DNA from: Citromicrobium sp. UBA3494
GTDB lineage: Bacteria; Pseudomonadota; Alphaproteobacteria; Sphingomonadales; Sphingomonadaceae
Direction of reading: 5' to 3'
Length of the DNA: 64,000 nucleotides
NCBI GenBank assembly: GCA_002377695.1
Contig: DFQH01000005.1
Location: 1-64,000, forward strand
In this document: piece by piece, positions 1-64,000 of the stretch
Layout of the letters: every line of letters begins with the position of its first letter
How positions within the stretch are numbered: the stretch's first letter is position 1
The notes under the pieces: generated by a model
Told to the model about the DNA's origin: nothing
Seen by the model: the letters and a program-made list of their open reading frames with translations, nothing else
Database searches by the model: none
Translations under genes and position numbers: made by a program

Positions 1-1
1 C

Positions 2-874
2 ATGGCGCACAAACCGATCAAGAAGGCCGTTTTCCCCGTCGCAGGACTCGGCACCCGCTTCCTTCCCGCAACCAAGGCCATTCCCAAGGAGATGCTGGCG
101 ATCGTCGACCGCCCGCTGATCCAGTATGCGGTGGACGAGGCGCGCGAAGCGGGGATCGAGCAGATGATCTTCGTCACCGGGCGCGGGAAGACCGCGATCG
201 TCGAACATTTCGACATCGCCTTCGAACTCGAACAGACGATGGAGGAACGCGGCAAGGATCTGGCGATCCTCGATTCCACCCGTGCGACGCCGGGCGACAT
301 CATCACCGTGCGTCAGCAGGTCCCGCTGGGCCTCGGCCACGCGATCTGGTGCGCGCGAGCGATTGTCGGCGACGATCCCTTCGCGATCTTCCTGCCGGAC
401 GAACTGATGATCGGCCAGGAAGGCAGTTCGGGCTGCATGAAGCAGATGGTCGACGCTTACGAGAAGGTCGGCGGAAACCTCATCAGCGTGCTCGAAGTGC
501 CGCAGGAAACGGTCTCAAGCTACGGCGTGATCGATCCGGGCAAGGAAGACGGCAAGCTGACCGAGGTGAACGGACTGGTCGAAAAGCCGCCGGTTGCCGA
601 AGCGCCGTCGAACAAGATCATCTCGGGCCGCTATATCCTCCAGCCCGAGGTGATGCGCGTGCTGGAAACGCAGGGCAAGGGCGCGGGCGGCGAGATCCAG
701 CTGACCGACGCGATGGCGCGGATGATCGGGCAGCAGCCCTTCCACGCGGTCACCTTCGACGGCGCCCGTTACGACTGCGGCAGCAAGGTCGGCTTCGTGG
801 AGGCGACCCTGGCGCTGGCGTTGGAGCGCAAGGATATGGGCGACGAAGTGCGCGATGGTGAAAAAAATACTTGA
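2..874 (+). CDS. galU: UTP--glucose-1-phosphate uridylyltransferase
   Basis: Makes UDP-glucose from UTP and glucose-1-phosphate in the cytoplasm, feeding polysaccharide and glycolipid synthesis. The 290-residue protein has the usual family length. The nucleotide-binding signature GLGTRFLPATKAIPKEM lies at residues 15-31, and the later VEKP and GGEIQLTD motifs are typical of GalU. The ATG is the second base of the window; the N-terminus matches normal family starts, so the gene is probably complete although its upstream region is not visible. A short stem followed by TTTT about 20 bases after the stop could be a weak terminator. Confidence 0.95.
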   Translation: MAHKPIKKAVFPVAGLGTRFLPATKAIPKEMLAIVDRPLIQYAVDEAREAGIEQMIFVTGRGKTAIVEHFDIAFELEQTMEERGKDLAILDSTRATPGDIITVRQQVPLGLGHAIWCARAIVGDDPFAIFLPDELMIGQEGSSGCMKQMVDAYEKVGGNLISVLEVPQETVSSYGVIDPGKEDGKLTEVNGLVEKPPVAEAPSNKIISGRYILQPEVMRVLETQGKGAGGEIQLTDAMARMIGQQPFHAVTFDGARYDCGSKVGFVEATLALALERKDMGDEVRDGEKNT

Positions 875-1149
875 GGCTGAGGCGAACGAGCACCCAATGG
901 GGGTTTTGCTTCCAACGAACTAAGTGCGGAAATCGCAAACCTATGAGCGACGGGTACCTTTCGCGGGCGGCGGCGCCGTCAGCATAACCGCGGAGCCTCC
1001 CCGGGGGCAACTCTGGCTGAGTACTAGAACGCTTCACGCGCCACCGCAGCCACTAGTGCTCACTGCGTCATAGCCAAGGCGGAACGTCCTCGTAATCTGA
1101 GGTGGCATTACCCAAAGCTGCGGTTCGCAATGAAGTCACCCGCGCCGCG
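875..1149. other. Intergenic stretch after galU
   Basis: These 275 bases between galU and the accessory ORF hold no convincing gene. The first 40 bases contain a short stem (ACCC paired with GGGT) followed by four T, a possible weak galU terminator. I see no tRNA cloverleaf, repeat or clear promoter. Confidence 0.4.
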
Positions 1150-1695
1150 CTATTCGTTGTCACGATGGCTTGGGCGCGATCGGGGTCTAGCTGGCGGCAA
1201 TCGACCAGCATTTGGACTGCTTGTCGCAGAGCCATTATCCGAGCTTTGCATCTCTTGTCGTGATCGTTGCACGGAGCGCAATTGATGAATCGTCGAGGCT
1301 ATCTGATTGGTCAGCATTGTTTGATAGCGACCAACGAGGAGCTGATCTACAAGCCGTAAAGTTGGAGCTATGTACGGGCCTCTCGTTATGCCCTGTGATG
1401 CTTCAGAAAGCATCGAAGCTTCCGAATTCACGAGTTGGCGCTCTCGCCAAAAAAGAACGGCGATCCTCTCAACAAACAACGTTTCCATAGCAGTTTGAGG
1501 ATCGAATTCAGCCACTAAGCCTGAACGCAAATTCTCAAATATAGCGGCGTCTTCACCCGACGCAGCCACGTTCTCGCTCAGCACGCCATGACGTGTCGCA
1601 TTCCGACGGCTCACTGCTTTTCCTTCTGCTGATCTAGGGCCCGTGCTCCTTCGGGCGTTTCTGCGGTTCGCAGCGATCTGAGCGGGTGACGCCAT
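1150..1695 (-). CDS. Hypothetical protein with NRRNA-x-STGPRS-x-EGK N-terminus
   Basis: A 181-residue soluble protein. Residues 8-37 (NRRNARRSTGPRSAEGKAVS and on to the RHG motif) resemble a widespread family of uncharacterised bacterial proteins that share the pattern NRxNAxxSTGPxTxxGKxxSxxNAxxHG. Those proteins are patchily distributed and often accessory. No enzymatic motif is visible. The C-terminal 45 residues are Ser/Pro/Arg-rich and look disordered. The coding sequence has visibly lower G+C than galU and fabI on either side, and it sits alone between two housekeeping genes, which suggests acquisition. The function is unknown. Confidence 0.65.
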   Translation of the reverse strand: MASPAQIAANRRNARRSTGPRSAEGKAVSRRNATRHGVLSENVAASGEDAAIFENLRSGLVAEFDPQTAMETLFVERIAVLFWRERQLVNSEASMLSEASQGITRGPYIAPTLRLVDQLLVGRYQTMLTNQIASTIHQLRSVQRSRQEMQSSDNGSATSSPNAGRLPPARPRSRPSHRDNE

Positions 1696-1876
1696 ACGCG
1701 GCTACTACGAAACCGGTTGCAATTTCACAATTAGCAAGCGCGACTGAACTTCCGCACAAACCCAATTCGCTGTGGGAAACCTATCGACTGCTTCAATGGA
1801 TTTCCAAACGAACCCAATTTCTGAGGAAGTGCTCACCAAAGCCGCTGGGGGTATGCGCTCGTACGCGCCAAATAGC

Positions 1877-2701
1877 TCACCCCAGGGCGATATCGGGCGC
1901 GTCTTCCTGCTTCATGCCCACGACGTGGTAACCCGCATCGACATGATGGACCTCGCCCGTCACCCCGGCGGACAGGTCCGACAGGAAGTAGAGCCCCGAT
2001 CCGCCGACATCGTCGATGGTCACGTTGCGGCGCATCGGCGAGTTCAGCTCGTTCCACTTCAGGATGTAGCGGAAATCGCCGATCCCGCTGGCGGCAAGCG
2101 TTTTGATCGGCCCCGCGCTGATCGCGTTCACGCGGATGTTGTCCGGCCCAAGGTCATTGGCGAGGTATTGCACGCTGGTTTCCAGCGCAGCCTTGGCAAC
2201 GCCCATCACGTTGTAATGCGGGATGACCTTTTCCGCGCCGTAATATGTCAGCGTCAGGATCGAACCACCGCCGGAGCCATCCTCCGCCTTGGGCGGCATC
2301 ATCGCCGCCGCGCGCTTGGCCACCGCGACCAGGCTGTAGGCGGAGATGTTCATGGTCATCAGGAAATTGTCGAGGCTGGTGTCGACATACTTCCCGCGCA
2401 GTTCGCTCTTGTCCGAAAAGCCGATCGCGTGGACCACGAAATCGAGCTGGTCCCAGTGGCCCTTGAGCGTCTCGAACGCGGCGTCGAGATTGTCCATGTC
2501 GCTGACATCGCAGGGGATCAGAATGTCCGAGCCCAGCTGTTCGGCCAGCGGCCGCACGCGCTTTTCCAGCGCCTCGCCCTGATAGGTGAAGGCGAGCTGG
2601 GCGCCGTGTTCGGCCAGCTTCTTCGAAATGCCCCAGGCCAGCGACTTGTCGTTCGCGAGCCCCATGATGAGGCCGCGTTTGCCATGCATGAGTGAGGTCA
2701 C
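1877..2701 (-). CDS. fabI: Enoyl-[acyl-carrier-protein] reductase (NADH)
   Basis: Last reductive step of fatty-acid elongation in the cytoplasm. The 274-residue short-chain dehydrogenase has the atypical FabI cofactor loop GLANDKSLAWG at residues 14-24 and the catalytic Tyr163-x6-Lys170 pair, with a further Tyr at 153/154. The start chosen is a GTG that overlaps the stop of the upstream membrane-protein gene (GTGA); an ATG at 2689 is an alternative four codons later. It is the last gene of a dnaJ-like/yihY/fabI operon, so its translation is probably coupled to the preceding gene. Confidence 0.95.
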   Translation of the reverse strand: MTSLMHGKRGLIMGLANDKSLAWGISKKLAEHGAQLAFTYQGEALEKRVRPLAEQLGSDILIPCDVSDMDNLDAAFETLKGHWDQLDFVVHAIGFSDKSELRGKYVDTSLDNFLMTMNISAYSLVAVAKRAAAMMPPKAEDGSGGGSILTLTYYGAEKVIPHYNVMGVAKAALETSVQYLANDLGPDNIRVNAISAGPIKTLAASGIGDFRYILKWNELNSPMRRNVTIDDVGGSGLYFLSDLSAGVTGEVHHVDAGYHVVGMKQEDAPDIALG

Positions 2702-3732
2702 GGTTCCTTCCTTTCATATGCCAGCGCTTCGGGCGCGATCCGGGGTTCGCCGCCACTCATCCGCGAGAGGCGTTCTTCCTCGGGCGTCTCGGCGAGTGCG
2801 GCGTTGAGCTGGGCCCCGATAACGAGCCCCAGCCCGACGAGCCAGAAAAACAGCAGGGTGATGATGATCCCGGCCAGCGATCCGTAGGTGAGGTTGTAGG
2901 CGAAAAAGCTGCGCAGGACCGGCGGCAGCGCGACCGTCACGCCGACCCACCACAGCGTGGTCGCCACCGCGCCCGGCCACTTGGGGTAGCGCTTCTGGCG
3001 GTAGGGGCTGGGCGTGAGGATATAGAACAGGGCGTAGATCGATCCGAACAGCCCGAAACCAGGGACGAAGCGCGCCAGCGCCAGCTGCCCAAGCGCATCG
3101 CTCAGCAACGGGAAATAGGCCTCGATCACCTGCTGCGCGGCACCGATCATGACCTGCGCGATCAGGGAGAGCATCAGCAGAACCACCGCGCCGATTATCA
3201 TCCCGGTGGAGGCGAGGCGGTACAGCCAGAAGGCCTGCGTGGCTTCGGTGCCGTAGGCGCGCCGCAGCAGATCGCGGATCGTCTCGATCAGGCTGCCCAC
3301 GGTCCACAGGCCCACCGCACCGCCGACCCACAGCAGCCAGCCCTGGCGCGAATCGATCACGCTGCGGGCGACCGGTTCGATCACGTCGGCGACCACCGGC
3401 GGCATGGCCAGCAGGATCGCATTGATGCTGGCGGCGCGCTCCCCTTCTTCGCCGACGGCGGCGAAGATCGCGGCGCCGGTGATGAAGAAGGGAAAGATCG
3501 CCAGCATCGACATGTAGGCAAGGTTGCCCGCGTACAGAAAGCCGACGTTGAAGGTGCCGTTCACAACCCGCCGGACGACCTCGATGGATCGCCAGTGGGG
3601 CTGTTGCGGCACTGCGATGCCGCCACGCAGGGTCACCGCTTCGCGCCGTCTGTCCTCTGGCGTAAGAGACTGGACCTGCCGCGCGTCAGGGTCCGGCAGC
3701 GCCTGCTTCAGGCGGGGAATGAGCCGCCGCAT
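2698..3732 (-). CDS. YihY/BrkB family inner-membrane protein
   Basis: A 344-residue polytopic membrane protein of the YihY/virulence factor BrkB family (formerly misnamed ribonuclease BN). About six hydrophobic segments run from residue 60 to residue 290, preceded by a charged cytoplasmic N-terminus. The transported substrate or role of this family is not established. It starts 7 bases after the dnaJ-like gene and overlaps fabI by 4 bases, so the three genes look like one transcription unit. The acidic and basic C-terminal tail after the last membrane segment is probably cytoplasmic. Confidence 0.88.
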   Translation of the reverse strand: MRRLIPRLKQALPDPDARQVQSLTPEDRRREAVTLRGGIAVPQQPHWRSIEVVRRVVNGTFNVGFLYAGNLAYMSMLAIFPFFITGAAIFAAVGEEGERAASINAILLAMPPVVADVIEPVARSVIDSRQGWLLWVGGAVGLWTVGSLIETIRDLLRRAYGTEATQAFWLYRLASTGMIIGAVVLLMLSLIAQVMIGAAQQVIEAYFPLLSDALGQLALARFVPGFGLFGSIYALFYILTPSPYRQKRYPKWPGAVATTLWWVGVTVALPPVLRSFFAYNLTYGSLAGIIITLLFFWLVGLGLVIGAQLNAALAETPEEERLSRMSGGEPRIAPEALAYERKEP

Positions 3733-3739
3733 ACCGGGT

Positions 3740-4693
3740 TCAGGCGCCGATATCGGCGCGCGGGTCGCTCTCGTCCGTCCAGCCCTCGAGAGCAGCCTTC
3801 AGGGGGCCGACATCGTCCGGCAGCACGATCTGCACGGTGACCAGCTGATCCCCGCGCCCGCCGCTTTTCCTGGAAAAACCCTTTCCGGACAGGCGCATGG
3901 TTGTGCCGCCCGATGTGCCGGGCTTGATGGTGAGCATCACTGCCCCGTCGACCGTGGGCACCCGGACCTTGCCGCCACCCACCGCTTCGGAAAGCGTGAT
4001 CGGCAGGTCCAGACGGACATTGTCGCCATCGCGCTCGAAATGGGGGTGGCGTTCGATTTCGACCGTCACCAGCGCGTCGCCCGCTCCGGCAGGGCCGGGC
4101 TCGCCTTTGCCGCGCAGCCGCATCTGCGTGCCGCTCTCGACACCGGCGGGCAGCTTGAGGTCGATCGTCTTGCCGTCCTGCAGGGTGATGCGCTGCGGCG
4201 CGAGTCGCGCTGCGTCCACGAAAGGCACGCGCAGGCGATAGGCAGTGTCGGCGCCCTTGCGCGGGGGCGGAGCGCTGCGCCCGAAGCCGCCGCGTCCGCC
4301 GGTCGGCCCTGCACGGCTTCCGCCGAACAGACCTTCGAACAGGTCGCCCAGATCGACTTCCTCGGCACCGCCGAAACCGCGGAAATCCTGCGAGGAATAG
4401 CTACCACCGGCGCCCGGCCGGCCGCCGAAGCCACCTGCCCCCGCGCCTGCCCCCGCGAAGGGGTTGGTCGGATTGCCTTCGAGATCGATCTCGCCCCGGT
4501 CGTAGCGTGCGCGCTGTTCCTTGTCGGACAGCAGATCGTAGGCCTTGGTAATGTCGGAAAAGCGCTCGGCCGCGTTCGGATTGTCCTTGTTGCGGTCCGG
4601 ATGCAGTTCCTTGGCGAGCTTGCGATAGGCGCTCTTGACCTCCTGCTCGGACGCCGAGCGACCAATTCCGAGAATGTCGTAAGGGTCCGCCAT
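3740..4693 (-). CDS. DnaJ-class (CbpA-like) J-domain co-chaperone
   Basis: A 317-residue Hsp40 of the type lacking the cysteine-rich zinc domain. The J-domain occupies residues 1-68 with HPD at 31-33, the motif that stimulates the ATPase of DnaK. A Gly/Phe-rich linker follows (about 75-150), then the two beta-sandwich substrate-binding domains to the C-terminus. It resembles CbpA or a type II DnaJ rather than canonical DnaJ. First gene of the operon with yihY and fabI; the roughly 160 bases upstream form a divergent promoter region shared with the DUF354 gene. Confidence 0.9.
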   Translation of the reverse strand: MADPYDILGIGRSASEQEVKSAYRKLAKELHPDRNKDNPNAAERFSDITKAYDLLSDKEQRARYDRGEIDLEGNPTNPFAGAGAGAGGFGGRPGAGGSYSSQDFRGFGGAEEVDLGDLFEGLFGGSRAGPTGGRGGFGRSAPPPRKGADTAYRLRVPFVDAARLAPQRITLQDGKTIDLKLPAGVESGTQMRLRGKGEPGPAGAGDALVTVEIERHPHFERDGDNVRLDLPITLSEAVGGGKVRVPTVDGAVMLTIKPGTSGGTTMRLSGKGFSRKSGGRGDQLVTVQIVLPDDVGPLKAALEGWTDESDPRADIGA

Positions 4694-4856
4694 GCCCCGT
4701 TAGCTAGATTTCGCATCGCCCCCGCGCAAGCCGCTTCGCAAAATGAAGGGCTTGCTGGTCACATCTTACGATGCGCACTATCCGGTTGCGCAAGGGGCGG
4801 GGAAAGAACGCCGTGGCGCGATTGCGCGGGGCTGCAGGGGGTGCTGAGCACCGGGT

Positions 4857-5894
4857 ATGAGGATTCTTGTCGACATCGTCCATCCGGCAGACGTGCTGTT
4901 TTTCCGCCATCCGCTGGCGCAGCTGCTGGCAGAGGGAGCCGAGATTCACATCGCCTCGCGCGAGAAGGATGTGGCCTGCGACCTGCTCGACGAATTCGGC
5001 CTGCCGCACGAAGTCGCCTCGCGCGCGGGCAAGGGCACCTTCGGGCTCGCGCGTGAGCTGCTGGTGCGCGATGCGAAGCTCTGGCGCATGGCCCGCCGTT
5101 TCAGACCCGATGTAATGGTCGGCTTCGGCGGGGTGACGATCGCGCATGTCGGCAAGCTCACGGGCATTCCCTCGGCCAGTTTCTACGATGCCGACACGGC
5201 GGGCCTCCAGACCCGTCTCACCTGGCCCTTCATCACCCGTCTCCATGTGCCGTGCTCCTATGCCGGACCCGTGGCGGAGGGGCGCACGACACGCTTTCCC
5301 GGTGTAAAGGAACTATCCTACTTCCATCCCGAGAACTTCGTCCTCGATCCCGAGGTCGCACGGCGCAATGGCTGGACCCAGGGCGAGGAGAATTATTTCC
5401 TCCGCACCGTGGGCTGGGGGGCCAATCACGACCTCGGCAAGTCGGGCTGGTCCGACGCGGATCTGAGCGCGCTGGTCGAAAAGCTCTCGGCCCGAGGGAA
5501 CGTCCTTATCTCCAGTGAGCGGGCGCTGCCCGCCCATCTCGACCGGTATCTCTATCGTGGGGAGCGCAGCGCGCTGCATCATGTCCTGGCCAAGTGCCGT
5601 CTGTACGTCGGCGAAAGCATGACCATGGCACACGAGGCGGCCTTCCTAGGCGTGCCTGCCATCTACGATGGTGCGGACCATCCGGGAGCGACGAGCGAGC
5701 TCGCCGCGCACGGGCTGCTGGCCGCGCTGCGGCAACCTGGTATCGAGCGGTTGACGCAGACGGTGGAGGAGATGCTGACCGAGGATCGCCGCGCGCAAGT
5801 GCTGGCCGCGCGCGATGCCTACCTTGCGGAACGACCCAATCTGGCAGGCTACATCGCGGATGCCATACGAGACGCAGCCCTTCGCCCGACCTGA
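4857..5894 (+). CDS. DUF354 family protein (GT-B-like)
   Basis: A 345-residue protein of the DUF354 family, predicted to adopt a glycosyltransferase-B-like fold because of similarity to UDP-GlcNAc 2-epimerase/MurG type proteins. The N-terminal motif MRILVDIVHPADVLFFR and the later GESMTMAHEAAFLGVPAI are characteristic of the family. The enzymatic activity is not established. It lies head to head with the dnaJ operon and converges, with almost no gap, on two mannose-activation genes, so a role in a glycan pathway is a reasonable inference only. Confidence 0.8.
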   Translation: MRILVDIVHPADVLFFRHPLAQLLAEGAEIHIASREKDVACDLLDEFGLPHEVASRAGKGTFGLARELLVRDAKLWRMARRFRPDVMVGFGGVTIAHVGKLTGIPSASFYDADTAGLQTRLTWPFITRLHVPCSYAGPVAEGRTTRFPGVKELSYFHPENFVLDPEVARRNGWTQGEENYFLRTVGWGANHDLGKSGWSDADLSALVEKLSARGNVLISSERALPAHLDRYLYRGERSALHHVLAKCRLYVGESMTMAHEAAFLGVPAIYDGADHPGATSELAAHGLLAALRQPGIERLTQTVEEMLTEDRRAQVLAARDAYLAERPNLAGYIADAIRDAALRPT

Positions 5895-6695
5895 TCAGCC
5901 GCGCGCGATGTCTTCCACCAGCGCGACCCGCGCAGCCGGAGCGACCGACAGGGCCTGCGTGCCCTTCGCCAGCACGCAGGTGCCCACCGCCAGTGGCTCG
6001 CCGTCCAGCGATACACCCCCGGCGAGCGGTAGCAGCAGCACATCGCCTGCGAACCGGCCTTCGGGTATGGTCGCGGCGCCGCTCAGGGTGGCAACCCGGA
6101 AGAAGGGCCCTTCGATCAGTTCCTCGTAGCCCGCGCCCCGAGCCCGCGTGTGCAGCGCCGCATCATAGGCGCCGCGCATGGCCACCCTGAGACCATCCTC
6201 CAGATGCAGCTCGCGCGGGCGGCCGTAATCGTAGAGCCGATAGGTGATGTCGCTGTTCTGCTGCACTTCGAGCAGGCTGATGCCTGGCCCGATCGCGTGG
6301 ATCGTGCCTGCCGGGATGGAGAAGAAATCGCCCCGCGCCACCTCGATCCGGCCCAGATGATCCTCGATCGAGCCGTCGAGCGCGGCGGCGCGCAGATCGT
6401 CCATGTCCATCTCGCGTTTCAGGCCGACCGCGATGGTCGCGCCCGGCTCCGCATCGAGGATGTACCAGCACTCGTTCTTGCCGCGCCGGCCTTTGGGCGC
6501 CTGGGCATCGTCCGGGTGCACCTGCACGCTGAGCGCGGCATCGGTGAAGATGAACTTGACCAGCAGCCCGGCGACTTCGGGCGGCGGATCGAACCAGATT
6601 TCGCCCAGCGGTTCCTCGCCCGGGTTCTCGAAAGGGGGTGGCGGCTGCGTCCGGCCCCAGACCTTGTGGACGAGGTGGACCGGAAGCTGCCTCAC
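5895..6695 (-). CDS. Class I mannose-6-phosphate isomerase
   Basis: Interconverts fructose-6-phosphate and mannose-6-phosphate. The 266-residue protein is a short type I isomerase with cupin-fold metal site motifs: QVHPDD (about residue 58), KNECWYILDAEPGA, and GTIHAIGPG with LLEVQQNSDITYRLYDY. The start is a GTG overlapping the stop of the guanylyltransferase gene (GTGA), so the two are translationally coupled. Together with that gene it supplies GDP-mannose, provided a phosphomannomutase is encoded elsewhere. It is shorter than E. coli ManA (about 390 residues), as is common for this subgroup. Confidence 0.88.
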   Translation of the reverse strand: MRQLPVHLVHKVWGRTQPPPPFENPGEEPLGEIWFDPPPEVAGLLVKFIFTDAALSVQVHPDDAQAPKGRRGKNECWYILDAEPGATIAVGLKREMDMDDLRAAALDGSIEDHLGRIEVARGDFFSIPAGTIHAIGPGISLLEVQQNSDITYRLYDYGRPRELHLEDGLRVAMRGAYDAALHTRARGAGYEELIEGPFFRVATLSGAATIPEGRFAGDVLLLPLAGGVSLDGEPLAVGTCVLAKGTQALSVAPAARVALVEDIARG

Positions 6696-7720
6696 TGGCG
6701 CGAGGCTCCGTCGAGCTTGCCGACGGCCTGCGCGCCGCGGGCATTGGTGACGAGAATATCATCGCCATCGACCACCACGATCACGTCGTCCATCCCCACG
6801 ACGCAGACACGCGGACCGTCGCTATCGACCATCACGTTCGTGCAATCGCGCAGCTCGTGCTCGCCGGTCGATTCGCCTCTGCGCGCTTCGCGCAGTGCAT
6901 CCCAGTTGCCGATGTCCGACCAGCCCATGGATACCGGCACCATCGCGGCTTTCCGGGTGTTTTCCATCACCGCGTAATCGACCGAATCGCCCTCGATCCG
7001 CGCAAAAGGAGCCTCGGCAGGCCGGAAGACCGCCCCGTCCGCCTCGCCCTGCGCGATCGCCTCTTCGCACAGCCGCGCCATTTCGGGCCGATGGGTGGCG
7101 AGGTCTTCCAGAAAGCGTTCGCGCCCGAAGGCGAAGATGCCGCCGTTCCAGCTGTAGCGCCCGTCGGCGAGGAACTTCTGCGCGGTTTCCAGGTCGGGCT
7201 TCTCGACGAAAGCTTCCAGCGCGTACCCGCCGGGCAGCTCCTCTCCGCGCAGCAGGTAGCCATAGCCGGTATGCGGGCTCACCGCCTCGATCCCGAAGCT
7301 GACCAGATGGCCGTCTTGGGCCAGCCGGGCAGCAGCCTCCGCCGCCGAGCGAAAGGCGGCTTCATCGGCAATGTGGTGGTCGCTGGGGCAGACCAGCAGT
7401 ACGCTGCCTTCGGGCGCGCGGTGTGCGGCCAGCGCAATGGCGGGCGCGGTGTTGCGGCCGGTGGGCTCCGCGATGATCGACAGGTCGCCGCCACCCTGTT
7501 TGCGTACCAGCGGGACATGCGCCTCGCCTGCGACCACGATGGGCGGCGCGAAAGTGTCCCTTTCTCCCACACGGTCCAGCGCCTGCTGGAACAAGGTGCG
7601 CTTCCCCAGCAGCGGCAGGAAAGGCTTGGGCTTCGCGCGCCGGCTGCGCGGCCACAGGCGCGTGCCGCCCCCGCCGCACAGGATCACCGGCTGTATGCCC
7701 TTCGTCGTCATCCCCTTCAT
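6692..7720 (-). CDS. Mannose-1-phosphate guanylyltransferase
   Basis: Makes GDP-mannose from GTP and mannose-1-phosphate. The 342-residue protein has the pyrophosphorylase signature CGGGGTRLWPRSR near the N-terminus, the FVEKP motif, and WNGGIFAF, all typical of ManC/AlgA nucleotidyltransferase domains. It lacks the C-terminal isomerase domain; that activity is in the coupled gene just downstream. The start is the ATG at 7720 (MKGMTTKG); a second ATG three codons on is possible. An 82-base divergent promoter region separates it from pdxH. The longer open frame upstream is an antisense artefact of pdxH. Confidence 0.92.
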   Translation of the reverse strand: MKGMTTKGIQPVILCGGGGTRLWPRSRRAKPKPFLPLLGKRTLFQQALDRVGERDTFAPPIVVAGEAHVPLVRKQGGGDLSIIAEPTGRNTAPAIALAAHRAPEGSVLLVCPSDHHIADEAAFRSAAEAAARLAQDGHLVSFGIEAVSPHTGYGYLLRGEELPGGYALEAFVEKPDLETAQKFLADGRYSWNGGIFAFGRERFLEDLATHRPEMARLCEEAIAQGEADGAVFRPAEAPFARIEGDSVDYAVMENTRKAAMVPVSMGWSDIGNWDALREARRGESTGEHELRDCTNVMVDSDGPRVCVVGMDDVIVVVDGDDILVTNARGAQAVGKLDGASRQ

Positions 7721-7801
7721 GCGGACCGGCTCTAGCGAGCAAGGGTTGCAAAATGAATGCCCTAATTGCCGGGGGGCGGGCGCGGGGCTAGGAGACGGGG
7801 C

Positions 7802-8425
7802 ATGAGCGAAAGCGAACCAATGCCCGCCACCAGCGCCCTTCCGCAAAGCGATCCGCTGGGTCTTTTCGATCGCTGGATGGCGGAGGCGCGGGCGAGCGAA
7901 CCCAATGATTCCAACGCCATGGCGCTGGCCACTGCCACGCCCGACGGGCGGCCGTCGGTCCGCATGGTGCTGCTGAAGGGGCACGGCCCGGACGGGTTCA
8001 CTTTCTATACCAACGCCAACAGCCGCAAGGGCGAGCAGATTCGCGCCAATGCCCATGCCGCGCTGCTGTTCCACTGGAAGAGCCTGCGGCGGCAGATCCG
8101 CATCGAAGGGCCGCTGAGCCAGGTGGCCGATGACGTGGCGGACGAATATTTTCATTCGCGCGCGCGAGCCTCGCAGCTGGGTGCCGTCGCGTCGGACCAG
8201 TCGCGTCCGCTCGATGACCGCGCCACTTTCGTAGAGCGCTACCGCGCGGCCGAGGAACGGTTCGAAGGCGGCGAGGTGGAGCGCCCGGGATACTGGACCG
8301 GCTTCACCCTTTCGCCCGAACGGATCGAATTCTGGCTCAATCGGGACAACCGCCTGCACGACAGGCGGCTGTTCACGCGCGATCCGGGCAGCGACGGGTG
8401 GACGAGCACGTTGCTCTACCCATGA
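7802..8425 (+). CDS. pdxH: Pyridoxamine 5'-phosphate oxidase
   Basis: FMN-dependent oxidation of pyridoxine/pyridoxamine phosphate to pyridoxal 5'-phosphate, the last step of vitamin B6 synthesis and salvage. The 207-residue product has the family motifs RMVLLKG, FYTNANSRKGEQ, the QLGAVASDQSRPL segment, and a C-terminus RLHDRRLF...GW...LLYP. The start at 7802 has an AGGAG sequence at the right distance; an earlier in-frame start lacks family conservation. Its stop overlaps the start of the CDF exporter (ATGA). Confidence 0.95.
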   Translation: MSESEPMPATSALPQSDPLGLFDRWMAEARASEPNDSNAMALATATPDGRPSVRMVLLKGHGPDGFTFYTNANSRKGEQIRANAHAALLFHWKSLRRQIRIEGPLSQVADDVADEYFHSRARASQLGAVASDQSRPLDDRATFVERYRAAEERFEGGEVERPGYWTGFTLSPERIEFWLNRDNRLHDRRLFTRDPGSDGWTSTLLYP

Positions 8426-9399
8426 GGAGCGGCGCGGCGAGCGACAGGGCGATTCTCGGACGCAGCGCCGCGTTTGCCTCCATCGTCACGGCGCTGCTGC
8501 TCGTCGGGCTGAAGCTGTGGGCGGTGTGGCAGACCGATTCGATGGCGCTGCTGGGTTCGCTGGCGGACAGCGCGCTCGATCTGATCGCCAGCCTTGCAAC
8601 CTTGACGGGTGTGATCATCGCCGCGCGGCCCGCGGATCGCACGCACCGTTTCGGGCATGGCAAGGCAGAAGCGCTCGCGGCAATCTTCCAGGTGATGCTC
8701 ATCGCGCTGTCGGCAGCGGGGATCGCCATGCAGTCCGCCGAAGCGCTGGCGGAGGGGCAGCGTGTCGCCGCGGCGCAGGAAGGCATCGTGGTCAGCGTGA
8801 TCGCGATCCTCGCCACCTTCGCGCTGCTGGCCTACCAGCGCTTCGTCATCGCCCGCACCGGATCGCTCGCCATATCGACCGATCATCTGCACTACCAGTC
8901 CGACCTGTTGCTCAATCTGGCGGTGATCGCGGCGCTGGTGCTCGATCGCTATGCCGGGCTTGCGGGTGCGGACCCGCTGTTCGGCCTGGGGATTGCTGGC
9001 TGGCTGCTGTGGGGCGCATGGCGCGCGGGCAGCAAGGCCATCGATCACCTGATGGACCGCGAGTGGCCGGAGGATAAGCGCCGCCGCTTCGTCGCGGTCG
9101 CCGCGCGTCATCCGGAACTCTCTCGCCTGCACGATCTGCGCACGCGTACCAGCGGCGGGATCGACTTCGTGCAATTCCATGTGGACCTTCCCGGCGACTA
9201 CACCGTTGAGCAGGCGCACGACATCATCGAGCGGGTGGAGAAAGACCTTCACGCGGAGTTTCCCGATGCAGAAGTGCTGATCCACATCGACCCCGAAGGT
9301 CATGTGGACGAGCCCAGGAACACGCTGGTCGAGGAAGACCAGTTCAGCAGGTTTGGAGAACGACGCATGACCGGCCCCCACGACGAGACCCCGACATGA
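8422..9399 (+). CDS. Cation diffusion facilitator (FieF/YiiP-like) metal exporter
   Basis: A proton-coupled divalent metal exporter of the CDF family (Zn, Fe or similar). The 325-residue protein has about six membrane segments. The transport-site pairs are visible as LADSALD (DxxxD, second helix) and HYQSD (HxxxD, fifth helix), the same arrangement as in E. coli YiiP. A cytoplasmic ferredoxin-like dimerisation domain follows (about residues 205-290). The start codon overlaps the pdxH stop and its own stop overlaps the phzF-like start, so the three genes are coupled. Metal specificity cannot be read from sequence. Confidence 0.92.
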   Translation: MRSGAASDRAILGRSAAFASIVTALLLVGLKLWAVWQTDSMALLGSLADSALDLIASLATLTGVIIAARPADRTHRFGHGKAEALAAIFQVMLIALSAAGIAMQSAEALAEGQRVAAAQEGIVVSVIAILATFALLAYQRFVIARTGSLAISTDHLHYQSDLLLNLAVIAALVLDRYAGLAGADPLFGLGIAGWLLWGAWRAGSKAIDHLMDREWPEDKRRRFVAVAARHPELSRLHDLRTRTSGGIDFVQFHVDLPGDYTVEQAHDIIERVEKDLHAEFPDAEVLIHIDPEGHVDEPRNTLVEEDQFSRFGERRMTGPHDETPT

Positions 9400-10196
9400 G
9401 CGCGCTGCCCTACTGGCATGTCGATGCTTTCGCCGATCGTCCCTTCACCGGCAATCAGGCGGCGGTGATGCCCCTCACCTCGTGGCTGCCCGACAAGACG
9501 CTGCAGGCCATCGCGGAGGAGAACAGCTTCGCTGAAACCGCATTCGTGGTGCGCGATACCAATGGGGCCGCCGACTGGGAGCTGCGCTGGTTCACGCCGA
9601 CCAGCGAAGTCGCGCTGTGCGGCCACGCGACGCTGGCGGCGGGGCACGTGCTGCTCAATCGGGACGGTGGCGATGCCGTGACCTTCCGCACCCGCAAGGC
9701 CGGTATTCTGGAAGTGCGCGCGATGGAGCAGGGCTACGAACTGGCCCTGCCGATCACGCGGGTGGAGGAAAATCAGCTCCCTTCGCTGCTGAGTGCGCTG
9801 CACGTGAAGGCGCCGCTGTACGAATCGGTCAGCGGGGCGGAGGACACCACGATCGTTCTGCTGGAGGACGAAGCTGCGGTACGCGACCTGCAGCCCGACA
9901 TGCGGGCGCTTGGGAAGATAAACCGCATGGTCATCTGTACCGCGCCGGGCGAGGACTACGACATTGTCAGCCGCGTGTTCGTGCCCGCCTGGGGCGTGCC
10001 CGAAGACAGCGTGACCGGCTCTGCCCATGCCGCGCTCGCGCCCTTCTGGGCGGAAAAGCTGGGGCGGGACACGATCAGCGCGTACCAGGCCTCAAGGCGG
10101 GGCGGCATCCTGCAGTGCCGGATGGATGGAGAGCGCGTGTGGCTCGGCGGGCCCTGCGTGACGGTGGTCGAAGGGCTGTTCCACCTGCCCGAATAG
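9396..10196 (+). CDS. PhzF family isomerase/epimerase
   Basis: A 266-residue protein of the PhzF/DAP-epimerase-like fold. The catalytic-type glutamate is in EENSFAETAF (Glu47), and the symmetric motifs LCGHATLA and DSVTGSAHAALAPFW are present in the N- and C-terminal halves. In phenazine producers PhzF isomerises trans-2,3-dihydro-3-hydroxyanthranilate, but most PhzF-family proteins act on unknown substrates. No phenazine genes are nearby, so only the fold and isomerase class can be claimed. Its ATG overlaps the CDF exporter stop. Confidence 0.87.
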   Translation: MSALPYWHVDAFADRPFTGNQAAVMPLTSWLPDKTLQAIAEENSFAETAFVVRDTNGAADWELRWFTPTSEVALCGHATLAAGHVLLNRDGGDAVTFRTRKAGILEVRAMEQGYELALPITRVEENQLPSLLSALHVKAPLYESVSGAEDTTIVLLEDEAAVRDLQPDMRALGKINRMVICTAPGEDYDIVSRVFVPAWGVPEDSVTGSAHAALAPFWAEKLGRDTISAYQASRRGGILQCRMDGERVWLGGPCVTVVEGLFHLPE

Positions 10197-10199
10197 CGC

Positions 10200-11333
10200 C
10201 TATTGCGCCGGATACAGCTCGATCAGGTCGTTGATCTGACGCAGCAGCGCACGCCTTTCGTCCGCGTCGGAATGGCCCAGCCGCACGATGGTGAGGCGCT
10301 GCTGCGGGGAGACGACAATATACTGGCCCATGTGGCCGATGGCGGCAAAGATGCCGGCGGGCTGATCGATCGGATAGAGCGAGTTCTGCGGGTCGGAAGC
10401 CTGCGTGTTGAGCCAGGTCTGCCCGCCGTAGAAGGGCGCGGGCGGGCTCGGCTCCAGCATGAACTCGATCCACTGCCGCGGGACCAGCTGTGTGCCGCGG
10501 TAGCTGCCGCGATTGCGCAGGAATTCGCCGAACCGGGCCCAGTCGCGCGCCGTTGCATGGATCGTGCTGCCGCCGATGAGCGTGCCCGAAGCGTCGTACT
10601 CGGGAACCATGGAATCCATCCCCAGCGGCTGGAAAAGCCGTGTGCGCAGATAGGTGTCCACCGCAGTGCGGCGTTCCTCGGGATCGTCGCTTCCCTCGCT
10701 CAGCACATCGGCCGCGATATCGGCGAGAATCACGGTGGTGTTGCTCGAATATTCGAATTTCTCTCCCGGCTCCGCCTCCAGCGGCTGGGCCTTGGCGAAC
10801 TCCGCCATGTCGTCGCGCTGGTCGAGGAACAGCATCCGCACCTCGCTCGATTCGTAGGGCGGATCGCCGGCTTCGGTATGGTCGAGCCCGGAACGCATCT
10901 GCAGCAGGTGGCGCAAGGTGATGTCGGCGCGCGCATCGCCCGGCCGCTGCCACAGCTCCACCGGGGCGGGTGCGTCCAGCTCCAGCGCGCCATCCGCGAT
11001 CAGCATGCCGATCATCACTGCAGTGACCGTTTTTGCCATGGACCAGCTGATGAAGCGCGTGTCGGCGTCGTATTCTGGGCCGTAGCGTTCGGCGACGATC
11101 TCGCCTTCGTGCAGCACCAGCGCCGCGCGAGTTTCGCCAAGCGCCTGATCGCTTTCGAACAGATCGCCGAATTCCATCGCCAGCCGCTGCCTGCCCACGC
11201 CCGGTGCTTCGGCCACGGCGGCCAGTTCGACCTCGCTGGGCCCCGGATCGGCCTCATCGCCGCCGCTGCATCCGGCGAGGGCAATGGCGAGGCAGACAGG
11301 GCTTGCAAGCAGATGGTGGCGGCGCGAGAACAT
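10200..11333 (-). CDS. Serine hydrolase lipoprotein (class C beta-lactamase fold)
   Basis: A predicted envelope-bound lipoprotein of 377 residues. The signal peptide ends in the lipobox LAGC (Cys22). The penicillin-binding/class C beta-lactamase fold is shown by SMAK (Ser98-Lys101), Y-S-S-N (Tyr195-Asn198), and a C-terminal HMG that replaces the KTG triad, as in esterase and D-aminopeptidase members. Substrate unknown. The start was chosen for the signal peptide; the longer frame upstream has no such feature. Its start codon shares a CATG with a possible ATG of the divergent gene. Confidence 0.88.
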   Translation of the reverse strand: MFSRRHHLLASPVCLAIALAGCSGGDEADPGPSEVELAAVAEAPGVGRQRLAMEFGDLFESDQALGETRAALVLHEGEIVAERYGPEYDADTRFISWSMAKTVTAVMIGMLIADGALELDAPAPVELWQRPGDARADITLRHLLQMRSGLDHTEAGDPPYESSEVRMLFLDQRDDMAEFAKAQPLEAEPGEKFEYSSNTTVILADIAADVLSEGSDDPEERRTAVDTYLRTRLFQPLGMDSMVPEYDASGTLIGGSTIHATARDWARFGEFLRNRGSYRGTQLVPRQWIEFMLEPSPPAPFYGGQTWLNTQASDPQNSLYPIDQPAGIFAAIGHMGQYIVVSPQQRLTIVRLGHSDADERRALLRQINDLIELYPAQ

Positions 11334-11730
11334 GGGCTCAGCAATTCGCACGAGAGAAGCCCGCTTGGCAACGACCGAAACCACCGCACGCGCGCCCGCC
11401 CGAAAGCGGCTCTGGCCGCGCATCCTCCTTGTCCTCCTGCTGGTGCTTGCGAGCATTGCGGCAATCGCCTGGTTCGCCAACCGCACCGCGATCAACGGCT
11501 ATGCGGTAACGGGCGCATCCTACGCAGCGCGCGTGGGCTGTTCGTGCCGCTATATCGGCGGGCGCTCGATCGGCGACTGCGCGAAGGACAAGGTCGCGGG
11601 CATGGAAATGGTCAGCCTGTCAGACGATCCTTCGACCAGGAGCGTGACCGCCAGCTTCCCGCTGGTGGCCAGCCAGACGGCCACCTATCGCGAGGGCTAT
11701 GGCTGCGTACTGGAGGAGTGGGAGGACTGA
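11332..11730 (+). CDS. Small membrane-anchored hypothetical protein, Cys-rich
   Basis: A 132-residue protein of unknown function. A basic N-terminus (about 28 residues) is followed by one strong membrane segment (about 30-48), then a predicted periplasmic domain with CSCRYIGGRSIGDC near residue 70 and another Cys in YGC close to the C-terminus; four cysteines suggest disulfides or metal binding. The ATG at 11332 overlaps the divergent hydrolase start on the other strand. A TTG at 11365, preceded by a purine-rich AGAGAAG, may be the real start and would keep the membrane segment. Confidence 0.7.
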   Translation: MGSAIRTREARLATTETTARAPARKRLWPRILLVLLLVLASIAAIAWFANRTAINGYAVTGASYAARVGCSCRYIGGRSIGDCAKDKVAGMEMVSLSDDPSTRSVTASFPLVASQTATYREGYGCVLEEWED

Positions 11731-11734
11731 GCCC

Positions 11735-12901
11735 TCAGGCAGCCGGCGTCGTCCGCTCTATCCAGCCGCCGCCAACGACTCGTTCGCCCGCATAGATGAC
11801 CGCCGCCTGCCCCGGTGCGACGCCGAATTCGGGCTGTTCGAACGCGATGGTGACGGGTGCGCCCTCGCCCAGCGATCCATCGAGGCGAATGGGCATCGGC
11901 TTGGCGAGCGAGCGGACCTTTGCCGACAGCGGCACACCCGATTCAGGCGGCGGCAGCGGGCCGATGCGGTTCGTGTCGACCAGCTGCGCACTGGCGGTGG
12001 CCAGCATGGCCTTGGGGCCGACGCGGACCTGGGCCGTGTCGGCATCGAGTTCGACGACGTAGAGCGGTTCCGGCTGGCCGCCGATGTCCAGCCCGCGCCG
12101 CTGGCCGACGGTAAAGTGGATCACGCCGGCATGCTCGCCCAGCGTCTCCCCCGTCTGTGCGTGGACGATAGCCCCCGGCGTCGCGCCTTCGGGCCGCAAG
12201 CTCTTGACGATCTTGGCATAATTGCCGTCGGGCACGAAGCAGATATCCTGGCTGTCGGGCTTGGCCGCATTGCGCAGCCCCGCATCCTCGGCCAGCTCGC
12301 GCACCCGCGTCTTGGGCATCCCGCCCAGAGGATAGCGCAGGAAATCGAGCTGCTCCTGCGTGGTGGCGAACAGGAAGTAGGACTGGTCGCGGCTGGCGTC
12401 CTGCGCCCGGTGCAGTTCCGGTCCACCCGGGCCCATCACGCGCTTCACGTAGTGCCCGGTCGCCAGGCAATCCGCCCCCAGTTCCTTCGCCATGGCCAGC
12501 AGGTCGGTGAACTTGGGCCCCATGTTGCAGCGGATACAGGGGACCGGTGTGCGGCCTGCGAGGTAGTCGTCGGCGAACTGCTCGACCACCGATTCGCGAA
12601 ATGCGCTTTCATGGTCGAACACGTAGTGCGCTATGCCCAGCCGGTCGGCCACGGCGCGCGCATCTGCGATGTCGTCGCCAGCGCAGCACGCGCCCTTGCG
12701 CCCCGTGGCCGCGCCGTAATCGTAAAGCTGCAGCGTGATGCCGACCACGTCCGCCCCGGTCTTCGCAGCCAGTGCGGCGACCACCGAGCTGTCGACGCCG
12801 CCCGACATGGCGACGACGATGCGGCAATCCGCGGCTGGACGCGGCAGATCGAACTGCGCTGCGGCTTCCCCGGCGCTCGAGAGATAGGTTGAATCGGCCA
12901 T
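11735..12901 (-). CDS. mnmA: tRNA-specific 2-thiouridylase
   Basis: Installs the 2-thio group on uridine 34 of Lys, Glu and Gln tRNAs using sulfur relayed from a cysteine desulfurase. The 388-residue enzyme has the PP-loop SGGVDSS at about residues 33-39, the catalytic cysteine in PCIRCN, and the second cysteine in [11 protein letters not shown]-terminal beta-barrel domains follow. The start at ATG 12901 (MADSTY) is preferred; an ATG at 12919 adds six residues. It converges on the small membrane-protein gene with a 4-base gap. Confidence 0.94.
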
Positions 12902-13017
12902 AAGTGCTCGGCCCGCCATATAGGTCGGTCCCGGGGTGAGGCAAGGAAACGGCGGATGGGGCCGAACGACGGGTGCATTTACCCAATCTTGACCATCCCT
13001 GATCTAGAAGATTCGCC

Positions 13018-13302
13018 ATGTTCGAAGGAGTTAACCGGATTGCGGCGCACGAAAATGCGCCGGGCAAGGATGGCCTGAGGCGGGTCGGCTGGGCGGAACT
13101 CGCCGCAGCCATAAACCTCTCGCGCGCCATGCGCCGGGGCGAAAATGGCCTTCTCGCCCGTGCCGGGCCCTCCTTCGGCCAGACTGCAGCAAAAGACGAA
13201 CGCGGCATTAACCCTAGCTCTTTAGCGAGCCGCAAAGCGGACGGGGATAGCGGAGTGTTCAGCGCAGAGAATGCCCCCAGGCGCCACCGAGAGAACCGAT
13301 GA
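13018..13302 (+). CDS. Small hypothetical protein coupled to sciP
   Basis: A 94-residue protein with no recognised catalytic motif. It resembles a family of small sphingomonad proteins I recall as having an LRxxxWAEL core (here LRRVGWAELAAAI, about residues 21-33) followed by a variable Gly/Ser-rich tail ending in an NPxxL-type motif (NPSSLASRK). Its stop overlaps the ATG of sciP (ATGA), and a good family-like reading frame fills the gap, so I treat it as real. A TTAACC half-site of the kind bound by CtrA lies just inside the gene at 13031 and another at 13208. Confidence 0.6.
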   Translation: MFEGVNRIAAHENAPGKDGLRRVGWAELAAAINLSRAMRRGENGLLARAGPSFGQTAAKDERGINPSSLASRKADGDSGVFSAENAPRRHRENR

Positions 13303-13598
13303 TCGAGAACCAGAAAATCAAACCCGACCACGTGATCGGCCCGCTTGGCGAGCCGCTGACGCTGGCCGACCTGCCTTCCCCGAAGACCAAGCGCTGGGTG
13401 ATCCGGCGCAAGGCGGAGGTCGTCGCGGCGGTCAATGGCGGCCTGCTGACGATCGACGAGGTGCTCGAACGTTATGGCCTGACGCTGGAGGAGTTCGCAT
13501 CCTGGCAACGGGCGGTCGACCGCTCGGGCATGCAGGGCCTGCGTGTGACCCGCATCCAGCACTACCGCGATCTTTACGAGCGCCAGCTCAAGTACTGA
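13299..13598 (+). CDS. sciP: CtrA inhibitor SciP (DUF1153)
   Basis: A 99-residue DUF1153 protein with the family N-terminus (VIGPLGEPLTLADLPSP at about residues 12-28) followed by a helix-turn-helix of the transposase-like type (residues 35-90). In Caulobacter SciP binds CtrA and represses CtrA-activated genes in G1 cells, so this gene belongs to the cell-cycle circuit. Length and sequence match the family throughout. Its ATG overlaps the stop of the preceding small gene, implying coupled translation. CtrA-type TTAACC half-sites upstream would fit the feedback known in Caulobacter, but that is inference. Confidence 0.92.
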   Translation: MIENQKIKPDHVIGPLGEPLTLADLPSPKTKRWVIRRKAEVVAAVNGGLLTIDEVLERYGLTLEEFASWQRAVDRSGMQGLRVTRIQHYRDLYERQLKY

Positions 13599-13643
13599 GC
13601 CGCGGCGCGCGCGGCCCGCATGCGTCCAATTCGTCGCAGGTCG

Positions 13644-13669
13644 GGAACCTGCCATCCCCCCGCTCCGTT
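13644..13669 (+). promoter_or_regulatory. EcfG-type general stress promoter upstream of glsB-like gene
   Basis: GGAAC at 13644-13648 and CGTT at 13666-13669 are separated by exactly 17 bases, the consensus recognised by the alphaproteobacterial general-stress sigma factor EcfG. It lies about 45 bases upstream of the GlsB/YeaQ-like ATG, a class of gene often in stress regulons. The transcription start would fall near 13677. Confidence 0.7.
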
Positions 13670-13715
13670 GCAGACCCGTAGTTGACACGGGCGCAACAAA
13701 AACAGGAGTTGGGAC

Positions 13716-13985
13716 ATGCTGAGTTGGATTATCGCGATTATCGTAGGCGGCGTGGCAGGCTGGATTGCCAGCATGATCATGGGCCGCGATGCCTCGATGG
13801 GCATTTTCTGGAATATCATCGTCGGCTTGATCGGCTCGCTGATCGGCAACTGGGTCGGCAATGCGTTCTTCGGTGTGGGCGGCCCGATCGGAGAATTCAG
13901 CCTGACCGGTTTCATCGTGGCCATCGTCGGCGCGGTGATCCTGCTGGCCATCGCCAATCTGGTTCAGCGTGGACGCGTGCGCTAA
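13716..13985 (+). CDS. GlsB/YeaQ/YmgE family stress response membrane protein
   Basis: An 89-residue, very hydrophobic protein with three membrane segments and the Gly-rich pattern (GGVAGWIAS, GLIGSLIGNWVG) of the transglycosylase-associated GlsB/YeaQ family. Members are linked to general or envelope stress, but the molecular role is unclear. AGGAG lies 7-8 bases upstream of the ATG. An EcfG-type promoter precedes it and a strong hairpin with a T tract follows, so it is probably a monocistronic stress gene. Confidence 0.9.
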   Translation: MLSWIIAIIVGGVAGWIASMIMGRDASMGIFWNIIVGLIGSLIGNWVGNAFFGVGGPIGEFSLTGFIVAIVGAVILLAIANLVQRGRVR

Positions 13986-14012
13986 TCATATCCGGTTAAT
14001 GCATTGAGATCG

Positions 14013-14045
14013 GGGCGGTGCAGCAGTGGTTGCGCCGCCCTTTTT
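14013..14045 (+). terminator. Rho-independent terminator after glsB-like gene
   Basis: A 10-base-pair stem (GGGCGGTGCA paired with TGCGCCGCCC, one G-U pair) with an 8-base loop, followed directly by TTTTTG. It begins 28 bases after the stop codon. Confidence 0.85.
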
Positions 14046-14226
14046 GCGTGTGCGACGCTGCTGTTCCCGATCACGTCCGCTTCCCTTTTGTCCGGCTCGC
14101 TGTGCTGTTGGTAGAGCGGGTGATTGCCTGTAGGATCGCGCCAGCGTAGGGCATCTAGGATTACATGGCTCGCCCGCCTACGTGCGGATGCGAGCCAATA
14201 ACGCCTTTGCGAACGGACCAGCGAGA

Positions 14227-15435
14227 ATGAATTTCCAGCCCTCGGCCGGCCGAGACGACAAGACCCGTCCCGCAGGAACCTCCTTCGGCAACGCTTCGCC
14301 CGGCGCCGAAGATGCCGGTGGCGGCGGACGCACGCGGCTTTACCTCATCATAGCACTGGGCGTCGTTCTTGCCCTGGTGGCGCTGTGGTTTTTCCTCAGC
14401 TCCACGAATGCGGCTCCGCAGAACGCGGGCACCGAAGGCCAGGCCCCGCAGATCACCGTGATCCAGCCCGGCAGCGCGACGATCGAGGGTACGATCACCG
14501 CTACCGGCACGATCGGCGCGCGTCGTGCACTGCCCGTGGGGGTCGTGGGCGAGGGTGGCCGTGTGGTTTCCGTCAATGTCGAGCAAGGCCAGTGGGTGCG
14601 CCAGGGCCAGGTGCTCGCTTCGATCGATCGCTCCGTCCAGAACCAGCAGGCGCGCGCGCAGGCGGCGCAGGTGCAGGTTGCGCGGGCCGATGCGGAACTG
14701 GCGCAGAACAATCTCGACCGCGCGCTGCAGCTGGTGGAGCGCGGGTTCGTGTCGACCGCCGATGTCGACCGGTTGACGGCAACGCGCGACGCCGCGCGCG
14801 CCCGGGTGGATGTGGCACAGGCCCAGCTCGCCGAACTGCGCGAGCGCACGCAGCGGCTCAACATCGTCGCGCCCGCTTCGGGCCTGGTGCTGGAACGCAA
14901 TATCGAACCCGGCCAGACCGTGGGCGCGGGCACGTCGTCCGCTTTCGTGATCGCGCAGGGCGGCCAGATGGAACTGCGCGCGCGGGTCGGCGAGAACGAG
15001 CTGCAGCAGCTTTCCGTGGGCGTCGGTGCCGAAGTCTCGCCGGTCGGGGCGAGCGAGACCTACCAGGGGCAGATCTGGCAGATCGAGCCGACCGTGGACG
15101 AACAGAGCCGGCAGGGTACGGCGCGCATCGCGCTCTCCTACGCGCCCGGCCTGCGTCCCGGCGGCTTCGCGACCGCGACCATTCGTAGCGGGACCACCGT
15201 GGCGCCGCTGCTTCCCGAAAGCGCCGTCCTGGCCGATGACGATGGCAGCTATGTCTATATTGTCGATGCCGACAACACCGTTCAGCGCCGCCCGGTCGAG
15301 ACCGGTATGGTGACCTCACGCGGGATCGCTATCCAGAGCGGCATTTCCGGTAGCGAGCGGATCGTGCTGCGGGCTGGCGGCTTCCTCAATCCCGGAGAGC
15401 GTGTGGACCCCGTCATGCGAGACGAGGAAGATTGA
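14227..15435 (+). CDS. RND efflux periplasmic adaptor (membrane fusion protein)
   Basis: Links the inner-membrane RND pump to an outer-membrane channel. The 402-residue protein has a Ser/Gly-rich cytoplasmic N-terminus, one membrane anchor (about residues 38-58), a split lipoyl/barrel-sandwich domain around a coiled-coil hairpin (alternating Ala/Gln-rich helices, about 125-205), then a beta-barrel and membrane-proximal domain. The ATG at 14227 is preferred; a GTG at 14182 would add 15 residues. The pump gene begins 6 bases after its stop. No outer-membrane factor gene is present nearby. Confidence 0.9.
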   Translation: MNFQPSAGRDDKTRPAGTSFGNASPGAEDAGGGGRTRLYLIIALGVVLALVALWFFLSSTNAAPQNAGTEGQAPQITVIQPGSATIEGTITATGTIGARRALPVGVVGEGGRVVSVNVEQGQWVRQGQVLASIDRSVQNQQARAQAAQVQVARADAELAQNNLDRALQLVERGFVSTADVDRLTATRDAARARVDVAQAQLAELRERTQRLNIVAPASGLVLERNIEPGQTVGAGTSSAFVIAQGGQMELRARVGENELQQLSVGVGAEVSPVGASETYQGQIWQIEPTVDEQSRQGTARIALSYAPGLRPGGFATATIRSGTTVAPLLPESAVLADDDGSYVYIVDADNTVQRRPVETGMVTSRGIAIQSGISGSERIVLRAGGFLNPGERVDPVMRDEED

Positions 15436-15441
15436 CCGGTC

Positions 15442-18400
15442 ATGGATTTCCGCAACATCTCCGCCTGGTCGATCCGCAATCCGGTCATACCGCTGGTGAT
15501 CTTCACGGCCCTGCTGTTTGCAGGCGTGCTGAGCTTCCGGTCGATGGACGTGGTCAACAACCCGGACATCGAATTCCCCGCGGTCAATGTCAGCATCTCG
15601 CAGCCCGGCGCCGCGCCGACCGAGATCGAGAACCAGATCACCCAGCTGGTTGAATCCGCTGTGCGCTCCATCAACGGCGTGAAGACGATCAACTCGACCG
15701 CTTCGGAGGGCAATTCGAGCACGTTCATCGAGTTCGAAATCGGCATCGATCCGGACGATGCCGTGTCCGAAGTGACCAATGCGATCGATACCGTGCGCGG
15801 TTCCCTGCCCGATGGCATCCTGGAGCCCAGGGTCTCGAAACAGGAAGTGTCTGGCGGCTTCCTGGGAATCTATGCGGTCGAAGCCAATGACATGACGCTC
15901 GAACAGCTCAGCTGGTTCATCGACGATGTCGTCGCCAAACGCCTGCTGAGCGTGGAGGGAATGGCCGAGGTCAATCGCTTCGCCGGTGTCGATCGCGAGA
16001 TCGAGGTCATCCTCGATCTGGAAAGGATCCAGGCCTACGGCGTGACCGCCAGCCAGCTCAACAATGTGCTGCGGCAGAACAACCTCAATGCCGCCGGCGG
16101 CGCGGCAGAGGTGGGCGGTACGCGTCAGTCCGTCCGCGTGCTGGGCAACAGCCAGGATGCCTATGCGCTGTCCCAGCAGCAGATCCAGCTGGGCGACGGT
16201 CGCACCGTGAAGCTGGCGGACGTCGCCACTGTACGCGACGGCTATTCCGAACAGACCTCCATCAGCAAGGTCCAGGACAAGGAAGTCGTCAATTTCGCGA
16301 TGTCGCGCGCCAAGGGTGCCTCGGACGTGTCGACCTTCCAGGGCGCCCTGGCGGAAATCGAGAAAATCGAGGCCGAAAACCCCGGTGTGCGCTTCATCCA
16401 GCTGTCCGATTCGGTGAAATATACCGAGGAGCAGTACGAAAGCTCGATGGCGATGATGATCGAGGGCGCGCTGCTCGCGGTCGTCGTGGTGTTCTTCTTC
16501 CTGCGCGACTGGCGTGCGACCTTCATCGCCGCCGTCGCAATCCCGCTTTCCGCGATTCCCACCTTCTGGTTCATGGACCTGCTGGGGTTCAACCTGAACT
16601 CGTTGTCGCTGCTGGCGCTCGCGCTGGTGGCAGGCGTGCTGGTCGACGATGCGATCGTGGAGATCGAGAACATCGTCAGACACATGCGAATGGGCAAGAA
16701 TGCCTATCAGGCGTCGATCGACGCGGCGGACGAGATCGGCCTGCCGGTGGTCGCGACCAGTTTCTGCATCGTCGCGGTGTTCCTGCCCGTCGGCCTGATG
16801 CCCGGTATTTCCGGCCAGTTCTTCAAGAACTTCGGGATCACCGTGGTGATCGCGGTGCTCATGTCGCTGGCCGTTGCGCGCATGATCACGCCGATGCTGG
16901 CGGCCTATTTCCTCCAGTCCAAGGGCCACGCGACCCACGGCGAGGGGCCGATGATGGATCGCTACATGGGGATTCTTCACTGGTCGCTGGAACGCGGCAA
17001 GATGCAACGCCGGCGAGAGGGGATCGAGCCGCCAAGGAAGCGGTTTGCCTACCTCCCGATGCTGCTCGTCACCGTCCTGTTGCTGATCGGTACGACGGGT
17101 GCGGCGTTCTTCATCCTGAACGGCATGATCGGCAGCCTGGGTCTGGCGGACAAGGTCGGCGCGTCGGTCGCGTCTTCACCCGAATCCCTGGCAGGGCAGT
17201 TCTACAATCGTCTCGTGGGCGTCGTGCAGCTCATGGTGGTTGGCGTCCTTTCGTTCGCGGCTGGCTGGCTGTTGCTGAAGGGGCTCGGCCTGCTGAGCAG
17301 GGCCTTTGGCCGGCGCATGCATGAAGTCTGGCGCTACCTCGAAGCGCGCTTCTACGACCACCGCGTATGGATGCTGATGATCGGCTATTTCGCGCTGTTG
17401 CTGACGGTCCAGCTGTTCATGAGCGTGCCGGGCCAGTTCCAGCCCAACGTCGATAGCGACAACAGCCAGGTGCAGATCGAGATGGTGCCGGGCACCACGC
17501 TGGAAGACACCGAACAGGTGGCCGACCGCGTTGCCGCACTGCTGTACGAACAGCCTGAAGTTGAACGCGCACTGGAACGCGTGCGGATGGGCAACGCGAC
17601 GCTCTACGTCACCCTCAAGCCCGATCGCGAGCGCACCTCGATCCAGTTCGAACGCCAGCTTGCCCCCGAGCTTGCAAAGATTCCCGATGCCCGCGTGCGC
17701 TTCCAGTCGCAGCAAGGCGGTGGCGGCGGCAGCGGCCGTGACATCACCGTGATGCTGGCCGGATCGGACCCGGCCGTTCTGGAAGAAACCGCTTCAGAGC
17801 TGGTCGAACAGATGCAGGGGCTCGATACGCTTGTCGCGCCCCGGATCGAGGCCGACCTCAACCGGCCCGAGCTGATTATCGAACCGCGCCCCGATCTTGC
17901 AGCCGACCTCGGCGTGTCGACCGCGGCGCTGAGCCAGACCATCCGCATCGCCACGCTGGGCGAGATCGAACAGAATGCGGCCAAGTTCTCCCTGTCGGAT
18001 CGGCAGATCCCGATCACGGTAAAGCTGCCCGAATCCTCGCGCGAAAGCCTGACCACGATCGAGAACTTGCCCGTGCCCACGCTTGGGGGAGGCACCGTGC
18101 CCCTGTCCCGGGTTGCCGAGGTGAGCTTCGGCTCGGGACCGACCGCGATCCAGCGCTACAACCAGAGCCGCCGCGTGCTGGTCGGCGCGGATCTTGCGGA
18201 GGGTGTCGTCAGTGGCACCGCGCGCGAACAGATCGACGCGCTTCCTGCGCTGCAGGACCTGCCGCAGGGCGTCACCCGCGATGCGGTGGGCGAGGAACAG
18301 TGGCAGCAGGAGCTTCAGGTCAGCCTGATGTATGCCGTCATCTCGGGCATCCTGCTCGTGTTCGCGGTGCTGGTGCTGCTGTACAAGCGGCTGATGAGCC

Positions 18401-18921
18401 CGCTGGTCAACATGACGAGCCTCGCGCTGGCGCCGCTGGGCGGGATTTTCCTGGTCTGGCTGGTCGGCCAGCCGCAATCCATGCCTGTCTATATCGGCGT
18501 GCTGCTGCTGCTGGGCATCGTCTCCAAGAACTCGATCCTGCTGATCGACTTCGCGATCGAGGCGATGGCCGAAGGGCGCGACAAGATGGATGCGATCCTT
18601 GATGCAGGCCACAAGCGCGCGCAGCCCATCGTGATGACCACCTTCGCCATGACGGCGGGCATGATTCCGACCGCACTTTCCGGTATTCTTGGCTCGGGCG
18701 ATGGCGCCTGGCGCGCGCCGATGGGCACGATGGTGATCGGCGGGCTGGTCGTTTCGACATTGCTGACCCTGCTGATCGTGCCCGCAGGCTTCAGCCTGGC
18801 GGACGGGTTCGAGAAGCGCGTCGGACCGTGGCTGCGCACGCGGCTGCTCAGCTATCGGCCGGGCGACGACACGACGCATGGCGCGCGTGGCGACGAGGCC
18901 GACCCCGCGCCTGCCGAGTGA
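15442..18921 (+). CDS. RND efflux permease with extra membrane insertion
   Basis: A proton-driven drug or solute pump of the HAE-1/AcrB type, 1159 residues. The proton-relay aspartates are in [13 protein letters not shown] (fourth helix) and the matching lysine in [13 protein letters not shown] (tenth helix). The repeat periplasmic porter domains are recognisable. Between the sixth and seventh standard helices, at about residues 493-640, there is a long insertion containing two extra strongly hydrophobic stretches, making the protein about 100 residues longer than AcrB. The GTGA junction at its end couples it to the DUF445 gene. Substrate unknown. Confidence 0.93.
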
Positions 18922-20189
18922 CCCTGCCACCCGCCCAGACCTTCGCCAGCATCCAGACCACGCCCGATCGCGCGCGCGCCATGCGCCGGGCCGCGACGGC
19001 CATGCTGGTGCTGATGGCTAGCGTCTTTGCCATCAGCCATACCCTCATCGATGCGCACCCGGCGTGGGGTTACGTCAACGCCTTCGCCGAGGCGGCGATG
19101 GTCGGCGGGCTGGCGGACTGGTTCGCGGTGACGGCTCTCTTCCGCCATCCGCTGGGGCTGCCGATCCCGCACACTGCGATCATTCCGAAGAAGAAAGACC
19201 GGATCGCCGACACCATGGCGCAGTTTCTGCGCGACAATTTCCTCACCCCCTCGGTGGTCGCGCGCCGGATGCGACGGATGAATGTGGCGGGTTCCGCAGG
19301 GGAATTCCTTGCCCAGCGGGAAGGGGGGGAGCGTTCGCGCCTGATGGGCGGCGGGGCGGAACTGATTGCCGAAGTGCTCGAATCGCTCGATCCGGAAAGA
19401 CTTGGCCTGCGGGTGCGCGCGGGGCTCGCAAGCCAGCTCGCCAAGGTGGAGCTGGCCCCGCTGCTGGGCGGATTGCTCGAGAACCTGATCGCCGATGGTC
19501 GCCACCGCCCCCTGCTCGACGGGCTTATCCGCTGGGCCGGGCTGACGCTGGAGGACAACGAGGAGGCCGTGCGCGAGATCATCCGCAGCCGCGCCAATTC
19601 GGTGCTGCGCTGGACGGGACTCGATTCGCGCATCTCCAGCTCGGTGCTGGACGGCGTGTATCGCCTCCTGGCCGAGGTGCTGGTCGATCCCGATCACCCG
19701 ATGCGCGGCAAGATCGACACCGCGCTGGTCAAGCTGGCCGTTCAGCTCAAGACCGCCCCGGATATGAGGGCCAAGGTCGAGGCGGTGAAGATGGACCTGC
19801 TGGAAAATCCCGCGCTCGCCGACTGGTGGATGGGCGTGTGGGAGCGCATTCGCCGCTCGCTGATCACCCGCGCACGCGACCCCGACAGCGAGCTGGGCGA
19901 GGAGCTGCGCGGTGCCCTGCGCGAAGTGGGCAAGGCACTGCAGGACGATCCGCGCCTGCAACGCCAGATCAACCGCTTCGCACGACGCACTGCGGTGGGG
20001 CTGACATCCCGTTACGGCGCGCAGATCGTGGCGCTGGTGTCCGAAACCGTGAAGCGCTGGGATGCGGGCACGGTGACCGACCGGATCGAGAGCGCGGTGG
20101 GCCGCGATCTGCAATTCATCCGTATCAACGGCACGCTGGTTGGTGGGCTTGTAGGCATTACGCTGCACGCGATCACGCAGATGATCTGA
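18918..20189 (+). CDS. DUF445 family membrane protein
   Basis: A 423-residue protein of the DUF445 family. Two N-terminal membrane segments (about 20-40, and 45-70 containing GGLADWFAVTALFRHPLG) precede a long helical soluble region, with a last hydrophobic stretch at the C-terminus (GTLVGGLVGITLHAITQMI). The GGLADWFAVTALFR motif is the family hallmark; the function is not known. The start is a GTG overlapping the RND permease stop, which removes about 30 N-terminal residues present in a longer antisense-derived frame. Confidence 0.87.
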   Translation: MTLPPAQTFASIQTTPDRARAMRRAATAMLVLMASVFAISHTLIDAHPAWGYVNAFAEAAMVGGLADWFAVTALFRHPLGLPIPHTAIIPKKKDRIADTMAQFLRDNFLTPSVVARRMRRMNVAGSAGEFLAQREGGERSRLMGGGAELIAEVLESLDPERLGLRVRAGLASQLAKVELAPLLGGLLENLIADGRHRPLLDGLIRWAGLTLEDNEEAVREIIRSRANSVLRWTGLDSRISSSVLDGVYRLLAEVLVDPDHPMRGKIDTALVKLAVQLKTAPDMRAKVEAVKMDLLENPALADWWMGVWERIRRSLITRARDPDSELGEELRGALREVGKALQDDPRLQRQINRFARRTAVGLTSRYGAQIVALVSETVKRWDAGTVTDRIESAVGRDLQFIRINGTLVGGLVGITLHAITQMI

Positions 20190-20217
20190 GGGTTTCGAAA
20201 AGCGAGGGAACTGCGCA

Positions 20218-21495
20218 ATGGCAGCAGGCAATCTGTACGCAATCAATGCCGCAGGGGAGCTGGTCGAGATGAAACCCTCCGCGCCGCAGGATGAAGACCA
20301 GATGCAGCAGTTGATCGCACGTCATCCGGCTGTGATTGGCGATGACGATGGCGAACTGCTGCTGGTGCAACGAGAGCAGTCCATAGCGGATGGGGAATCG
20401 ACGGGGCGGTGGTCTCTCGATCACCTTTACGTGACGACCGCGGGAGTTCCGGTCCTCGTAGAGGTCAAGCGGGCCGTCGAGACGAGGCTGCGGCGCGAAG
20501 TGGTCGGTCAGATGCTGGACTATGCCGCAAATGGGACGGCCTACTGGGACGCTGGAACCATTGCGGGCAGTTTTTACGAGACGGCTTCGGAACATTTGCT
20601 CGATCCGGATGAGGTGCTGTCGGCCTTCCTCGGAGACGACCGGGACCCCTCGGAGTTCTGGGATCAAGTCGATGCCAACTTCGCGGCCGGGCGGGTGAAG
20701 CTTGTCTTCGTGGCGGACCGTATTCCAAGCGAACTGGCGCGCATCGTCGAGTTTCTCGACGAGCAGATGCGCGCCGACGTTCGGGCGGTTGAACTGCGCT
20801 GGTTCGAAGGTGCTGACGGCACGAGGGCCCTCAATCCGCGCATTATCGGTGTATCCGAGAGGGCGCGGCTTGCGAAGCGGTCGGGCCAGTCCAAAACGCC
20901 CCTTACGATCTCAGAATGGATCGAAAGAACATCATTGAGCGACGAGGCGCGGCTCGCCGCACCCAAATTCATCGATCTCATCGAGAATGCAGGTGGGACC
21001 GTCACCGTCACTAAGGCGCAGGCAGCGCTGGTTGCGATCGTAAGCCGGGCGGAACCGGTCTATCCGCTATCTTTCAGAAAGGATCGATCCGGATCGATAC
21101 AGGTCCACTTCGAGCGGCTGGCCCGGACGAAGGCCTACGCGGACGAATCAGCGCGGCAGACCCTGTACGCCGATCTGACCGCAATCGTCGGCCCGCTCTT
21201 CTCCGAGAATATCGATGGTCACCCGGGCTTTCCCGCCGAAGTACTCAACGACGGCGAAGCTCTTGCGGCCCTTTCATCCTTGATCGACGCGCTTTTCAGG
21301 AGGCTCGGGAGCACCTCTGGTCGAAGCGCTCCCGCCTATCTCGCATCAGAGCTTCTCGGTCAGCTCGGGCACCGCCTTGAACAGGTCCGCGACCAGGCCG
21401 ATGTCCGCGACCTGGAAGATCGCGTCCTCCTCTTTGTTGATCGCGACGACGACCTTGGAATCCTTCATCGCCGCAAGGTGCTGGATCGGTGCTGA
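20218..21495 (+). CDS. PD-(D/E)XK nuclease-like protein with antisense-etfA tail
   Basis: A 425-residue hypothetical protein. The N-terminal third carries an Asp-x(n)-Glu-x-Lys core: [19 protein letters not shown] (about residues 67-85) followed by [12 protein letters not shown]. That arrangement fits the PD-(D/E)XK nuclease fold used by restriction and repair enzymes. The middle and C-terminal parts are unrecognised. Residues 378-425 are translated from DNA that is the antisense of the etfA 3' end, so the natural C-terminus has probably been replaced. No methylase or other restriction gene lies nearby. G+C is lower than in the flanking DUF445 gene. Confidence 0.72.
21346..21488 (-). pseudogene. 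Fragment of a second etfA copy (3' end only)
   Basis: About 139 bases match the last 142 bases of the intact etfA at 22483-22624 with 6 substitutions and one 3-base gap by my count. On the minus strand the fragment still reads as 46 EtfA codons ending in TEKL and a stop at 21346. The changes are three synonymous, three conservative (Gly-Ala, Ile-Val, Asp-Glu) and one in-frame loss of a proline. It has no start or upstream part. It overlaps, antisense, the end of the nuclease-like gene. Confidence 0.88.
21350..21488. repeat. Direct repeat copy A of the etfA 3' end
   Basis: Left copy of a direct repeat of about 140 bases; the right copy is the 3' end of intact etfA at 22483-22624. Identity is about 96 percent by hand alignment. 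The two copies bracket about 1 kb holding one secreted-protein gene. Confidence 0.88.
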
Positions 21496-21513
21496 GACCT
21501 GCGCGAAGACCGT

Positions 21514-22410
21514 TCACCAATCATATCGAATGTTAAACATGTAAAAGTCATCGATAGGCGCGCCGTCTGCGCCAATGGCGGGTTCGAAAGACGCTTCTTC
21601 GCGAATGATGCCGCAAACCAGTTTCTGTACGTCATAGCTTTTCGCCACGGAGCGCTTCATAACTTTGCAATCGCCGATCGTACCGTCGGATTTCACAATG
21701 ATGCGTGCCGACACGAGGGCCCCTTTGCCGGGCGCAGCGCCTTCCGTGAGGTTGTTCTGTATCTCCTTGGCGACCTTGGCTGGATTGGTGACGACGACTC
21801 CCGATTGCGCGCTGCTTATCGCCTCAGCATCGAGCCCCCAGCTCTGCACCAGATCGGCTGTGCAAACATCCATCGCGCCCAAAGCGCGATCGAGTGACGC
21901 CAACTGGAAAACGACGTCATCGCGTTTCCTCTGCGATAGCGTCAGGGTTTCTATTGTCTTCGCTTGATCTCTATCGCTGGGCGCAGCTGGCGGCTGCTCT
22001 TGCCTAGAGGGGATGCGGTAGCTCTTTACCCATTTTGGGGTGCTAGTGATCAAACCGATTGCCAATACAGCAGGGCCGTAGCTTCCGAAGATCACCTCGC
22101 CAAAACCGGCGGTCCCCTCCTCGCCATTCGGCCCAAATTTGTACTCAATATCCCGCCCTTCGCGGAATTGAGCGACCGAGGGACCGGCGGCGAGCCATAC
22201 AAAGAATCCCGATGGCTCATATTGCTCGAAGTAGAGAACGTGCCGATTGTCGCCCTCGCCGTAATCTTGGACTATCCGGCATTTTTCCTCATCCGCATTC
22301 AATTGCCATGGACCGGAGGGGGCGAGAACGACCTCTTGCGCAGAAAGCGGCGCGTTGAGGTTGATGGCGAAATAAAAAGCCGCACCAAGAGCAATTGGAG
22401 CAGAGCGCAT
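21514..22410 (-). CDS. Secreted TonB C-terminal-like protein
   Basis: A 298-residue exported protein. The signal peptide is residues 1-24 (cleavage after LSAQ is likely). The N-terminal part (about 30-120) is unrecognised; the last 90 residues (ALVSARIIVKSDGTIGDCKV ... ASFEPAIGADGAPIDDFY) resemble the TonB C-terminal/energy-transducer-like domain common in sphingomonad secreted proteins. It has no membrane anchor and no proline-rich spacer, so it is unlikely to be a working TonB. The base composition is clearly lower in G+C than etfA. It lies between the two copies of the etfA 3' end. Confidence 0.72.
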   Translation of the reverse strand: MRSAPIALGAAFYFAINLNAPLSAQEVVLAPSGPWQLNADEEKCRIVQDYGEGDNRHVLYFEQYEPSGFFVWLAAGPSVAQFREGRDIEYKFGPNGEEGTAGFGEVIFGSYGPAVLAIGLITSTPKWVKSYRIPSRQEQPPAAPSDRDQAKTIETLTLSQRKRDDVVFQLASLDRALGAMDVCTADLVQSWGLDAEAISSAQSGVVVTNPAKVAKEIQNNLTEGAAPGKGALVSARIIVKSDGTIGDCKVMKRSVAKSYDVQKLVCGIIREEASFEPAIGADGAPIDDFYMFNIRYDW

Positions 22411-22416
22411 AAGGAA

Positions 22417-22450
22417 ATCCCCCTGACGCGATCTTATCGCGCAGGGGGAT
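22417..22450 (-). terminator. Hairpin terminator after etfA, abutting next start
   Basis: A 15-base-pair stem (ATCCCCCTG and CGCGAT arms with one bulged A and a 3-base loop), followed on the minus strand by TTTCCTT. It sits 28 bases after the etfA stop. The 3' arm contains AGGGGG, the only Shine-Dalgarno-like stretch near the ATG at 22410, so the hairpin may also mask that ribosome site. Confidence 0.75.
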
Positions 22451-22478
22451 CTCTAGCAATTCGTTTCGGGAGAAGGAT

Positions 22479-23408
22479 CTAAAGCTTCTCGGTCAGCTCG
22501 GGCACCGCCTTGAACAGGTCCGCGACCAGGCCGATGTCCGCGACCTGGAAGATCGGGGCGTCCTCGTCCTTGTTGATCGCGACGATGACCTTGGAATCCT
22601 TCATCCCGGCAAGATGCTGGATCGCGCCCGAGATGCCGATCGCGAAATAGGCCTCGGGTGCCACGATCTTGCCGGTCTGGCCGACCTGGTAGTCGTTGGG
22701 CACGTAGCCTGCGTCCACCGCCGCGCGGCTCGCGCCGATGGCGGCACCCAGCTTGTCGGCCAGGGGCGTGATGTATTCCTCGAAGGTTTCCGCGTCCTTC
22801 AGCGCGCGGCCGCCCGATACGACGACGCTAGCGCTGGTCAGTTCGGGGCGGTCGCTCTTGGCGAGTTCGCGGCTCACGAATTGGGAGGTGTCGGCGGTCG
22901 CCGCTGCATCGACCGATTCCACCGTGCCGCTGCCACCTTCGGGCTCGGCCTTGTCGAAGGCCGTACCGCGGACGGTCAGCACCAGCTTCTCGTCGGTGCT
23001 TTCGACCGTCGCGATGGCGTTGCCGGCGTAGATCGGGCGGGTGAAGGTCTTGTCGCCTTCGACCGACAGGATGTCCGAAACCTGCATCACGTCGAGCAGC
23101 GCGGCCACGCGCGGAGCGATGTTCTTGCCGGTGGTGGTGGCAGGCGCCACGAACGCATCGTGGCCGTCCATCAGCTTGACCACCAGCGGCGCGACGTTTT
23201 CGGCCAGCATGTCCTTGTAGGCCGCGTCGTCGGCACAATAGACGGTGCCGACACCGGCGATCTTGGCGGCGGCATCGGCCACGCCCTTGCAGTCCGCACC
23301 CGCGACCAGCAGGTCGACATCGCCGAGCTTCGACGCGGCCGTTACGGTGGCGAGAGTGGCATCGGCCACCTCGCTGTTGTCATGTTCTACCAGAACCAGA
23401 GTCTTCAT
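22479..23408 (-). CDS. etfA: Electron transfer flavoprotein subunit alpha
   Basis: FAD-binding subunit that passes electrons from acyl-CoA and other dehydrogenases to the quinone pool through ETF-quinone oxidoreductase. The 309-residue product has a normal length, beginning [11 protein letters not shown]; the C-terminal FAD domain contains the family segment [20 protein letters not shown] (about residues 240-259). GAGG lies 6-9 bases before the ATG; a longer frame upstream is not supported. Directly downstream of etfB (39-base gap). Its last 142 bases are repeated at 21350-21488, suggesting the 3' end was involved in a recombination event. Confidence 0.96.
22483..22624. repeat. Direct repeat copy B (3' end of intact etfA)
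   Basis: Right-hand copy of the etfA 3' repeat, contained in the intact gene and encoding its final 46-47 residues. It has 3 bases (one proline codon) that copy A lacks. Confidence 0.88.
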
Positions 23409-23447
23409 GTTCTTACCTCGAAATCTATAACCGGGCTCAGGCGCCAA

Positions 23448-24194
23448 TCAGGCGATGCCGAGCGCCTTGATCTTCGCGACCAGCGCATCGACGTCCTCGA
23501 CCTTTTCGCCTGCCTGGCGAACCGGCGGTTCGGAGACGTTGGTGGTCTTGAGGCGCGGAGCGACATCGACGCCGAACTCGTCCGGCGTCTTCGTGTCGAG
23601 CGGTTTCTTCTTGGCCTTCATGATGTTGGGCAGCGAAGCATAGCGCGGCTCGTTCAGACGCAGGTCCGTGGTGACGATGGCGGGCAGCGTCAGCTTGACC
23701 GTTTCCAGACCGCCGTCGATTTCGCGCTTCACGGTCACGCTATCGCCTTCCAGCGTGATCGTGTTGGCGAAGGTGCCCTGCGGGCGGTCGAGCAGCGCGG
23801 CAAGCATCTGCCCGGTTTGGTTGGAATCGTCCGAGATGGACTGCTTGCCCAGCAGGACGAGGCCCGGCTGTTCGTCTTCCACGATGGCCTTCAGGATCTT
23901 GGCAACCGCCAGCGGTTCCAGATCTTCGTCCGTTTCGACCAGGATCGCGCGGTCTGCACCCATGGCGAGCGCAGTACGCAGCGTTTCCTGCGCCTTTGCC
24001 GGGCCGATGGAAACGGCGATGATCTCTTCGGCGTTGCCCGCTTCCTTGATCCGGATCGCTTCCTCGACCGCAATCTCGTCGAACGGGTTCATGCTCATCT
24101 TGACGTTGGCGAGGTCGACGCCGGAGCCGTCCGCCTTGACGCGCGGCTTCACGTTGTAGTCGATCACCCGCTTGACGGGCACGAGTATCTTCAT
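23448..24194 (-). CDS. etfB: Electron transfer flavoprotein subunit beta
   Basis: AMP-binding partner of EtfA. The 248-residue protein has the expected length, with the family start [19 protein letters not shown] and the signature-like stretch [20 protein letters not shown] at about residues 146-165. The C-terminal recognition region (around residues 185-205, with [12 protein letters not shown]) is also conserved. AAGGAC precedes the ATG. It forms a two-gene operon with etfA. Confidence 0.96.
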
Positions 24195-24437
24195 TGCATG
24201 TCCTTTCGCGTGGCTGCCCGGCGCTGTGCCGTCCGGGCCGCAGAATGTCCCGACTTTCTAATGGCTGGGGGCGGTGTTGCGTTCCGGAAACAGCGCCGTC
24301 AAGGGCACACGCGCGGGCGCGCCATGGCGTAGCGTAAGGTGGGCCCGGCTGCGCTTGCGGTACGCAGGCGAAACACCCCGCGAATCATGCTATTGATGGG
24401 TCAGGAACCTCCACACGCCCGAGGCTTTACCCAACAC

Positions 24438-25061
24438 ATGGCCGACAGTCCGAAATCCGTGACCGATATTCTGGACCGTCTGGTCGATGTCGGGGACAAG
24501 AACGATTCGGTGTCCATCGGGGATATCGTCGGCACGTTCGGCAGCCGGTCCTATGGTCCGGTGCTGCTGGTGCCGGCCCTGATCGGCGTCTCGCCGGTGG
24601 GCGGGATACCCACGGTGCCGACGATCCTGGCCGCCACGCTGCTGCTGATCGTGATCCAGCTGGTCTTCGGTAAGGAGCATCTCTGGCTCCCCGGCATCCT
24701 CAAGAACCGATCGGTCGAGGGCGAGAAGCTGGCAAACGCGGCAGAGGACATGGAAGGCGTGGGAAAGTGGATGGACAAGATCTTCCACGGCCGACTGGAA
24801 ATGTTCACGGGGCCGACGGCGGCGCGCATTGCCGCTGGCGTTGTGGCGCTGCTGTGCCTTGCGGTGCCCCCGCTGGAGCTGTTGCCCTTCGCGGTCGCCC
24901 TGCCGATGGCGGTGATCGCGGCTTTCGGCATCGCGCTGACCGTGCGCGACGGGCTTTTGATGCTGCTCGCCTTCTTGGGCAGCGGAGCCGCGTTCTACGT
25001 GCTCGTCACGCAGGTTCTGCTGGGTAGCGGCGGTTCGGGCGGCAGCGGCGGAATGTTCTGA
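24438..25061 (+). CDS. ExoD family exopolysaccharide-related membrane protein
   Basis: A 207-residue protein of the ExoD family: a soluble N-terminus, then hydrophobic segments at about 50-80, 125-165 and 170-195. The motif SYGPVLLVPALIGVSPVGGI followed by PTVPT is diagnostic. ExoD was first identified in Rhizobium as affecting exopolysaccharide production and alkali tolerance, but its biochemical role is unknown. It ends in a Gly/Ser-rich tail. The ATG at 24438 is preferred over an upstream in-frame start at 24339 because conservation begins there. Confidence 0.82.
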   Translation: MADSPKSVTDILDRLVDVGDKNDSVSIGDIVGTFGSRSYGPVLLVPALIGVSPVGGIPTVPTILAATLLLIVIQLVFGKEHLWLPGILKNRSVEGEKLANAAEDMEGVGKWMDKIFHGRLEMFTGPTAARIAAGVVALLCLAVPPLELLPFAVALPMAVIAAFGIALTVRDGLLMLLAFLGSGAAFYVLVTQVLLGSGGSGGSGGMF

Positions 25062-25094
25062 CGAACGCCACCGCTGCCGCCGGGAACCACGGCC

Positions 25095-26294
25095 CTACTT
25101 GGCCTTGTTTACCTCGGCCACGATCTTCTTCGCCGCGTCGCCCAGATCGTTCGCCGGGACAATCGCGAGGCCGGAATTGGCGAGGATTTCCTTGCCCTTT
25201 TCGACATTCGTGCCTTCGAGGCGGACCACCAGCGGAACCTGGATGTTCACTTCCTTGGCCGCCGCGACGATGCCTTCGGCGATCACGTCGCACTTCATGA
25301 TCCCGCCGAAGATGTTGACGAGGATACCCTCGACCGCCGGGTCCTTCAGGATCAGCTTGAAGGCGGCCGTCACCTTCTCCTTGTTGGCGCCGCCGCCAAC
25401 GTCGAGGAAGTTGGCCGGGAATGCGCCGTTCAGCTTGATGATGTCCATCGTGGCCATCGCAAGCCCTGCGCCGTTGACCATGCAGCCGATATTGCCGTCG
25501 AGCTTGATGTAGGCGAGGTCGTATTCGCTCGCTTCGACTTCGGCTTCGTCTTCTTCGGTGACGTCGCGCAGCTTTTCGACTTCTTTCTGGCGATACATCG
25601 CGTTCGAATCGAAGCTCATCTTGGTGTCGAGCACCAGCAGGTTGCCGTCCTCGGTCTCCACCAGCGGATTGATCTCCAGCATCGCGCAGTCGTAGGCGAT
25701 GAAGGCCTCGTAGAGCTGCTTGGCCAGCTTCTGCGCCTGCTTGTTGAGATCGCCTTCCAGCTTGAGCGCGAAAGCTACCTCACGGCCGTGGTGCGGCATG
25801 AAGCCCTGCGCCGGGTCGATCGTGATGGTGGTGATCCGCTCGGGCGTCTCGTGCGCGACGGTTTCGATGTCCATCCCGCCTTCGGTCGAGGCGACCATGG
25901 CGACCTGTCCGCTCGCCCGATCGACGAGCAGCGCGAGGTAGTATTCCTTGGCAATGTCCACCCCGTCGGTGACGTAGAGGCGGTTCACTTCCTTGCCCGC
26001 ATCGCCCGTCTGCACGGTGACGAGCGTGTTGCCGAGCATTTCGCGCGCGCTCGATTCGACTTCCTCGATCGACTTGGCGAGGCGCACGCCGCCGCCTGCA
26101 TCGGGGCCCAGTTCCTTGAACTTGCCCTTGCCGCGTCCACCCGCGTGGATCTGCGCCTTAACGACGTAAAGCGGGCCGGGCAGCTCCTTCGCGCCCGCAA
26201 CGGCTTCCTCCACGCTCATCGCCGGAATGCCCTTGGGAATGGCGATCCCGTGCTGGCTGAGAAGATCCTTGGCCTGATACTCGTGAATGTTCAT
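25095..26294 (-). CDS. sucC: Succinyl-CoA ligase [ADP-forming] subunit beta
   Basis: TCA-cycle enzyme subunit that carries the ATP-grasp domain and binds nucleotide. The 399-residue protein starts [17 protein letters not shown] and has the ATP-grasp motif [14 protein letters not shown] at residues 47-60. The C-terminal CoA-ligase domain has [16 protein letters not shown]. Length equals the family. The alpha subunit gene sucD, which usually follows, is absent here; the next gene downstream is on the other strand. The cognate sucD must be elsewhere. Confidence 0.96.
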
Positions 26295-26410
26295 GGGGGC
26301 GGTCCGTCCTTACGTCGGCTGAGGCTGAAGCGGGTGTTCGGCACGCGCATAAGCATGGATGTGGCCGCTTGAAAAGGGCGTGCGGCCCACGCACATCACG
26401 CCGTGTCGTC

Positions 26411-27208
26411 ATGATAGACTATTCACGCCTCGATGCGATCGTCCGCGAAGCGGGGCTGATCGCCATGAACCGCTGGCCGGTGGCCGGGAAAAGCGTGAAA
26501 AGCTGGGACAAGGGCGACAATGATCCGGTCTGCGAGGGCGACCTCGAAGTCGATGCGTTCCTCCGGCGCGAACTGACGGCCCTGTTGCCGAGCGCGGGCT
26601 GGCTTTCCGAAGAAAGCGTGGACGAGGCCGCGCGCCTGACGGATCGGCTGGTGTGGGTGGTCGATCCGATTGACGGCACGCGCGACTATCTTCGCGGGCG
26701 GACCGGCTGGGCGGTCTCGGTCGCGCTGGTCAGTTCGGGTCGATCCCTCATCGCCTGCCTCGAGGCCCCGGCGCGAAAGGAAAGCTGGCAGGCCACCGCC
26801 GGCCGCGGAGCCACGCTCAATGGCGAGCGTCTGGTCGCCTCGACGCGGACAGAGCTGCCCGGCGCACGGATTCCGGCGGCCGACCTTGCCAAAGCGGACC
26901 GGCAGCTGGTGCCGGTGGAGCAGCCCAACGGCATCGCCCTGCGCGCAGCCATGGTTGCATCGGGGCAGGCCGACCTGCTGGCGACCATGCGCTGGGGTTA
27001 CGAGTGGGACATCGCCGCCGCGACGCTGATCGCGCGCGAGGCTGGCGCTGCGGTGAGCGATATTTTCGGCCAGCCGCTGGGCTACAACAAGCGCGACCCG
27101 CGCAGTTTCGGCCTGCTGGTCTGCGCACCGGACATCCAGCAGGCGGCTATCGAGCATTTCGGTCCGCGGGCCCGCGATCGGCTGGGCAGCGCAAAAGGGC
27201 CAGCCTAG
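26411..27208 (+). CDS. Inositol monophosphatase family phosphatase
   Basis: A 265-residue Mg2+- and Li+-sensitive phosphatase fold. Metal ligands are visible in LSEESVDE, DPIDGTRDY and WDIAAATLIAREAG. These match the family that includes CysQ (3'(2'),5'-bisphosphate nucleotidase), inositol monophosphatase and histidinol phosphatase; CysQ is a plausible reading but substrate cannot be decided from sequence. Start at ATG 26411 (MIDYSR); upstream residues in the longer frame are antisense to the sucC leader. A terminator on the opposite strand follows closely. Confidence 0.85.
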   Translation: MIDYSRLDAIVREAGLIAMNRWPVAGKSVKSWDKGDNDPVCEGDLEVDAFLRRELTALLPSAGWLSEESVDEAARLTDRLVWVVDPIDGTRDYLRGRTGWAVSVALVSSGRSLIACLEAPARKESWQATAGRGATLNGERLVASTRTELPGARIPAADLAKADRQLVPVEQPNGIALRAAMVASGQADLLATMRWGYEWDIAAATLIAREAGAAVSDIFGQPLGYNKRDPRSFGLLVCAPDIQQAAIEHFGPRARDRLGSAKGPA

Positions 27209-27210
27209 GG

Positions 27211-27253
27211 ACCAAAAGCAAAGGGGGCCGACGCAGCGTGGCGCCGACCCCCC
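27211..27253 (-). terminator. Rho-independent terminator of the OmpA lipoprotein gene
   Basis: On the minus strand a 12-base-pair stem (GGGGGTCGGCGC with GCGTCGGCCCCC, two G-U pairs), a 6-base loop and a T-rich tail (TTTGCTTTT). It begins about 22 bases after the stop at 27276. Confidence 0.8.
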
Positions 27254-27275
27254 TGGTCGTCAGTTTGCGTCCGGC

Positions 27276-27968
27276 TTAGCGGCGCGCAGCGTTGACCTGT
27301 TCCTGACTGATCGGAACGATCTTGATTTCCACGCGGCGATTGAGCGGCTCGTTTACGCCGTCGCCCGTCTGTACGCGCAGGTATTGCGGGTCTTCGCCAT
27401 AGCCGCGCGTGGCAATGCGCGAGCGGGAAACACCGCGCGACACCAGATAGTCAGCCACGGCCTGCGCACGGCGCTCCGAGAGCTGCTGGTTGTAGCCCGG
27501 GCTGCCGGTCGTGTCGGTGAAACCATACACGTCGATCAGGCTGTTGGGATACTCGATCAGGCTGTTGGCCACCGTATCCAGCGTGTTGCGGAAGTTGGTG
27601 TTGATCGTGGCGGAATTGGTGGCAAAGGTCACGCCATCGGGAAGACGCACGAGAATCGCTTCCTGATCGCCGATTTCCTCCACATCCACGCCGCTGCCCG
27701 CGGTCTGTTCGTCGAGTTCGCGGATCTGGTCGTCGAACTGGTCGCCGATCACCGCGCCTGCGGTGCCGCCGATGCCTGCGCCGATGATGCGCGCGGCATC
27801 GCCGCCGATCACGCCGCCCAGAAGATAGCCGAGCGTACCGCCAAGAGCGGCACCAACGGCCGTGCGGGAGAAGGTCTGCTCGCCGGTATTCGGGTCGGTC
27901 ACGCAAGCGGAGGTGCTCATCAGGGCCGCTGCGGCCACCGAGGAGAGCACGATACGGGAGGTTTTCAT
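27276..27968 (-). CDS. OmpA family lipoprotein
   Basis: A 230-residue envelope lipoprotein. The signal peptide ends at a lipobox (STSAC, Cys22). A Gly/Ala zipper region follows (about 35-75: AALGGTLGYLLGGVIGG and GAGIGGTAGAVIG), then a short acidic linker and the OmpA peptidoglycan-binding domain (about 105-225) with GFTDTTG, LSERRAQAVADYLVSRGV and NRRVEIKI. It probably tethers the outer membrane to peptidoglycan. It has its own EcfG-type promoter 86 bases upstream and a terminator, so it is a single-gene unit likely induced in general stress. Confidence 0.92.
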   Translation of the reverse strand: MKTSRIVLSSVAAAALMSTSACVTDPNTGEQTFSRTAVGAALGGTLGYLLGGVIGGDAARIIGAGIGGTAGAVIGDQFDDQIRELDEQTAGSGVDVEEIGDQEAILVRLPDGVTFATNSATINTNFRNTLDTVANSLIEYPNSLIDVYGFTDTTGSPGYNQQLSERRAQAVADYLVSRGVSRSRIATRGYGEDPQYLRVQTGDGVNEPLNRRVEIKIVPISQEQVNAARR

Positions 27969-28054
27969 ATTTTCTGTCCCTCTAGTGTTTTTTATGCGCG
28001 AATGGTTCGCGCACGTTTGGGGGCTCGCGTTCCACCCACGCTCGCCGCCCCCGT

Positions 28055-28080
28055 AACGTAGGCCATCCCTCGCAGGTTCC
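28055..28080 (-). promoter_or_regulatory. EcfG-type general stress promoter of the OmpA lipoprotein gene
   Basis: On the minus strand GGAAC (28080-28076) and CGTT (28058-28055) are separated by exactly 17 bases, the same spacing as the motif before the GlsB-like gene. The predicted start near 28047 leaves an untranslated leader of about 80 bases before the ATG at 27968. Confidence 0.72.
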
Positions 28081-28158
28081 CGCGCGTGACCTGCAAGACC
28101 GCCATGAAAAGGATGATGGCTGGCGCGGCGACGCATTTGTGCTAGCGCGAACAATGTT

Positions 28159-29481
28159 GTGACACCTTTCCCCTGGACAGACCTGCTCGTCATCGCGGCG
28201 CTGATCGTGCTCAACGGCGTATTTGCGATGTCCGAACTCGCCATCGTTTCCGCCAAGACCACGCGCCTGCAGGCCAGGGCGGACGCCGGCAGCAGCGCGG
28301 CCGCGGTTGCGATGGATCTTGCTTCCAATCCCGGCAAGTTCCTTTCCACGGTGCAGATCGGGATCACGCTCATCGCGATTCTCACCGGGGCCTTTTCAGG
28401 CGCGAGCCTCGAGGCGCCGGTGGGCGAAAGGCTGGCCGCGCTTGGTATTCCGGCGGATATCTCGCGCGAGGTTGCCTTTATCGTGGTGATCAGCCTGACC
28501 ACCTATTTCAGCGTGGTGGTGGGCGAACTGGTGCCCAAGCAGCTTGCCCTGCGCGCCGCCGTGCCGGTTTCGATGATCATGGCGCGTCCGATGAAACTGC
28601 TCGCGATGCTGGGCGCGCCGATCGTCTGGCTGCTCGACACGTCCTCGGCCACGATCGTTCGTCTGTTCGGCGTGCGACCCGGCGGGCAGAACAGCGTGAC
28701 GGCCGAAGAACTGCAGATGCTGTTCGCCGAAGCGACCCGGACCGGTGTGCTCGAAGCCGAACAGAGCGCGATTCTGAAAGGCGTGGTCCGGCTGGCCGAC
28801 CGTCCGGTGCGGGAGGTGATGACCCCGCGCACCGAACTCGACTGGATCGATGCCAGCGCCGATCGCGTGGAGATCGAGCAGACCATCGCCGAGAGCCCGC
28901 ACTCGCTGCTGCCGGTGGCCGATGGATCGCCCGACAAGGTCGTGGGCGTCGTGAAGGTGCGTGAAGTGCTCGCCGCGATGGTATCGGGCCAGTCCTTCAA
29001 ACTCACCGATCTTGCGAAGCGGGTGGAAGTGGTGCCCGACCAGCTCGATGCGATGGACGCGCTGCGCGTGTTGCAGCAGGCCGACGTGGCGATGGCGATG
29101 GTGCATGACGAATACGGCCATCTGGACGGCATCGTCACCCCGATCGACCTGCTGACCGCCATCGTTGGCCAGTTCGAGAGCGACAAGGATCAGGGCGACA
29201 TACCCGAGGTGATCGAGAGGGCCGACGGTTCGCTGCTGATATCGGGCGCGCTCCCCGCCGAAACGCTGGGCGACCGGTTAAACCTGGATTATGGCGAGGA
29301 TCGCGAGTTCGCCACCGCTGCAGGCTTCGCGCTGTCCGTACTCAAGCGGCTGCCCGAGGAAGGCGAGGTTTTCACCCACCAGGGCTGGCGATTCGAGGTC
29401 GTCGACATGGACGGCCGCAAGATCGACAAGCTGCTGGTGGAAGAGATCGCACCCGCTGCCGCGTCTCCGCAGGCAGGCTGA
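28159..29481 (+). CDS. CorC/TlyC (hemolysin-like) DUF21-CBS membrane protein
   Basis: A 440-residue membrane protein: DUF21 domain with about four membrane segments (residues 5-175), two CBS domains (about 215-340, the first beginning near VREVMTPRTELDWI), and a C-terminal CorC/HlyC transporter-associated domain (about 355-430). Family members are implicated in Mg2+/Co2+ homeostasis; the hemolysin name is historical. The start is a GTG because the ATG just upstream is out of frame and hits a stop. The gap to the next gene is 34 bases. Confidence 0.88.
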   Translation: MTPFPWTDLLVIAALIVLNGVFAMSELAIVSAKTTRLQARADAGSSAAAVAMDLASNPGKFLSTVQIGITLIAILTGAFSGASLEAPVGERLAALGIPADISREVAFIVVISLTTYFSVVVGELVPKQLALRAAVPVSMIMARPMKLLAMLGAPIVWLLDTSSATIVRLFGVRPGGQNSVTAEELQMLFAEATRTGVLEAEQSAILKGVVRLADRPVREVMTPRTELDWIDASADRVEIEQTIAESPHSLLPVADGSPDKVVGVVKVREVLAAMVSGQSFKLTDLAKRVEVVPDQLDAMDALRVLQQADVAMAMVHDEYGHLDGIVTPIDLLTAIVGQFESDKDQGDIPEVIERADGSLLISGALPAETLGDRLNLDYGEDREFATAAGFALSVLKRLPEEGEVFTHQGWRFEVVDMDGRKIDKLLVEEIAPAAASPQAG

Positions 29482-29515
29482 CGGAACCACGCCGCGTGCG
29501 CGCGCTTTCCTAAGC

Positions 29516-30373
29516 ATGGCGAAACAACGCGATATCTGGCTGGTCGCCAACGAAGGCAGCGGCTCCGTGCGCGAGGAGCTGCTCGAGGCGTTGCACGATA
29601 CCTGCGCAAGCTCGGACCTGTGCATTGCTCACCGCGCGGATTTTCCCGGCGATCCGATCCCTACTGCACAACAGCTGGATCGCGCCGGCGTCGATACGCT
29701 CGTCACGCTGGGCGGGGACGGCACGATCAATGCGGTCGTTTCTGCGCTCGCCGGCTGGGGCGGGGCGATCCTGCCGCTGCCCGGCGGCACGCAGAACCTG
29801 CTGACGCACCGCTTGCATGGCGATGCCCGGGTCGAGGATGTGATCAAGGCCTTTGCCGATGGCGAGGCGAACAAGGTGCGTCCCAGGATCATTCGCTCCT
29901 CGCAGGGCATCGCGCTCGCCGGGCTGATGGTCGGCCCCGGCACAAGCTGGAACGATGTGCGCGAGGCGATGCGCGCAGGCGATCCGGCGCAGATGCTTCG
30001 CGCCACGGGCGCCGCGATCGAGGGCACCACGGGTCGCCCTCCCGTGCGCATTGCCGTGCCTCCGGAAGGTCAGAGAGAGGGCTATCCGATCATAGAGCTG
30101 GTTCCGCATGCGAACGGCATGGACGCCGCCGCCTATCATGCGCGCACCGGGGCCGACTTCGTCGCGCAGACCTGGGCGCTGATGCGGCAGGAATTCCGCG
30201 AGGGCCCGCATGATACGCTGGGCCCGTTCGACCGGCTGGAAGTGGAAAGCACCGGGGGCGAACCGCTTGACCTGCTGCTCGACGGAGAGCCAGCCGATGC
30301 AACCCCGCGCGAGACCTTCAGTCTCGAACAATGTCCGGTCGATCTGATTGCCACCATGCCGGGAGGGGGCTGA
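29516..30373 (+). CDS. Diacylglycerol kinase catalytic-domain protein
   Basis: A 285-residue protein of the DAGK/sphingosine kinase family. The nucleotide-binding motif GGDGTIN is at residues 66-72 and the second glycine motif PLPGGTQN at about 90. A C-terminal beta-sandwich-like region carries the LLLDGEP element. Bacterial relatives (YegS, DgkB-like) phosphorylate lipids, but this protein lacks a membrane anchor, and its substrate is unknown. It is followed five bases later by a metallophosphoesterase gene, an arrangement suggesting a kinase/phosphatase pair acting on related compounds, which is inference. Confidence 0.83.
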   Translation: MAKQRDIWLVANEGSGSVREELLEALHDTCASSDLCIAHRADFPGDPIPTAQQLDRAGVDTLVTLGGDGTINAVVSALAGWGGAILPLPGGTQNLLTHRLHGDARVEDVIKAFADGEANKVRPRIIRSSQGIALAGLMVGPGTSWNDVREAMRAGDPAQMLRATGAAIEGTTGRPPVRIAVPPEGQREGYPIIELVPHANGMDAAAYHARTGADFVAQTWALMRQEFREGPHDTLGPFDRLEVESTGGEPLDLLLDGEPADATPRETFSLEQCPVDLIATMPGGG

Positions 30374-30378
30374 CGCCG

Positions 30379-31233
30379 ATGGCCAAGACTCTGCTGTTCC
30401 ACGTCAGCGATATTCACTTCGGGCTCGAGAATAACGAGGCGCTCGACTGGTTCTCGGCCGAGGTCACGCGCCTCCGGCCTGCCGCGATAGCCATTACCGG
30501 CGACCTGACGATGCGCGCACGGCATCATGAGTTTCGGGCCGCGGAGGAGTGGATCGGCACGCTCGATGCGCCGGTCACGCTCGATGTCGGCAATCACGAC
30601 ATGCCCTATTTCAATCTGATCGAGCGCTTCTTCGATCCCTACAAGCGCTTCGGGCGCATGCGCGATGTGGTGGAGCGCGAGATCGACCTGCCCGGCATCG
30701 CGCTCGTCCCCTTGAAGACGGCTGTGCGGATGCAGCCCCGCTTCAACTGGTCGAAAGGCTGGGTCACGGGGCGGGCGCTGGAGAATTGTCTTGCCCGGAT
30801 CGACGCGTTGCCACCGGGGACACAGGCGCTGGTGACGGTCCACCATCCACTGCGCGAAGTCGGCACGCAGGGCACCGCACTGACCCGGGGCGGCTCGAAG
30901 GCGCTGGCCGAGCTGGCCAAGCGCAATGTAATCGGCGTGCTGTCGGGCCACGTCCACGATGCGTTCGACATCATGGAGGACACGCCCCACGGCCCGGTGC
31001 GGATGATCGGCGCGGGCACGCTGTCGCAGCGGCTTCGTTCGACCCCGCCGAGTTTCAACGAGCTTCACTGGGATGGCGAGAATTTGCGGGTGGATATCCG
31101 CAACCTCGAAGATGTGGACGACGAGGCGATGAAGATCGACGACGTTCCCGAAGACGCGCAACCGCCGCGCCATGAGGGCGAGCCGGTGGCACCCGTTGGC
31201 GCGGTCCCGCGAACCGATCCGCCGGTGAATTAG
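30379..31233 (+). CDS. Calcineurin-like metallophosphoesterase
   Basis: A 284-residue two-metal phosphoesterase. All signature blocks are present in order: SDIHFG (about residues 9-14), GDLTMRARHHEF, GNHD, TVHHPL and SGHVHDAF. The overall pattern resembles cyclic-nucleotide phosphodiesterase or UDP-diacylglucosamine-type hydrolases, but substrate is not readable. An acidic and proline-rich tail of about 35 residues ends the protein. Five bases separate it from the upstream lipid-kinase-like gene, so they are probably cotranscribed. Confidence 0.87.
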   Translation: MAKTLLFHVSDIHFGLENNEALDWFSAEVTRLRPAAIAITGDLTMRARHHEFRAAEEWIGTLDAPVTLDVGNHDMPYFNLIERFFDPYKRFGRMRDVVEREIDLPGIALVPLKTAVRMQPRFNWSKGWVTGRALENCLARIDALPPGTQALVTVHHPLREVGTQGTALTRGGSKALAELAKRNVIGVLSGHVHDAFDIMEDTPHGPVRMIGAGTLSQRLRSTPPSFNELHWDGENLRVDIRNLEDVDDEAMKIDDVPEDAQPPRHEGEPVAPVGAVPRTDPPVN

Positions 31234-31373
31234 GCGAAGTGCTCCGGTAGGCGGCCACCTGGGCAGGCCGGGAGAGATGCCGGCCCAGCGCAGGCCGCAT
31301 CGGGCAGCGAAACGTACCGTTAAGGCGGCCTCTCTACTCTGCGGGGAGTCAAGAATAGACAGGTCAGGTCTGG

Positions 31374-31958
31374 ATGCGGCGCTCGACGAGAAGTCGGTCA
31401 CTCTTTCGCCGGGCGGCGACCGTAGCGGCTACAATCATGGTTCTACCCGGCGCAGCAGACGCGTGCATGATCCGTGTCGCCCCCACCTTCGAAGATGTCA
31501 GCTACGCCGATATCGTCGTGATCGGTCGCGTGGAGAATTATCGGATCGTGCGCGATCAGGCATGGCGCGATCAAATGCTCTCCTCGCCCGGTCTGTCTGC
31601 GGAGGAGCGAGAGCGCTATCAGGACCCTGAGAGACAGATACTGTCCGATTATGCGCGGTTCGACGTTCAGGTCGACGAGGTGGTCGTCGGTCAGGCGGCC
31701 GAGACGCTGGCTGTCACATGGCACAACTCGACCTTCGGTGTACCGGACCAGCTACCACAGGGCCGCTATCTGATCGCGCTGCGTCGGCCTGGCGCACCAG
31801 ATCCGCCCCTGCGAGGGCCGAGCGGGACAGTCTTCCCGGCACCCGATCCCGATGCCTTGGTGCTTCTCCAGGCGCCCTGTTCGAGCCCCTTCCTCTACCA
31901 AATCGGAAGCGACGAGGCTCGCACCATTCTGGAGATACTGGAGGCGGAGGAAAAATAG
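31374..31958 (+). CDS. Exported hypothetical protein
   Basis: A 194-residue protein with an Arg-rich N-terminus and a signal peptide of about 30 residues (cleavage near GAADA). The mature part has a few cysteines (ACMIR, APCSSP) and the pattern DIVVIGRVENY...FDVQVDEVVVGQ, which hints at a small beta-sandwich resembling a tissue-inhibitor-like or NTR-like fold (the AC start of the mature protein and GRV strand), but I do not assign a family. Stands alone between the phosphoesterase gene and convergent rpsI. Confidence 0.68.
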   Translation: MRRSTRSRSLFRRAATVAATIMVLPGAADACMIRVAPTFEDVSYADIVVIGRVENYRIVRDQAWRDQMLSSPGLSAEERERYQDPERQILSDYARFDVQVDEVVVGQAAETLAVTWHNSTFGVPDQLPQGRYLIALRRPGAPDPPLRGPSGTVFPAPDPDALVLLQAPCSSPFLYQIGSDEARTILEILEAEEK

Positions 31959-31977
31959 GCCCTCACCAGGAATCGCC

Positions 31978-32010
31978 AAACAAAAAGGGCGGCGCCTTGC
32001 GGCACCGCCC
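31978..32010 (-). terminator. Rho-independent terminator of rplM-rpsI
   Basis: On the minus strand a 10-base-pair stem (GGGCGGTGCC with GGCGCCGCCC, one G-U pair) closed by a GCAA tetraloop, followed by TTTTTGTTTG. It lies about 45 bases after the rpsI stop. Confidence 0.9.
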
Positions 32011-32054
32011 CTCCTGGTGATCTTGTACGGGTATAGCCTAAGCCATCCCTGCCA

Positions 32055-32615
32055 TCAACGCTTGGAGAACTGGAAGCTGCGGCGTGCCTTGGCGCGGCCG
32101 TACTTCTTGCGTTCCACCACGCGGCTGTCGCGGGTCAGGAACCCGGCGGACTTGATCGTGCTGCGCAGCTTGGGCTCGTATTTGCTGAGCGCCTGGCTGA
32201 TGCCGTGCTTGACCGCACCGGCCTGGCCCGACAGACCGCCGCCACGCACCGTGGCGATCACATCGTACTGGCCCTGGCGTTCGGTGATCGAGAAAGGCTG
32301 GTCGATGATCAGGCGCAGCGTCGGACGCGCGAAGTACACATCCTGATCCTTGCCGTTGATCGTGACCTTGCCGCTGCCCGGCTTGAGCCAGACGCGCGCG
32401 GTCGCATCCTTGCGGCGGCCGGTGGCGTAAGCGCGGCCATGCTGGTCCAGCTCCTGCTCGCGCAGCGGGGCGGTGCTTTCCGCAACCACGGCAGCGTCGG
32501 CGGCCGGCGCATCGCTTGCGATATCGCCCAGATCGGCGAGGTCGCGGATGCTGGCAGTCTTGGGTTCGGATTCCGAACCCGCCTGCGACTCGTTCTGGTT
32601 CTTGTCGTCGGCCAT
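32055..32615 (-). CDS. rpsI: 30S ribosomal protein S9, extended N-terminus
   Basis: Ribosomal protein S9, 186 residues. The conserved core begins at [14 protein letters not shown] (about residue 62) and ends with the basic tail [13 protein letters not shown] that reaches the P-site tRNA. The first 60 residues are acidic, low-complexity (Glu/Ser/Ala/Asp) and absent from E. coli S9 (130 residues); extended S9 occurs in alphaproteobacteria. The start codon overlaps the rplM stop by one base (TAATG), giving a coupled two-gene operon, and a strong terminator follows. Confidence 0.96.
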
Positions 32616-33094
32616 TAGCTGAGAGCCTTGTTCTTGCGGTTCATGGAAGCAACGTCGAGCACCTCGGGCTTCTGCCCGTCATGCGGATGCTCGGTACCGG
32701 CATAGAGGTGCAGCGCCTTCATCTGCTGGCGGCCAAGCGGCCCGCGCGGAACCATGCGTTCCACTGCCTTTTCCAGCACGCGCTCGGGGAACTTGCCTTC
32801 GAGAATCTTCGCGGGCGTGGTTTCCTTGATGCCGCCGGCATAGCCGGTGTGCTTGTAGTACTTCTTGTTGCCCATCTTGCGGCCGGTGAACTTCACCTTG
32901 TCCGCGTTGAGGACGATCACGTGATCGCCGCAATCCACATGCGGAGTATAGCTCGGCTTGTGCTTGCCGCGCAGATGGTTCGCGATGATCGCCGCCAGAC
33001 GGCCCACGACGAGGCCTTCTGCGTCGATCACGTACCAGTTCTTTTCGACCTCGGCCGGCTTGATCGACCGGGTCACCTTGCTGAGAGCCTTCAT
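32615..33094 (-). CDS. rplM: 50S ribosomal protein L13
   Basis: Ribosomal protein L13, 159 residues, slightly longer than the E. coli protein (142). Family signatures are present: [16 protein letters not shown] near residue 21, the [20 protein letters not shown] stretch at about 53-72, and [20 protein letters not shown] towards the C-terminus. First gene of the rplM-rpsI operon, preceded by a sigma-70-like promoter about 115 bases upstream. Confidence 0.97.
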
Positions 33095-33208
33095 GGCTTT
33101 GCTTTCCCTTTTGGGCTTTCCCCTGCGGGGCGGCCCTGTGAAATTCGGGGTATCGCCGGAGCGCTGGCCGCTGGAATTGCGGATTCGCCTGCCCGGTCGT
33201 GGAGCGCG

Positions 33209-33237
33209 CTAATGCGTGCCGAAGGGCGGCAAGTCAA
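33209..33237 (-). promoter_or_regulatory. Sigma-70-like promoter of rplM-rpsI
   Basis: On the minus strand TTGACT (33237-33232) and CATTAG (33214-33209) are 17 bases apart. The -35 box is strong and the -10 box weak. The leader to the rplM ATG would be about 105 bases. Confidence 0.45.
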
Positions 33238-33264
33238 GCATTCATGCGGGATAGAGAAGAGGTA

Positions 33265-33996
33265 TTATGATACCGCAGCCATCAGCCGCCAGGTTTCGCC
33301 GCCCTTGCGCGAGAAGTGCGGCGAGCTGGTTTCGGCCTCGCGCTGGAAGCTGCGCAGAAGGCCCGATGCCGGGTCGCTCACCGCGACTTCGCGCATGGTC
33401 ACGGTGCCGCTCGTGCCGTCGGGCAGGTCGATCGCCTGGCTGGCCTCGCGTTCTCTCGGCGCGGGGAAGAAGAGATCGCGCGGCAGCCTTGTCAGCCATC
33501 GCTGGCCGCTTTGAGACATGTCCGCGACGAACTGGCGGGACGCGGAAACCACCTCGCCCCCGCTCGCGCGCGACCGGGCGAAGGCCACTGCGGCAGCAAG
33601 GGCCTCCTCCGGCAGCGGTGCAGGTTCATCCTCATTGGCGGACAGGATACGGCCCGATTCGTCGAGATGAAGCGGCAGAAAGCCCGTCTCCTCCCGGCGG
33701 GCTTCGAGATCGGCGATCGCCTTCAATGGCGGCGGCGCATCGACCTGTACGAAGGACTGCGCGCCCGAAACGCCCATTGCACCGACTCGGGAAGGGCCGA
33801 TGACGATGGCCCAGCGGCGCGTGACACGGATCTGGTTGCCATCGGAAAGCCAGCGCACCAGCACCCGTTCCAGCGTGAAATCCCCCGCCACGGCGGCGCG
33901 CTGCGCATGGGCGACAGGCGCGAGGAGGGCGGCGGCCCCCATGCCCAGAAGCACGGCGCGCCTGTTCACGCCCGGTCCCGCGCTTCTCCCGCTCAT
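33265..33996 (-). CDS. Exported hypothetical protein
   Basis: A 243-residue protein with an N-terminal export signal (VNRRAVLLGMGAAALLAPVA then cleavage after HAQ); the twin arginine before the hydrophobic core could indicate Tat export but lacks the full motif. The mature part has no recognised domain. It overlaps the end of the cutA gene (ATGA), so it belongs to the ctaA-cutA transcription unit. It may be periplasmic; nothing in the sequence indicates activity. Confidence 0.7.
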   Translation of the reverse strand: MSGRSAGPGVNRRAVLLGMGAAALLAPVAHAQRAAVAGDFTLERVLVRWLSDGNQIRVTRRWAIVIGPSRVGAMGVSGAQSFVQVDAPPPLKAIADLEARREETGFLPLHLDESGRILSANEDEPAPLPEEALAAAVAFARSRASGGEVVSASRQFVADMSQSGQRWLTRLPRDLFFPAPREREASQAIDLPDGTSGTVTMREVAVSDPASGLLRSFQREAETSSPHFSRKGGETWRLMAAVS

Positions 33997-34304
33997 CCGG
34001 TCAGGCCCGCGAGCCAGTCGGCCGTGGCCGCGCCGTGCGCCTCAGCGCGCCAGCCGAGGATAGCAGGCGTATCATAGGGGTGGAGCGCCTCGAGACGCTC
34101 GACCGCATCATCCAGCCGCGCCTCGTGTGTCTTGAAAAGCACGGCGAACTCCTCGCACTCTGCGCGCTCACCCTCCCACTCGAACATGGCTTCGATCGGG
34201 CCGAGGAGGTTGGCGCAGGCCACGAGTTTCTCGTCGAGCAAACGCGCGGAGACCGCCCGCGCATCCGCGCGGTTCGCGAACACCGTGTAGATCAGCGCGC
34301 TCAC
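33993..34304 (-). CDS. cutA: CutA divalent cation tolerance protein
   Basis: A 103-residue ferredoxin-like trimer-forming protein of the CutA1 family, with the characteristic order VFANRADARAVSARLLDEKL, CANLLGPIEAMFEWEG, EEFAVLFKT and a C-terminal HPYDTPAILGW motif. Its role in metal tolerance is not fully established. The start is a GTG overlapping the stop of ctaA (GTGA), and its stop overlaps the next gene, so all three are coupled. Confidence 0.92.
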   Translation of the reverse strand: MSALIYTVFANRADARAVSARLLDEKLVACANLLGPIEAMFEWEGERAECEEFAVLFKTHEARLDDAVERLEALHPYDTPAILGWRAEAHGAATADWLAGLTG

Positions 34305-35371
34305 TCGCCGTGCCCCTGGGAACGGCGGCCGACAGCGTGGGCGGCAGTCGCCGTGGCTGCGACCAGCAATGCACCGGTCACCTGGTGCGCCACTGCGATC
34401 CATAGCGACACGCCTGTCACCACGGTCACGATACCCAGCAGAACCTGCCCCATGGCCAGTCCGATCAGCGCCTTGCCCGCATTGTCTTCGCGCGAGAGCG
34501 CGCGCCAGCCGAGCCACAGCAGCGCCGCGAAGGCCGCCCAGGCGAACCAGCGATGGAGAAAATGGAGCAGGAAGGGATCGTGCGTAACGGCGAAGAACAG
34601 GCCCCGCGACAAGTCTGCCTCGGGCACGAAGCGTTCCTGCATCAGGGGCCAGGTATTCGACGCGTGCCCGGCATTGAGCCCCGCGACCCAGGCGCCGAGC
34701 AGGATCTGAAGAAACAGGATACCGCCGGCGAGCATGGCGATCGGACGGAACCTTGCGGGCCGTGCCGCCCGGTCCCGGTCGAGCGCCTGGAGATCGAGCG
34801 CGGTCCACACCAGCCCCGCCAGCGTGATCAATGCGGTGCACAGATGGATCGACAGCCAGAAATGGCTCACATCGGTCATCGTGCCCCCCAAGCCTGAGCG
34901 GACCATCAGCCATCCGAACACGCCCTGCAGACCGCCCAGCGCCAGCAATGCGAGCAGGCGCGGCTTGTAGCCCTTCGGAATCCAGCCCCTTATCCAGGCA
35001 AAGGCGAGCGGCAGCGCAAAAGCGAGGCCGATCACACGGCCGAGCAGGCGGTGGAACCATTCCCAGAAGAAGATCGCCTTGAAATCGGCCAGCGTCATGC
35101 CCGCCGGCCCCGCCTCGTAGCGGTACTCGGGCGTCGCGCGGTATTTTGTGAACTCGGCCTGCCACTGTGCGTCGCTCAGCGGGGGAAGGACGCCCGAGGC
35201 GACGTTCCATTCGGTGATCGACAGGCCCGATTCGGTCAGCCGTGTGATGCCTCCGACCGCGACGATCAGCACGACCATCGCCGCGACCGCCAGCAACCAC
35301 CACACCAGCCAGCCGGGCCGACTCCGATCGTGCGCAAGATCGCTGGATTTATCCAAAGGTGTGCTGGCCAT
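34301..35371 (-). CDS. ctaA: Heme A synthase (COX15/CtaA family)
   Basis: Converts heme O to heme A for aa3-type cytochrome oxidase in the inner membrane. The 356-residue protein has about eight membrane segments. The four conserved haem-ligand histidines are visible in WFHRLLGR, SIHLCTAL, LHRWFAW and VAHQVTGAL. The early GGITRLTESGLSITEW motif is diagnostic of the alphaproteobacterial/eukaryotic type. The start is ATG 35371 (MASTPLDK); the much longer open frame upstream runs antisense through merC and thiSG and is discarded. Confidence 0.93.
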   Translation of the reverse strand: MASTPLDKSSDLAHDRSRPGWLVWWLLAVAAMVVLIVAVGGITRLTESGLSITEWNVASGVLPPLSDAQWQAEFTKYRATPEYRYEAGPAGMTLADFKAIFFWEWFHRLLGRVIGLAFALPLAFAWIRGWIPKGYKPRLLALLALGGLQGVFGWLMVRSGLGGTMTDVSHFWLSIHLCTALITLAGLVWTALDLQALDRDRAARPARFRPIAMLAGGILFLQILLGAWVAGLNAGHASNTWPLMQERFVPEADLSRGLFFAVTHDPFLLHFLHRWFAWAAFAALLWLGWRALSREDNAGKALIGLAMGQVLLGIVTVVTGVSLWIAVAHQVTGALLVAATATAAHAVGRRSQGHGE

Positions 35372-35476
35372 GCCGCCTGAATGCGTAAGGCGCGAGGGAC
35401 TTGCAAGCGCGCAAACCCGCACGGGCATTGAATCTTCTGCAAGCACGCCCTTGCCGAATGAAACAACATAACATAA

Positions 35477-35893
35477 ATGCCCTGCATGGATCGGCCCTAC
35501 GCCTCTAACCGCATGAAGCTGGATGCGATCGGCATCGCGCTGTCCGCGCTGTGCGCGGTCCATTGCGTGCTGACCATCGTGATCATCACTTCGATCGGGT
35601 TGGCCAGCCACTGGCTGCTCTCCCCCGAACTGCATCGGTGGGGCCTTGCCGCCGCGACGCTGATCGCCGGAATCGCTATCGGCATGGGGGTGGCCCGACA
35701 CCGTCGTTGGTTGCCCCTCGCCATCGCCTCGGTGGGTCTGGCGCTGATGGGCGGCGCACTGTTGGGCCCGCACGGGACGCAGGAAGCGTTGCTTACCATC
35801 TCGGGCGTGGCGCTCGTCTCGGTCGGCCATCTTCTCAATCTTCGGCGCGGCGCGGCGATGAATGGCCCGGATGGCTTGCGCGAAAAGCGCTGA
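35477..35893 (+). CDS. MerC-domain membrane protein
   Basis: A 138-residue inner-membrane protein with four hydrophobic helices. The first helix contains SALCAVHC, the paired-cysteine motif of MerC-type mercury or metal uptake proteins. No other mer gene is present, so a housekeeping metal role is as likely as mercury transport. Several start codons are possible (35477, 35486, 35513); the ATG at 35513 (MKLDAIG) also keeps the whole conserved part. Twenty bases separate it from thiSG, suggesting one transcript. Confidence 0.8.
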
Positions 35894-35912
35894 GGCCCCA
35901 AGTCGCCCGTCT

Positions 35913-36905
35913 ATGAGCGACACCAAATCGATCCGGCTGAACGGCGAGAGCCGCACCACCTCCGCCACAAGCATAGCCGCGCTGGTGCGCGAACTCGGCC
36001 TCGCGCCGGAGAAGGTCGCGGTGGAGCACAATGGCGAAATCGCGCCGCGTTCGCAGCTGAGCGAAATCGCGCTGGGCGAAGGCGACACGCTGGAGATCGT
36101 GCATTTCGTAGGCGGCGGCGAGCACGCGCAGCCGGATGACGACACCTGGACCGTGGCCGGACACACGTTCCGCTCCCGCCTGATCGTGGGCACCGGCAAG
36201 TACAAGGACTTCGCGCAGAACGCCGCCGCGCTGGAAGCCAGCGGGGCCGAGATCGTCACTGTCGCGGTGCGGCGGGTGAACGTCTCCGATCCGAACCAGC
36301 CGATGCTGACCGACTTCATCGACCCGAAGAAGGTCACCTACCTGCCCAACACCGCCGGGTGCTTCACCGCAGACGAAGCGGTACGCACGCTGCGGCTGGC
36401 GCGCGAAGCGGGCGGCTGGGATCTGGTCAAGCTGGAAGTGCTGGGGGAGGCGAAGACGCTCTATCCCGATATGCGCGAGACGCTGCGGGCGACCGAGACC
36501 CTTGCCAACGAAGGCTTCCACCCGATGGTCTATTGCGCGGACGATCCGATCGCCGCCAAGCAGCTGGAAGAGGCGGGTGCGGTGGCGATCATGCCGCTGG
36601 GCGCGCCGATCGGTTCGGGCCTGGGCATCCAGAACCGCGTTACCATTCGCCTGATCGTGGAAGGGGCGAGCGTGCCCGTGCTGGTCGATGCAGGTGTCGG
36701 CACGGCATCCGATGCAGCCGTCGGCATGGAACTGGGCTGCGACGGCATCCTGATGAACACCGCGATTGCCGAAGCCAAAGACCCGATTCGCATGGCCCGC
36801 GCGATGAAGCTGGCAGTGCGGGCCGGGCGCGACGCCTACCTTTCCGGACGCATGGCAACGCGCAAATATGCCGATCCCAGCAGTCCGCTTGCGGGGCTGA
36901 TCTGA
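35913..36905 (+). CDS. Fused ThiS-ThiG, sulfur carrier and thiazole synthase
   Basis: A 330-residue fusion. Residues 1-68 are a ThiS ubiquitin-like sulfur carrier ending in FVGGG, whose diglycine would normally be a free C-terminus; the rest is ThiG thiazole synthase (TIM barrel) with the Schiff-base lysine in LVKLEVLG and phosphate-binding [13 protein letters not shown] and GVGTASDAA. Together they make the thiazole moiety of thiamine. Because the carrier is fused, thiocarboxylation at an internal diglycine needs processing or a different chemistry. No thiamine riboswitch is visible upstream. Confidence 0.92.
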
Positions 36906-37002
36906 CGAGGAGGCTCGTCCGCCCCGATCAGGCTTAGCGGATTGTTAACCAAGTTGGGCGAAACATGCTCCCCATCGGATGAAAGCCCGATGGAGGGGCA
37001 CG

Positions 37003-37539
37003 ATGGCGACCAAGAACAACACCACCAGCCTGAGCATCGCGGAGATGCGCGAATTTGCCAGTTTCTCGCCCTGCGAGCAGCGTTTCATTCGCCGAAACCT
37101 CGATATCGGCCTCGGCCGCTGCGATGCGTTCAAGCTGTGGGCCCGCAATTCTTCGGAGAGTGTTGCGATTCGCCGCCAGTATGTCGCCTATCAAGATCTC
37201 AAAGCCCTGCGGCGCTCCATCCCGGGTGCCGATGGCGGCGAGGCGATCTCGCCCTTCATGGGCCAGCTCTCGCGCCTTGCATCCTTCGATCTTGCGCAGG
37301 AGCGGCTGGACGGTTTTTCGCCCTTCCGCTTCCTTTACGAACGCCTGCTTGGCGCCGATGTGCGCCCTTGGCTGCCCAGCGCCTTCTGCGCCGGGGCGGC
37401 CATGCCGAACCTGCGCCCGGCACGGCGCAAGCTGCTGCTGCAGAGTCTCAGCGAAGCGGCCGCTACCGCGCCCGCCTGGTCCAGCCGCGCACCGACCTTC
37501 TTCCCCGAATATGTCGATCTGGCCGACGAAGCCGCCTGA
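37003..37539 (+). CDS. Hypothetical protein
   Basis: A 178-residue soluble protein without recognised domains. It is rich in helix-forming and aromatic residues, with LSIAEMREFASFSPCEQRFI near the N-terminus and LRPARRKLLLQSLSEA towards the C-terminus. The ATG at 37003 is preferred because GGAGG lies at the right distance; an upstream ATG at 36979 adds eight residues. A TTAACC half-site occurs about 55 bases upstream (36945), of the type bound by CtrA, but one half-site is weak evidence. Confidence 0.62.
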   Translation: MATKNNTTSLSIAEMREFASFSPCEQRFIRRNLDIGLGRCDAFKLWARNSSESVAIRRQYVAYQDLKALRRSIPGADGGEAISPFMGQLSRLASFDLAQERLDGFSPFRFLYERLLGADVRPWLPSAFCAGAAMPNLRPARRKLLLQSLSEAAATAPAWSSRAPTFFPEYVDLADEAA

Positions 37540-37585
37540 ACCGGACCGCTCGGTGAGAGCGGCCCGGCACTGACGGCGAATCGTA

Positions 37586-39232
37586 TCAGAACGCGACCTG
37601 CGCGCCCGCCAGAATCACATTCGTATCCGCATCCTGGCGCGACCAGGTGCTGCCGTCGGGGAAATTGCCCCCCGACAGGAAGTTGAGCGGGACGTAACCA
37701 TTCACGCGGATGAACTCGCCGAACAGGTTCACGTTCGGTGCGGGGAACCACGAGGCACCCAGCACGATCTGGTTCTGTCGCCGCCAGGGCGCGCCTTCCT
37801 CACCCGAAATGAACTTCGAGAACTCCGCCGACAGCGCGAATTCGCGCCGTTGCATCGTCAGGCTTTCGGCCCCGAAGCCGAAGCGGCCGCCGATGGTGAA
37901 AGCCTCGGGCTTCACCGCGTCGTACACGCTCAGCGGGTTGGTCGGATCGGGCACGGCGGTACCCGCCCATTCCTTCGTCGTCTTCGCATACTCGCCGATG
38001 AGCGTCAGCGGACCATAGGTCAGCTTGCCATAGGCCGCGATGCCCGGGTTGTTGTCCTGACACGGGTTGAAGTGCGTCACCGGATAGTCCTGACAATAGG
38101 CAGTACCGCGCTGGTAGCTGGCACCGGCCATCAGCGCGTTGCCCTCTCCGCCAAGGTCGATCGTGTAGCGTGCATCGACAGCGAAGTTGTTCGCGCGCGA
38201 GGGCACGCTGGTGCCGAGCACCGGCACGTTTGCCGAACGGAACTGCGCGCCACCCTGGATGATCATCCCGCGCACATGCAGACCGCCCGAAACGAAGCCG
38301 ACCTGCCCGCCATAGGCGAGGCCCGCGAAGGCGTGCCAGTTGGTCGAATTGGTGAAGGGGTTGACCGTATCGTTGAGCCCGAAGGGCGTGTCCATCTTGC
38401 CGATCAGGGCATAGACCGGCAGCTGGTCCAGATTGCCGAACATCACCCAGCCGCGCCGCAGCTGGATCTGGTTACGCGCCAGCGCGGTGATCGTCCCCTG
38501 ACCGAAGCTCTGTTCCGGATCGTACAGCAGTTCCGCATAACCGGTGACGTTGGGCAGCAGCCGCGCCGTCAACGCGAGGTTGGCCGAATGCAGCACCACT
38601 TCGGAAACATTGTCGCCCAGCTGGTTGGCGCTGGTCGGGTGGCGCATGAGGTACCCGAACTTGTCGTCCACCGTCGCCCACTGGTAATTCGCGATCGCGG
38701 TGATCCCACCCGACAGCGTGACCCGGTCGGTCAGCTCGCCCGATTGCAGCGCGGCCAGCTGGACCAGCGGCTTCGTGTTCACGTTCTCCGCATGGTCGAG
38801 CATCTGGTACGCATAGGCGGCGTTGGTGCCGACGAAGTTCTCCGACCCGGACACCTGCATCTCCCGCGGGTCGTCGGCCTCGGTGACCACATCGACCACG
38901 CGCACTGAGCCTGCCGTCGTTGCGACGCGCGCCGTGCCGGGTACCTCGGCTTGCGCAGTCGCTGCGGGCACCTGCGCGTCGGACGCCGCGACGACGACAT
39001 CGCCTTGTGCGGTGTTCACGCTGCGCAGGCCTTCAAGCTGCGCACGCAGCTGCTCGTTTTCGCTCTGCAGCGCATCGAGCCGATCTTCGAGCGCCTCGAG
39101 ACGCTCGAGCACGGCCGAGTCCTGAGCCAGCGCCGGCGTCGCCAGCGAGAAGAGCGAAATACCCCCCAGAAGGATTGCGCATCGGCGCACACGTCCGCGT
39201 GTTGCGGTTGGGCAACTATTGGTGTTCATCAT
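37586..39232 (-). CDS. Outer-membrane porin with N-terminal coiled coil
   Basis: A 548-residue outer-membrane protein. A long signal peptide (cleavage near PALAQ, residue 36) precedes a coiled coil with heptad leucines (about 38-70), a Ser/Thr/Ala linker, then a beta-barrel with many alternating strands (about 140-548) and a terminal phenylalanine typical of Omp proteins. The layout resembles trimeric porins whose coiled coil spans the periplasm (OprB/OprP-like group). Substrate not inferable. The 258 bases upstream hold a possible TTGCAT -35 box. Confidence 0.85.
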   Translation of the reverse strand: MMNTNSCPTATRGRVRRCAILLGGISLFSLATPALAQDSAVLERLEALEDRLDALQSENEQLRAQLEGLRSVNTAQGDVVVAASDAQVPAATAQAEVPGTARVATTAGSVRVVDVVTEADDPREMQVSGSENFVGTNAAYAYQMLDHAENVNTKPLVQLAALQSGELTDRVTLSGGITAIANYQWATVDDKFGYLMRHPTSANQLGDNVSEVVLHSANLALTARLLPNVTGYAELLYDPEQSFGQGTITALARNQIQLRRGWVMFGNLDQLPVYALIGKMDTPFGLNDTVNPFTNSTNWHAFAGLAYGGQVGFVSGGLHVRGMIIQGGAQFRSANVPVLGTSVPSRANNFAVDARYTIDLGGEGNALMAGASYQRGTAYCQDYPVTHFNPCQDNNPGIAAYGKLTYGPLTLIGEYAKTTKEWAGTAVPDPTNPLSVYDAVKPEAFTIGGRFGFGAESLTMQRREFALSAEFSKFISGEEGAPWRRQNQIVLGASWFPAPNVNLFGEFIRVNGYVPLNFLSGGNFPDGSTWSRQDADTNVILAGAQVAF

Positions 39233-39490
39233 GTATCCCTATGTCCAAGCAGCGGCACCATTCAGATTGCAAATAACGACCCAAATATTGATGCAACCCC
39301 CGAAAGCCGCCGGCTTCGGGCGTTATCGCGCGTCTCTTTTCCTGCCAAGACTCCCATTGCGGGCTGCTCGAAAAAAGTTGCTATCGGGCAACACCGACTG
39401 GCGTGGCAGAGGCGGGGCAGGCGTTTGCCCGAGTGCGCGCGGATCTCGATTTCGGTAGGAATTGGCCAGCGCGGCGCTGGCAGGTGTGGC

Positions 39491-39880
39491 CTAGCGCTTT
39501 TCCACCATGAGGTAGATCACCGGCGTATCGCCGACATTGACCACCTCGTGCCACGCTGTTCCGTCGCTCGAATAGTCCGAGCCTGTTTCCAGCGTGACCG
39601 TCCGAACCCCTGTCTCGTCGGTGATCCGCATGGTTCCGCCGCTCAGCGCGTAACCGTAATGGGCCGGGTGATAGTGCCGCTCGTGCCCTACGCCCGGTGG
39701 GAAGGTGCAGCGCAGCACGCGATGGGTCTGTGTCTGGTGTTGCAGCGTGCACACGCGCTCTCCCTCCCAGCCGGCTTCCAGCGCGCTCGGCAGGGGGTCG
39801 GGCGCGGCGCTGACGCTGGCGCAGGCCGATGCCAGCACGGCACCGGCAGCAAGCAGCGCCAGTCGATGAACCGCGCTCAT
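39491..39880 (-). CDS. Cupin-domain lipoprotein
   Basis: A 129-residue envelope protein with lipobox SAC (Cys20), followed by one cupin barrel. The metal-binding pattern HERHYHPAHYGYALSGG is present, with a later His in AWHEVVN. Small secreted cupins bind metal or small ligands; the function here is unknown. Its ATG overlaps the stop of the acyl-CoA ligase gene upstream (ATGA), suggesting coupled expression. Confidence 0.8.
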   Translation of the reverse strand: MSAVHRLALLAAGAVLASACASVSAAPDPLPSALEAGWEGERVCTLQHQTQTHRVLRCTFPPGVGHERHYHPAHYGYALSGGTMRITDETGVRTVTLETGSDYSSDGTAWHEVVNVGDTPVIYLMVEKR

Positions 39881-41688
39881 CCGCGGTACAGCCCGTCCAG
39901 CCGGTCGCCGTAGCGCTCTCGAATCTTGTGCCGCCGGATTTTCATGCTCGGCGTCATTTCCTCGTTCTCGATGGAGAAGGGTTCGTCCGCGAAGGCAAAG
40001 CCGCGCACCTTTTCGACCACCGACAATTCGGAATTCACCCGGTCGACCGCCTTGCGGATCGCCGCGCGGAATTCGGGCAGCTGCTGCGCCTCCGCGCAAT
40101 CGAGCGGCTTGCCCTGCGCCTTGCACCAGTCCAGCGCCCATTCGGCATCGGGCACGATCAGGCCGACGATGTAGGGCCGCCGGTCGCCCGCGACCATCGC
40201 CTGACCGATCTCGGGCTGCAGGGTCAGCATGCCTTCGACCTTCTGCGGCGCGACATTGTCGCCCTTGTCGTTGACGATCATGTCCTTCTTGCGGTCGGTG
40301 ATGACGATCCGGCCCTTCTCGTCGATATGGCCGATATCGCCGGTGTGCAGCCAGCCATCCTGCAGGGCGCGATCAGTCTCCGGCTGGTTCTGCCAGTAGC
40401 CGTGCATCACGAGTTCGCCCCGGCACAGGATTTCGCCATCCTCGGCGATCCGGATCTCCACGCCCTTCATCGGCGGCCCGACCGTGTCCATGGACACTCC
40501 GGCGGACGGCCTGTTGCAGCTGATGACCGGCCCGGCCTCGGTCTGGCCGTAGCCCTGCATCATCGGCAGGCCGAGCGCCTGGAAGAAGGTGCCGACTTCG
40601 GGATTGAGCGGAGCGCCGCCCGATACCATCGCCTTGATCCGGCCGCCGAACTTCTGGCGAATCTTGGGCCGCAACAGCCTCCCGACGAGCAGATCCATCG
40701 GCTTGTCGCGCAGCCGCTTCCTGCCGTTCGGGCCCGCCCGCTCCTCGATTTCGAGCGCGCGGTCCATCAGGTAGCTTGCGGCACCGCCCTGCTTGGCGAT
40801 CTGCTTCATGATCCTCGTGCGCAGCACCTCGAACAGACGCGGCACCACGACCATCACCGTGGGGCTCGTTTCTTCGATATTGCTGGCCAGCTTTTCCAGC
40901 CCCTCGGCATAGAAGATCTGCGCGCCGACGCCGATCGGCAGGAATTGCCCGCCGGTATGTTCATAGGCGTGGCTGAGCGGGAGGAACGAGAGAAAGCGCT
41001 CGTCATCCGACAGCTTGAAGTCGTCGATCAGAATGTCCGCCGCGCCCGCCACGTTGCACAGGATCGCGCCATGGTGCTGCAACACGCCGCGCGGTGCCCC
41101 GCCGGTGCCGCTGGTATAGATGATGCAGGCGGTGTCCTTGCGGCCGATACCGGCAAGCCGCGCCTCGACCGCACTGCGCGCCGCCTTGGCATCGCCTTCG
41201 ATCATGTGCGTCCAGCCATGGCAGGCCAGATTGCCCCCCTGGTAACCGCGCACGCTTTCGATCGGGATGATATGTTCGGCAATCCCGGTATGGAAGATCG
41301 CCGGGATCAGAGGGCCGGACAGCTTCTCGTTCGAAACGATCACTGCCTTCGCGCCCGAATTGTCCAGGATATGGATGTGATCGCGTTCGGTATTGGTGAT
41401 GTAGGCGGGCACGGTGATGCAGCCCGCGGCCATGATCGCCAGATCGGCAATGCACCATTCGGGGCGGTTCTCCGACACCAGCATCACCCGGTCGCCATCG
41501 GCAAGGCCCAGGCCGCGCAGGTTTTCTGCCAGCACGCACACCTGCTCGGCCGCTTCGCGCCAGCTGATCGTCTGCCACTCGCCAGCGACCTTGCGCCCGA
41601 GGAAGGGCTTGTCGCCGCCTTCGTCGGCGCGTTGCAGGAACAGCGAGACGAGATTGCTCGCCTGTTCGATCTCTCTAAGCTGCGTCAA
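39877..41688 (-). CDS. Long-chain fatty acid--CoA ligase (AMP-binding)
   Basis: An adenylate-forming enzyme of 603 residues that activates a fatty acid or similar acid to a CoA thioester. Core motifs: YTSGTGGAPRGVLQHHGA (P-loop), GYGQTEAGP, GWLHTGDIGHIDEKG, and the catalytic C-terminal lysine region (SMKIRRHKIRERY). The family is the FadD15/long-chain FACS-like group. The start is uncertain: the longest frame runs into the ggt gene, so I prefer the TTG at 41688 with GGAG upstream. It is downstream of ggt on the same strand. Confidence 0.85.
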   Translation of the reverse strand: MTQLREIEQASNLVSLFLQRADEGGDKPFLGRKVAGEWQTISWREAAEQVCVLAENLRGLGLADGDRVMLVSENRPEWCIADLAIMAAGCITVPAYITNTERDHIHILDNSGAKAVIVSNEKLSGPLIPAIFHTGIAEHIIPIESVRGYQGGNLACHGWTHMIEGDAKAARSAVEARLAGIGRKDTACIIYTSGTGGAPRGVLQHHGAILCNVAGAADILIDDFKLSDDERFLSFLPLSHAYEHTGGQFLPIGVGAQIFYAEGLEKLASNIEETSPTVMVVVPRLFEVLRTRIMKQIAKQGGAASYLMDRALEIEERAGPNGRKRLRDKPMDLLVGRLLRPKIRQKFGGRIKAMVSGGAPLNPEVGTFFQALGLPMMQGYGQTEAGPVISCNRPSAGVSMDTVGPPMKGVEIRIAEDGEILCRGELVMHGYWQNQPETDRALQDGWLHTGDIGHIDEKGRIVITDRKKDMIVNDKGDNVAPQKVEGMLTLQPEIGQAMVAGDRRPYIVGLIVPDAEWALDWCKAQGKPLDCAEAQQLPEFRAAIRKAVDRVNSELSVVEKVRGFAFADEPFSIENEEMTPSMKIRRHKIRERYGDRLDGLYRG

Positions 41689-41755
41689 AGGCGCACCTGC
41701 TCCCAGTTTTTGGTCTGTTTGTAACGGTGCAGCGCGGTCTAGGCTCCCGCGAACC

Positions 41756-43522
41756 CTACGGCAAGCTGCCAGAGGGGAGCTGCGTGGTGTCCTCGTGCCG
41801 GGCATAGGCGACCCCGCGCAGCCGTGGGTCGTAGGCCGTGACCCAGCCCTGGGGCGTTTTGAGTGCCCCGTTCGTGCGGAACAGGAAGTCGCTTGGGATC
41901 ACGCTTTCGTGGCCGAGCGCGTTGAACCGCGGCGCGGCATCTTCGAACCAGCTGCCCTTCTCGACGATCAGCCGGTCGCCGAAGCTCATCACCATGGGCA
42001 GGGCGAGCGCGTCTTCGAGGTCCAGGCCGAAGTCGATCACCCCGATAATCGCGCGCGCGGTCTGTATGGGGATCGTCGCGCCGCCGGCGGCACCCAGCGC
42101 AAGAAAAGGCTCGCCCTGCGGATCGTAAACGACCGTGGGCGCCATCGAACTGCGCGGGCGTTTCCCACCCTGCACGCGGTTGGCGGAAAGCATCCCGTCC
42201 TGCACCGGCGCGAAGTCGAAATCGGTCAGCTCGTTGTTGAGATAGAACCCGCCGAAGCGCAGGCCCGATCCGAACGCACCTTCGATGGTGGAGGTATAGC
42301 TGACCATGGTGCCGTCGGCGCCGATGGCGACGAAATGCGTCGTACCGCTCTCCGGATAGCCTTCCCCGGCGGGCGTGGGGGCGGGCGCGCCGGGCGGCGT
42401 GCCGGGCGTAACGCTGTCCATCCGCCGGGCCGGGTCGATCAGGAGCGCGCGGCTGGAGAGATAATCCGGATCGATCAGCCCTGCGGTGGGCACCTCCACG
42501 AAATCCGCATCGCCCGTATATATGGCGCGGTCCGCATAGGTGAGGCGCTGCGCCTCCACGAACAGGTGCCATGCCTCGACAGAGCGGGGGCCGAGTGCGG
42601 CGAGATCGAACCGTTCGAGCTGTTCGAGAATCCCGATCACCGCGATTCCGCCCGAGGATGGCGGGCCCATGCCGCACACCCTGTAGCCGCGATAATCGCC
42701 GCACACGGGCGCGCGCTCTCGCGCTTCGTAGGCCGCGATATCGGCAGCGGTCATCGCCCCGTCGCGCGGGGTTTCGGCGGCGATGGTCTGGGCCAGGGCC
42801 GTGGCTGAGTCGCCTTCGTAGAAGGCCTGGGGACCTCTGCTTGCGATCCGTTCGAAGGTGGCCGCAAGGTCGGGCAGGGCGATACGTGTGCCCACCGGCC
42901 TCGGCGTGCCGTCCGCCTGATAGAACAGCGCGCGCCCTTCCTGCGTATGGCCTGCCCGATCGAACTGGCCTTCTAGCGAGGAATGCAGCCTCTCGTTGAG
43001 AACGAAGCCCTCGCGCGCAAGGACAATCGCGGGCCGGAACAGCGCTGCCCAGGGCAGCTTGCCGTGCTCTGCGTGGAGCTTCGCCGCAACCGCGACATTG
43101 CCCGGCACGCCAACGCTCAGCCCGCTGATCGTCGCCTCAGATCCGGGCAGGGGATTGCCGTCTTCGTCCAGAAACCATGCGGGCGTTGCGGCCGAGGGCG
43201 CCGTTTCGCGCCCGTCGTAGCTCTGCACCGTACCGTCGGGCGCGCCATAGAGGATGAAGCCTCCCCCGCCGATTCCGGAACTCTGCGGTTCCACGACCGT
43301 GAGCGCGATCATCGTGGCGAGCGCCGCGTCGACGGCATTGCCGCCTTGCGCCAGTATTGCTTCACCCGCCGCCGTGGCGCGCGGGTCCGCCGAAGCGACC
43401 GCCCCGCCGAAGGTGGACGCCGTCCGTGTCGGGGCCGGCGGTGTTAGCGGTGCCTCCGGCATGCTGGCACACGCGCCGAGCGAGACGATGGCGGCAATGC
43501 CGGCGAGCGGGCGAAAGAGCAT
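41756..43522 (-). CDS. ggt: Gamma-glutamyltransferase
   Basis: A 588-residue periplasmic enzyme that cleaves glutathione and other gamma-glutamyl compounds. The signal region ends in a lipobox-like GAC (about residue 18), so it may be a lipoprotein. The autoprocessing nucleophile is the threonine in SGTTHFVAIG, dividing large (about 400 residues) and small subunits; the GIGGGGFILY and PSSGGIAVIGILEQLE blocks and the small-subunit motif ANRVQGGKRPRSSMAP are family hallmarks. The gene lies between pyrD and the acyl-CoA ligase, all on one strand. Confidence 0.92.
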   Translation of the reverse strand: MLFRPLAGIAAIVSLGACASMPEAPLTPPAPTRTASTFGGAVASADPRATAAGEAILAQGGNAVDAALATMIALTVVEPQSSGIGGGGFILYGAPDGTVQSYDGRETAPSAATPAWFLDEDGNPLPGSEATISGLSVGVPGNVAVAAKLHAEHGKLPWAALFRPAIVLAREGFVLNERLHSSLEGQFDRAGHTQEGRALFYQADGTPRPVGTRIALPDLAATFERIASRGPQAFYEGDSATALAQTIAAETPRDGAMTAADIAAYEARERAPVCGDYRGYRVCGMGPPSSGGIAVIGILEQLERFDLAALGPRSVEAWHLFVEAQRLTYADRAIYTGDADFVEVPTAGLIDPDYLSSRALLIDPARRMDSVTPGTPPGAPAPTPAGEGYPESGTTHFVAIGADGTMVSYTSTIEGAFGSGLRFGGFYLNNELTDFDFAPVQDGMLSANRVQGGKRPRSSMAPTVVYDPQGEPFLALGAAGGATIPIQTARAIIGVIDFGLDLEDALALPMVMSFGDRLIVEKGSWFEDAAPRFNALGHESVIPSDFLFRTNGALKTPQGWVTAYDPRLRGVAYARHEDTTQLPSGSLP

Positions 43523-43530
43523 GGCGATCC

Positions 43531-44565
43531 TCAGCTTTGCGATCCGATGGCTTCTTCAATCGAGGCAAAGCCTTCGCGCTGCAACCTTTGCTTCAGGCCG
43601 CGCGCGATCCGGCGGCCCAGCGTCGGTCCCTGATAGACCATCGCGGAATAGAGCTGCACCAGGCTGGCGCCTGCCACGATCCGCTCCCAGGCGGCATCCG
43701 CGCTGTCGATCCCGCCTGCCGCGATCAGCGGGATTTGCCCGCCGGTGGCCTTGCGGAAATCCTTCAGTCGCTGGAGCGCGATGGGGGCGAGCGGCGCGCC
43801 GGAAAGGCCACCCGCCTCCCGCGCATGCTTCGACCGGAGCGGCGGGCGGGCGAGCGTCGTATTGGAAAGGATCAGCGCCGCCAGCGGGCTGTCGCCGGCG
43901 ACCTTGGCAATCGCATCGATCTCCTTCGGCTCCAGATCGGGCGCGAGCTTGAGGAATACGGGTGTGGTGCGCTCTCCCCGCGCCTCGAACACGCCGTCCA
44001 GCAGATGCTTCAGTGCATCGCCCGCCTGCAGGTTGCGCAGACCCGGCGTGTTGGGGCTGGAGATATTGACCGTCAGATAGCTTGCGAGCGGCGCCATCAG
44101 TTCGGTCAGCAGCGCATAATCTGCAATGCGATCATCGCTGTCCTTGTTGGCGCCGATATTGATACCGACGATCCCCGGCCTGCCCGCGCGCTTGCGCAGT
44201 CGTTCGTGCGCGGCCTGGGCCCCGCCATTGTTGAACCCCATGCGGTTGATGACCGCGCGGTCCTCTACCAGCCGGAACAGGCGCGGCTTGGGGTTGCCCG
44301 TCTGCGGGAAAGGCGTGATCGTGCCGACCTCGACGAAGCCGAAGCCCAGCCCCAGCAGGGCATCCGGCACTTGGGCATCCTTGTCGTAACCGGGCGCAAC
44401 CCCGACGGGCGAGGGAAAGGTCAGCCCGCCGAGCGACACTGCCAGCGCGGGGTCATGCCGGGGCGGCGTGCCGGTCGGCATGCGCTTCAGTCCGGCGAGC
44501 GACAGGCGATGCGCGCGCTCGGGATCGAGGGTGAACAGCAGCGGGCGCAGGGCTGGGAACAGCAT
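43531..44565 (-). CDS. pyrD: Dihydroorotate dehydrogenase (quinone)
   Basis: Membrane-associated class 2 enzyme of pyrimidine synthesis, 344 residues. FMN and substrate motifs are present: PVGVAPGYDKDA, FVEVGTITPFPQTGN, INRMGFNNGG (active-site region), VNISSPNTPGLR and AAGGIDSADAAW. The N-terminal helices (about 1-35) would dock to the membrane for quinone access. The start is ATG 44565 (MLFPALRP), sharing a CATG with a possible start on the other strand. Confidence 0.95.
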   Translation of the reverse strand: MLFPALRPLLFTLDPERAHRLSLAGLKRMPTGTPPRHDPALAVSLGGLTFPSPVGVAPGYDKDAQVPDALLGLGFGFVEVGTITPFPQTGNPKPRLFRLVEDRAVINRMGFNNGGAQAAHERLRKRAGRPGIVGINIGANKDSDDRIADYALLTELMAPLASYLTVNISSPNTPGLRNLQAGDALKHLLDGVFEARGERTTPVFLKLAPDLEPKEIDAIAKVAGDSPLAALILSNTTLARPPLRSKHAREAGGLSGAPLAPIALQRLKDFRKATGGQIPLIAAGGIDSADAAWERIVAGASLVQLYSAMVYQGPTLGRRIARGLKQRLQREGFASIEEAIGSQS

Positions 44566-44854
44566 GGGACCATGCCCTATGCCGCCCGTTGGTCGCTGTC
44601 GACAGCCCTTTCCACCAGCATGTCGGCAAGGCGGTGCGAGCACGACATGCCCCGAACCCAAGGCGGAGGAATTGACCGCCGACTTGCAGCGCCACAAGGG
44701 AACGCCCAGGCGCGACGAAATCAGGTTCACCCGATGGCTGAAGGACATGGTGCCCGAGGGCGATGCGGCGATGACGAAGATTCCTGACGCCCGCCGAAGC
44801 GCGGCGAAGATGGCAAAAGACGCTAACGACTCGCAAGAGTCGGGTTTTGGTTGA
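44564..44854 (+). CDS. Possible small hypothetical protein
   Basis: A weak candidate of 96 codons between pyrD and the suf regulator. The second half (from about residue 36, EPKAEELTADLQRHKG, then RRDEIRFTRWLKDMVP) looks like real helical protein; the first 35 residues look random, so a TTG at 44672 preceded by GGAGGA may be the true start. I recognise no family. The frame fills an otherwise empty 320-base gap. Confidence 0.35.
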   Translation: MGPCPMPPVGRCRQPFPPACRQGGASTTCPEPKAEELTADLQRHKGTPRRDEIRFTRWLKDMVPEGDAAMTKIPDARRSAAKMAKDANDSQESGFG

Positions 44855-44856
44855 AA

Positions 44857-44875
44857 TCGGACTGATTTAATCCGA
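44857..44875 (+). promoter_or_regulatory. Palindromic operator upstream of the suf regulator
   Basis: An inverted repeat TCGGA-N9-TCCGA centred about 20 bases before the regulator ATG, within an A+T-rich patch (ACTGATTTAA). Position and symmetry suit autoregulation by the Rrf2 protein encoded next. Confidence 0.45.
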
Positions 44876-44885
44876 ATTGGGCGCC

Positions 44886-45304
44886 ATGCGCCTCAGCAAC
44901 CTCGCCGATTATGCCATTCTCATCATGGCCGCCGCCGCCAAGCATTGCGGCGGTGCGCGCACGAGCGCGTCGGCGCTGGCCGAGGAAACCGGCCTTCCCG
45001 TCCCCACCGCGCAGAAGATCGTCAGCAAGCTCTCCGCAGCGGGGCTGCTGCGCTCCACCCGCGGCGCGGGCGGCGGATTGCAGCTCGCGCGGCCCGCGGC
45101 GGCGATCAGCATGGCCGATATCGTCGAGGCGATCGAAGGCCCGATCGCGCTCGTTTCCTGCATCGATACCGGCGACTGCGCCGTGGAACACGAATGCAGC
45201 GTCAAGCCGCACTGGCCGGTGGTCAACGCCGCCGTGCGCCGCGCGCTGGCGGATGTTTCGCTCGCAAGAATTGCGGGCGCAGCCCCTGTGAAGAAAGAAC
45301 TGGC

Positions 45305-45308
<4 letters not shown>
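44886..45308 (+). CDS. Rrf2 family SUF regulator (IscR-like)
   Basis: A 140-residue winged-helix regulator that senses iron-sulfur status. The helix-turn-helix spans about residues 25-55 ([20 protein letters not shown]), and the cluster-ligating cysteines are visible as [14 protein letters not shown] (three Cys with the spacing seen in IscR-type proteins). It is the first gene of the suf operon and its stop overlaps sufB (ATGA). A palindrome just upstream could be its operator. Confidence 0.9.
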
Positions 45309-46798
<1,490 letters not shown>

Positions 46799-46820
46799 TG
46801 GGCGCGACCCTCTCCCCCCT

Positions 46821-46904
46821 CGTCATCCCGGCCCCCGAGCCGGGATCCCGCTTCTTCCAGCGCAGCGCAAAAGGTAGCGGGACCCCGGATCAAGTCCGGG
46901 GTGA
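46821..46904. repeat. Palindromic intergenic repeat element
   Basis: An imperfect palindrome starting GTCATCCCGG and ending CCGGGGTGAC, with internal inverted segments (CCGGCCCCCGAGCCGG; CCCCGGATCAAGTCCGGGG). Sequences of this GTCATCCCGG...CCGGGGTGAC type are dispersed between genes in many alphaproteobacteria. It sits directly after the sufB stop and before the first accessory gene. Confidence 0.75.
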
Positions 46905-46942
46905 CGGTTGTGGCTGTGTTATCACGCTCAAGGGAGCCTGAC

Positions 46943-47251
46943 GTGAGCGACAACCTCCAATGGTTGCAGAACTTTTATGCTTCTCTCTGCGACGGGCTTT
47001 GGGAGCACGGTTACGGCTGCAACTTAGATACTCTCGATAACCCTGGTTGGAAGTTCATCTTCGAGCTCAACGGGACACCGTTTGAGAAGGCATCCGGATT
47101 AGACGTGCGGCTAGGTGAACATGTCGATGTTGAAGGCCCAGACTGGATCATTTTGGAGAAAGGCGACCACGTAGTTCATGGCGTCTGCGGGCCGACCAAA
47201 CTGGATGAGATGCTCGGCTTATTCCGCGCTTGGATTGAAAAGCAGATATGA
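46943..47251 (+). CDS. Imm53 family immunity-like protein
   Basis: A 102-residue protein matching my knowledge of the Immunity protein 53 family: LQWLQNFYASLCDGLWEHGYG at the N-terminus (WLQxxYxxxCDGxWEH pattern), then LDTLDNPGWKF. Imm53 proteins are predicted to neutralise polymorphic toxins, often as orphans. No toxin gene is adjacent. The G+C is clearly below that of sufB and sufC, and it directly follows the palindromic repeat, which suggests insertion. The start is a GTG; the stop overlaps the next gene (ATGA). Confidence 0.78.
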   Translation: MSDNLQWLQNFYASLCDGLWEHGYGCNLDTLDNPGWKFIFELNGTPFEKASGLDVRLGEHVDVEGPDWIILEKGDHVVHGVCGPTKLDEMLGLFRAWIEKQI

Positions 47252-47832
47252 CTGAACGCAAAACCCTCAATCTCCGCCCCGCATCCGAAGACACCGACAC
47301 TCCCGCCGTCAAACGCAAGGGCCGTGGGTGGGAAATCTCGGAGAAGCGCCTCGACGCGCTGCATGATCGTGCGCGCGAGATGCGTCGCCATGCCTCTCCG
47401 GCGCACAAGGCGCTGGCGGAGAAGTTTTCGAAGGCCGATTTCGGGCGCTATTCCTTCACCCGCTTCGCGGTGGTCGGCAGCGCGATCGTCGATTTCAACT
47501 CGCACAACATGGGCCTTGCCATCCTGATCGATGAGGAGGGCGTGGAGCCCGCCATCGCGACCCGGCGCGACAAGAGCCTCGAGGCGGTCGGCATCCGCGT
47601 GGTCCACGTGGCCGCCGCCGATATCCTCGCCGATATCGACGCGGTGCTCGCCACGCTGACGCAGGAAATGCGCGCCGCCATCGCCAACCGCAAGGAAGCG
47701 CGCCGCCGCCACGAGGCCGAGAACCCGCGCCAGACCAAGCCGCGCTACGACCGCGACGGCAACGGCCCGCCGCGCGGCCACCAGAACCGCAACAACCAGA
47801 CCCGCCACGATAGAGGGACCCGCGATGGATAA
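47248..47832 (+). CDS. DUF559-like (Vsr-fold) hypothetical protein
   Basis: A 194-residue protein. Residues 30-135 (LHDRAREMRRHASPAHKALA, then VVGSAIVDFNSHNMGLAILID) resemble the DUF559 domain, a relative of the Vsr mismatch endonuclease, with an acid residue in IVDF and in LAILIDEEG; the full catalytic set is not clear, so it may be inactive. The C-terminal 50 residues are Arg/Asn/Gln/Gly-rich and look disordered. Coupled by overlaps to the genes on both sides. Its place in the suf operon is unexplained. Confidence 0.65.
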   Translation: MTERKTLNLRPASEDTDTPAVKRKGRGWEISEKRLDALHDRAREMRRHASPAHKALAEKFSKADFGRYSFTRFAVVGSAIVDFNSHNMGLAILIDEEGVEPAIATRRDKSLEAVGIRVVHVAAADILADIDAVLATLTQEMRAAIANRKEARRRHEAENPRQTKPRYDRDGNGPPRGHQNRNNQTRHDRGTRDG

Positions 47833-48340
47833 GCTCTCCATCCTCGCCCACGCCGATGTGCCCGGAGCAAGCCGCGACCTGATCGCGATGCAGGGCTTCG
47901 CGCGCGACCTGCTGGACGCCGACGCTCCGCGCCTTGCGCCGCTCGAGCGCATATTGCGCCGCGATCTCGATGCCGCGATTCATGGCCGCGCTGCTCCGTG
48001 GACCGCCACACGCACCCGTCTGGAAGTGCGCAAGCTTGCCAGGCTGGCACCCACTCCGGCCCCGCAGCCCGAGCCGGCGGAGCAACCTGCGCCGCGCCCT
48101 GCCGCGCCGCGCTCCTCGTCCGAGCGGAACGAGCTGCTCCATGTCGGTGCCGCGCTCACCGCGCTGGCCGTGTGGCTCGCATGGGCCGCGCAGCTCGCGA
48201 CGCAGACCTCCATTGCGTGGGACGGCGGCACGGGGCCTGCGCAGACGCAGAACCTCGTCGCGCTTTACGGCCCCGCAGTGCTGGCGCTGCTCGCCACGCT
48301 TATCGCGATCAATCCTCCCAGCCATGGGCAGCGTGCGTGA
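47825..48340 (+). CDS. Hypothetical membrane protein in suf operon
   Basis: A 171-residue protein with a soluble helical N-terminus (about 1-75), a Pro/Ala/Glu-rich linker (76-98) and two membrane segments (about 106-126 and 142-161). Unrecognised. Overlaps the preceding gene by 8 bases and the next by 4 (GTGA), so translation is coupled through the accessory block. Confidence 0.62.
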   Translation: MDKLSILAHADVPGASRDLIAMQGFARDLLDADAPRLAPLERILRRDLDAAIHGRAAPWTATRTRLEVRKLARLAPTPAPQPEPAEQPAPRPAAPRSSSERNELLHVGAALTALAVWLAWAAQLATQTSIAWDGGTGPAQTQNLVALYGPAVLALLATLIAINPPSHGQRA

Positions 48341-48669
48341 GGATTGGTCCGCTCCTTCTGGCGCTTGCGCTCACCGTGCCCGCGACGGCGCAGGAGGTGC
48401 TCACCCCCGAGCAGGCCGAGACGCGTCTGCGCGGCTGTCTGCAGGCAGGGGCCGCAGGCGCGCCCCGCACCGGCCTGCGGGACGCGGTGGTCGCCACGCG
48501 CGCCTTGTGCGCGCCGCAGATCAAGCGGGTGCGCGCCAACCGCGTCGCTGCCGCAACGCAAGGCCTAACGGATGAGGCCGCCGAGCGTGCCGAACAGCAG
48601 GCGACCCTAGAACTGAACGACGAGATTGCTCTCGCCATCGCAAATTTCACTGGATTGAGAACACTTTAG
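48337..48669 (+). CDS. Secreted hypothetical protein in suf operon
   Basis: A 110-residue protein with a signal peptide (MRIGPLLLALALTVPATAQ) and a mature domain with two Cys (RGCLQAG and LCAPQIKR) and Ala/Glu-rich helices. No family recognised. The GTG start overlaps the preceding stop. It ends 2 bases before sufC. Confidence 0.62.
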   Translation: MRIGPLLLALALTVPATAQEVLTPEQAETRLRGCLQAGAAGAPRTGLRDAVVATRALCAPQIKRVRANRVAAATQGLTDEAAERAEQQATLELNDEIALAIANFTGLRTL

Positions 48670-48671
48670 AC

Positions 48672-49421
48672 ATGCTCCAGATCGACAACCTCCATGCCGA
48701 AATCGACGGCACCAAGATCCTCAATGGACTCACGCTCAGCGTGAACGCCGGCGAAATCCACGCCATCATGGGCCCGAACGGCGCGGGCAAATCGACGCTT
48801 GCCTATGTGCTGGGTGGAAGACCCGGTTACGAAGTCACCGAAGGAAAGGTGTTCTTCCGCGGCGAAGACCTGCTGGCGATGGACCCGCACGAGCGGGCCG
48901 CGGCGGGGCTTTTTCTGGGCTTCCAGTATCCGGTCGAGATTCCGGGCGTCTCCAATATCCAGTTCCTGCGCGAAGCACTGAACGCGCAGCGTGCCGCGCG
49001 CGGCGAAGAGGCGATGACCGGCGGCGATTTCCTCAAGCTCGCCAAGGAGAAGGCCGGGCTGCTCAAGCTCGATATGGAGATGCTCAAGCGGCAGGTGAAC
49101 GTCGGCTTCTCGGGCGGCGAGAAGAAGCGTGCCGAGATGGTCCAGATGGGCATTCTCGATCCGCAATTCGCCGTGCTGGACGAGACCGACAGCGGGCTCG
49201 ACATCGACGCGCTGCGCGTGGTCGGCGACGGGATCAACGCCATCATGCGCCAGAGCGACAAGGGCGTGCTGCTGATCACGCATTACCAGCGCCTGCTGGA
49301 GGTGGTGCAGCCGACCCATGTCTCGATCCTTTCCAAGGGCCGCATCGTGAAGACCGGCGGCGCTGAGCTTGCGAGCGACCTCGAACGCGAAGGCTACGAC
49401 GCCGTGATGGCGGAGGCGTAA
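48672..49421 (+). CDS. sufC: Fe-S cluster assembly ATPase SufC
   Basis: ABC-type ATPase of the SufBCD scaffold, 249 residues. Walker A GPNGAGKST (about residues 36-44), the signature FSGGEKKRAEM (about 151-161), and Walker B with DETDSGLD are complete. The stop is one base into the sufD start (TAATG). No membrane segments, as expected for SufC. Confidence 0.97.
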   Translation: MLQIDNLHAEIDGTKILNGLTLSVNAGEIHAIMGPNGAGKSTLAYVLGGRPGYEVTEGKVFFRGEDLLAMDPHERAAAGLFLGFQYPVEIPGVSNIQFLREALNAQRAARGEEAMTGGDFLKLAKEKAGLLKLDMEMLKRQVNVGFSGGEKKRAEMVQMGILDPQFAVLDETDSGLDIDALRVVGDGINAIMRQSDKGVLLITHYQRLLEVVQPTHVSILSKGRIVKTGGAELASDLEREGYDAVMAEA

Positions 49422-50179
49422 TGACAGAAGCCGTACTCCTTCCAACCCGGAAAGACGAAGCCTGGCGCTATTCGGATATCGACGCGATTCAGGATACCGC
49501 CCCGGAAACCTTCGAAGCGTGGGAAGATATCCGCGTGGCCGAGGGCGAGACCTGGTCCGACCTGATCGTGATCGACGATGCCGATGGCTTGCAGATGCGC
49601 CGCTTGCGCATCGCGCTGGAAAAGAACGCGCGTGCCGAACTCGCGGCCCTCGTGGCCGGTGGCCAGCTCGGACGGCTCGAAGTGGTCGTGACGCTGGCCG
49701 AAGGCGCGCATTTCGAGCTTGGCGGCATCACGCTGGGCGGTGGCGACACCACCCGCGAGATCGTGACCCGCATGGCGCACGAGGAACCGGGCGCGACCAG
49801 CAACCAGACCGTGCGCAGCGTCCACTGGGGCAAGGGCACGGGCAATTTCCTCGGCCGGATCGATGTCGTGCGCGACGCGCAGAAGACCGATGCAGCGCAG
49901 AGCTTCAAGGGGCTGCTGCTGGAAAAGGGTGCGAGCGTGAACAGCGTGCCGCAGCTGGAAATCTATGCCGACGACGTGCAGTGCGCGCATGGTGCGACCG
50001 TGGGCCAGCTGGACGAGTCCGCCCGCTTCTACATGGCGGCGCGCGGCCTGCCGCCCAAAACCATCCGCCGCCTGCTGGTACAGGCCTTCATCGGCGATGC
50101 GACCCGCGAACTGGCGGACGAGGCCACCCGCGAGGCGCTGCTGGAAAAGGCGCTGGACAAGCTTGAGGAGCGGGCGTGA
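49421..50179 (+). CDS. sufD: Fe-S cluster assembly protein SufD (short form)
   Basis: Partner of SufB and SufC in the scaffold complex. The 252-residue protein is much shorter than E. coli SufD (423), lacking most of the N-terminal helical region, a form seen in sphingomonads. The beta-helix core is recognisable by VQCAHGATVGQLDESARFYM and the C-terminal RRLLVQAFIGD. Its stop overlaps the sufS start (GTGA). Confidence 0.93.
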   Translation: MTEAVLLPTRKDEAWRYSDIDAIQDTAPETFEAWEDIRVAEGETWSDLIVIDDADGLQMRRLRIALEKNARAELAALVAGGQLGRLEVVVTLAEGAHFELGGITLGGGDTTREIVTRMAHEEPGATSNQTVRSVHWGKGTGNFLGRIDVVRDAQKTDAAQSFKGLLLEKGASVNSVPQLEIYADDVQCAHGATVGQLDESARFYMAARGLPPKTIRRLLVQAFIGDATRELADEATREALLEKALDKLEERA

Positions 50180-51387
50180 GCGGGCTGGCGAAACACAAGC
50201 CCTCCTCTGAAGGAGAGGGGGAGATTGCCGCGCAGTTCCCCGGGATGTTCACGGGCGATGGCGAGCGCTGGCACTATCTCGACAGCGGAGCGACCGCGCA
50301 GAAGCCGCGCGTCGTGATCGATGCGATGGCCCGCGCGCTGGGCGAGGATTATGCGACCGTGCACCGCGGGGTCTATTCGCGCAGCGCGCAGATGACGCTC
50401 GGCTACGAAGCCGCGCGCCGTAGGGTTGCCGCCTTTATCGGGGGCGGCGAGGACGAGCTGGTCTTCACGCGCGGCGCGACCGAGGCGATCAACCTCGTCG
50501 CCTATGCGTATCCGAAGAAAGGCCGCGTGCTGCTCAGCCAGCTGGAGCATCATTCCAACATCGTGCCGTGGCAGCTGGCGGGCTGGCAGGTCGATGTGTG
50601 TCCGCTGACCGAAGACGGCCGGATCGATCTCGACGCGGCGGAGGCCATGCTTACGCCCGAACACGAGATGGTCGCCTTCGCGCATGTCTCCAACGTGCTC
50701 GGCTCCGTGCTCGATGCGAAGCGTGCGGCGGACCTTGCCCATGCGGTCGGCGCGAAGCTGCTGCTCGATGGGTGCCAGGCCGGGCCGCGTCTGGCAGTGG
50801 ATGTTACCGAAATCGACTGCGACTTCTACGCGATGAGCGCGCACAAGATGTACGGTCCGACCGGGATCGGCGCGCTGTGGGGCCGCAAGGCGCTGCTCGA
50901 CGAAATGCCGCCGTGGCAGGGGGGCGGGTCGATGATCGACAAGGTCGGTTTCGCGCAGACGACCTACGCCCCGCCGCCGCAGCGCTTCGAGGCGGGCACG
51001 CCCGCTATCGCCGAAGCGCTGACCTTCGCGACGGCCTGCGACTTCATCGATTCTATCGGGCTGGAGCGGATCGAGGCGCACGAGCGCGATCTGGTCTCGC
51101 AGCTGCGCAGCGAACTCGCCGGCATCCAGGGCGTCCGCGTGTTCGGGCCGGACGACGCGCTCGGCATCGTGTCCTTCGAACTACCGGGGGTTCACCCGCA
51201 CGATCTGGGCACCATATTGGATGAAGAGAACGTGGCGATCCGCGCCGGGCACCATTGTTGCCAGCCGCTGATGGACCACCTCGGCGTACCTGCCACCGCC
51301 CGCGCCAGCTTCGGGGTCTATTCCGACCAGAGCGACATCGAAGCGCTGATGCGCGGGATAGAACGTACACTCAAGATTTTCGCCTGA
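50176..51387 (+). CDS. sufS: Cysteine desulfurase SufS
   Basis: PLP enzyme that provides persulfide sulfur for cluster assembly, 403 residues. The PLP lysine is in AMSAHKMYGPTGIG and the persulfide cysteine in RAGHHCCQP. A short N-terminal extension (residues 1-20) precedes the conserved WHYLDSGATAQKP. The DNA encoding residues 7-15 is a purine/pyrimidine-biased stretch reminiscent of a degenerate palindromic repeat. The start is GTG, overlapping sufD. No sufE is present in the window. Confidence 0.96.
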   Translation: MSGLAKHKPSSEGEGEIAAQFPGMFTGDGERWHYLDSGATAQKPRVVIDAMARALGEDYATVHRGVYSRSAQMTLGYEAARRRVAAFIGGGEDELVFTRGATEAINLVAYAYPKKGRVLLSQLEHHSNIVPWQLAGWQVDVCPLTEDGRIDLDAAEAMLTPEHEMVAFAHVSNVLGSVLDAKRAADLAHAVGAKLLLDGCQAGPRLAVDVTEIDCDFYAMSAHKMYGPTGIGALWGRKALLDEMPPWQGGGSMIDKVGFAQTTYAPPPQRFEAGTPAIAEALTFATACDFIDSIGLERIEAHERDLVSQLRSELAGIQGVRVFGPDDALGIVSFELPGVHPHDLGTILDEENVAIRAGHHCCQPLMDHLGVPATARASFGVYSDQSDIEALMRGIERTLKIFA

Positions 51388-51393
51388 GGACGC

Positions 51394-51987
51394 ATGATGA
51401 GCGACGACCAAGACAAGGACTTCATTGCGGCTCCATCGCCGACCGACGACGTGACCGACCTGCCGCCGCACGTCGCGCGTTCGGAAGGAAACGCGGCGCA
51501 GGCGGCCGAGCAGGCGCTGCCGCAGCATATCGCCGAAATGCCCGAAAAGCCACCGCGCGCGCGGGTGGAAGACGCAGTCGATCCGGACGAGGAATCCGCT
51601 GGCGAGAAGCTGTCGCGCAAGCGCGACTATCTCGACGGGTTCCTGAAGAAGAAGCCGGAAAGTGCGGGCGAAACCGGGGCGGGCGGCGCGCTGCAGGAAG
51701 CGGTGATCGCTGCGCTCAAAGAGATCTACGATCCCGAAATCCCGGTCAATATCTACGATCTGGGCCTCATCTACGGCGTCGAGGTGAGCGAGGACAAGGA
51801 CGTGGTCGTCACCATGACGCTGACCACGCCGCACTGTCCGGTGGCGGAATCCATGCCCGCCGAGGTGGAAATCCGCGCGGGTTCGGTGCCCGGCGTACGC
51901 GATGCCGAGGTCAACCTCGTCTGGGACCCGCCTTGGGGGCCGGACAAGATGACCGACGAGGCGCGGCTCGAACTGGGGATGCTGTAA
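51394..51987 (+). CDS. SUF-associated DUF59/MIP18 protein (SufT-like)
   Basis: A 197-residue protein with a poorly conserved acidic N-terminus (1-100) and a C-terminal DUF59/MIP18 domain (about 101-197: AALKEIYDPEIPVNIYDLGL, TLTTPHCPVAES, WDPPWGPDKMTDEAR). Such proteins help mature Fe-S proteins and are commonly found in suf operons. Either of two adjacent ATGs could start translation. The stop overlaps the next gene (TAATG). Confidence 0.92.
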   Translation: MMSDDQDKDFIAAPSPTDDVTDLPPHVARSEGNAAQAAEQALPQHIAEMPEKPPRARVEDAVDPDEESAGEKLSRKRDYLDGFLKKKPESAGETGAGGALQEAVIAALKEIYDPEIPVNIYDLGLIYGVEVSEDKDVVVTMTLTTPHCPVAESMPAEVEIRAGSVPGVRDAEVNLVWDPPWGPDKMTDEARLELGML

Positions 51988-52343
51988 TGGCCGATACGAA
52001 GACCAGAGAACGCCCCGCCGCTGTCACGTTGACCGAAGCGGCCGAGCAGCGCGTGGCGGACCTGATGGCAAGGGCGCCCGAGGATGCGATCGGCGTCAAG
52101 CTCTCGACCCCGCGGCGCGGGTGTTCGGGCCTTGCCTACTCGGTCGACTATGTCAGCGAGGAGCAGGGCTTCGACGAGAAGATCGAGACCCCGGGCGGGG
52201 TCTTCTACATCGACGGCGCCTCGGTGCTCTACCTCGTCGGCAGCGTGATGGACTGGGTGGAGGACGATTTCTCCGCCGGGTTCGTGTTCGAAAACCCCAA
52301 CGCCAAGGGTGCCTGCGGCTGTGGCGAAAGCTTCATGGTCTGA
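51987..52343 (+). CDS. sufA: Iron-sulfur cluster carrier SufA/HesB-type
   Basis: A-type carrier, 118 residues. The three ligating cysteines are present: GCSG (about residue 46) and CGCGES at the C-terminus. The N-terminal VTLTEAAEQRV and RRGCSGLAY are typical. Last gene of the suf operon; no obvious terminator follows before the convergent lipoprotein gene. Confidence 0.95.
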   Translation: MADTKTRERPAAVTLTEAAEQRVADLMARAPEDAIGVKLSTPRRGCSGLAYSVDYVSEEQGFDEKIETPGGVFYIDGASVLYLVGSVMDWVEDDFSAGFVFENPNAKGACGCGESFMV

Positions 52344-52385
52344 GGCCGACAGGATCCCGACGACTCCCGGCGCCGCAAATGACTG

Positions 52386-52826
52386 CTAGCGCCTGAGCGC
52401 CTTCGCGCAGGCGGCCCGGTCCACATCCAGCGCGTCGCTGGACCTGCGGGCATCGACATAGGTCGCCGTCGGCTCCGCACCGGGGCGGAGCGGGTAGAGA
52501 TAGACATCGAGCACGCATTGCTCGCCCACGAATTGCAGCTTGCGCGCATCGCCTTCCAGCACGTCCAGCCGGGCGGGGCCGAAGATCTGTTCCAGCTGGC
52601 TCGCCCGCGATCCGATCACGAATTCCAGCCCCGCGACCGCCATTACGCGCGGCGCGATGAAACCGTCGCGCGTGACAGGGCGCGGATTGGTCGGCGGCAC
52701 GGTGACCGTGCGCGGGGGCGGTGTGCGCCCCGTGCTAGGCTGGCCGGAGGATTGCGGGATCGGCGTGGCGCAGGCCGCGATCAGCGGGACCAGCGCGAGG
52801 GCGAGGAAATTCCGGGAGTTACGCAT
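52386..52826 (-). CDS. Hypothetical lipoprotein
   Basis: A 146-residue protein with a lipobox IAAC (Cys19) after an 18-residue signal, a Pro/Thr-rich stretch (22-50) and a C-terminal domain of two strands with a Cys pair (GEQCVLDVYLYP and AACAK). It resembles small sphingomonad lipoproteins of unknown function. It overlaps the end of the EI24 gene by 8 bases. Confidence 0.75.
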   Translation of the reverse strand: MRNSRNFLALALVPLIAACATPIPQSSGQPSTGRTPPPRTVTVPPTNPRPVTRDGFIAPRVMAVAGLEFVIGSRASQLEQIFGPARLDVLEGDARKLQFVGEQCVLDVYLYPLRPGAEPTATYVDARRSSDALDVDRAACAKALRR

Positions 52827-53529
52827 CGCGCAGGCGTCCTTGCACCAGGTGGGTGGCGGCGGCGGCGCCGATGATCGGGGCGAGGAAGTTGAGGCCGGGG
52901 ACGGTCAGCATGCCCGCGATGATCAGCCCGAGCGCAAAGCGCGTGCCGCGCCCTATGGGCGGTTCTTCCTTGCGATCGTGCCGGTGGCGCAGCCAGGCCA
53001 TGTCGCGCAGCTCGCGCCCCAGCAGCCATGCGTTGACCAGCGCGAACAGCACCACCGTGCCGAACCCCGTAATCAGCAGAACCAGCGCCAGCGGCAGGAT
53101 CAGAATATTGACGAAGACCACCCGGACCGCGCCCTTGAAGCTCAGCCACATGCTCTCGCCAAAGCCAATCCGCCGCGCGTCTTCCAGCGCCTGCGGATAA
53201 TATTGCGCCTCCACCACCTCCACCACATCGTCGGCGAAGAACTGGATCGCGGCGAGCGCGGTGACGCGGAACAGCAGCCAGCCGCCCAGCACGATGGCCA
53301 GCAAGGTGCCGATCGTTGCCACCACCTCCGCGAAATCGGCCGGCAGATTCTCGTCCAGCAGCGATCCCAGCCCGCGATCCACCAGCCACATCAGTCCGAG
53401 ATACAGCAGCGCACCCACCGCGACGAACAGGAGCAGCGTGACGATCAGCGATTTGAGCAGCAGCCACAGGATGCGTGGGTCCGCCAGTTGCGCGAAGGCG
53501 CGGGCAAGGGATGCGGGCAGCGACATCAT
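52819..53529 (-). CDS. EI24/CysZ-like membrane protein
   Basis: A 236-residue membrane protein of the EI24 domain family, with about four hydrophobic segments (20-45, 60-85, 130-160, 195-220). E. coli CysZ, a sulfate permease, is a relative, but the sulfate-binding specificity is not evident here. Two consecutive ATGs open the protein (53529 and 53526). Its neighbours on both sides are unrelated, except the lipoprotein gene that overlaps its end. Confidence 0.83.
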   Translation of the reverse strand: MMSLPASLARAFAQLADPRILWLLLKSLIVTLLLFVAVGALLYLGLMWLVDRGLGSLLDENLPADFAEVVATIGTLLAIVLGGWLLFRVTALAAIQFFADDVVEVVEAQYYPQALEDARRIGFGESMWLSFKGAVRVVFVNILILPLALVLLITGFGTVVLFALVNAWLLGRELRDMAWLRHRHDRKEEPPIGRGTRFALGLIIAGMLTVPGLNFLAPIIGAAAATHLVQGRLRDA

Positions 53530-53666
53530 GGCGGGGCAGCTTTTCCGTTGCCACGCCCGGCAAGTCAATCGGTTGTGCGCGATGACTGGCCTTGGCCCTG
53601 GCTCGCTTGGTCGCTAGGTCGGCGCCAGAAGACACTGCTACCAGCAACACAGGATCACAACCGCCC

Positions 53667-54674
53667 ATGTCCGACACCCAGTTCGACGTCATCGCCATCG
53701 GCAACGCCATCGTCGATGTGATCGCCCCCGTGACCGACGATTTTCTGGAAGCGGAAGATCTGCCCAAGGGCACGATGCGGCTGATCGATGCGGAACGCTC
53801 CGTCGATCTGTACGGCAAGATGGGCCAGACCAAGGAAATCTCCGGCGGCGCGGCGGCCAACACGCTGGCGGGCGCGACCATGCTGGGTCTGAAGACCGCC
53901 TTTATCGGGCAGGTCGCGGACGACCAGCTGGGCGAAATCTACCGCCACGATCTCACGTCGGTGGGCGTCAGCTTCGATACGCCCGCGCGCCCCTACAGCG
54001 ACAAGGAAAGCGAGCCGCCCACCGGGCGCTGCCTGGTGCTGGTCGCCCCCGATGGGGAGCGCACGATGAACACCTCGCTCGGCGCATCGCAGTTCCTGCC
54101 TGCCAGCGCGATCGACGAAGACGCCATTCGGGCCAGCGGCGTGCTGTTCCTCGAAGGCTATCTGTGGGACCCCGAAGAACCGCGCGCGGCAATGCGCCGG
54201 GCGATTCAGGTGGCGCGCGATGCGGGCCGCAAGGTGGCCTTTGCGACCTGTGCCGACTTCTGCGTCCACATGCACGGCAAGGATTTCCGCGCCCTGATCG
54301 ACGACGGCCTGATCGACATCCTGTTCGTGAACGAGGAAGAGGCGGGCATTCTCGAAGGGTCGGACCCCGATGCCGCGCTGGAATCGCTCGCCAAAGACGT
54401 GCCGCTGGTGGTGATGACACGCGGCGGCGACGGCGCTGTCGCGGCCCGTGGGGACGAGCGTGCTACCGTGAAGCCCGAACCGGTGGAGCAGGTGAAGGAC
54501 CTGACCGGCGCCGGAGACCTCTTCGCCGCCGGGTTCCTCTCGGGCTATTGCCGCGATGCGTCGCTGGAAGAGTGCCTTGTGCGCGGTGCGGTGGCAGCAG
54601 GCGAGGTCATCTCGCACTGGGGAGCACGGCCCGAGGCGGACTTGCGGGCTCTGGTGGCGAAGCGGTTGGGTTAG
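53667..54674 (+). CDS. PfkB-family carbohydrate/adenosine kinase
   Basis: A ribokinase-type (PfkB) kinase of 335 residues with SGGAAANTLAG (substrate side) and LTGAGDLFAAGFLSG (ATP and catalytic Asp). The family's adenosine-kinase branch, widespread in alphaproteobacteria, has this overall layout, so adenosine kinase is the best guess. An alternative sugar kinase cannot be excluded. It is divergent from the EI24 gene, with about 137 bases between starts. Confidence 0.87.
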   Translation: MSDTQFDVIAIGNAIVDVIAPVTDDFLEAEDLPKGTMRLIDAERSVDLYGKMGQTKEISGGAAANTLAGATMLGLKTAFIGQVADDQLGEIYRHDLTSVGVSFDTPARPYSDKESEPPTGRCLVLVAPDGERTMNTSLGASQFLPASAIDEDAIRASGVLFLEGYLWDPEEPRAAMRRAIQVARDAGRKVAFATCADFCVHMHGKDFRALIDDGLIDILFVNEEEAGILEGSDPDAALESLAKDVPLVVMTRGGDGAVAARGDERATVKPEPVEQVKDLTGAGDLFAAGFLSGYCRDASLEECLVRGAVAAGEVISHWGARPEADLRALVAKRLG

Positions 54675-54677
54675 GGG

Positions 54678-55331
54678 CTAGATGCCGAGCCAGTCCAGCC
54701 CGCCTTTGAGGCTGTCTGGCGAGAAATCGACCTGTAGCACGCGCCGTCTCTGGCCCGCCGACTGGCTTCGTTCGGAAGAATGCAGGATCGGTGTGGAGTA
54801 AGCCCAAGTGTCGCCTGCTTCGGCGTAGCAAGCGACAATGTCGCTTCGGCGGGCGATAGCCTCTACCTCTCTAGCCGGTATCTTGCCGACTTTATGCGAA
54901 CCCACCGCAATGCGCAGGGGAGCATTCGAACCATCGACCGGGTCGAGGTGGAAACGCACTGTCGCCATTCCCTCGATGAGTTCGAATGGCGGTTCGACAT
55001 GGACAAGGCCGGCTTTTGTCGTGAACGGTCCGTACCCCTCGGTCTCGACGCGTTTCTTGACGCAGATCGTACGATCCTGATGCCATCCGAGGACCCAGTT
55101 CGTAGTCGGCCCCTTGTCGAACAGGATCGCCCTTACGGGTCGCGAGTTCACATGCCCGATCTTGCCGAGAAGGCCCGCAACCTCGGGCGAATGGCTTAAC
55201 CAATCGGAGAGCGGTTCACAGTTTGCGATCCGCTCTCCCGCTTGCCCATTATCATGGGCTTCGAGTAACTGTAGCAGGTCTGCGCTTTCGAAAGCGCGAG
55301 GGAAATGGGCATATCCTGCGCTGTCGAGCAC
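54678..55331 (-). CDS. Phytanoyl-CoA dioxygenase family protein
   Basis: A 217-residue Fe(II)/2-oxoglutarate-type oxygenase. The metal motif is HxD in GWHQDRT (about residues 88-94), with the distal His in ILHSSERSQ and a basic RRRVLQVDF after it. Relatives hydroxylate fatty-acyl, amino-acid or natural-product substrates; nothing nearby narrows the choice. The start is a GTG 6 bases after the purD stop. G+C is visibly lower than in purD and the kinase, suggesting a late arrival behind purD. Confidence 0.82.
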   Translation of the reverse strand: MLDSAGYAHFPRAFESADLLQLLEAHDNGQAGERIANCEPLSDWLSHSPEVAGLLGKIGHVNSRPVRAILFDKGPTTNWVLGWHQDRTICVKKRVETEGYGPFTTKAGLVHVEPPFELIEGMATVRFHLDPVDGSNAPLRIAVGSHKVGKIPAREVEAIARRSDIVACYAEAGDTWAYSTPILHSSERSQSAGQRRRVLQVDFSPDSLKGGLDWLGI

Positions 55332-55336
55332 GGGTT

Positions 55337-56614
55337 CTAACCCCTCTCCCGCTCCACCTCGCGCCAGCCGATATCGCGGCGGCAGAAGCCATCGGGGAAG
55401 TCGATCGCGTCGACCGCCTTGTAGGCGGCGGCCTGTGCCTGCGTCACATTGCTTCCCAGCGCGGTCACGTTGAGCACGCGGCCGCCACTGGAAACCAGCA
55501 CGCCGTCGTCGCCCCGCGAAGTGCCGGCGTGGAAGACCTTGGCGCCGCCATCCTCGGCAGCTCCGAGACCGATCGCAACACCCTTCATGGGCGTGCCCGG
55601 ATACCCCTGCGCCGCCATCACCACGGTCAGCGCGGTTTCGTCCACAAATCGCACGGGCTCCGCCTGCGCCAGCGATCCGGTCGCGCAGGCGTGCAGCAGC
55701 TTGGCGAGATCGCCCTGGAACCGCATCATCAGCACCTGGCATTCCGGATCGCCGAAGCGGATGTTGTACTCGACCAGCTTGGGGCCTTCGCCGGTCAGCA
55801 TCAGCCCGGCATACAGTACGCCGACATAGGGCATGCCTTCCTCGCCCAGCGTGCGCACGGTCGGCACCACGATCTCGCGCATGGCCTGATCGAGCAGGTC
55901 CTGCGTCAGCACCGGGGCGGGGCTGTAGGCGCCCATGCCGCCGGTGTTGGGGCCGGTATCGCCCTCGCCCACGCGCTTGTGATCCTGCGCGGTGCCGAAG
56001 GGCAGGATCGTCTCTCCATCGGTGAGCGCGAAGAAGCTCGCCTCCTCACCCTCCATGAATTCCTCGATCACCACTTCCGAGCCCGCCGAGCCGAACCTGC
56101 CATCGAACATTTCGGACAGCGCTTCCTGCGCTTCGTCCCGCGTCTGCGCGATGACCACGCCCTTGCCCGCCGCCAGGCCATCCGCCTTCAGCACGAATGG
56201 CGGGTCGAAATGCTTGAGCGCACCCCACGCCGCCTCCAGCGAAGTCGCGCGTTCGTAGCGCGCGGTGGGGATGCCTGCGCGCTTGCACAGGTCCTTGGTA
56301 AAACCCTTGCTGCCTTCGAGTTGCGCGGCGGCCTTGCCCGGCCCGAACACCGCGATCCCCTCCGCTCGCAGATCGTCCGCCAGCCCGGCAACCAGCGGCG
56401 CTTCGGGCCCGACCACGACGAGGTCGATATGGTTCTCGTGACAAAAGGCGGCCACGGCCTTGTGATCGGCGGCATCCAGCGCGACACTGTCGGCAAGGCT
56501 GGCGGTACCCGGATTGCCCGGTGCCGCGTAGAGCATGGCACAGGATGGGGAGTGGGCGAGCTTCCATGCCAGGGCATGTTCGCGGCCCCCCGAGCCGAGC
56601 AAAAGGATATTCAT
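55337..56614 (-). CDS. purD: Phosphoribosylamine--glycine ligase
   Basis: Second step of purine synthesis, 425 residues. ATP-grasp enzyme with the family N-terminus [31 protein letters not shown], the ATP site in [13 protein letters not shown], and [12 protein letters not shown] and RFGDPECQ blocks. The start codon is unambiguous because conservation starts at residue 1; it shares a CATG with the divergent xseA ATG, so no spacer exists between the two coding sequences. Confidence 0.96.
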
Positions 56615-58094
56615 GGGCGCTTCCACTCCGTACGATTCTGGCGACGATGCTGATCCCTCGCTGCTAGCGAACAGCAGGCCGGGCGACAATTCCGAGCCGC
56701 TCAGCGTCACCGATCTCTCGCGCAGTCTCAAGCGCGTGGTGGAGGACCGGTTCGGCTTCGTGCGGTTGCGCGGCGAATTGTCGGGGGTGAAGCGCGCGGC
56801 ATCGGGCCACCTCTATTGCAGCCTGAAGGACGAGAAGTCCGTGATCGACGGGGTGATGTGGAAGAGTGCCGCCCCGCGCCTCGCCTTCCTGCCCGAGGAC
56901 GGGCTGGACGTGATCGCGACCGGCAAGATCACCACCTATGCCGGGCGCAGCAAATACCAGATCGTGATTGAGCGGATGGAGCTGGCGGGCGAGGGCGCGC
57001 TGCTGGCGCTGCTCGAGAAGACCAAGGCGCGGCTGGAAGCCGAGGGGCTGTTCGATCCGACGCGCAAGAAGCCGCTGCCATTCCTGCCGCAGGTGATCGG
57101 CGTCGTCACCTCTCCCACCGGCGCGGTGATTCGCGATATCCTCCACCGCCTGCACGACCGTTTCCCGAGCCGGGTGATCGTGTGGCCGGTGCTGGTGCAG
57201 GGAGAGGGCGCCAAGGCGCAGGTCAGCGCGGCGGTGCGCGGGTTCAACGCGCTCGAACGCGGGGGGAGCGTACCCCGGCCCGACCTGCTGATCGTGGCGC
57301 GCGGGGGCGGTTCGATCGAGGACTTGTGGACCTTCAACGAGGAAGAGGTGGTCCGCGCGATCGCCGATTCGGACATCCCGGTGATCTCCGCCGTGGGGCA
57401 CGAGACCGACACGACGCTGGCCGATTTCGCCGCCGATCACCGTGCCCCCACACCCACCGCCGCCGCCGAACGCGCAGTGCCGGTGCGGGCCGAGCTGGCC
57501 GCTGCCATCGCCGATCTGGGTGCGCGGCAGATGCGCTGCGCCTCGCGCCCCGTTGCCTTGGGGAGGGAGCGGCTGGAGGCCTGTTCGCAGCGGCTGCCCA
57601 AGCCGGAAACGCTGCTGCAACCCGCTGCCCAGGCTCTCGACGAGGCGACCGAGCGGCAGCGGCGCGCGCTGGTCGACCGGGTGGGCGTAGGGCGGGCCGC
57701 GCTCGATCAGGTGGCCGCGCGCCTCGCCCCGTCGACGCTGCGCTGGCGCGTGGCGCAGGCGAGGGAGCGGCTCGACGCGACACGGCTGGCCTCTGCCATG
57801 CTCACCACCCGGCTGGAGCGCGCGGGCGAGCGGCTGGATGCGGGCGTGACCATGCTGCGTTCGCTCGATCCCAAGGCCCCGCTCAAGCGCGGATATGCGC
57901 TGGTATTCGGGCCCGATGGGGAGCTGGTCCGCAGCGCGGGCAAGGCACGCGAAGCGGGCACGCTGCGGCTCGAATTTGCCGACGGGCAGGTCTCCGCCAC
58001 CACCGGCGATTCGGCGCCTGCACCCGTCGCCCCGCCTCCGAAGCCGAGGCGAAAAAGCCCTCCGCCGCCTCCGGGGCAGGGCGACCTGTTCTGA
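56613..58094 (+). CDS. xseA: Exodeoxyribonuclease VII large subunit
   Basis: Single-strand-specific exonuclease subunit, 493 residues. An OB-fold domain (about 30-125, with [17 protein letters not shown]) precedes the catalytic domain ([44 protein letters not shown]) and a long coiled-coil region. The Pro/Lys-rich C-terminus ([20 protein letters not shown]) is atypical in composition but common in alphaproteobacteria. The only in-frame start before the conserved region is ATG 56613, overlapping the purD ATG on the other strand. Confidence 0.95.
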
Positions 58095-58134
58095 AGAGGG
58101 TGTTTAGGCGGCGCAGGATTGCTATATCGCCCGC

Positions 58135-58338
58135 ATGCTTACCACTTCCAGCGATCAGCCCGCCAAGCTTCAGTTCGGCCCCAATTCCTTCCGCGTGATC
58201 CGCGCGGGCCGCTACGTGCCCTGCGCGGTGACGGGCGAACCGATCGAGCTCGAAGCCCTGCGCTACTGGAGCGCGGAGCATCAGGAAGCCTATGCCAGCT
58301 GCGAGATTGCGACCCGCCGCCTGACCGGCGAGGCATGA
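58135..58338 (+). CDS. DUF2093 family small protein
   Basis: A 67-residue protein of the DUF2093 family, typical of alphaproteobacteria. The core is FRVIRAGRYVPCAVTGEPIE followed by LRYWSAEHQEAYA; the function is unknown. It lies 40 bases after xseA and overlaps the M23 peptidase start (ATGA), probably as part of one transcript. Confidence 0.9.
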   Translation: MLTTSSDQPAKLQFGPNSFRVIRAGRYVPCAVTGEPIELEALRYWSAEHQEAYASCEIATRRLTGEA

Positions 58339-59273
58339 GCTTGCGGCTGCCGCAAACCGCCGCCGCCTCGCTTGCAATCCTGGCTCTGTGCGGCAGCTGC
58401 GCGAGCGCGGAGAAGCCGCAGCAGCCGCGCGAAGCGGCCGAGCCGATTGCGGTCAGGCCTGCGGCCACGCCCGCACCCGCTTCGGCACCGATACCCCCGC
58501 CTGCCCCGGAGCGCCCTTTCTTCGCGTATCAGGGCGAGCTGGAACAGGGCGGCTGGATCCGCGGGCTGGTGCCGAGCAACACGCGCACGGCCCTGCTGGG
58601 CGGGCAGGAAGTCGAGTTCGCCGAGGACGGGAGCTTCTTCGCCGCCTTCGACCGCGACCAGGGTCCGCAGATCGAGCTGGTCGCCACGCTCGACGATGGA
58701 GGAACGGTCTCTCGCACCCTCACCATCGCACCGCGCGACTGGGACCTCGAATATGTGAACGTGCCCTATCGCGCGGGCCGCAGCAGCGCGGAGTTCCGGC
58801 GTCTGCGCGAGGGCGAGATCGCGCAGATCGTCGCCGCGCGCGCGCAGGAGACCGGGGCGGAAGGCTGGCGGCAGGATTTCATCTGGCCAGCCACGGGTCG
58901 CATTTCGGGCCGGTTCGGCTCGCAGCGCGTCTACCAGGGCAAGCCGGGCCCCTATCACTCCGGTCTCGACATCGCGCAGCCCACCGGCACGCCCTACAAG
59001 GCACCGGCGGACGGCGTGGTGACGCTGGTCGCGCAGGATCCCTTCACGCTGGAAGGCAAGCTGCTGATGATCGACCACGGGATGGGGCTGAACAGCGCCT
59101 TCCTGCATTCGGCGACGATCGTGGTGCGCGAAGGGCAGCGCGTGCGGCAGGGGCAGTATCTCGGCACGATCGGCGCGACCGGCCGCGCGACCGGCCCGCA
59201 CCTGCACTGGAGCCTCAAATGGCGCGATTCGCGGCTCGACCCGCTGCTGTTTCTGGGGCCGATGCCGGACTGA
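58335..59273 (+). CDS. M23 family peptidase lipoprotein
   Basis: A LytM-type endopeptidase or amidase activator of 312 residues. Signal peptide with lipobox-like GSCAS (about residue 22), Pro/Ala-rich linker (30-65), and the zinc-metallopeptidase domain at about 190-310 with HSGLDIAQPTGTPYKAP (HxxxD) and GPHLHWSLKW (HxH). All expected ligands are present, so it could be active on peptidoglycan. The region in between (70-180) has a beta-rich domain found before M23 domains in sphingomonads. Start overlaps DUF2093. Confidence 0.9.
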   Translation: MSLRLPQTAAASLAILALCGSCASAEKPQQPREAAEPIAVRPAATPAPASAPIPPPAPERPFFAYQGELEQGGWIRGLVPSNTRTALLGGQEVEFAEDGSFFAAFDRDQGPQIELVATLDDGGTVSRTLTIAPRDWDLEYVNVPYRAGRSSAEFRRLREGEIAQIVAARAQETGAEGWRQDFIWPATGRISGRFGSQRVYQGKPGPYHSGLDIAQPTGTPYKAPADGVVTLVAQDPFTLEGKLLMIDHGMGLNSAFLHSATIVVREGQRVRQGQYLGTIGATGRATGPHLHWSLKWRDSRLDPLLFLGPMPD

Positions 59274-59517
59274 GCCCTGACAAACCTGACACAGTGTCCA
59301 GGGTCTGAAAAACCGTGCACCCTGACGGCGCGGATTCGGTGGGGATCGACGGTGTGAAAGAGCCGCGCTCAAACCGGAGCAGATAATATGTCGACCCGCA
59401 CCTCTCCTCCCCCCTCCCCGAGGGGCGGGGAGACAAGGACATCAGTCGAATATCATCCGGTCTTACTGCGTGCGCAGCGTGTAGGACAGCGGCAGGCGCC
59501 TCTCGCACACGCAAGGA

Positions 59518-59550
59518 GGGCGCGATTCGCAGCGAACTGCGAACGCGCCC
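59518..59550 (-). terminator. Terminator-like UUCG hairpin downstream of rpmB
   Basis: On the minus strand a 14-base-pair stem (GGGCGCGTTCGCAG with CTGCGAATCGCGCCC, one bulged base) closed by a TTCG loop. The tail (TCCTTG) is only weakly T-rich, so it may act as a terminator or stabiliser. Confidence 0.5.
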
Positions 59551-59577
59551 AACGCTTTTCGGCCCAACGCTTTTCGG
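59548..59577. repeat. 15-base perfect tandem duplication
   Basis: CCCAACGCTTTTCGG occurs twice in direct succession at 59548-59562 and 59563-59577, overlapping the edge of the UUCG hairpin 3' arm. The second copy lies 20 bases from the rpmB stop. It is a local slippage or duplication rather than a known element. Confidence 0.85.
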
Positions 59578-59597
59578 ATTTTGAAGCCGGTGAGGGC

Positions 59598-59891
59598 TCA
59601 GGCTGCCGGAGCGGCGGCGGCCTTCTTCAGCTCGCGCTTCACCTTGAGGGCGCGCGCGGAGAGCTTCTCGTCCTTGGTCTTGAGCAGCCAGTTGTCGAGG
59701 CCACCATTGTGCTCGACCGAACGCAGACCCTGCGTCGAAACGCGGAACTTGAAGCTGCGGTCCAGCTTCTCGCTCAGCAGCGTGACATTCTGCAGGTTGG
59801 GCAGAAACACACGCTTGGTCTTGTTGTTCGCGTGGCTGACATTGTTGCCTACCTGGCGACCCTTGCCGGTCAGTTCGCAGATGCGCGACAT
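59598..59891 (-). CDS. rpmB: 50S ribosomal protein L28
   Basis: Ribosomal protein L28, 97 residues, with the conserved N-terminus [20 protein letters not shown] (residues 1-20), [11 protein letters not shown], and an Ala/Lys-rich C-terminal tail. The alphaproteobacterial form is longer than the E. coli protein (78). It is a lone gene; a TTGACG-N17-TAAGCG promoter candidate lies at 59941-59969 on the minus strand. Confidence 0.96.
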
Positions 59892-59940
59892 GGCTTATCT
59901 CTTCTAAAATAGGTGATCGGTCTGTGCCGGAAAGTCGCCG

Positions 59941-59969
59941 CGCTTAGCGGCCAATATGCGAATCGTCAA
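59941..59969 (-). promoter_or_regulatory. Possible sigma-70-like promoter of rpmB
   Basis: On the minus strand TTGACG (59969-59964) and TAAGCG (59946-59941) are 17 bases apart, about 50 bases upstream of the rpmB ATG. The -35 box is good and the -10 poor. Confidence 0.35.
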
Positions 59970-60024
59970 CAACCGATAGTGGCGCTTGCCGACCCGACAA
60001 GCGGCTTATAGCGCACATATCACG

Positions 60025-60486
60025 ATGACGCGATGGCCTTTGCCCGATCCCATGGAAGCCGCGCTGGCACAGGCGCAGCTGGCCGCCCAGGCGGGCGAGG
60101 TGCCCGTGGGCGCGGTGGTGGTGCGCGATGGCGAGGTGATTGCGCGCGCGCATAATGCCCCGCGCGGGCAGAACGATCCGACGGCCCATGCGGAAATTCT
60201 CGCGCTGCGGCGTGCGGCACATACGCTGGGTCAGGAACGACTCGAAGGCTGCGACCTGTGGGTGACGCTGGAGCCCTGCGCGATGTGCGCGGGCGCCATC
60301 GCCCACGCGCGAATCGCGCGGCTCTACTACGCCGCGCCCGATCCCAAGGGCGGCGCGGTGGCGCACGGCGCGCGGGTGTTCGAGCATCCGCAGTGCCACC
60401 ACTGGCCTGAGGTCTACTCGGGGATGGGTGAGAATGAGGCGGCGGGGTTGCTGTGGGGGTTCTTTGCAGCTCGCCGCAAGGACTAA
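60025..60486 (+). CDS. tadA: tRNA adenosine(34) deaminase
   Basis: Makes inosine at the wobble position of tRNA-Arg. The 153-residue zinc deaminase has HAEILAL (His and catalytic Glu) and EPCAMCAGA (two Cys ligands), the complete active site. The ATG at 60025 is preferred; an ATG at 60052 is nine codons later. Its stop overlaps the end of the small convergent gene. Confidence 0.93.
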   Translation: MTRWPLPDPMEAALAQAQLAAQAGEVPVGAVVVRDGEVIARAHNAPRGQNDPTAHAEILALRRAAHTLGQERLEGCDLWVTLEPCAMCAGAIAHARIARLYYAAPDPKGGAVAHGARVFEHPQCHHWPEVYSGMGENEAAGLLWGFFAARRKD

Positions 60487-60701
60487 CCGGTCAGCAATAT
60501 TAAACCAGCAATCGCGCCACCGATCATCGCAACAATGAAAGTGCCGAAATCAATCCAATAGAGGATTGGGCTAGAGCGTCTTGTGACCTCCCCGTGCGGC
60601 CAAGGGGCCACACTTTGGCCGGTTCGCAGGCTATGTCTCAGCGCGAAGGCAGCCAAAACGCTGGCAATGATGCTTACGCAACCAATCTGAGTTTCGGTCA
60701 T
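60483..60701 (-). CDS. Small two-helix membrane protein
   Basis: A 72-residue protein with two membrane segments (about 5-21 and 48-70) and a short polar loop. No family recognised. The start codon overlaps the stop of the RNase T2 gene (TGATG), so it may be translationally coupled. Its G+C is lower than its neighbours. Confidence 0.55.
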   Translation of the reverse strand: MTETQIGCVSIIASVLAAFALRHSLRTGQSVAPWPHGEVTRRSSPILYWIDFGTFIVAMIGGAIAGLILLTG

Positions 60702-61405
60702 CACAATCCCCGCCATATCTTCGCCGGAGCATCGTCCGCCGCACCCCGCGCGGAACGCTTGCACGCCGCCGGCATCCAGTCGCGCCCGTAGCAAAGCCGC
60801 AGCTCCTCCAGCCAGCCGCGCTCGTTCAATTGCACCGAGATCATCTCGCGCCGCCAGTATGGGTTCGCCTGCATCCACGCCATGCGGATATCGCCTGCGC
60901 TAAGCCCCTCCTTGCGGGAAAGCCGGTCGAGGTCGGGCCAGCGCAGGGACCGGTGCAGGATGCGGGTGATGCGGAAATAGCGGTCGGGCGTATCGGTGAG
61001 GCAGGAACCGTGCTTGGCCCATTGCCGCATGGCCAGCCGCGCGGAGGGCTGAACGCACATCTGCCGCGCAAGCTGCGCACCGCTGGGCCGGGCACGCCGC
61101 GCTGCGCACCATTGCGGCCAGCTCCGCTGCCCCTGCGGCCACAAGCCATGGACGATCAGCCCGAAGCTTCCTGCGCGACCCGAGCATTGCCGGGCGTGGC
61201 GCGGCGAATCCCTGCGCGTCCGGCAGAACTCGGGGCTCCAGCTGAGCGACAGGACGTAGCCGGTAACCGGGATCGCCCGGCTGGGCCCGTCGCGTGCGAT
61301 CTTCGGCACGGGCACGCTGCGCGGCGGGCTGCACTGGTAGCTCTGGGCGCTCGCCCCGCTGGCCAGCGCTGCACCCGATGCCAGCGCCAGCGCTATCCGC
61401 AGCAT
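60701..61405 (-). CDS. RNase T2 family ribonuclease
   Basis: A secreted RNase of 234 residues. Signal peptide (cleavage after ASAQ). The two T2 active-site blocks are present: VHGLWPQG (CAS I) and KHGSCL (CAS II), each with its catalytic His. Conserved cysteines are at QYQCSPP-type positions through the protein. T2 RNases degrade RNA outside the cytoplasm for nucleotide scavenging. Start is 3 bases from the stop of the preceding membrane-protein gene. Confidence 0.9.
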   Translation of the reverse strand: MLRIALALASGAALASGASAQSYQCSPPRSVPVPKIARDGPSRAIPVTGYVLSLSWSPEFCRTRRDSPRHARQCSGRAGSFGLIVHGLWPQGQRSWPQWCAARRARPSGAQLARQMCVQPSARLAMRQWAKHGSCLTDTPDRYFRITRILHRSLRWPDLDRLSRKEGLSAGDIRMAWMQANPYWRREMISVQLNERGWLEELRLCYGRDWMPAACKRSARGAADDAPAKIWRGL

Positions 61406-61408
61406 CGC

Positions 61409-61801
61409 TCAGCCATCGGAGCGTGGCGGCGTCCCATCCGCGTCCCTGCTGTTGAGCCAGCGGATCGAGTCGCTGCGGAACAGCAGCCCCACCGCCACCG
61501 CCTGCGCGACCAGACCGGCCAGCGCATAAATCTCCGACAGGGCCATGCTGCCCACGAACAGTCCGCCCACGCTGATCAGCGATAGCAGGAACAGCGCCAC
61601 GATGATCCACTTGGCGATGATGCTGCGCCTGCGGCTCAGCAGATACCACAGGATCAGCCGGATCACCTCGCCCACGAAGTATGCGATCACATAGCTTACC
61701 GGCGCACCGGCACTGAAGTATCCGGTCGCAAATCCAAGGAAGCCGAGGAAGATCGAGCCGAGGTAGAAATAGTCGAACAGTTTGATGGAGTTGGGTTTCA
61801 C
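61409..61801 (-). CDS. Hypothetical four-helix membrane protein
   Basis: A 130-residue protein with four predicted membrane segments (about 8-30, 35-55, 65-85, 92-110) and a charged C-terminal tail. Unrecognised. It begins the transcription unit with the RNase T2 and small two-helix genes. Confidence 0.68.
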   Translation of the reverse strand: MKPNSIKLFDYFYLGSIFLGFLGFATGYFSAGAPVSYVIAYFVGEVIRLILWYLLSRRRSIIAKWIIVALFLLSLISVGGLFVGSMALSEIYALAGLVAQAVAVGLLFRSDSIRWLNSRDADGTPPRSDG

Positions 61802-61864
61802 GGTGCTCTCCCCTGCATGCCGCCCGCAGGGTGGCGCAGCGCGCGCCTGCCTGCAAGCGCGCGG

Positions 61865-62728
61865 TCAGCCGAGAGTGGTGAAATCGAGCCCGATATCCGC
61901 CGCAGGAGCGCTCTGGGTCAGCCTGCCGACCGACACGAAATCGACGCCGGTCGCGGCCTTGGCGGCGATGGTGTCCAGGTTGATGCCGCCACTCGCCTCG
62001 GTGGGTACGCGGCCTGCCACGATGCCGACCGCTTCGCGCAGCCTGTCGGGCTCCATGTTGTCGAGCAGCAGGCGCGTGGCACCGGCGGCCAGCGCCGGCT
62101 CGATCTGTTCGATCCGGTCCACCTCGCAGATGATCTGCGCCACCCCCGCCTCGCGCGCGCGGCGCACCGCTTCGCCCACCGATCCGGCGACCGCGACGTG
62201 GTTGTCCTTTATCATCGCCGCATCCCACAGCCCCATGCGGTGGTTGCTGCCGCCGCCCATGCGCACCGCGTATTTTTCCAGGTGGCGCAGGCCCGGCAGG
62301 GTCTTGCGCGTGTCGAGCAAGGTGCAATCGGGGTTGTCCATCGCGTCGACATACTGGCGCACCAGCGTTGCGATGCCGGAGAGGTGCTGCACGGTGTTGA
62401 GCGCGGCGCGTTCCGCGGTCAGCATTGCGCGGCCGTTGCCCTCGAGGCGCATCAGGTCCGTCCCGGCGGGTACGCGAGTGCCGTCCTCGACCAGATGCTC
62501 GATCGTGCAATCGGGGTCGAGCGCGCGGAAGAAGGCGGCGGCAATCGGCAGGCCTGCCACGGTGACGGGATCGCGGCTGTCCATCACGCCCGTGAAGCGC
62601 GCGTCGGCGGGAATTACCGCTTCGGAGGTGACGTCGCGCCCGCCGCCGGGCAGGCCCTCGCCAAGGTCCTCGGCCAACGTGTCGCGCACGAAGGCGTCGA
62701 GATCGAATCCTTGAAGCTGCAAACCCAC
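61865..62728 (-). CDS. nadC: Nicotinate-nucleotide pyrophosphorylase (carboxylating)
   Basis: Quinolinate phosphoribosyltransferase of NAD synthesis, 287 residues. Family motifs include LDTRKTLPGLRHLEKYAV (residues about 137-154), GGGSNHRMGLWDAAMIKDNH and EVDRIEQIEPALAAGA, with the C-terminal ASGGINLDTIAAKAATGVD (TIM-barrel phosphate site). The start is a GTG; the conserved region begins a few residues later. Confidence 0.95.
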   Translation of the reverse strand: MGLQLQGFDLDAFVRDTLAEDLGEGLPGGGRDVTSEAVIPADARFTGVMDSRDPVTVAGLPIAAAFFRALDPDCTIEHLVEDGTRVPAGTDLMRLEGNGRAMLTAERAALNTVQHLSGIATLVRQYVDAMDNPDCTLLDTRKTLPGLRHLEKYAVRMGGGSNHRMGLWDAAMIKDNHVAVAGSVGEAVRRAREAGVAQIICEVDRIEQIEPALAAGATRLLLDNMEPDRLREAVGIVAGRVPTEASGGINLDTIAAKAATGVDFVSVGRLTQSAPAADIGLDFTTLG

Positions 62729-62833
62729 ACCAAATCCAATCCTGGTCGCGGCAGCCAGAGGGCGACTGCCCGACGGCCATCGGGCCGCCCCCGTGGAGGC
62801 CTTCGCGCTAGCGAACTGCCGCGAACGAGAAAA

Positions 62834-63631
62834 TCAATGCACGAACCGTGCGACCACATCGCGGTAGCTGCGCGAGACCTTCACCTCGGCGCCCGATCCC
62901 AGCACCAGGAAGCACTCGCCATTGGTGTGCGGCTTCACCTGCCGCACCTGGTCGAGATTGACGATGGTGGAACGGTGCACGCGCTGGAACTTGCGCGGGT
63001 CCAGCCGCCGTTCGAGATCCTTCATCGTCTCGCGCAGGATCAGCGAATTGTCGCCGGTATAGATGCACATGTAATCGCCCGCGGCCTCGATATGCTCGAT
63101 CGAATCGACCTCGACGCGGAAGATCTTGCCCCGGTCCTTCACGTTGAGCAGCTTTTCGAAGCGGTCGGCGCCGTCGCCCGATCCTTCCTGCAGCTCCTCG
63201 GCCGTTTCGGGGGCGACTTCGGCGAGCACGTTCATCAGCTTTTCCGCCTCGTCCGCGCCGCGCTTCTCGTTCATGCGCTGGCGCACACGCTCGATCACGT
63301 CGGCCAGCTTGTCCTCGTCCACCGGCTTCATCAGGTAATGCAGCGCATTGGCCTGGAAGGCGCGGATCGCGTGTTCCTGGTAGGCGGTGACGAAGACGAA
63401 CAGCGGCGGTTCGATATCCATCACGCCCTGGACCACGCCGAACCCGTCGAAACCGGGCATCTGGATGTCGAGGAAGACGAGGTCGGGGCGCAGCGTCTTG
63501 ATCTTGCGGATCGCCTCGCGCCCGTTGGAGCAGGTGTCGATCACCTCCACATCCTCGAACGGTTCCAGCCGCAGCTGCAGGCCCTGGATCGCGAGTTTCT
63601 CGTCGTCCACGATGATCGCTTTGATGGTCAT
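62834..63631 (-). CDS. LytTR family response regulator
   Basis: A 265-residue two-component response regulator. The receiver domain (1-125) has the phospho-acceptor Asp55 in LVFLDIQMPG, VTAY and the lysine in LMKPVDE. A Glu/Ala-rich linker follows, then a LytTR DNA-binding domain (about 160-265: VEVDSIEHIEAAGDYMCI, then HTNGECFLVLGSGAEVKVSR). It starts 3 bases after the kinase gene ends, so it pairs with that sensor. Target genes unknown. Confidence 0.92.
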   Translation of the reverse strand: MTIKAIIVDDEKLAIQGLQLRLEPFEDVEVIDTCSNGREAIRKIKTLRPDLVFLDIQMPGFDGFGVVQGVMDIEPPLFVFVTAYQEHAIRAFQANALHYLMKPVDEDKLADVIERVRQRMNEKRGADEAEKLMNVLAEVAPETAEELQEGSGDGADRFEKLLNVKDRGKIFRVEVDSIEHIEAAGDYMCIYTGDNSLILRETMKDLERRLDPRKFQRVHRSTIVNLDQVRQVKPHTNGECFLVLGSGAEVKVSRSYRDVVARFVH

Positions 63632-63634
63632 GAT

Positions 63635-64000
63635 CTATTGTCCCATGGCGCGGGGGTACGCCGAACTTTCAACGGACGGCGCGCCGTCCTGTTTCCCGGA
63701 CGCGAGCCTGCCGTCCTGCACACCTTCGCGCAGCGAGGGATGGGTGGTCAATTCGGGCGGTGGCACCAGCAGCGCCTCCTCCTCCTCGCCTTCGCGTTCG
63801 AACGGTATCTCGATCACCACGGTGAAGCCGCCTTCTGCCGGAGACCGGATTTCGAAAAGATGTCTATTGCCATAGGCTTGCGCAAGCCTGTCGCGAATAT
63901 TGGCGAGCCCGACCCCGGTCGAATCGGGGCTGGTGCTCTGCGGCAGCGAGGTGCGCGTCGATTCCACAGGATTTTTCAGGCCCGGCCCGGTGTCCGAAAC
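63635..64000 (-). CDS. Sensor histidine kinase, C-terminal part (LytS-like)
   Basis: The 3' part of a histidine kinase that runs off the right edge. The visible 121 codons begin inside the ATPase domain: VSDTGPGL (G1 box), then STGVGLANIRDRLAQAYG (G2-type), GGFTVVIEIPF near the end, and a charged tail. Pairing with the LytTR regulator and the GVGLANIRDRL form suggest the LytS/His_kinase group. Nothing can be said of its sensory input. Confidence 0.85.
   Translation of the reverse strand, partial: VSDTGPGLKNPVESTRTSLPQSTSPDSTGVGLANIRDRLAQAYGNRHLFEIRSPAEGGFTVVIEIPFEREGEEEEALLVPPPELTTHPSLREGVQDGRLASGKQDGAPSVESSAYPRAMGQ

Follow-up and report, generated by a model that had tools for sequence, protein, structure and literature searches.

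Gene content of the locus

The window, i.e. the whole stretch of 64,000 nucleotides that was analysed (contig DFQH01000005.1 of Citromicrobium sp. UBA3494, genome G000), contains a small slot of variable content, bounded by two core genes. One side of the slot is formed by etfA (22479..23408, minus strand), the intact gene for the alpha subunit of the electron transfer flavoprotein (PF01012 and PF00766; start and stop verified), with its partner etfB upstream (23448..24194, minus strand), as is found beside etfA in loci of the family. The conserved far boundary is a DUF445 gene on the plus strand (18828..20189; PF04286, E 2.7e-116). Between them lie a nuclease-like gene, nuc (20218..21495, plus strand, 425 codons), a displaced and decaying 3' end of etfA, copy A (21350..21488, minus strand), and a gene which we call sec (21514..22410, minus strand). 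The intact gene ends in copy B (22479..22624, minus strand; stop codon 22479-22481). The 25 bases that join copy A to the sec stop codon (21489..21513) have no clear match to etfA and represent a non-homologous junction.

Copy A (21350-21488) aligns to copy B (22483-22624) in the same orientation, with 93.7% identity over 142 columns and one 3-base gap (E ~6e-59), so that the repeat reported by the first-pass annotation is confirmed, as is the lower G+C content that it attributed to the gene between the copies (55.9% in sec vs 65.4% in the window; 65.7% in etfA and 61.1% in nuc). The homology of copy A to etfA of relatives ends at about 21488. Four substitutions are private to copy A, which also lacks 3 bases, and these changes alter residues of the etfA frame. 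The region 21300-22650 maps to a single place in the 2.9-Mb genome. An assembly error at the junction on the A side is unlikely, as judged from a separate sequence, the database protein P0004, which differs at only 2 of 425 residues and has the same frame through copy A and the same stop; this independent support covers the A-side junction alone.

The spacer that separates etfA from sec is predicted to form a strong hairpin a short distance upstream of where sec starts (22414..22453, minus strand; the segment 22411-22478 folds with -31.6 kcal/mol). The hairpin could serve as a terminator for etfA or mask the ribosome-binding site of sec. A regulatory RNA or a tRNA as the target of an insertion was considered and rejected, as the region 20000-24300 has no Rfam match and the only tRNA of the window is at 63341.

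The nuclease-like gene and its extended frame

The nuc gene starts 28 bases past the DUF445 gene and is NucS/DUF91-like by fold and by the names of its relatives. Over residues 13-217 only, it gives a hit to PDC-S11, a family of candidate defence proteins in PADLOC (E 2.3e-12), and may belong to it. Profile searches against Pfam and NCBIfam gave no family match, and there is no PDB sequence relative at E <= 1. The structural model (mean pLDDT 77.6, pTM 0.49) has EndoMS as its top Foldseek hit (probability 0.99, E 4.9e-3), with a low TM score and poor superposition.

The frame of nuc crosses copy A and reaches a stop codon just beyond the end of the copy. Residues 1-368 correspond to the entire protein of the sister genome G005 (368 aa), while residues 369-425 are a read-through tail (within 21322-21495) of 57 codons, 46 of which start inside copy A, mostly antisense to etfA. 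The stop codon kept in the sister is absent here, which extends the frame; aligned relatives are ~370-390 residues long and end near residue 370. The read-through is also present in P0004, so the extended frame exists outside this assembly. The account of the locus in the first-pass annotation, accurate with respect to the repeat, had overlooked both nuc and its frame through copy A.

The occurrence of nuc is sporadic, with matches at E <= 0.001 in 12 of 199 family genomes, 4 of these (G000 included) reaching at least 46% identity over nearly the full length. A search of the phage collection with nuc gave nothing, and its matches in plasmids, in 22 records, are all distant (<60%); sec, searched in the plasmid collection only, has no match there. 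Carriage by a phage or plasmid was rejected on these results.

The gene between the copies

Judged by eye, the N-terminus of the sec product is signal-like; the protein also has a beta domain similar to IalB and ends in a TonB_C-like domain. Different parts of its model (mean pLDDT 82.5) resemble IalB and the TonB C-terminal domain, with Foldseek probabilities of 1.00 but E-values of 5e-3 to 2e-2. For Pfam TonB_C the match of sec itself is weak and under the cut-off (E 0.028), while P0003 is a clear match. The nearest relative of sec is a database protein, P0002 (75% identity), and there is no sequenced donor.

In many genera a relative of sec is the next gene after etfA on the same strand. 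Of 19 loci fetched for sec, 14 held etfA within short flanks, and a sec-type ORF adjoined etfA in 14 of the 43 named loci fetched for etfA. We take etfB-etfA-sec facing DUF445 as the ancestral layout. The first-pass annotation was right that one gene lies between the copies, but had overlooked that a sec-type gene beside etfA is the common arrangement in the family.

Proteins of the sec family evolve fast, with just 23-46% identity within the genus. In a midpoint-rooted tree of 40 rows the family falls into two halves (split support 99/99); sec of G000 groups with P0001 and P0002 in subfamily I, and the 5 other sec proteins of the genus that were included belong to subfamily II. Three loci in the tree have two copies, and both are always of the same half. 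Most simply, sec of G000 would have been exchanged from outside the line of its own genus, although the two subfamilies could also be old paralogs with different losses.

Variation of the slot within the genus

In the genus set of 10 genomes, which includes G000, etfA is present in 10/10 and is always convergent with DUF445, an arrangement shared with several other genera. The content of the slot varies. In G001, G002 and G003 only 80 bases separate the stop codons of etfA and DUF445. One sec-type gene is present in G004, G008 and G009, two are present in G006, and G007 has a broken, shortened one (L055:7668-8096) that may be on its way to the empty state seen in G001-G003. In G005 the slot holds nuc alone, in the order DUF445-nuc-etfA, with 21 bases from the nuc stop codon to the stop codon of a single, intact etfA and no sec. 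Only G000 combines nuc, copy A and sec. It is also the only member of the genus with a second strong etfA end; 3 others have short matches elsewhere (71-74%).

G005 is the nearest relative (~93-95% identical; 94.4% and 92.9% on the two sides of the locus) and pairs with G000 in a separate tree (support 97/98). In that tree G008, which has sec, falls in one clade with the empty-slot genomes G001, G002 and G003, and for this reason we consider that sec was probably lost in G001-G003. The first-pass annotation had proposed that relatives with etfA joined directly to the DUF445 side would indicate an insertion. Such joins do exist (3/10) but, as sec beside etfA is the common layout of the family, they more likely reflect loss of sec than the state before an insertion. 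The single-copy relative that informs on the insertion is G005.

Two further irregularities were noted. Within etfA, positions 22900-23300 are 93-94% identical to G004, with 84-88% in the adjacent 200-base windows and 76-86% to the other genus members except G005; this is likely to be a recombination tract within the genus and would fit recombination at etfA. In addition, 24300-24900, the start region of a gene at 24339-25061, has only 66-84% identity to G005, compared to ~92-95% around it.

Which copy is old

The outer flank of copy A aligns with G005 across its nuc/etfA junction, and that of copy B does not. The best reading is that copy A would be the original end of etfA, which nuc has kept beside it, with sec and copy B as the extra piece, because in G005 nuc lies 21 bases from the only etfA end and sec is absent. 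Copy B is 98% identical to G006, 97% to G005 and 94% to copy A, but at most 92% outside the genus among the matches listed. It is thus of the genus type, as expected of a related donor, though a resident copy B would look alike.

A rough estimate of age is provided by fourfold sites, at which G000 and G005 differ by 14-18% (28/205 in nuc, 31/183 in etfA, 25/138 in etfB, 44/282 in DUF445). About 7-9% would be expected on the G000 branch, and copy A has ~3%. This suggests that copy A was freed from etfA after the split of G000 and G005, with a wide error, as four changes were counted. The repeat itself does not tell which copy is native. Both 3' ends were aligned with those of relatives, as had been proposed, and the informative sites among the 142 columns conflict: column 27 unites A with B, column 129 unites A with G005, and columns 1 and 3 unite B with G005. 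Overall, copy A is closest to G006 (95.1%), followed by B (94.4%) and G005 (93.7%). By window-by-window identity, the similarity to G005 is no higher in nuc and DUF445 than in etfA. We favour sec rather than nuc as the newcomer, which is not proven.

Duplicated etfA ends elsewhere in the family

We surveyed 397 family genomes for second etfA ends, with two candidates scored per genome at E <= 1e-35, a setting at which decayed tails are missed. An etfA end matched in 303/397 genomes and a second one in 25/397, these being G000 and 24 others. When the 24 were re-examined at E <= 1e-10, a close same-strand pair was found in just one (G371); the extra matches of the others are on other contigs or at least tens of kb away. 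Among 122 loci tested (several per genome in places), a second etfA end longer than 100 bases occurs only in the loci of G000 and in L141, which is from G371. In G316 and G363 several matches to the etfA end coincide with the first bases of contigs, which may hide further duplicated ends.

In G371 (L141:3551-5944; G371:C198) a displaced etfA 3' end of 213 bases (3551-3763) is followed by the other end from 5015, the two being 91% alike over 217 columns. One gene of the YaaC family (PF14175, E 6e-29) lies between the displaced end and intact etfA; a profile search of two ORFs identified YaaC and a PhoD-like phosphatase. The genome is a draft of ~500 contigs and is 87% complete. In three other genomes of its genus, etfA plus ~3.7-4.1 kb beyond contains just one etfA end, and YaaC is absent from this stretch. 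The case in G371 is an independent analogue of the duplication in G000. As the two duplications have different end points within etfA, a site-specific recombinase is disfavoured.

A limited literature search revealed no paper that joins etfA, an integration site, a duplication and a genomic island. A more novel reading would make the etfA 3' end a recurrent landing site of sphingomonads for single-gene units that bring their own etfA tail and spread with no integrase of their own; a displaced tail would then have been recruited, in antisense, to encode additional C-terminal sequence of the defence-type nuclease next to it. We consider this very unlikely.

Origin of the duplication

Of the possible explanations, we favour one where a variable gene slot existed in two versions that recombined homologously, the locus probably being the scar. 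In one starting version etfA would have been followed at once by nuc, as is the case in G005, and in the other by sec, the common layout of the family. Donor DNA carrying sec and no less than the final 139 bases of etfA would have undergone one homologous crossover within this etfA stretch, into the chromosome with nuc next to etfA. It may have been a circularised fragment, integrated by a single crossover, or a linear fragment whose other end was joined illegitimately. As a result, etfA would have gained sec together with a complete 3' end (copy B), the old end (copy A) would have stayed on nuc, and 139 bases would be duplicated. Copy A, then free of selection as part of etfA, would have started to decay, and loss of the nuc stop codon would have led to 57 more codons being read, mostly antisense through copy A. 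We infer that there was a single crossover, what form the donor had, that sec was the newcomer and in which order the events took place. The arrangement, read as copy A for the old end, then a foreign gene, copy B for the new end and the etfA body, fits a single crossover or a one-sided event, with the insert bracketed by direct repeats of the etfA end and with G005 as a single-copy relative that does not have the insert. The first-pass annotation had preferred recombination with a related chromosome that added a second 3' end, and this gains support.

An event in the opposite direction, or an older one, is possible but clearly less probable. Here, etfA with sec would be the resident arrangement, so that copy B and sec might be plain retention of a layout common in the family, and a fragment with DUF445, nuc and the etfA 3' end, from a G005-like chromosome, would have been joined beside sec to give copy A; G005 would be of the donor type or, when copy A recombined with copy B, would have lost sec at a later time. 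In favour of this, column 129 unites copy A with G005, but sec of G000 is outside the sec subfamily of its genus and so does not look retained, and nuc and DUF445, being no closer to G005 than etfA, give no sign of a recent import on the nuc side. The few private changes in copy A, suggesting an age below the G000/G005 split, argue weakly in the same sense.

We regard as very unlikely the site-specific entry, at the etfA 3' end, of a mobile cassette of small size or of an integrative element now degraded, with copy B as the replacement end that it carried. The geometry of such an integration is present, with displaced copy A, restored copy B and one low-GC gene between them, and is seen likewise in G371 with a YaaC gene between two etfA 3' ends. 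Yet the insert is a single gene of a family that is normally syntenic beside etfA and without match in the plasmid collection, and the repeat lengths in the only two cases found (139 vs 213 bases) point to no shared crossover point. No PF00589 integrase was detected in the window by a profile search for this one recombinase family, in agreement with the earlier remark that none is visible; the nearest one on the contig is at 94455, ~72 kb past the repeat. The cassette or degraded element suggested by the first-pass annotation is not supported, and we reject site-specific insertion as the best reading because of the differing etfA end points and the lack of PF00589 in the window. Finally, short direct repeats can mislead assemblies, but it is extremely improbable that an assembly artefact or a local tandem duplication created the locus, as P0004 carries the same A-side junction, copy A has its own mutations, and the interior gene has no detectable direct repeat within 20000-24500.

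Implications and comparison with known systems

In the preferred reading, i.e. homologous recombination at etfA, a small slot between two core genes gained a gene by ordinary recombination instead of swapping it for another, and the leftover gene tail became raw material that extended a nuclease frame by 57 codons, mostly of antisense etfA. The locus also calls for caution, as displaced and restored gene ends need not imply an integrase.

Integrative elements can restore the 3' end of their target gene and leave the displaced end behind. The etfA locus resembles them in having a displaced and a restored end, but differs in that no PF00589 integrase is found in the window, no att point is common to the two cases, and the cargo belongs to the usual resident family.

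Other parallels come from homologous recombination, and what the locus shows is most likely the scar that recombination left in a variable slot of small size, by a class of mechanism that is already known. In the E. coli lacZ experiments described in PMC3240628, single crossovers of circularised DNA resulted in duplications of 109-950 bp in 14 sequenced clones. The insert is likewise placed between direct duplications of the end of the homologous gene, with 139 bases here falling within that range; in contrast to those clones, the etfA event is natural, has decayed and is without a known donor. Homology-facilitated illegitimate recombination, as treated in PMC3240628 and in a related model proposed for T6SS immunity arrays of Vibrio cholerae (PMC5361080), is similar in that one end is homologous, one junction is non-homologous and older sequence is left downstream. 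However, events of the kind treated in PMC3240628 are predicted to delete DNA of the recipient, while the etfA locus keeps the recipient end as a duplicate, and the Vibrio model concerns effector and immunity genes, which the etfA locus does not. Integrase-free hotspots, according to the account in PMC5635113, vary by recombination in flanking core genes. The etfA slot is alike in having variable genes between two conserved ones, no integrase seen and a sign of flanking recombination; it is set apart by its very small size (0-2 genes in the genus) and by the visible scar of an imperfect exchange, to which a displaced etfA tail inside the reading frame of the neighbouring nuclease adds a further feature of a tidy example.
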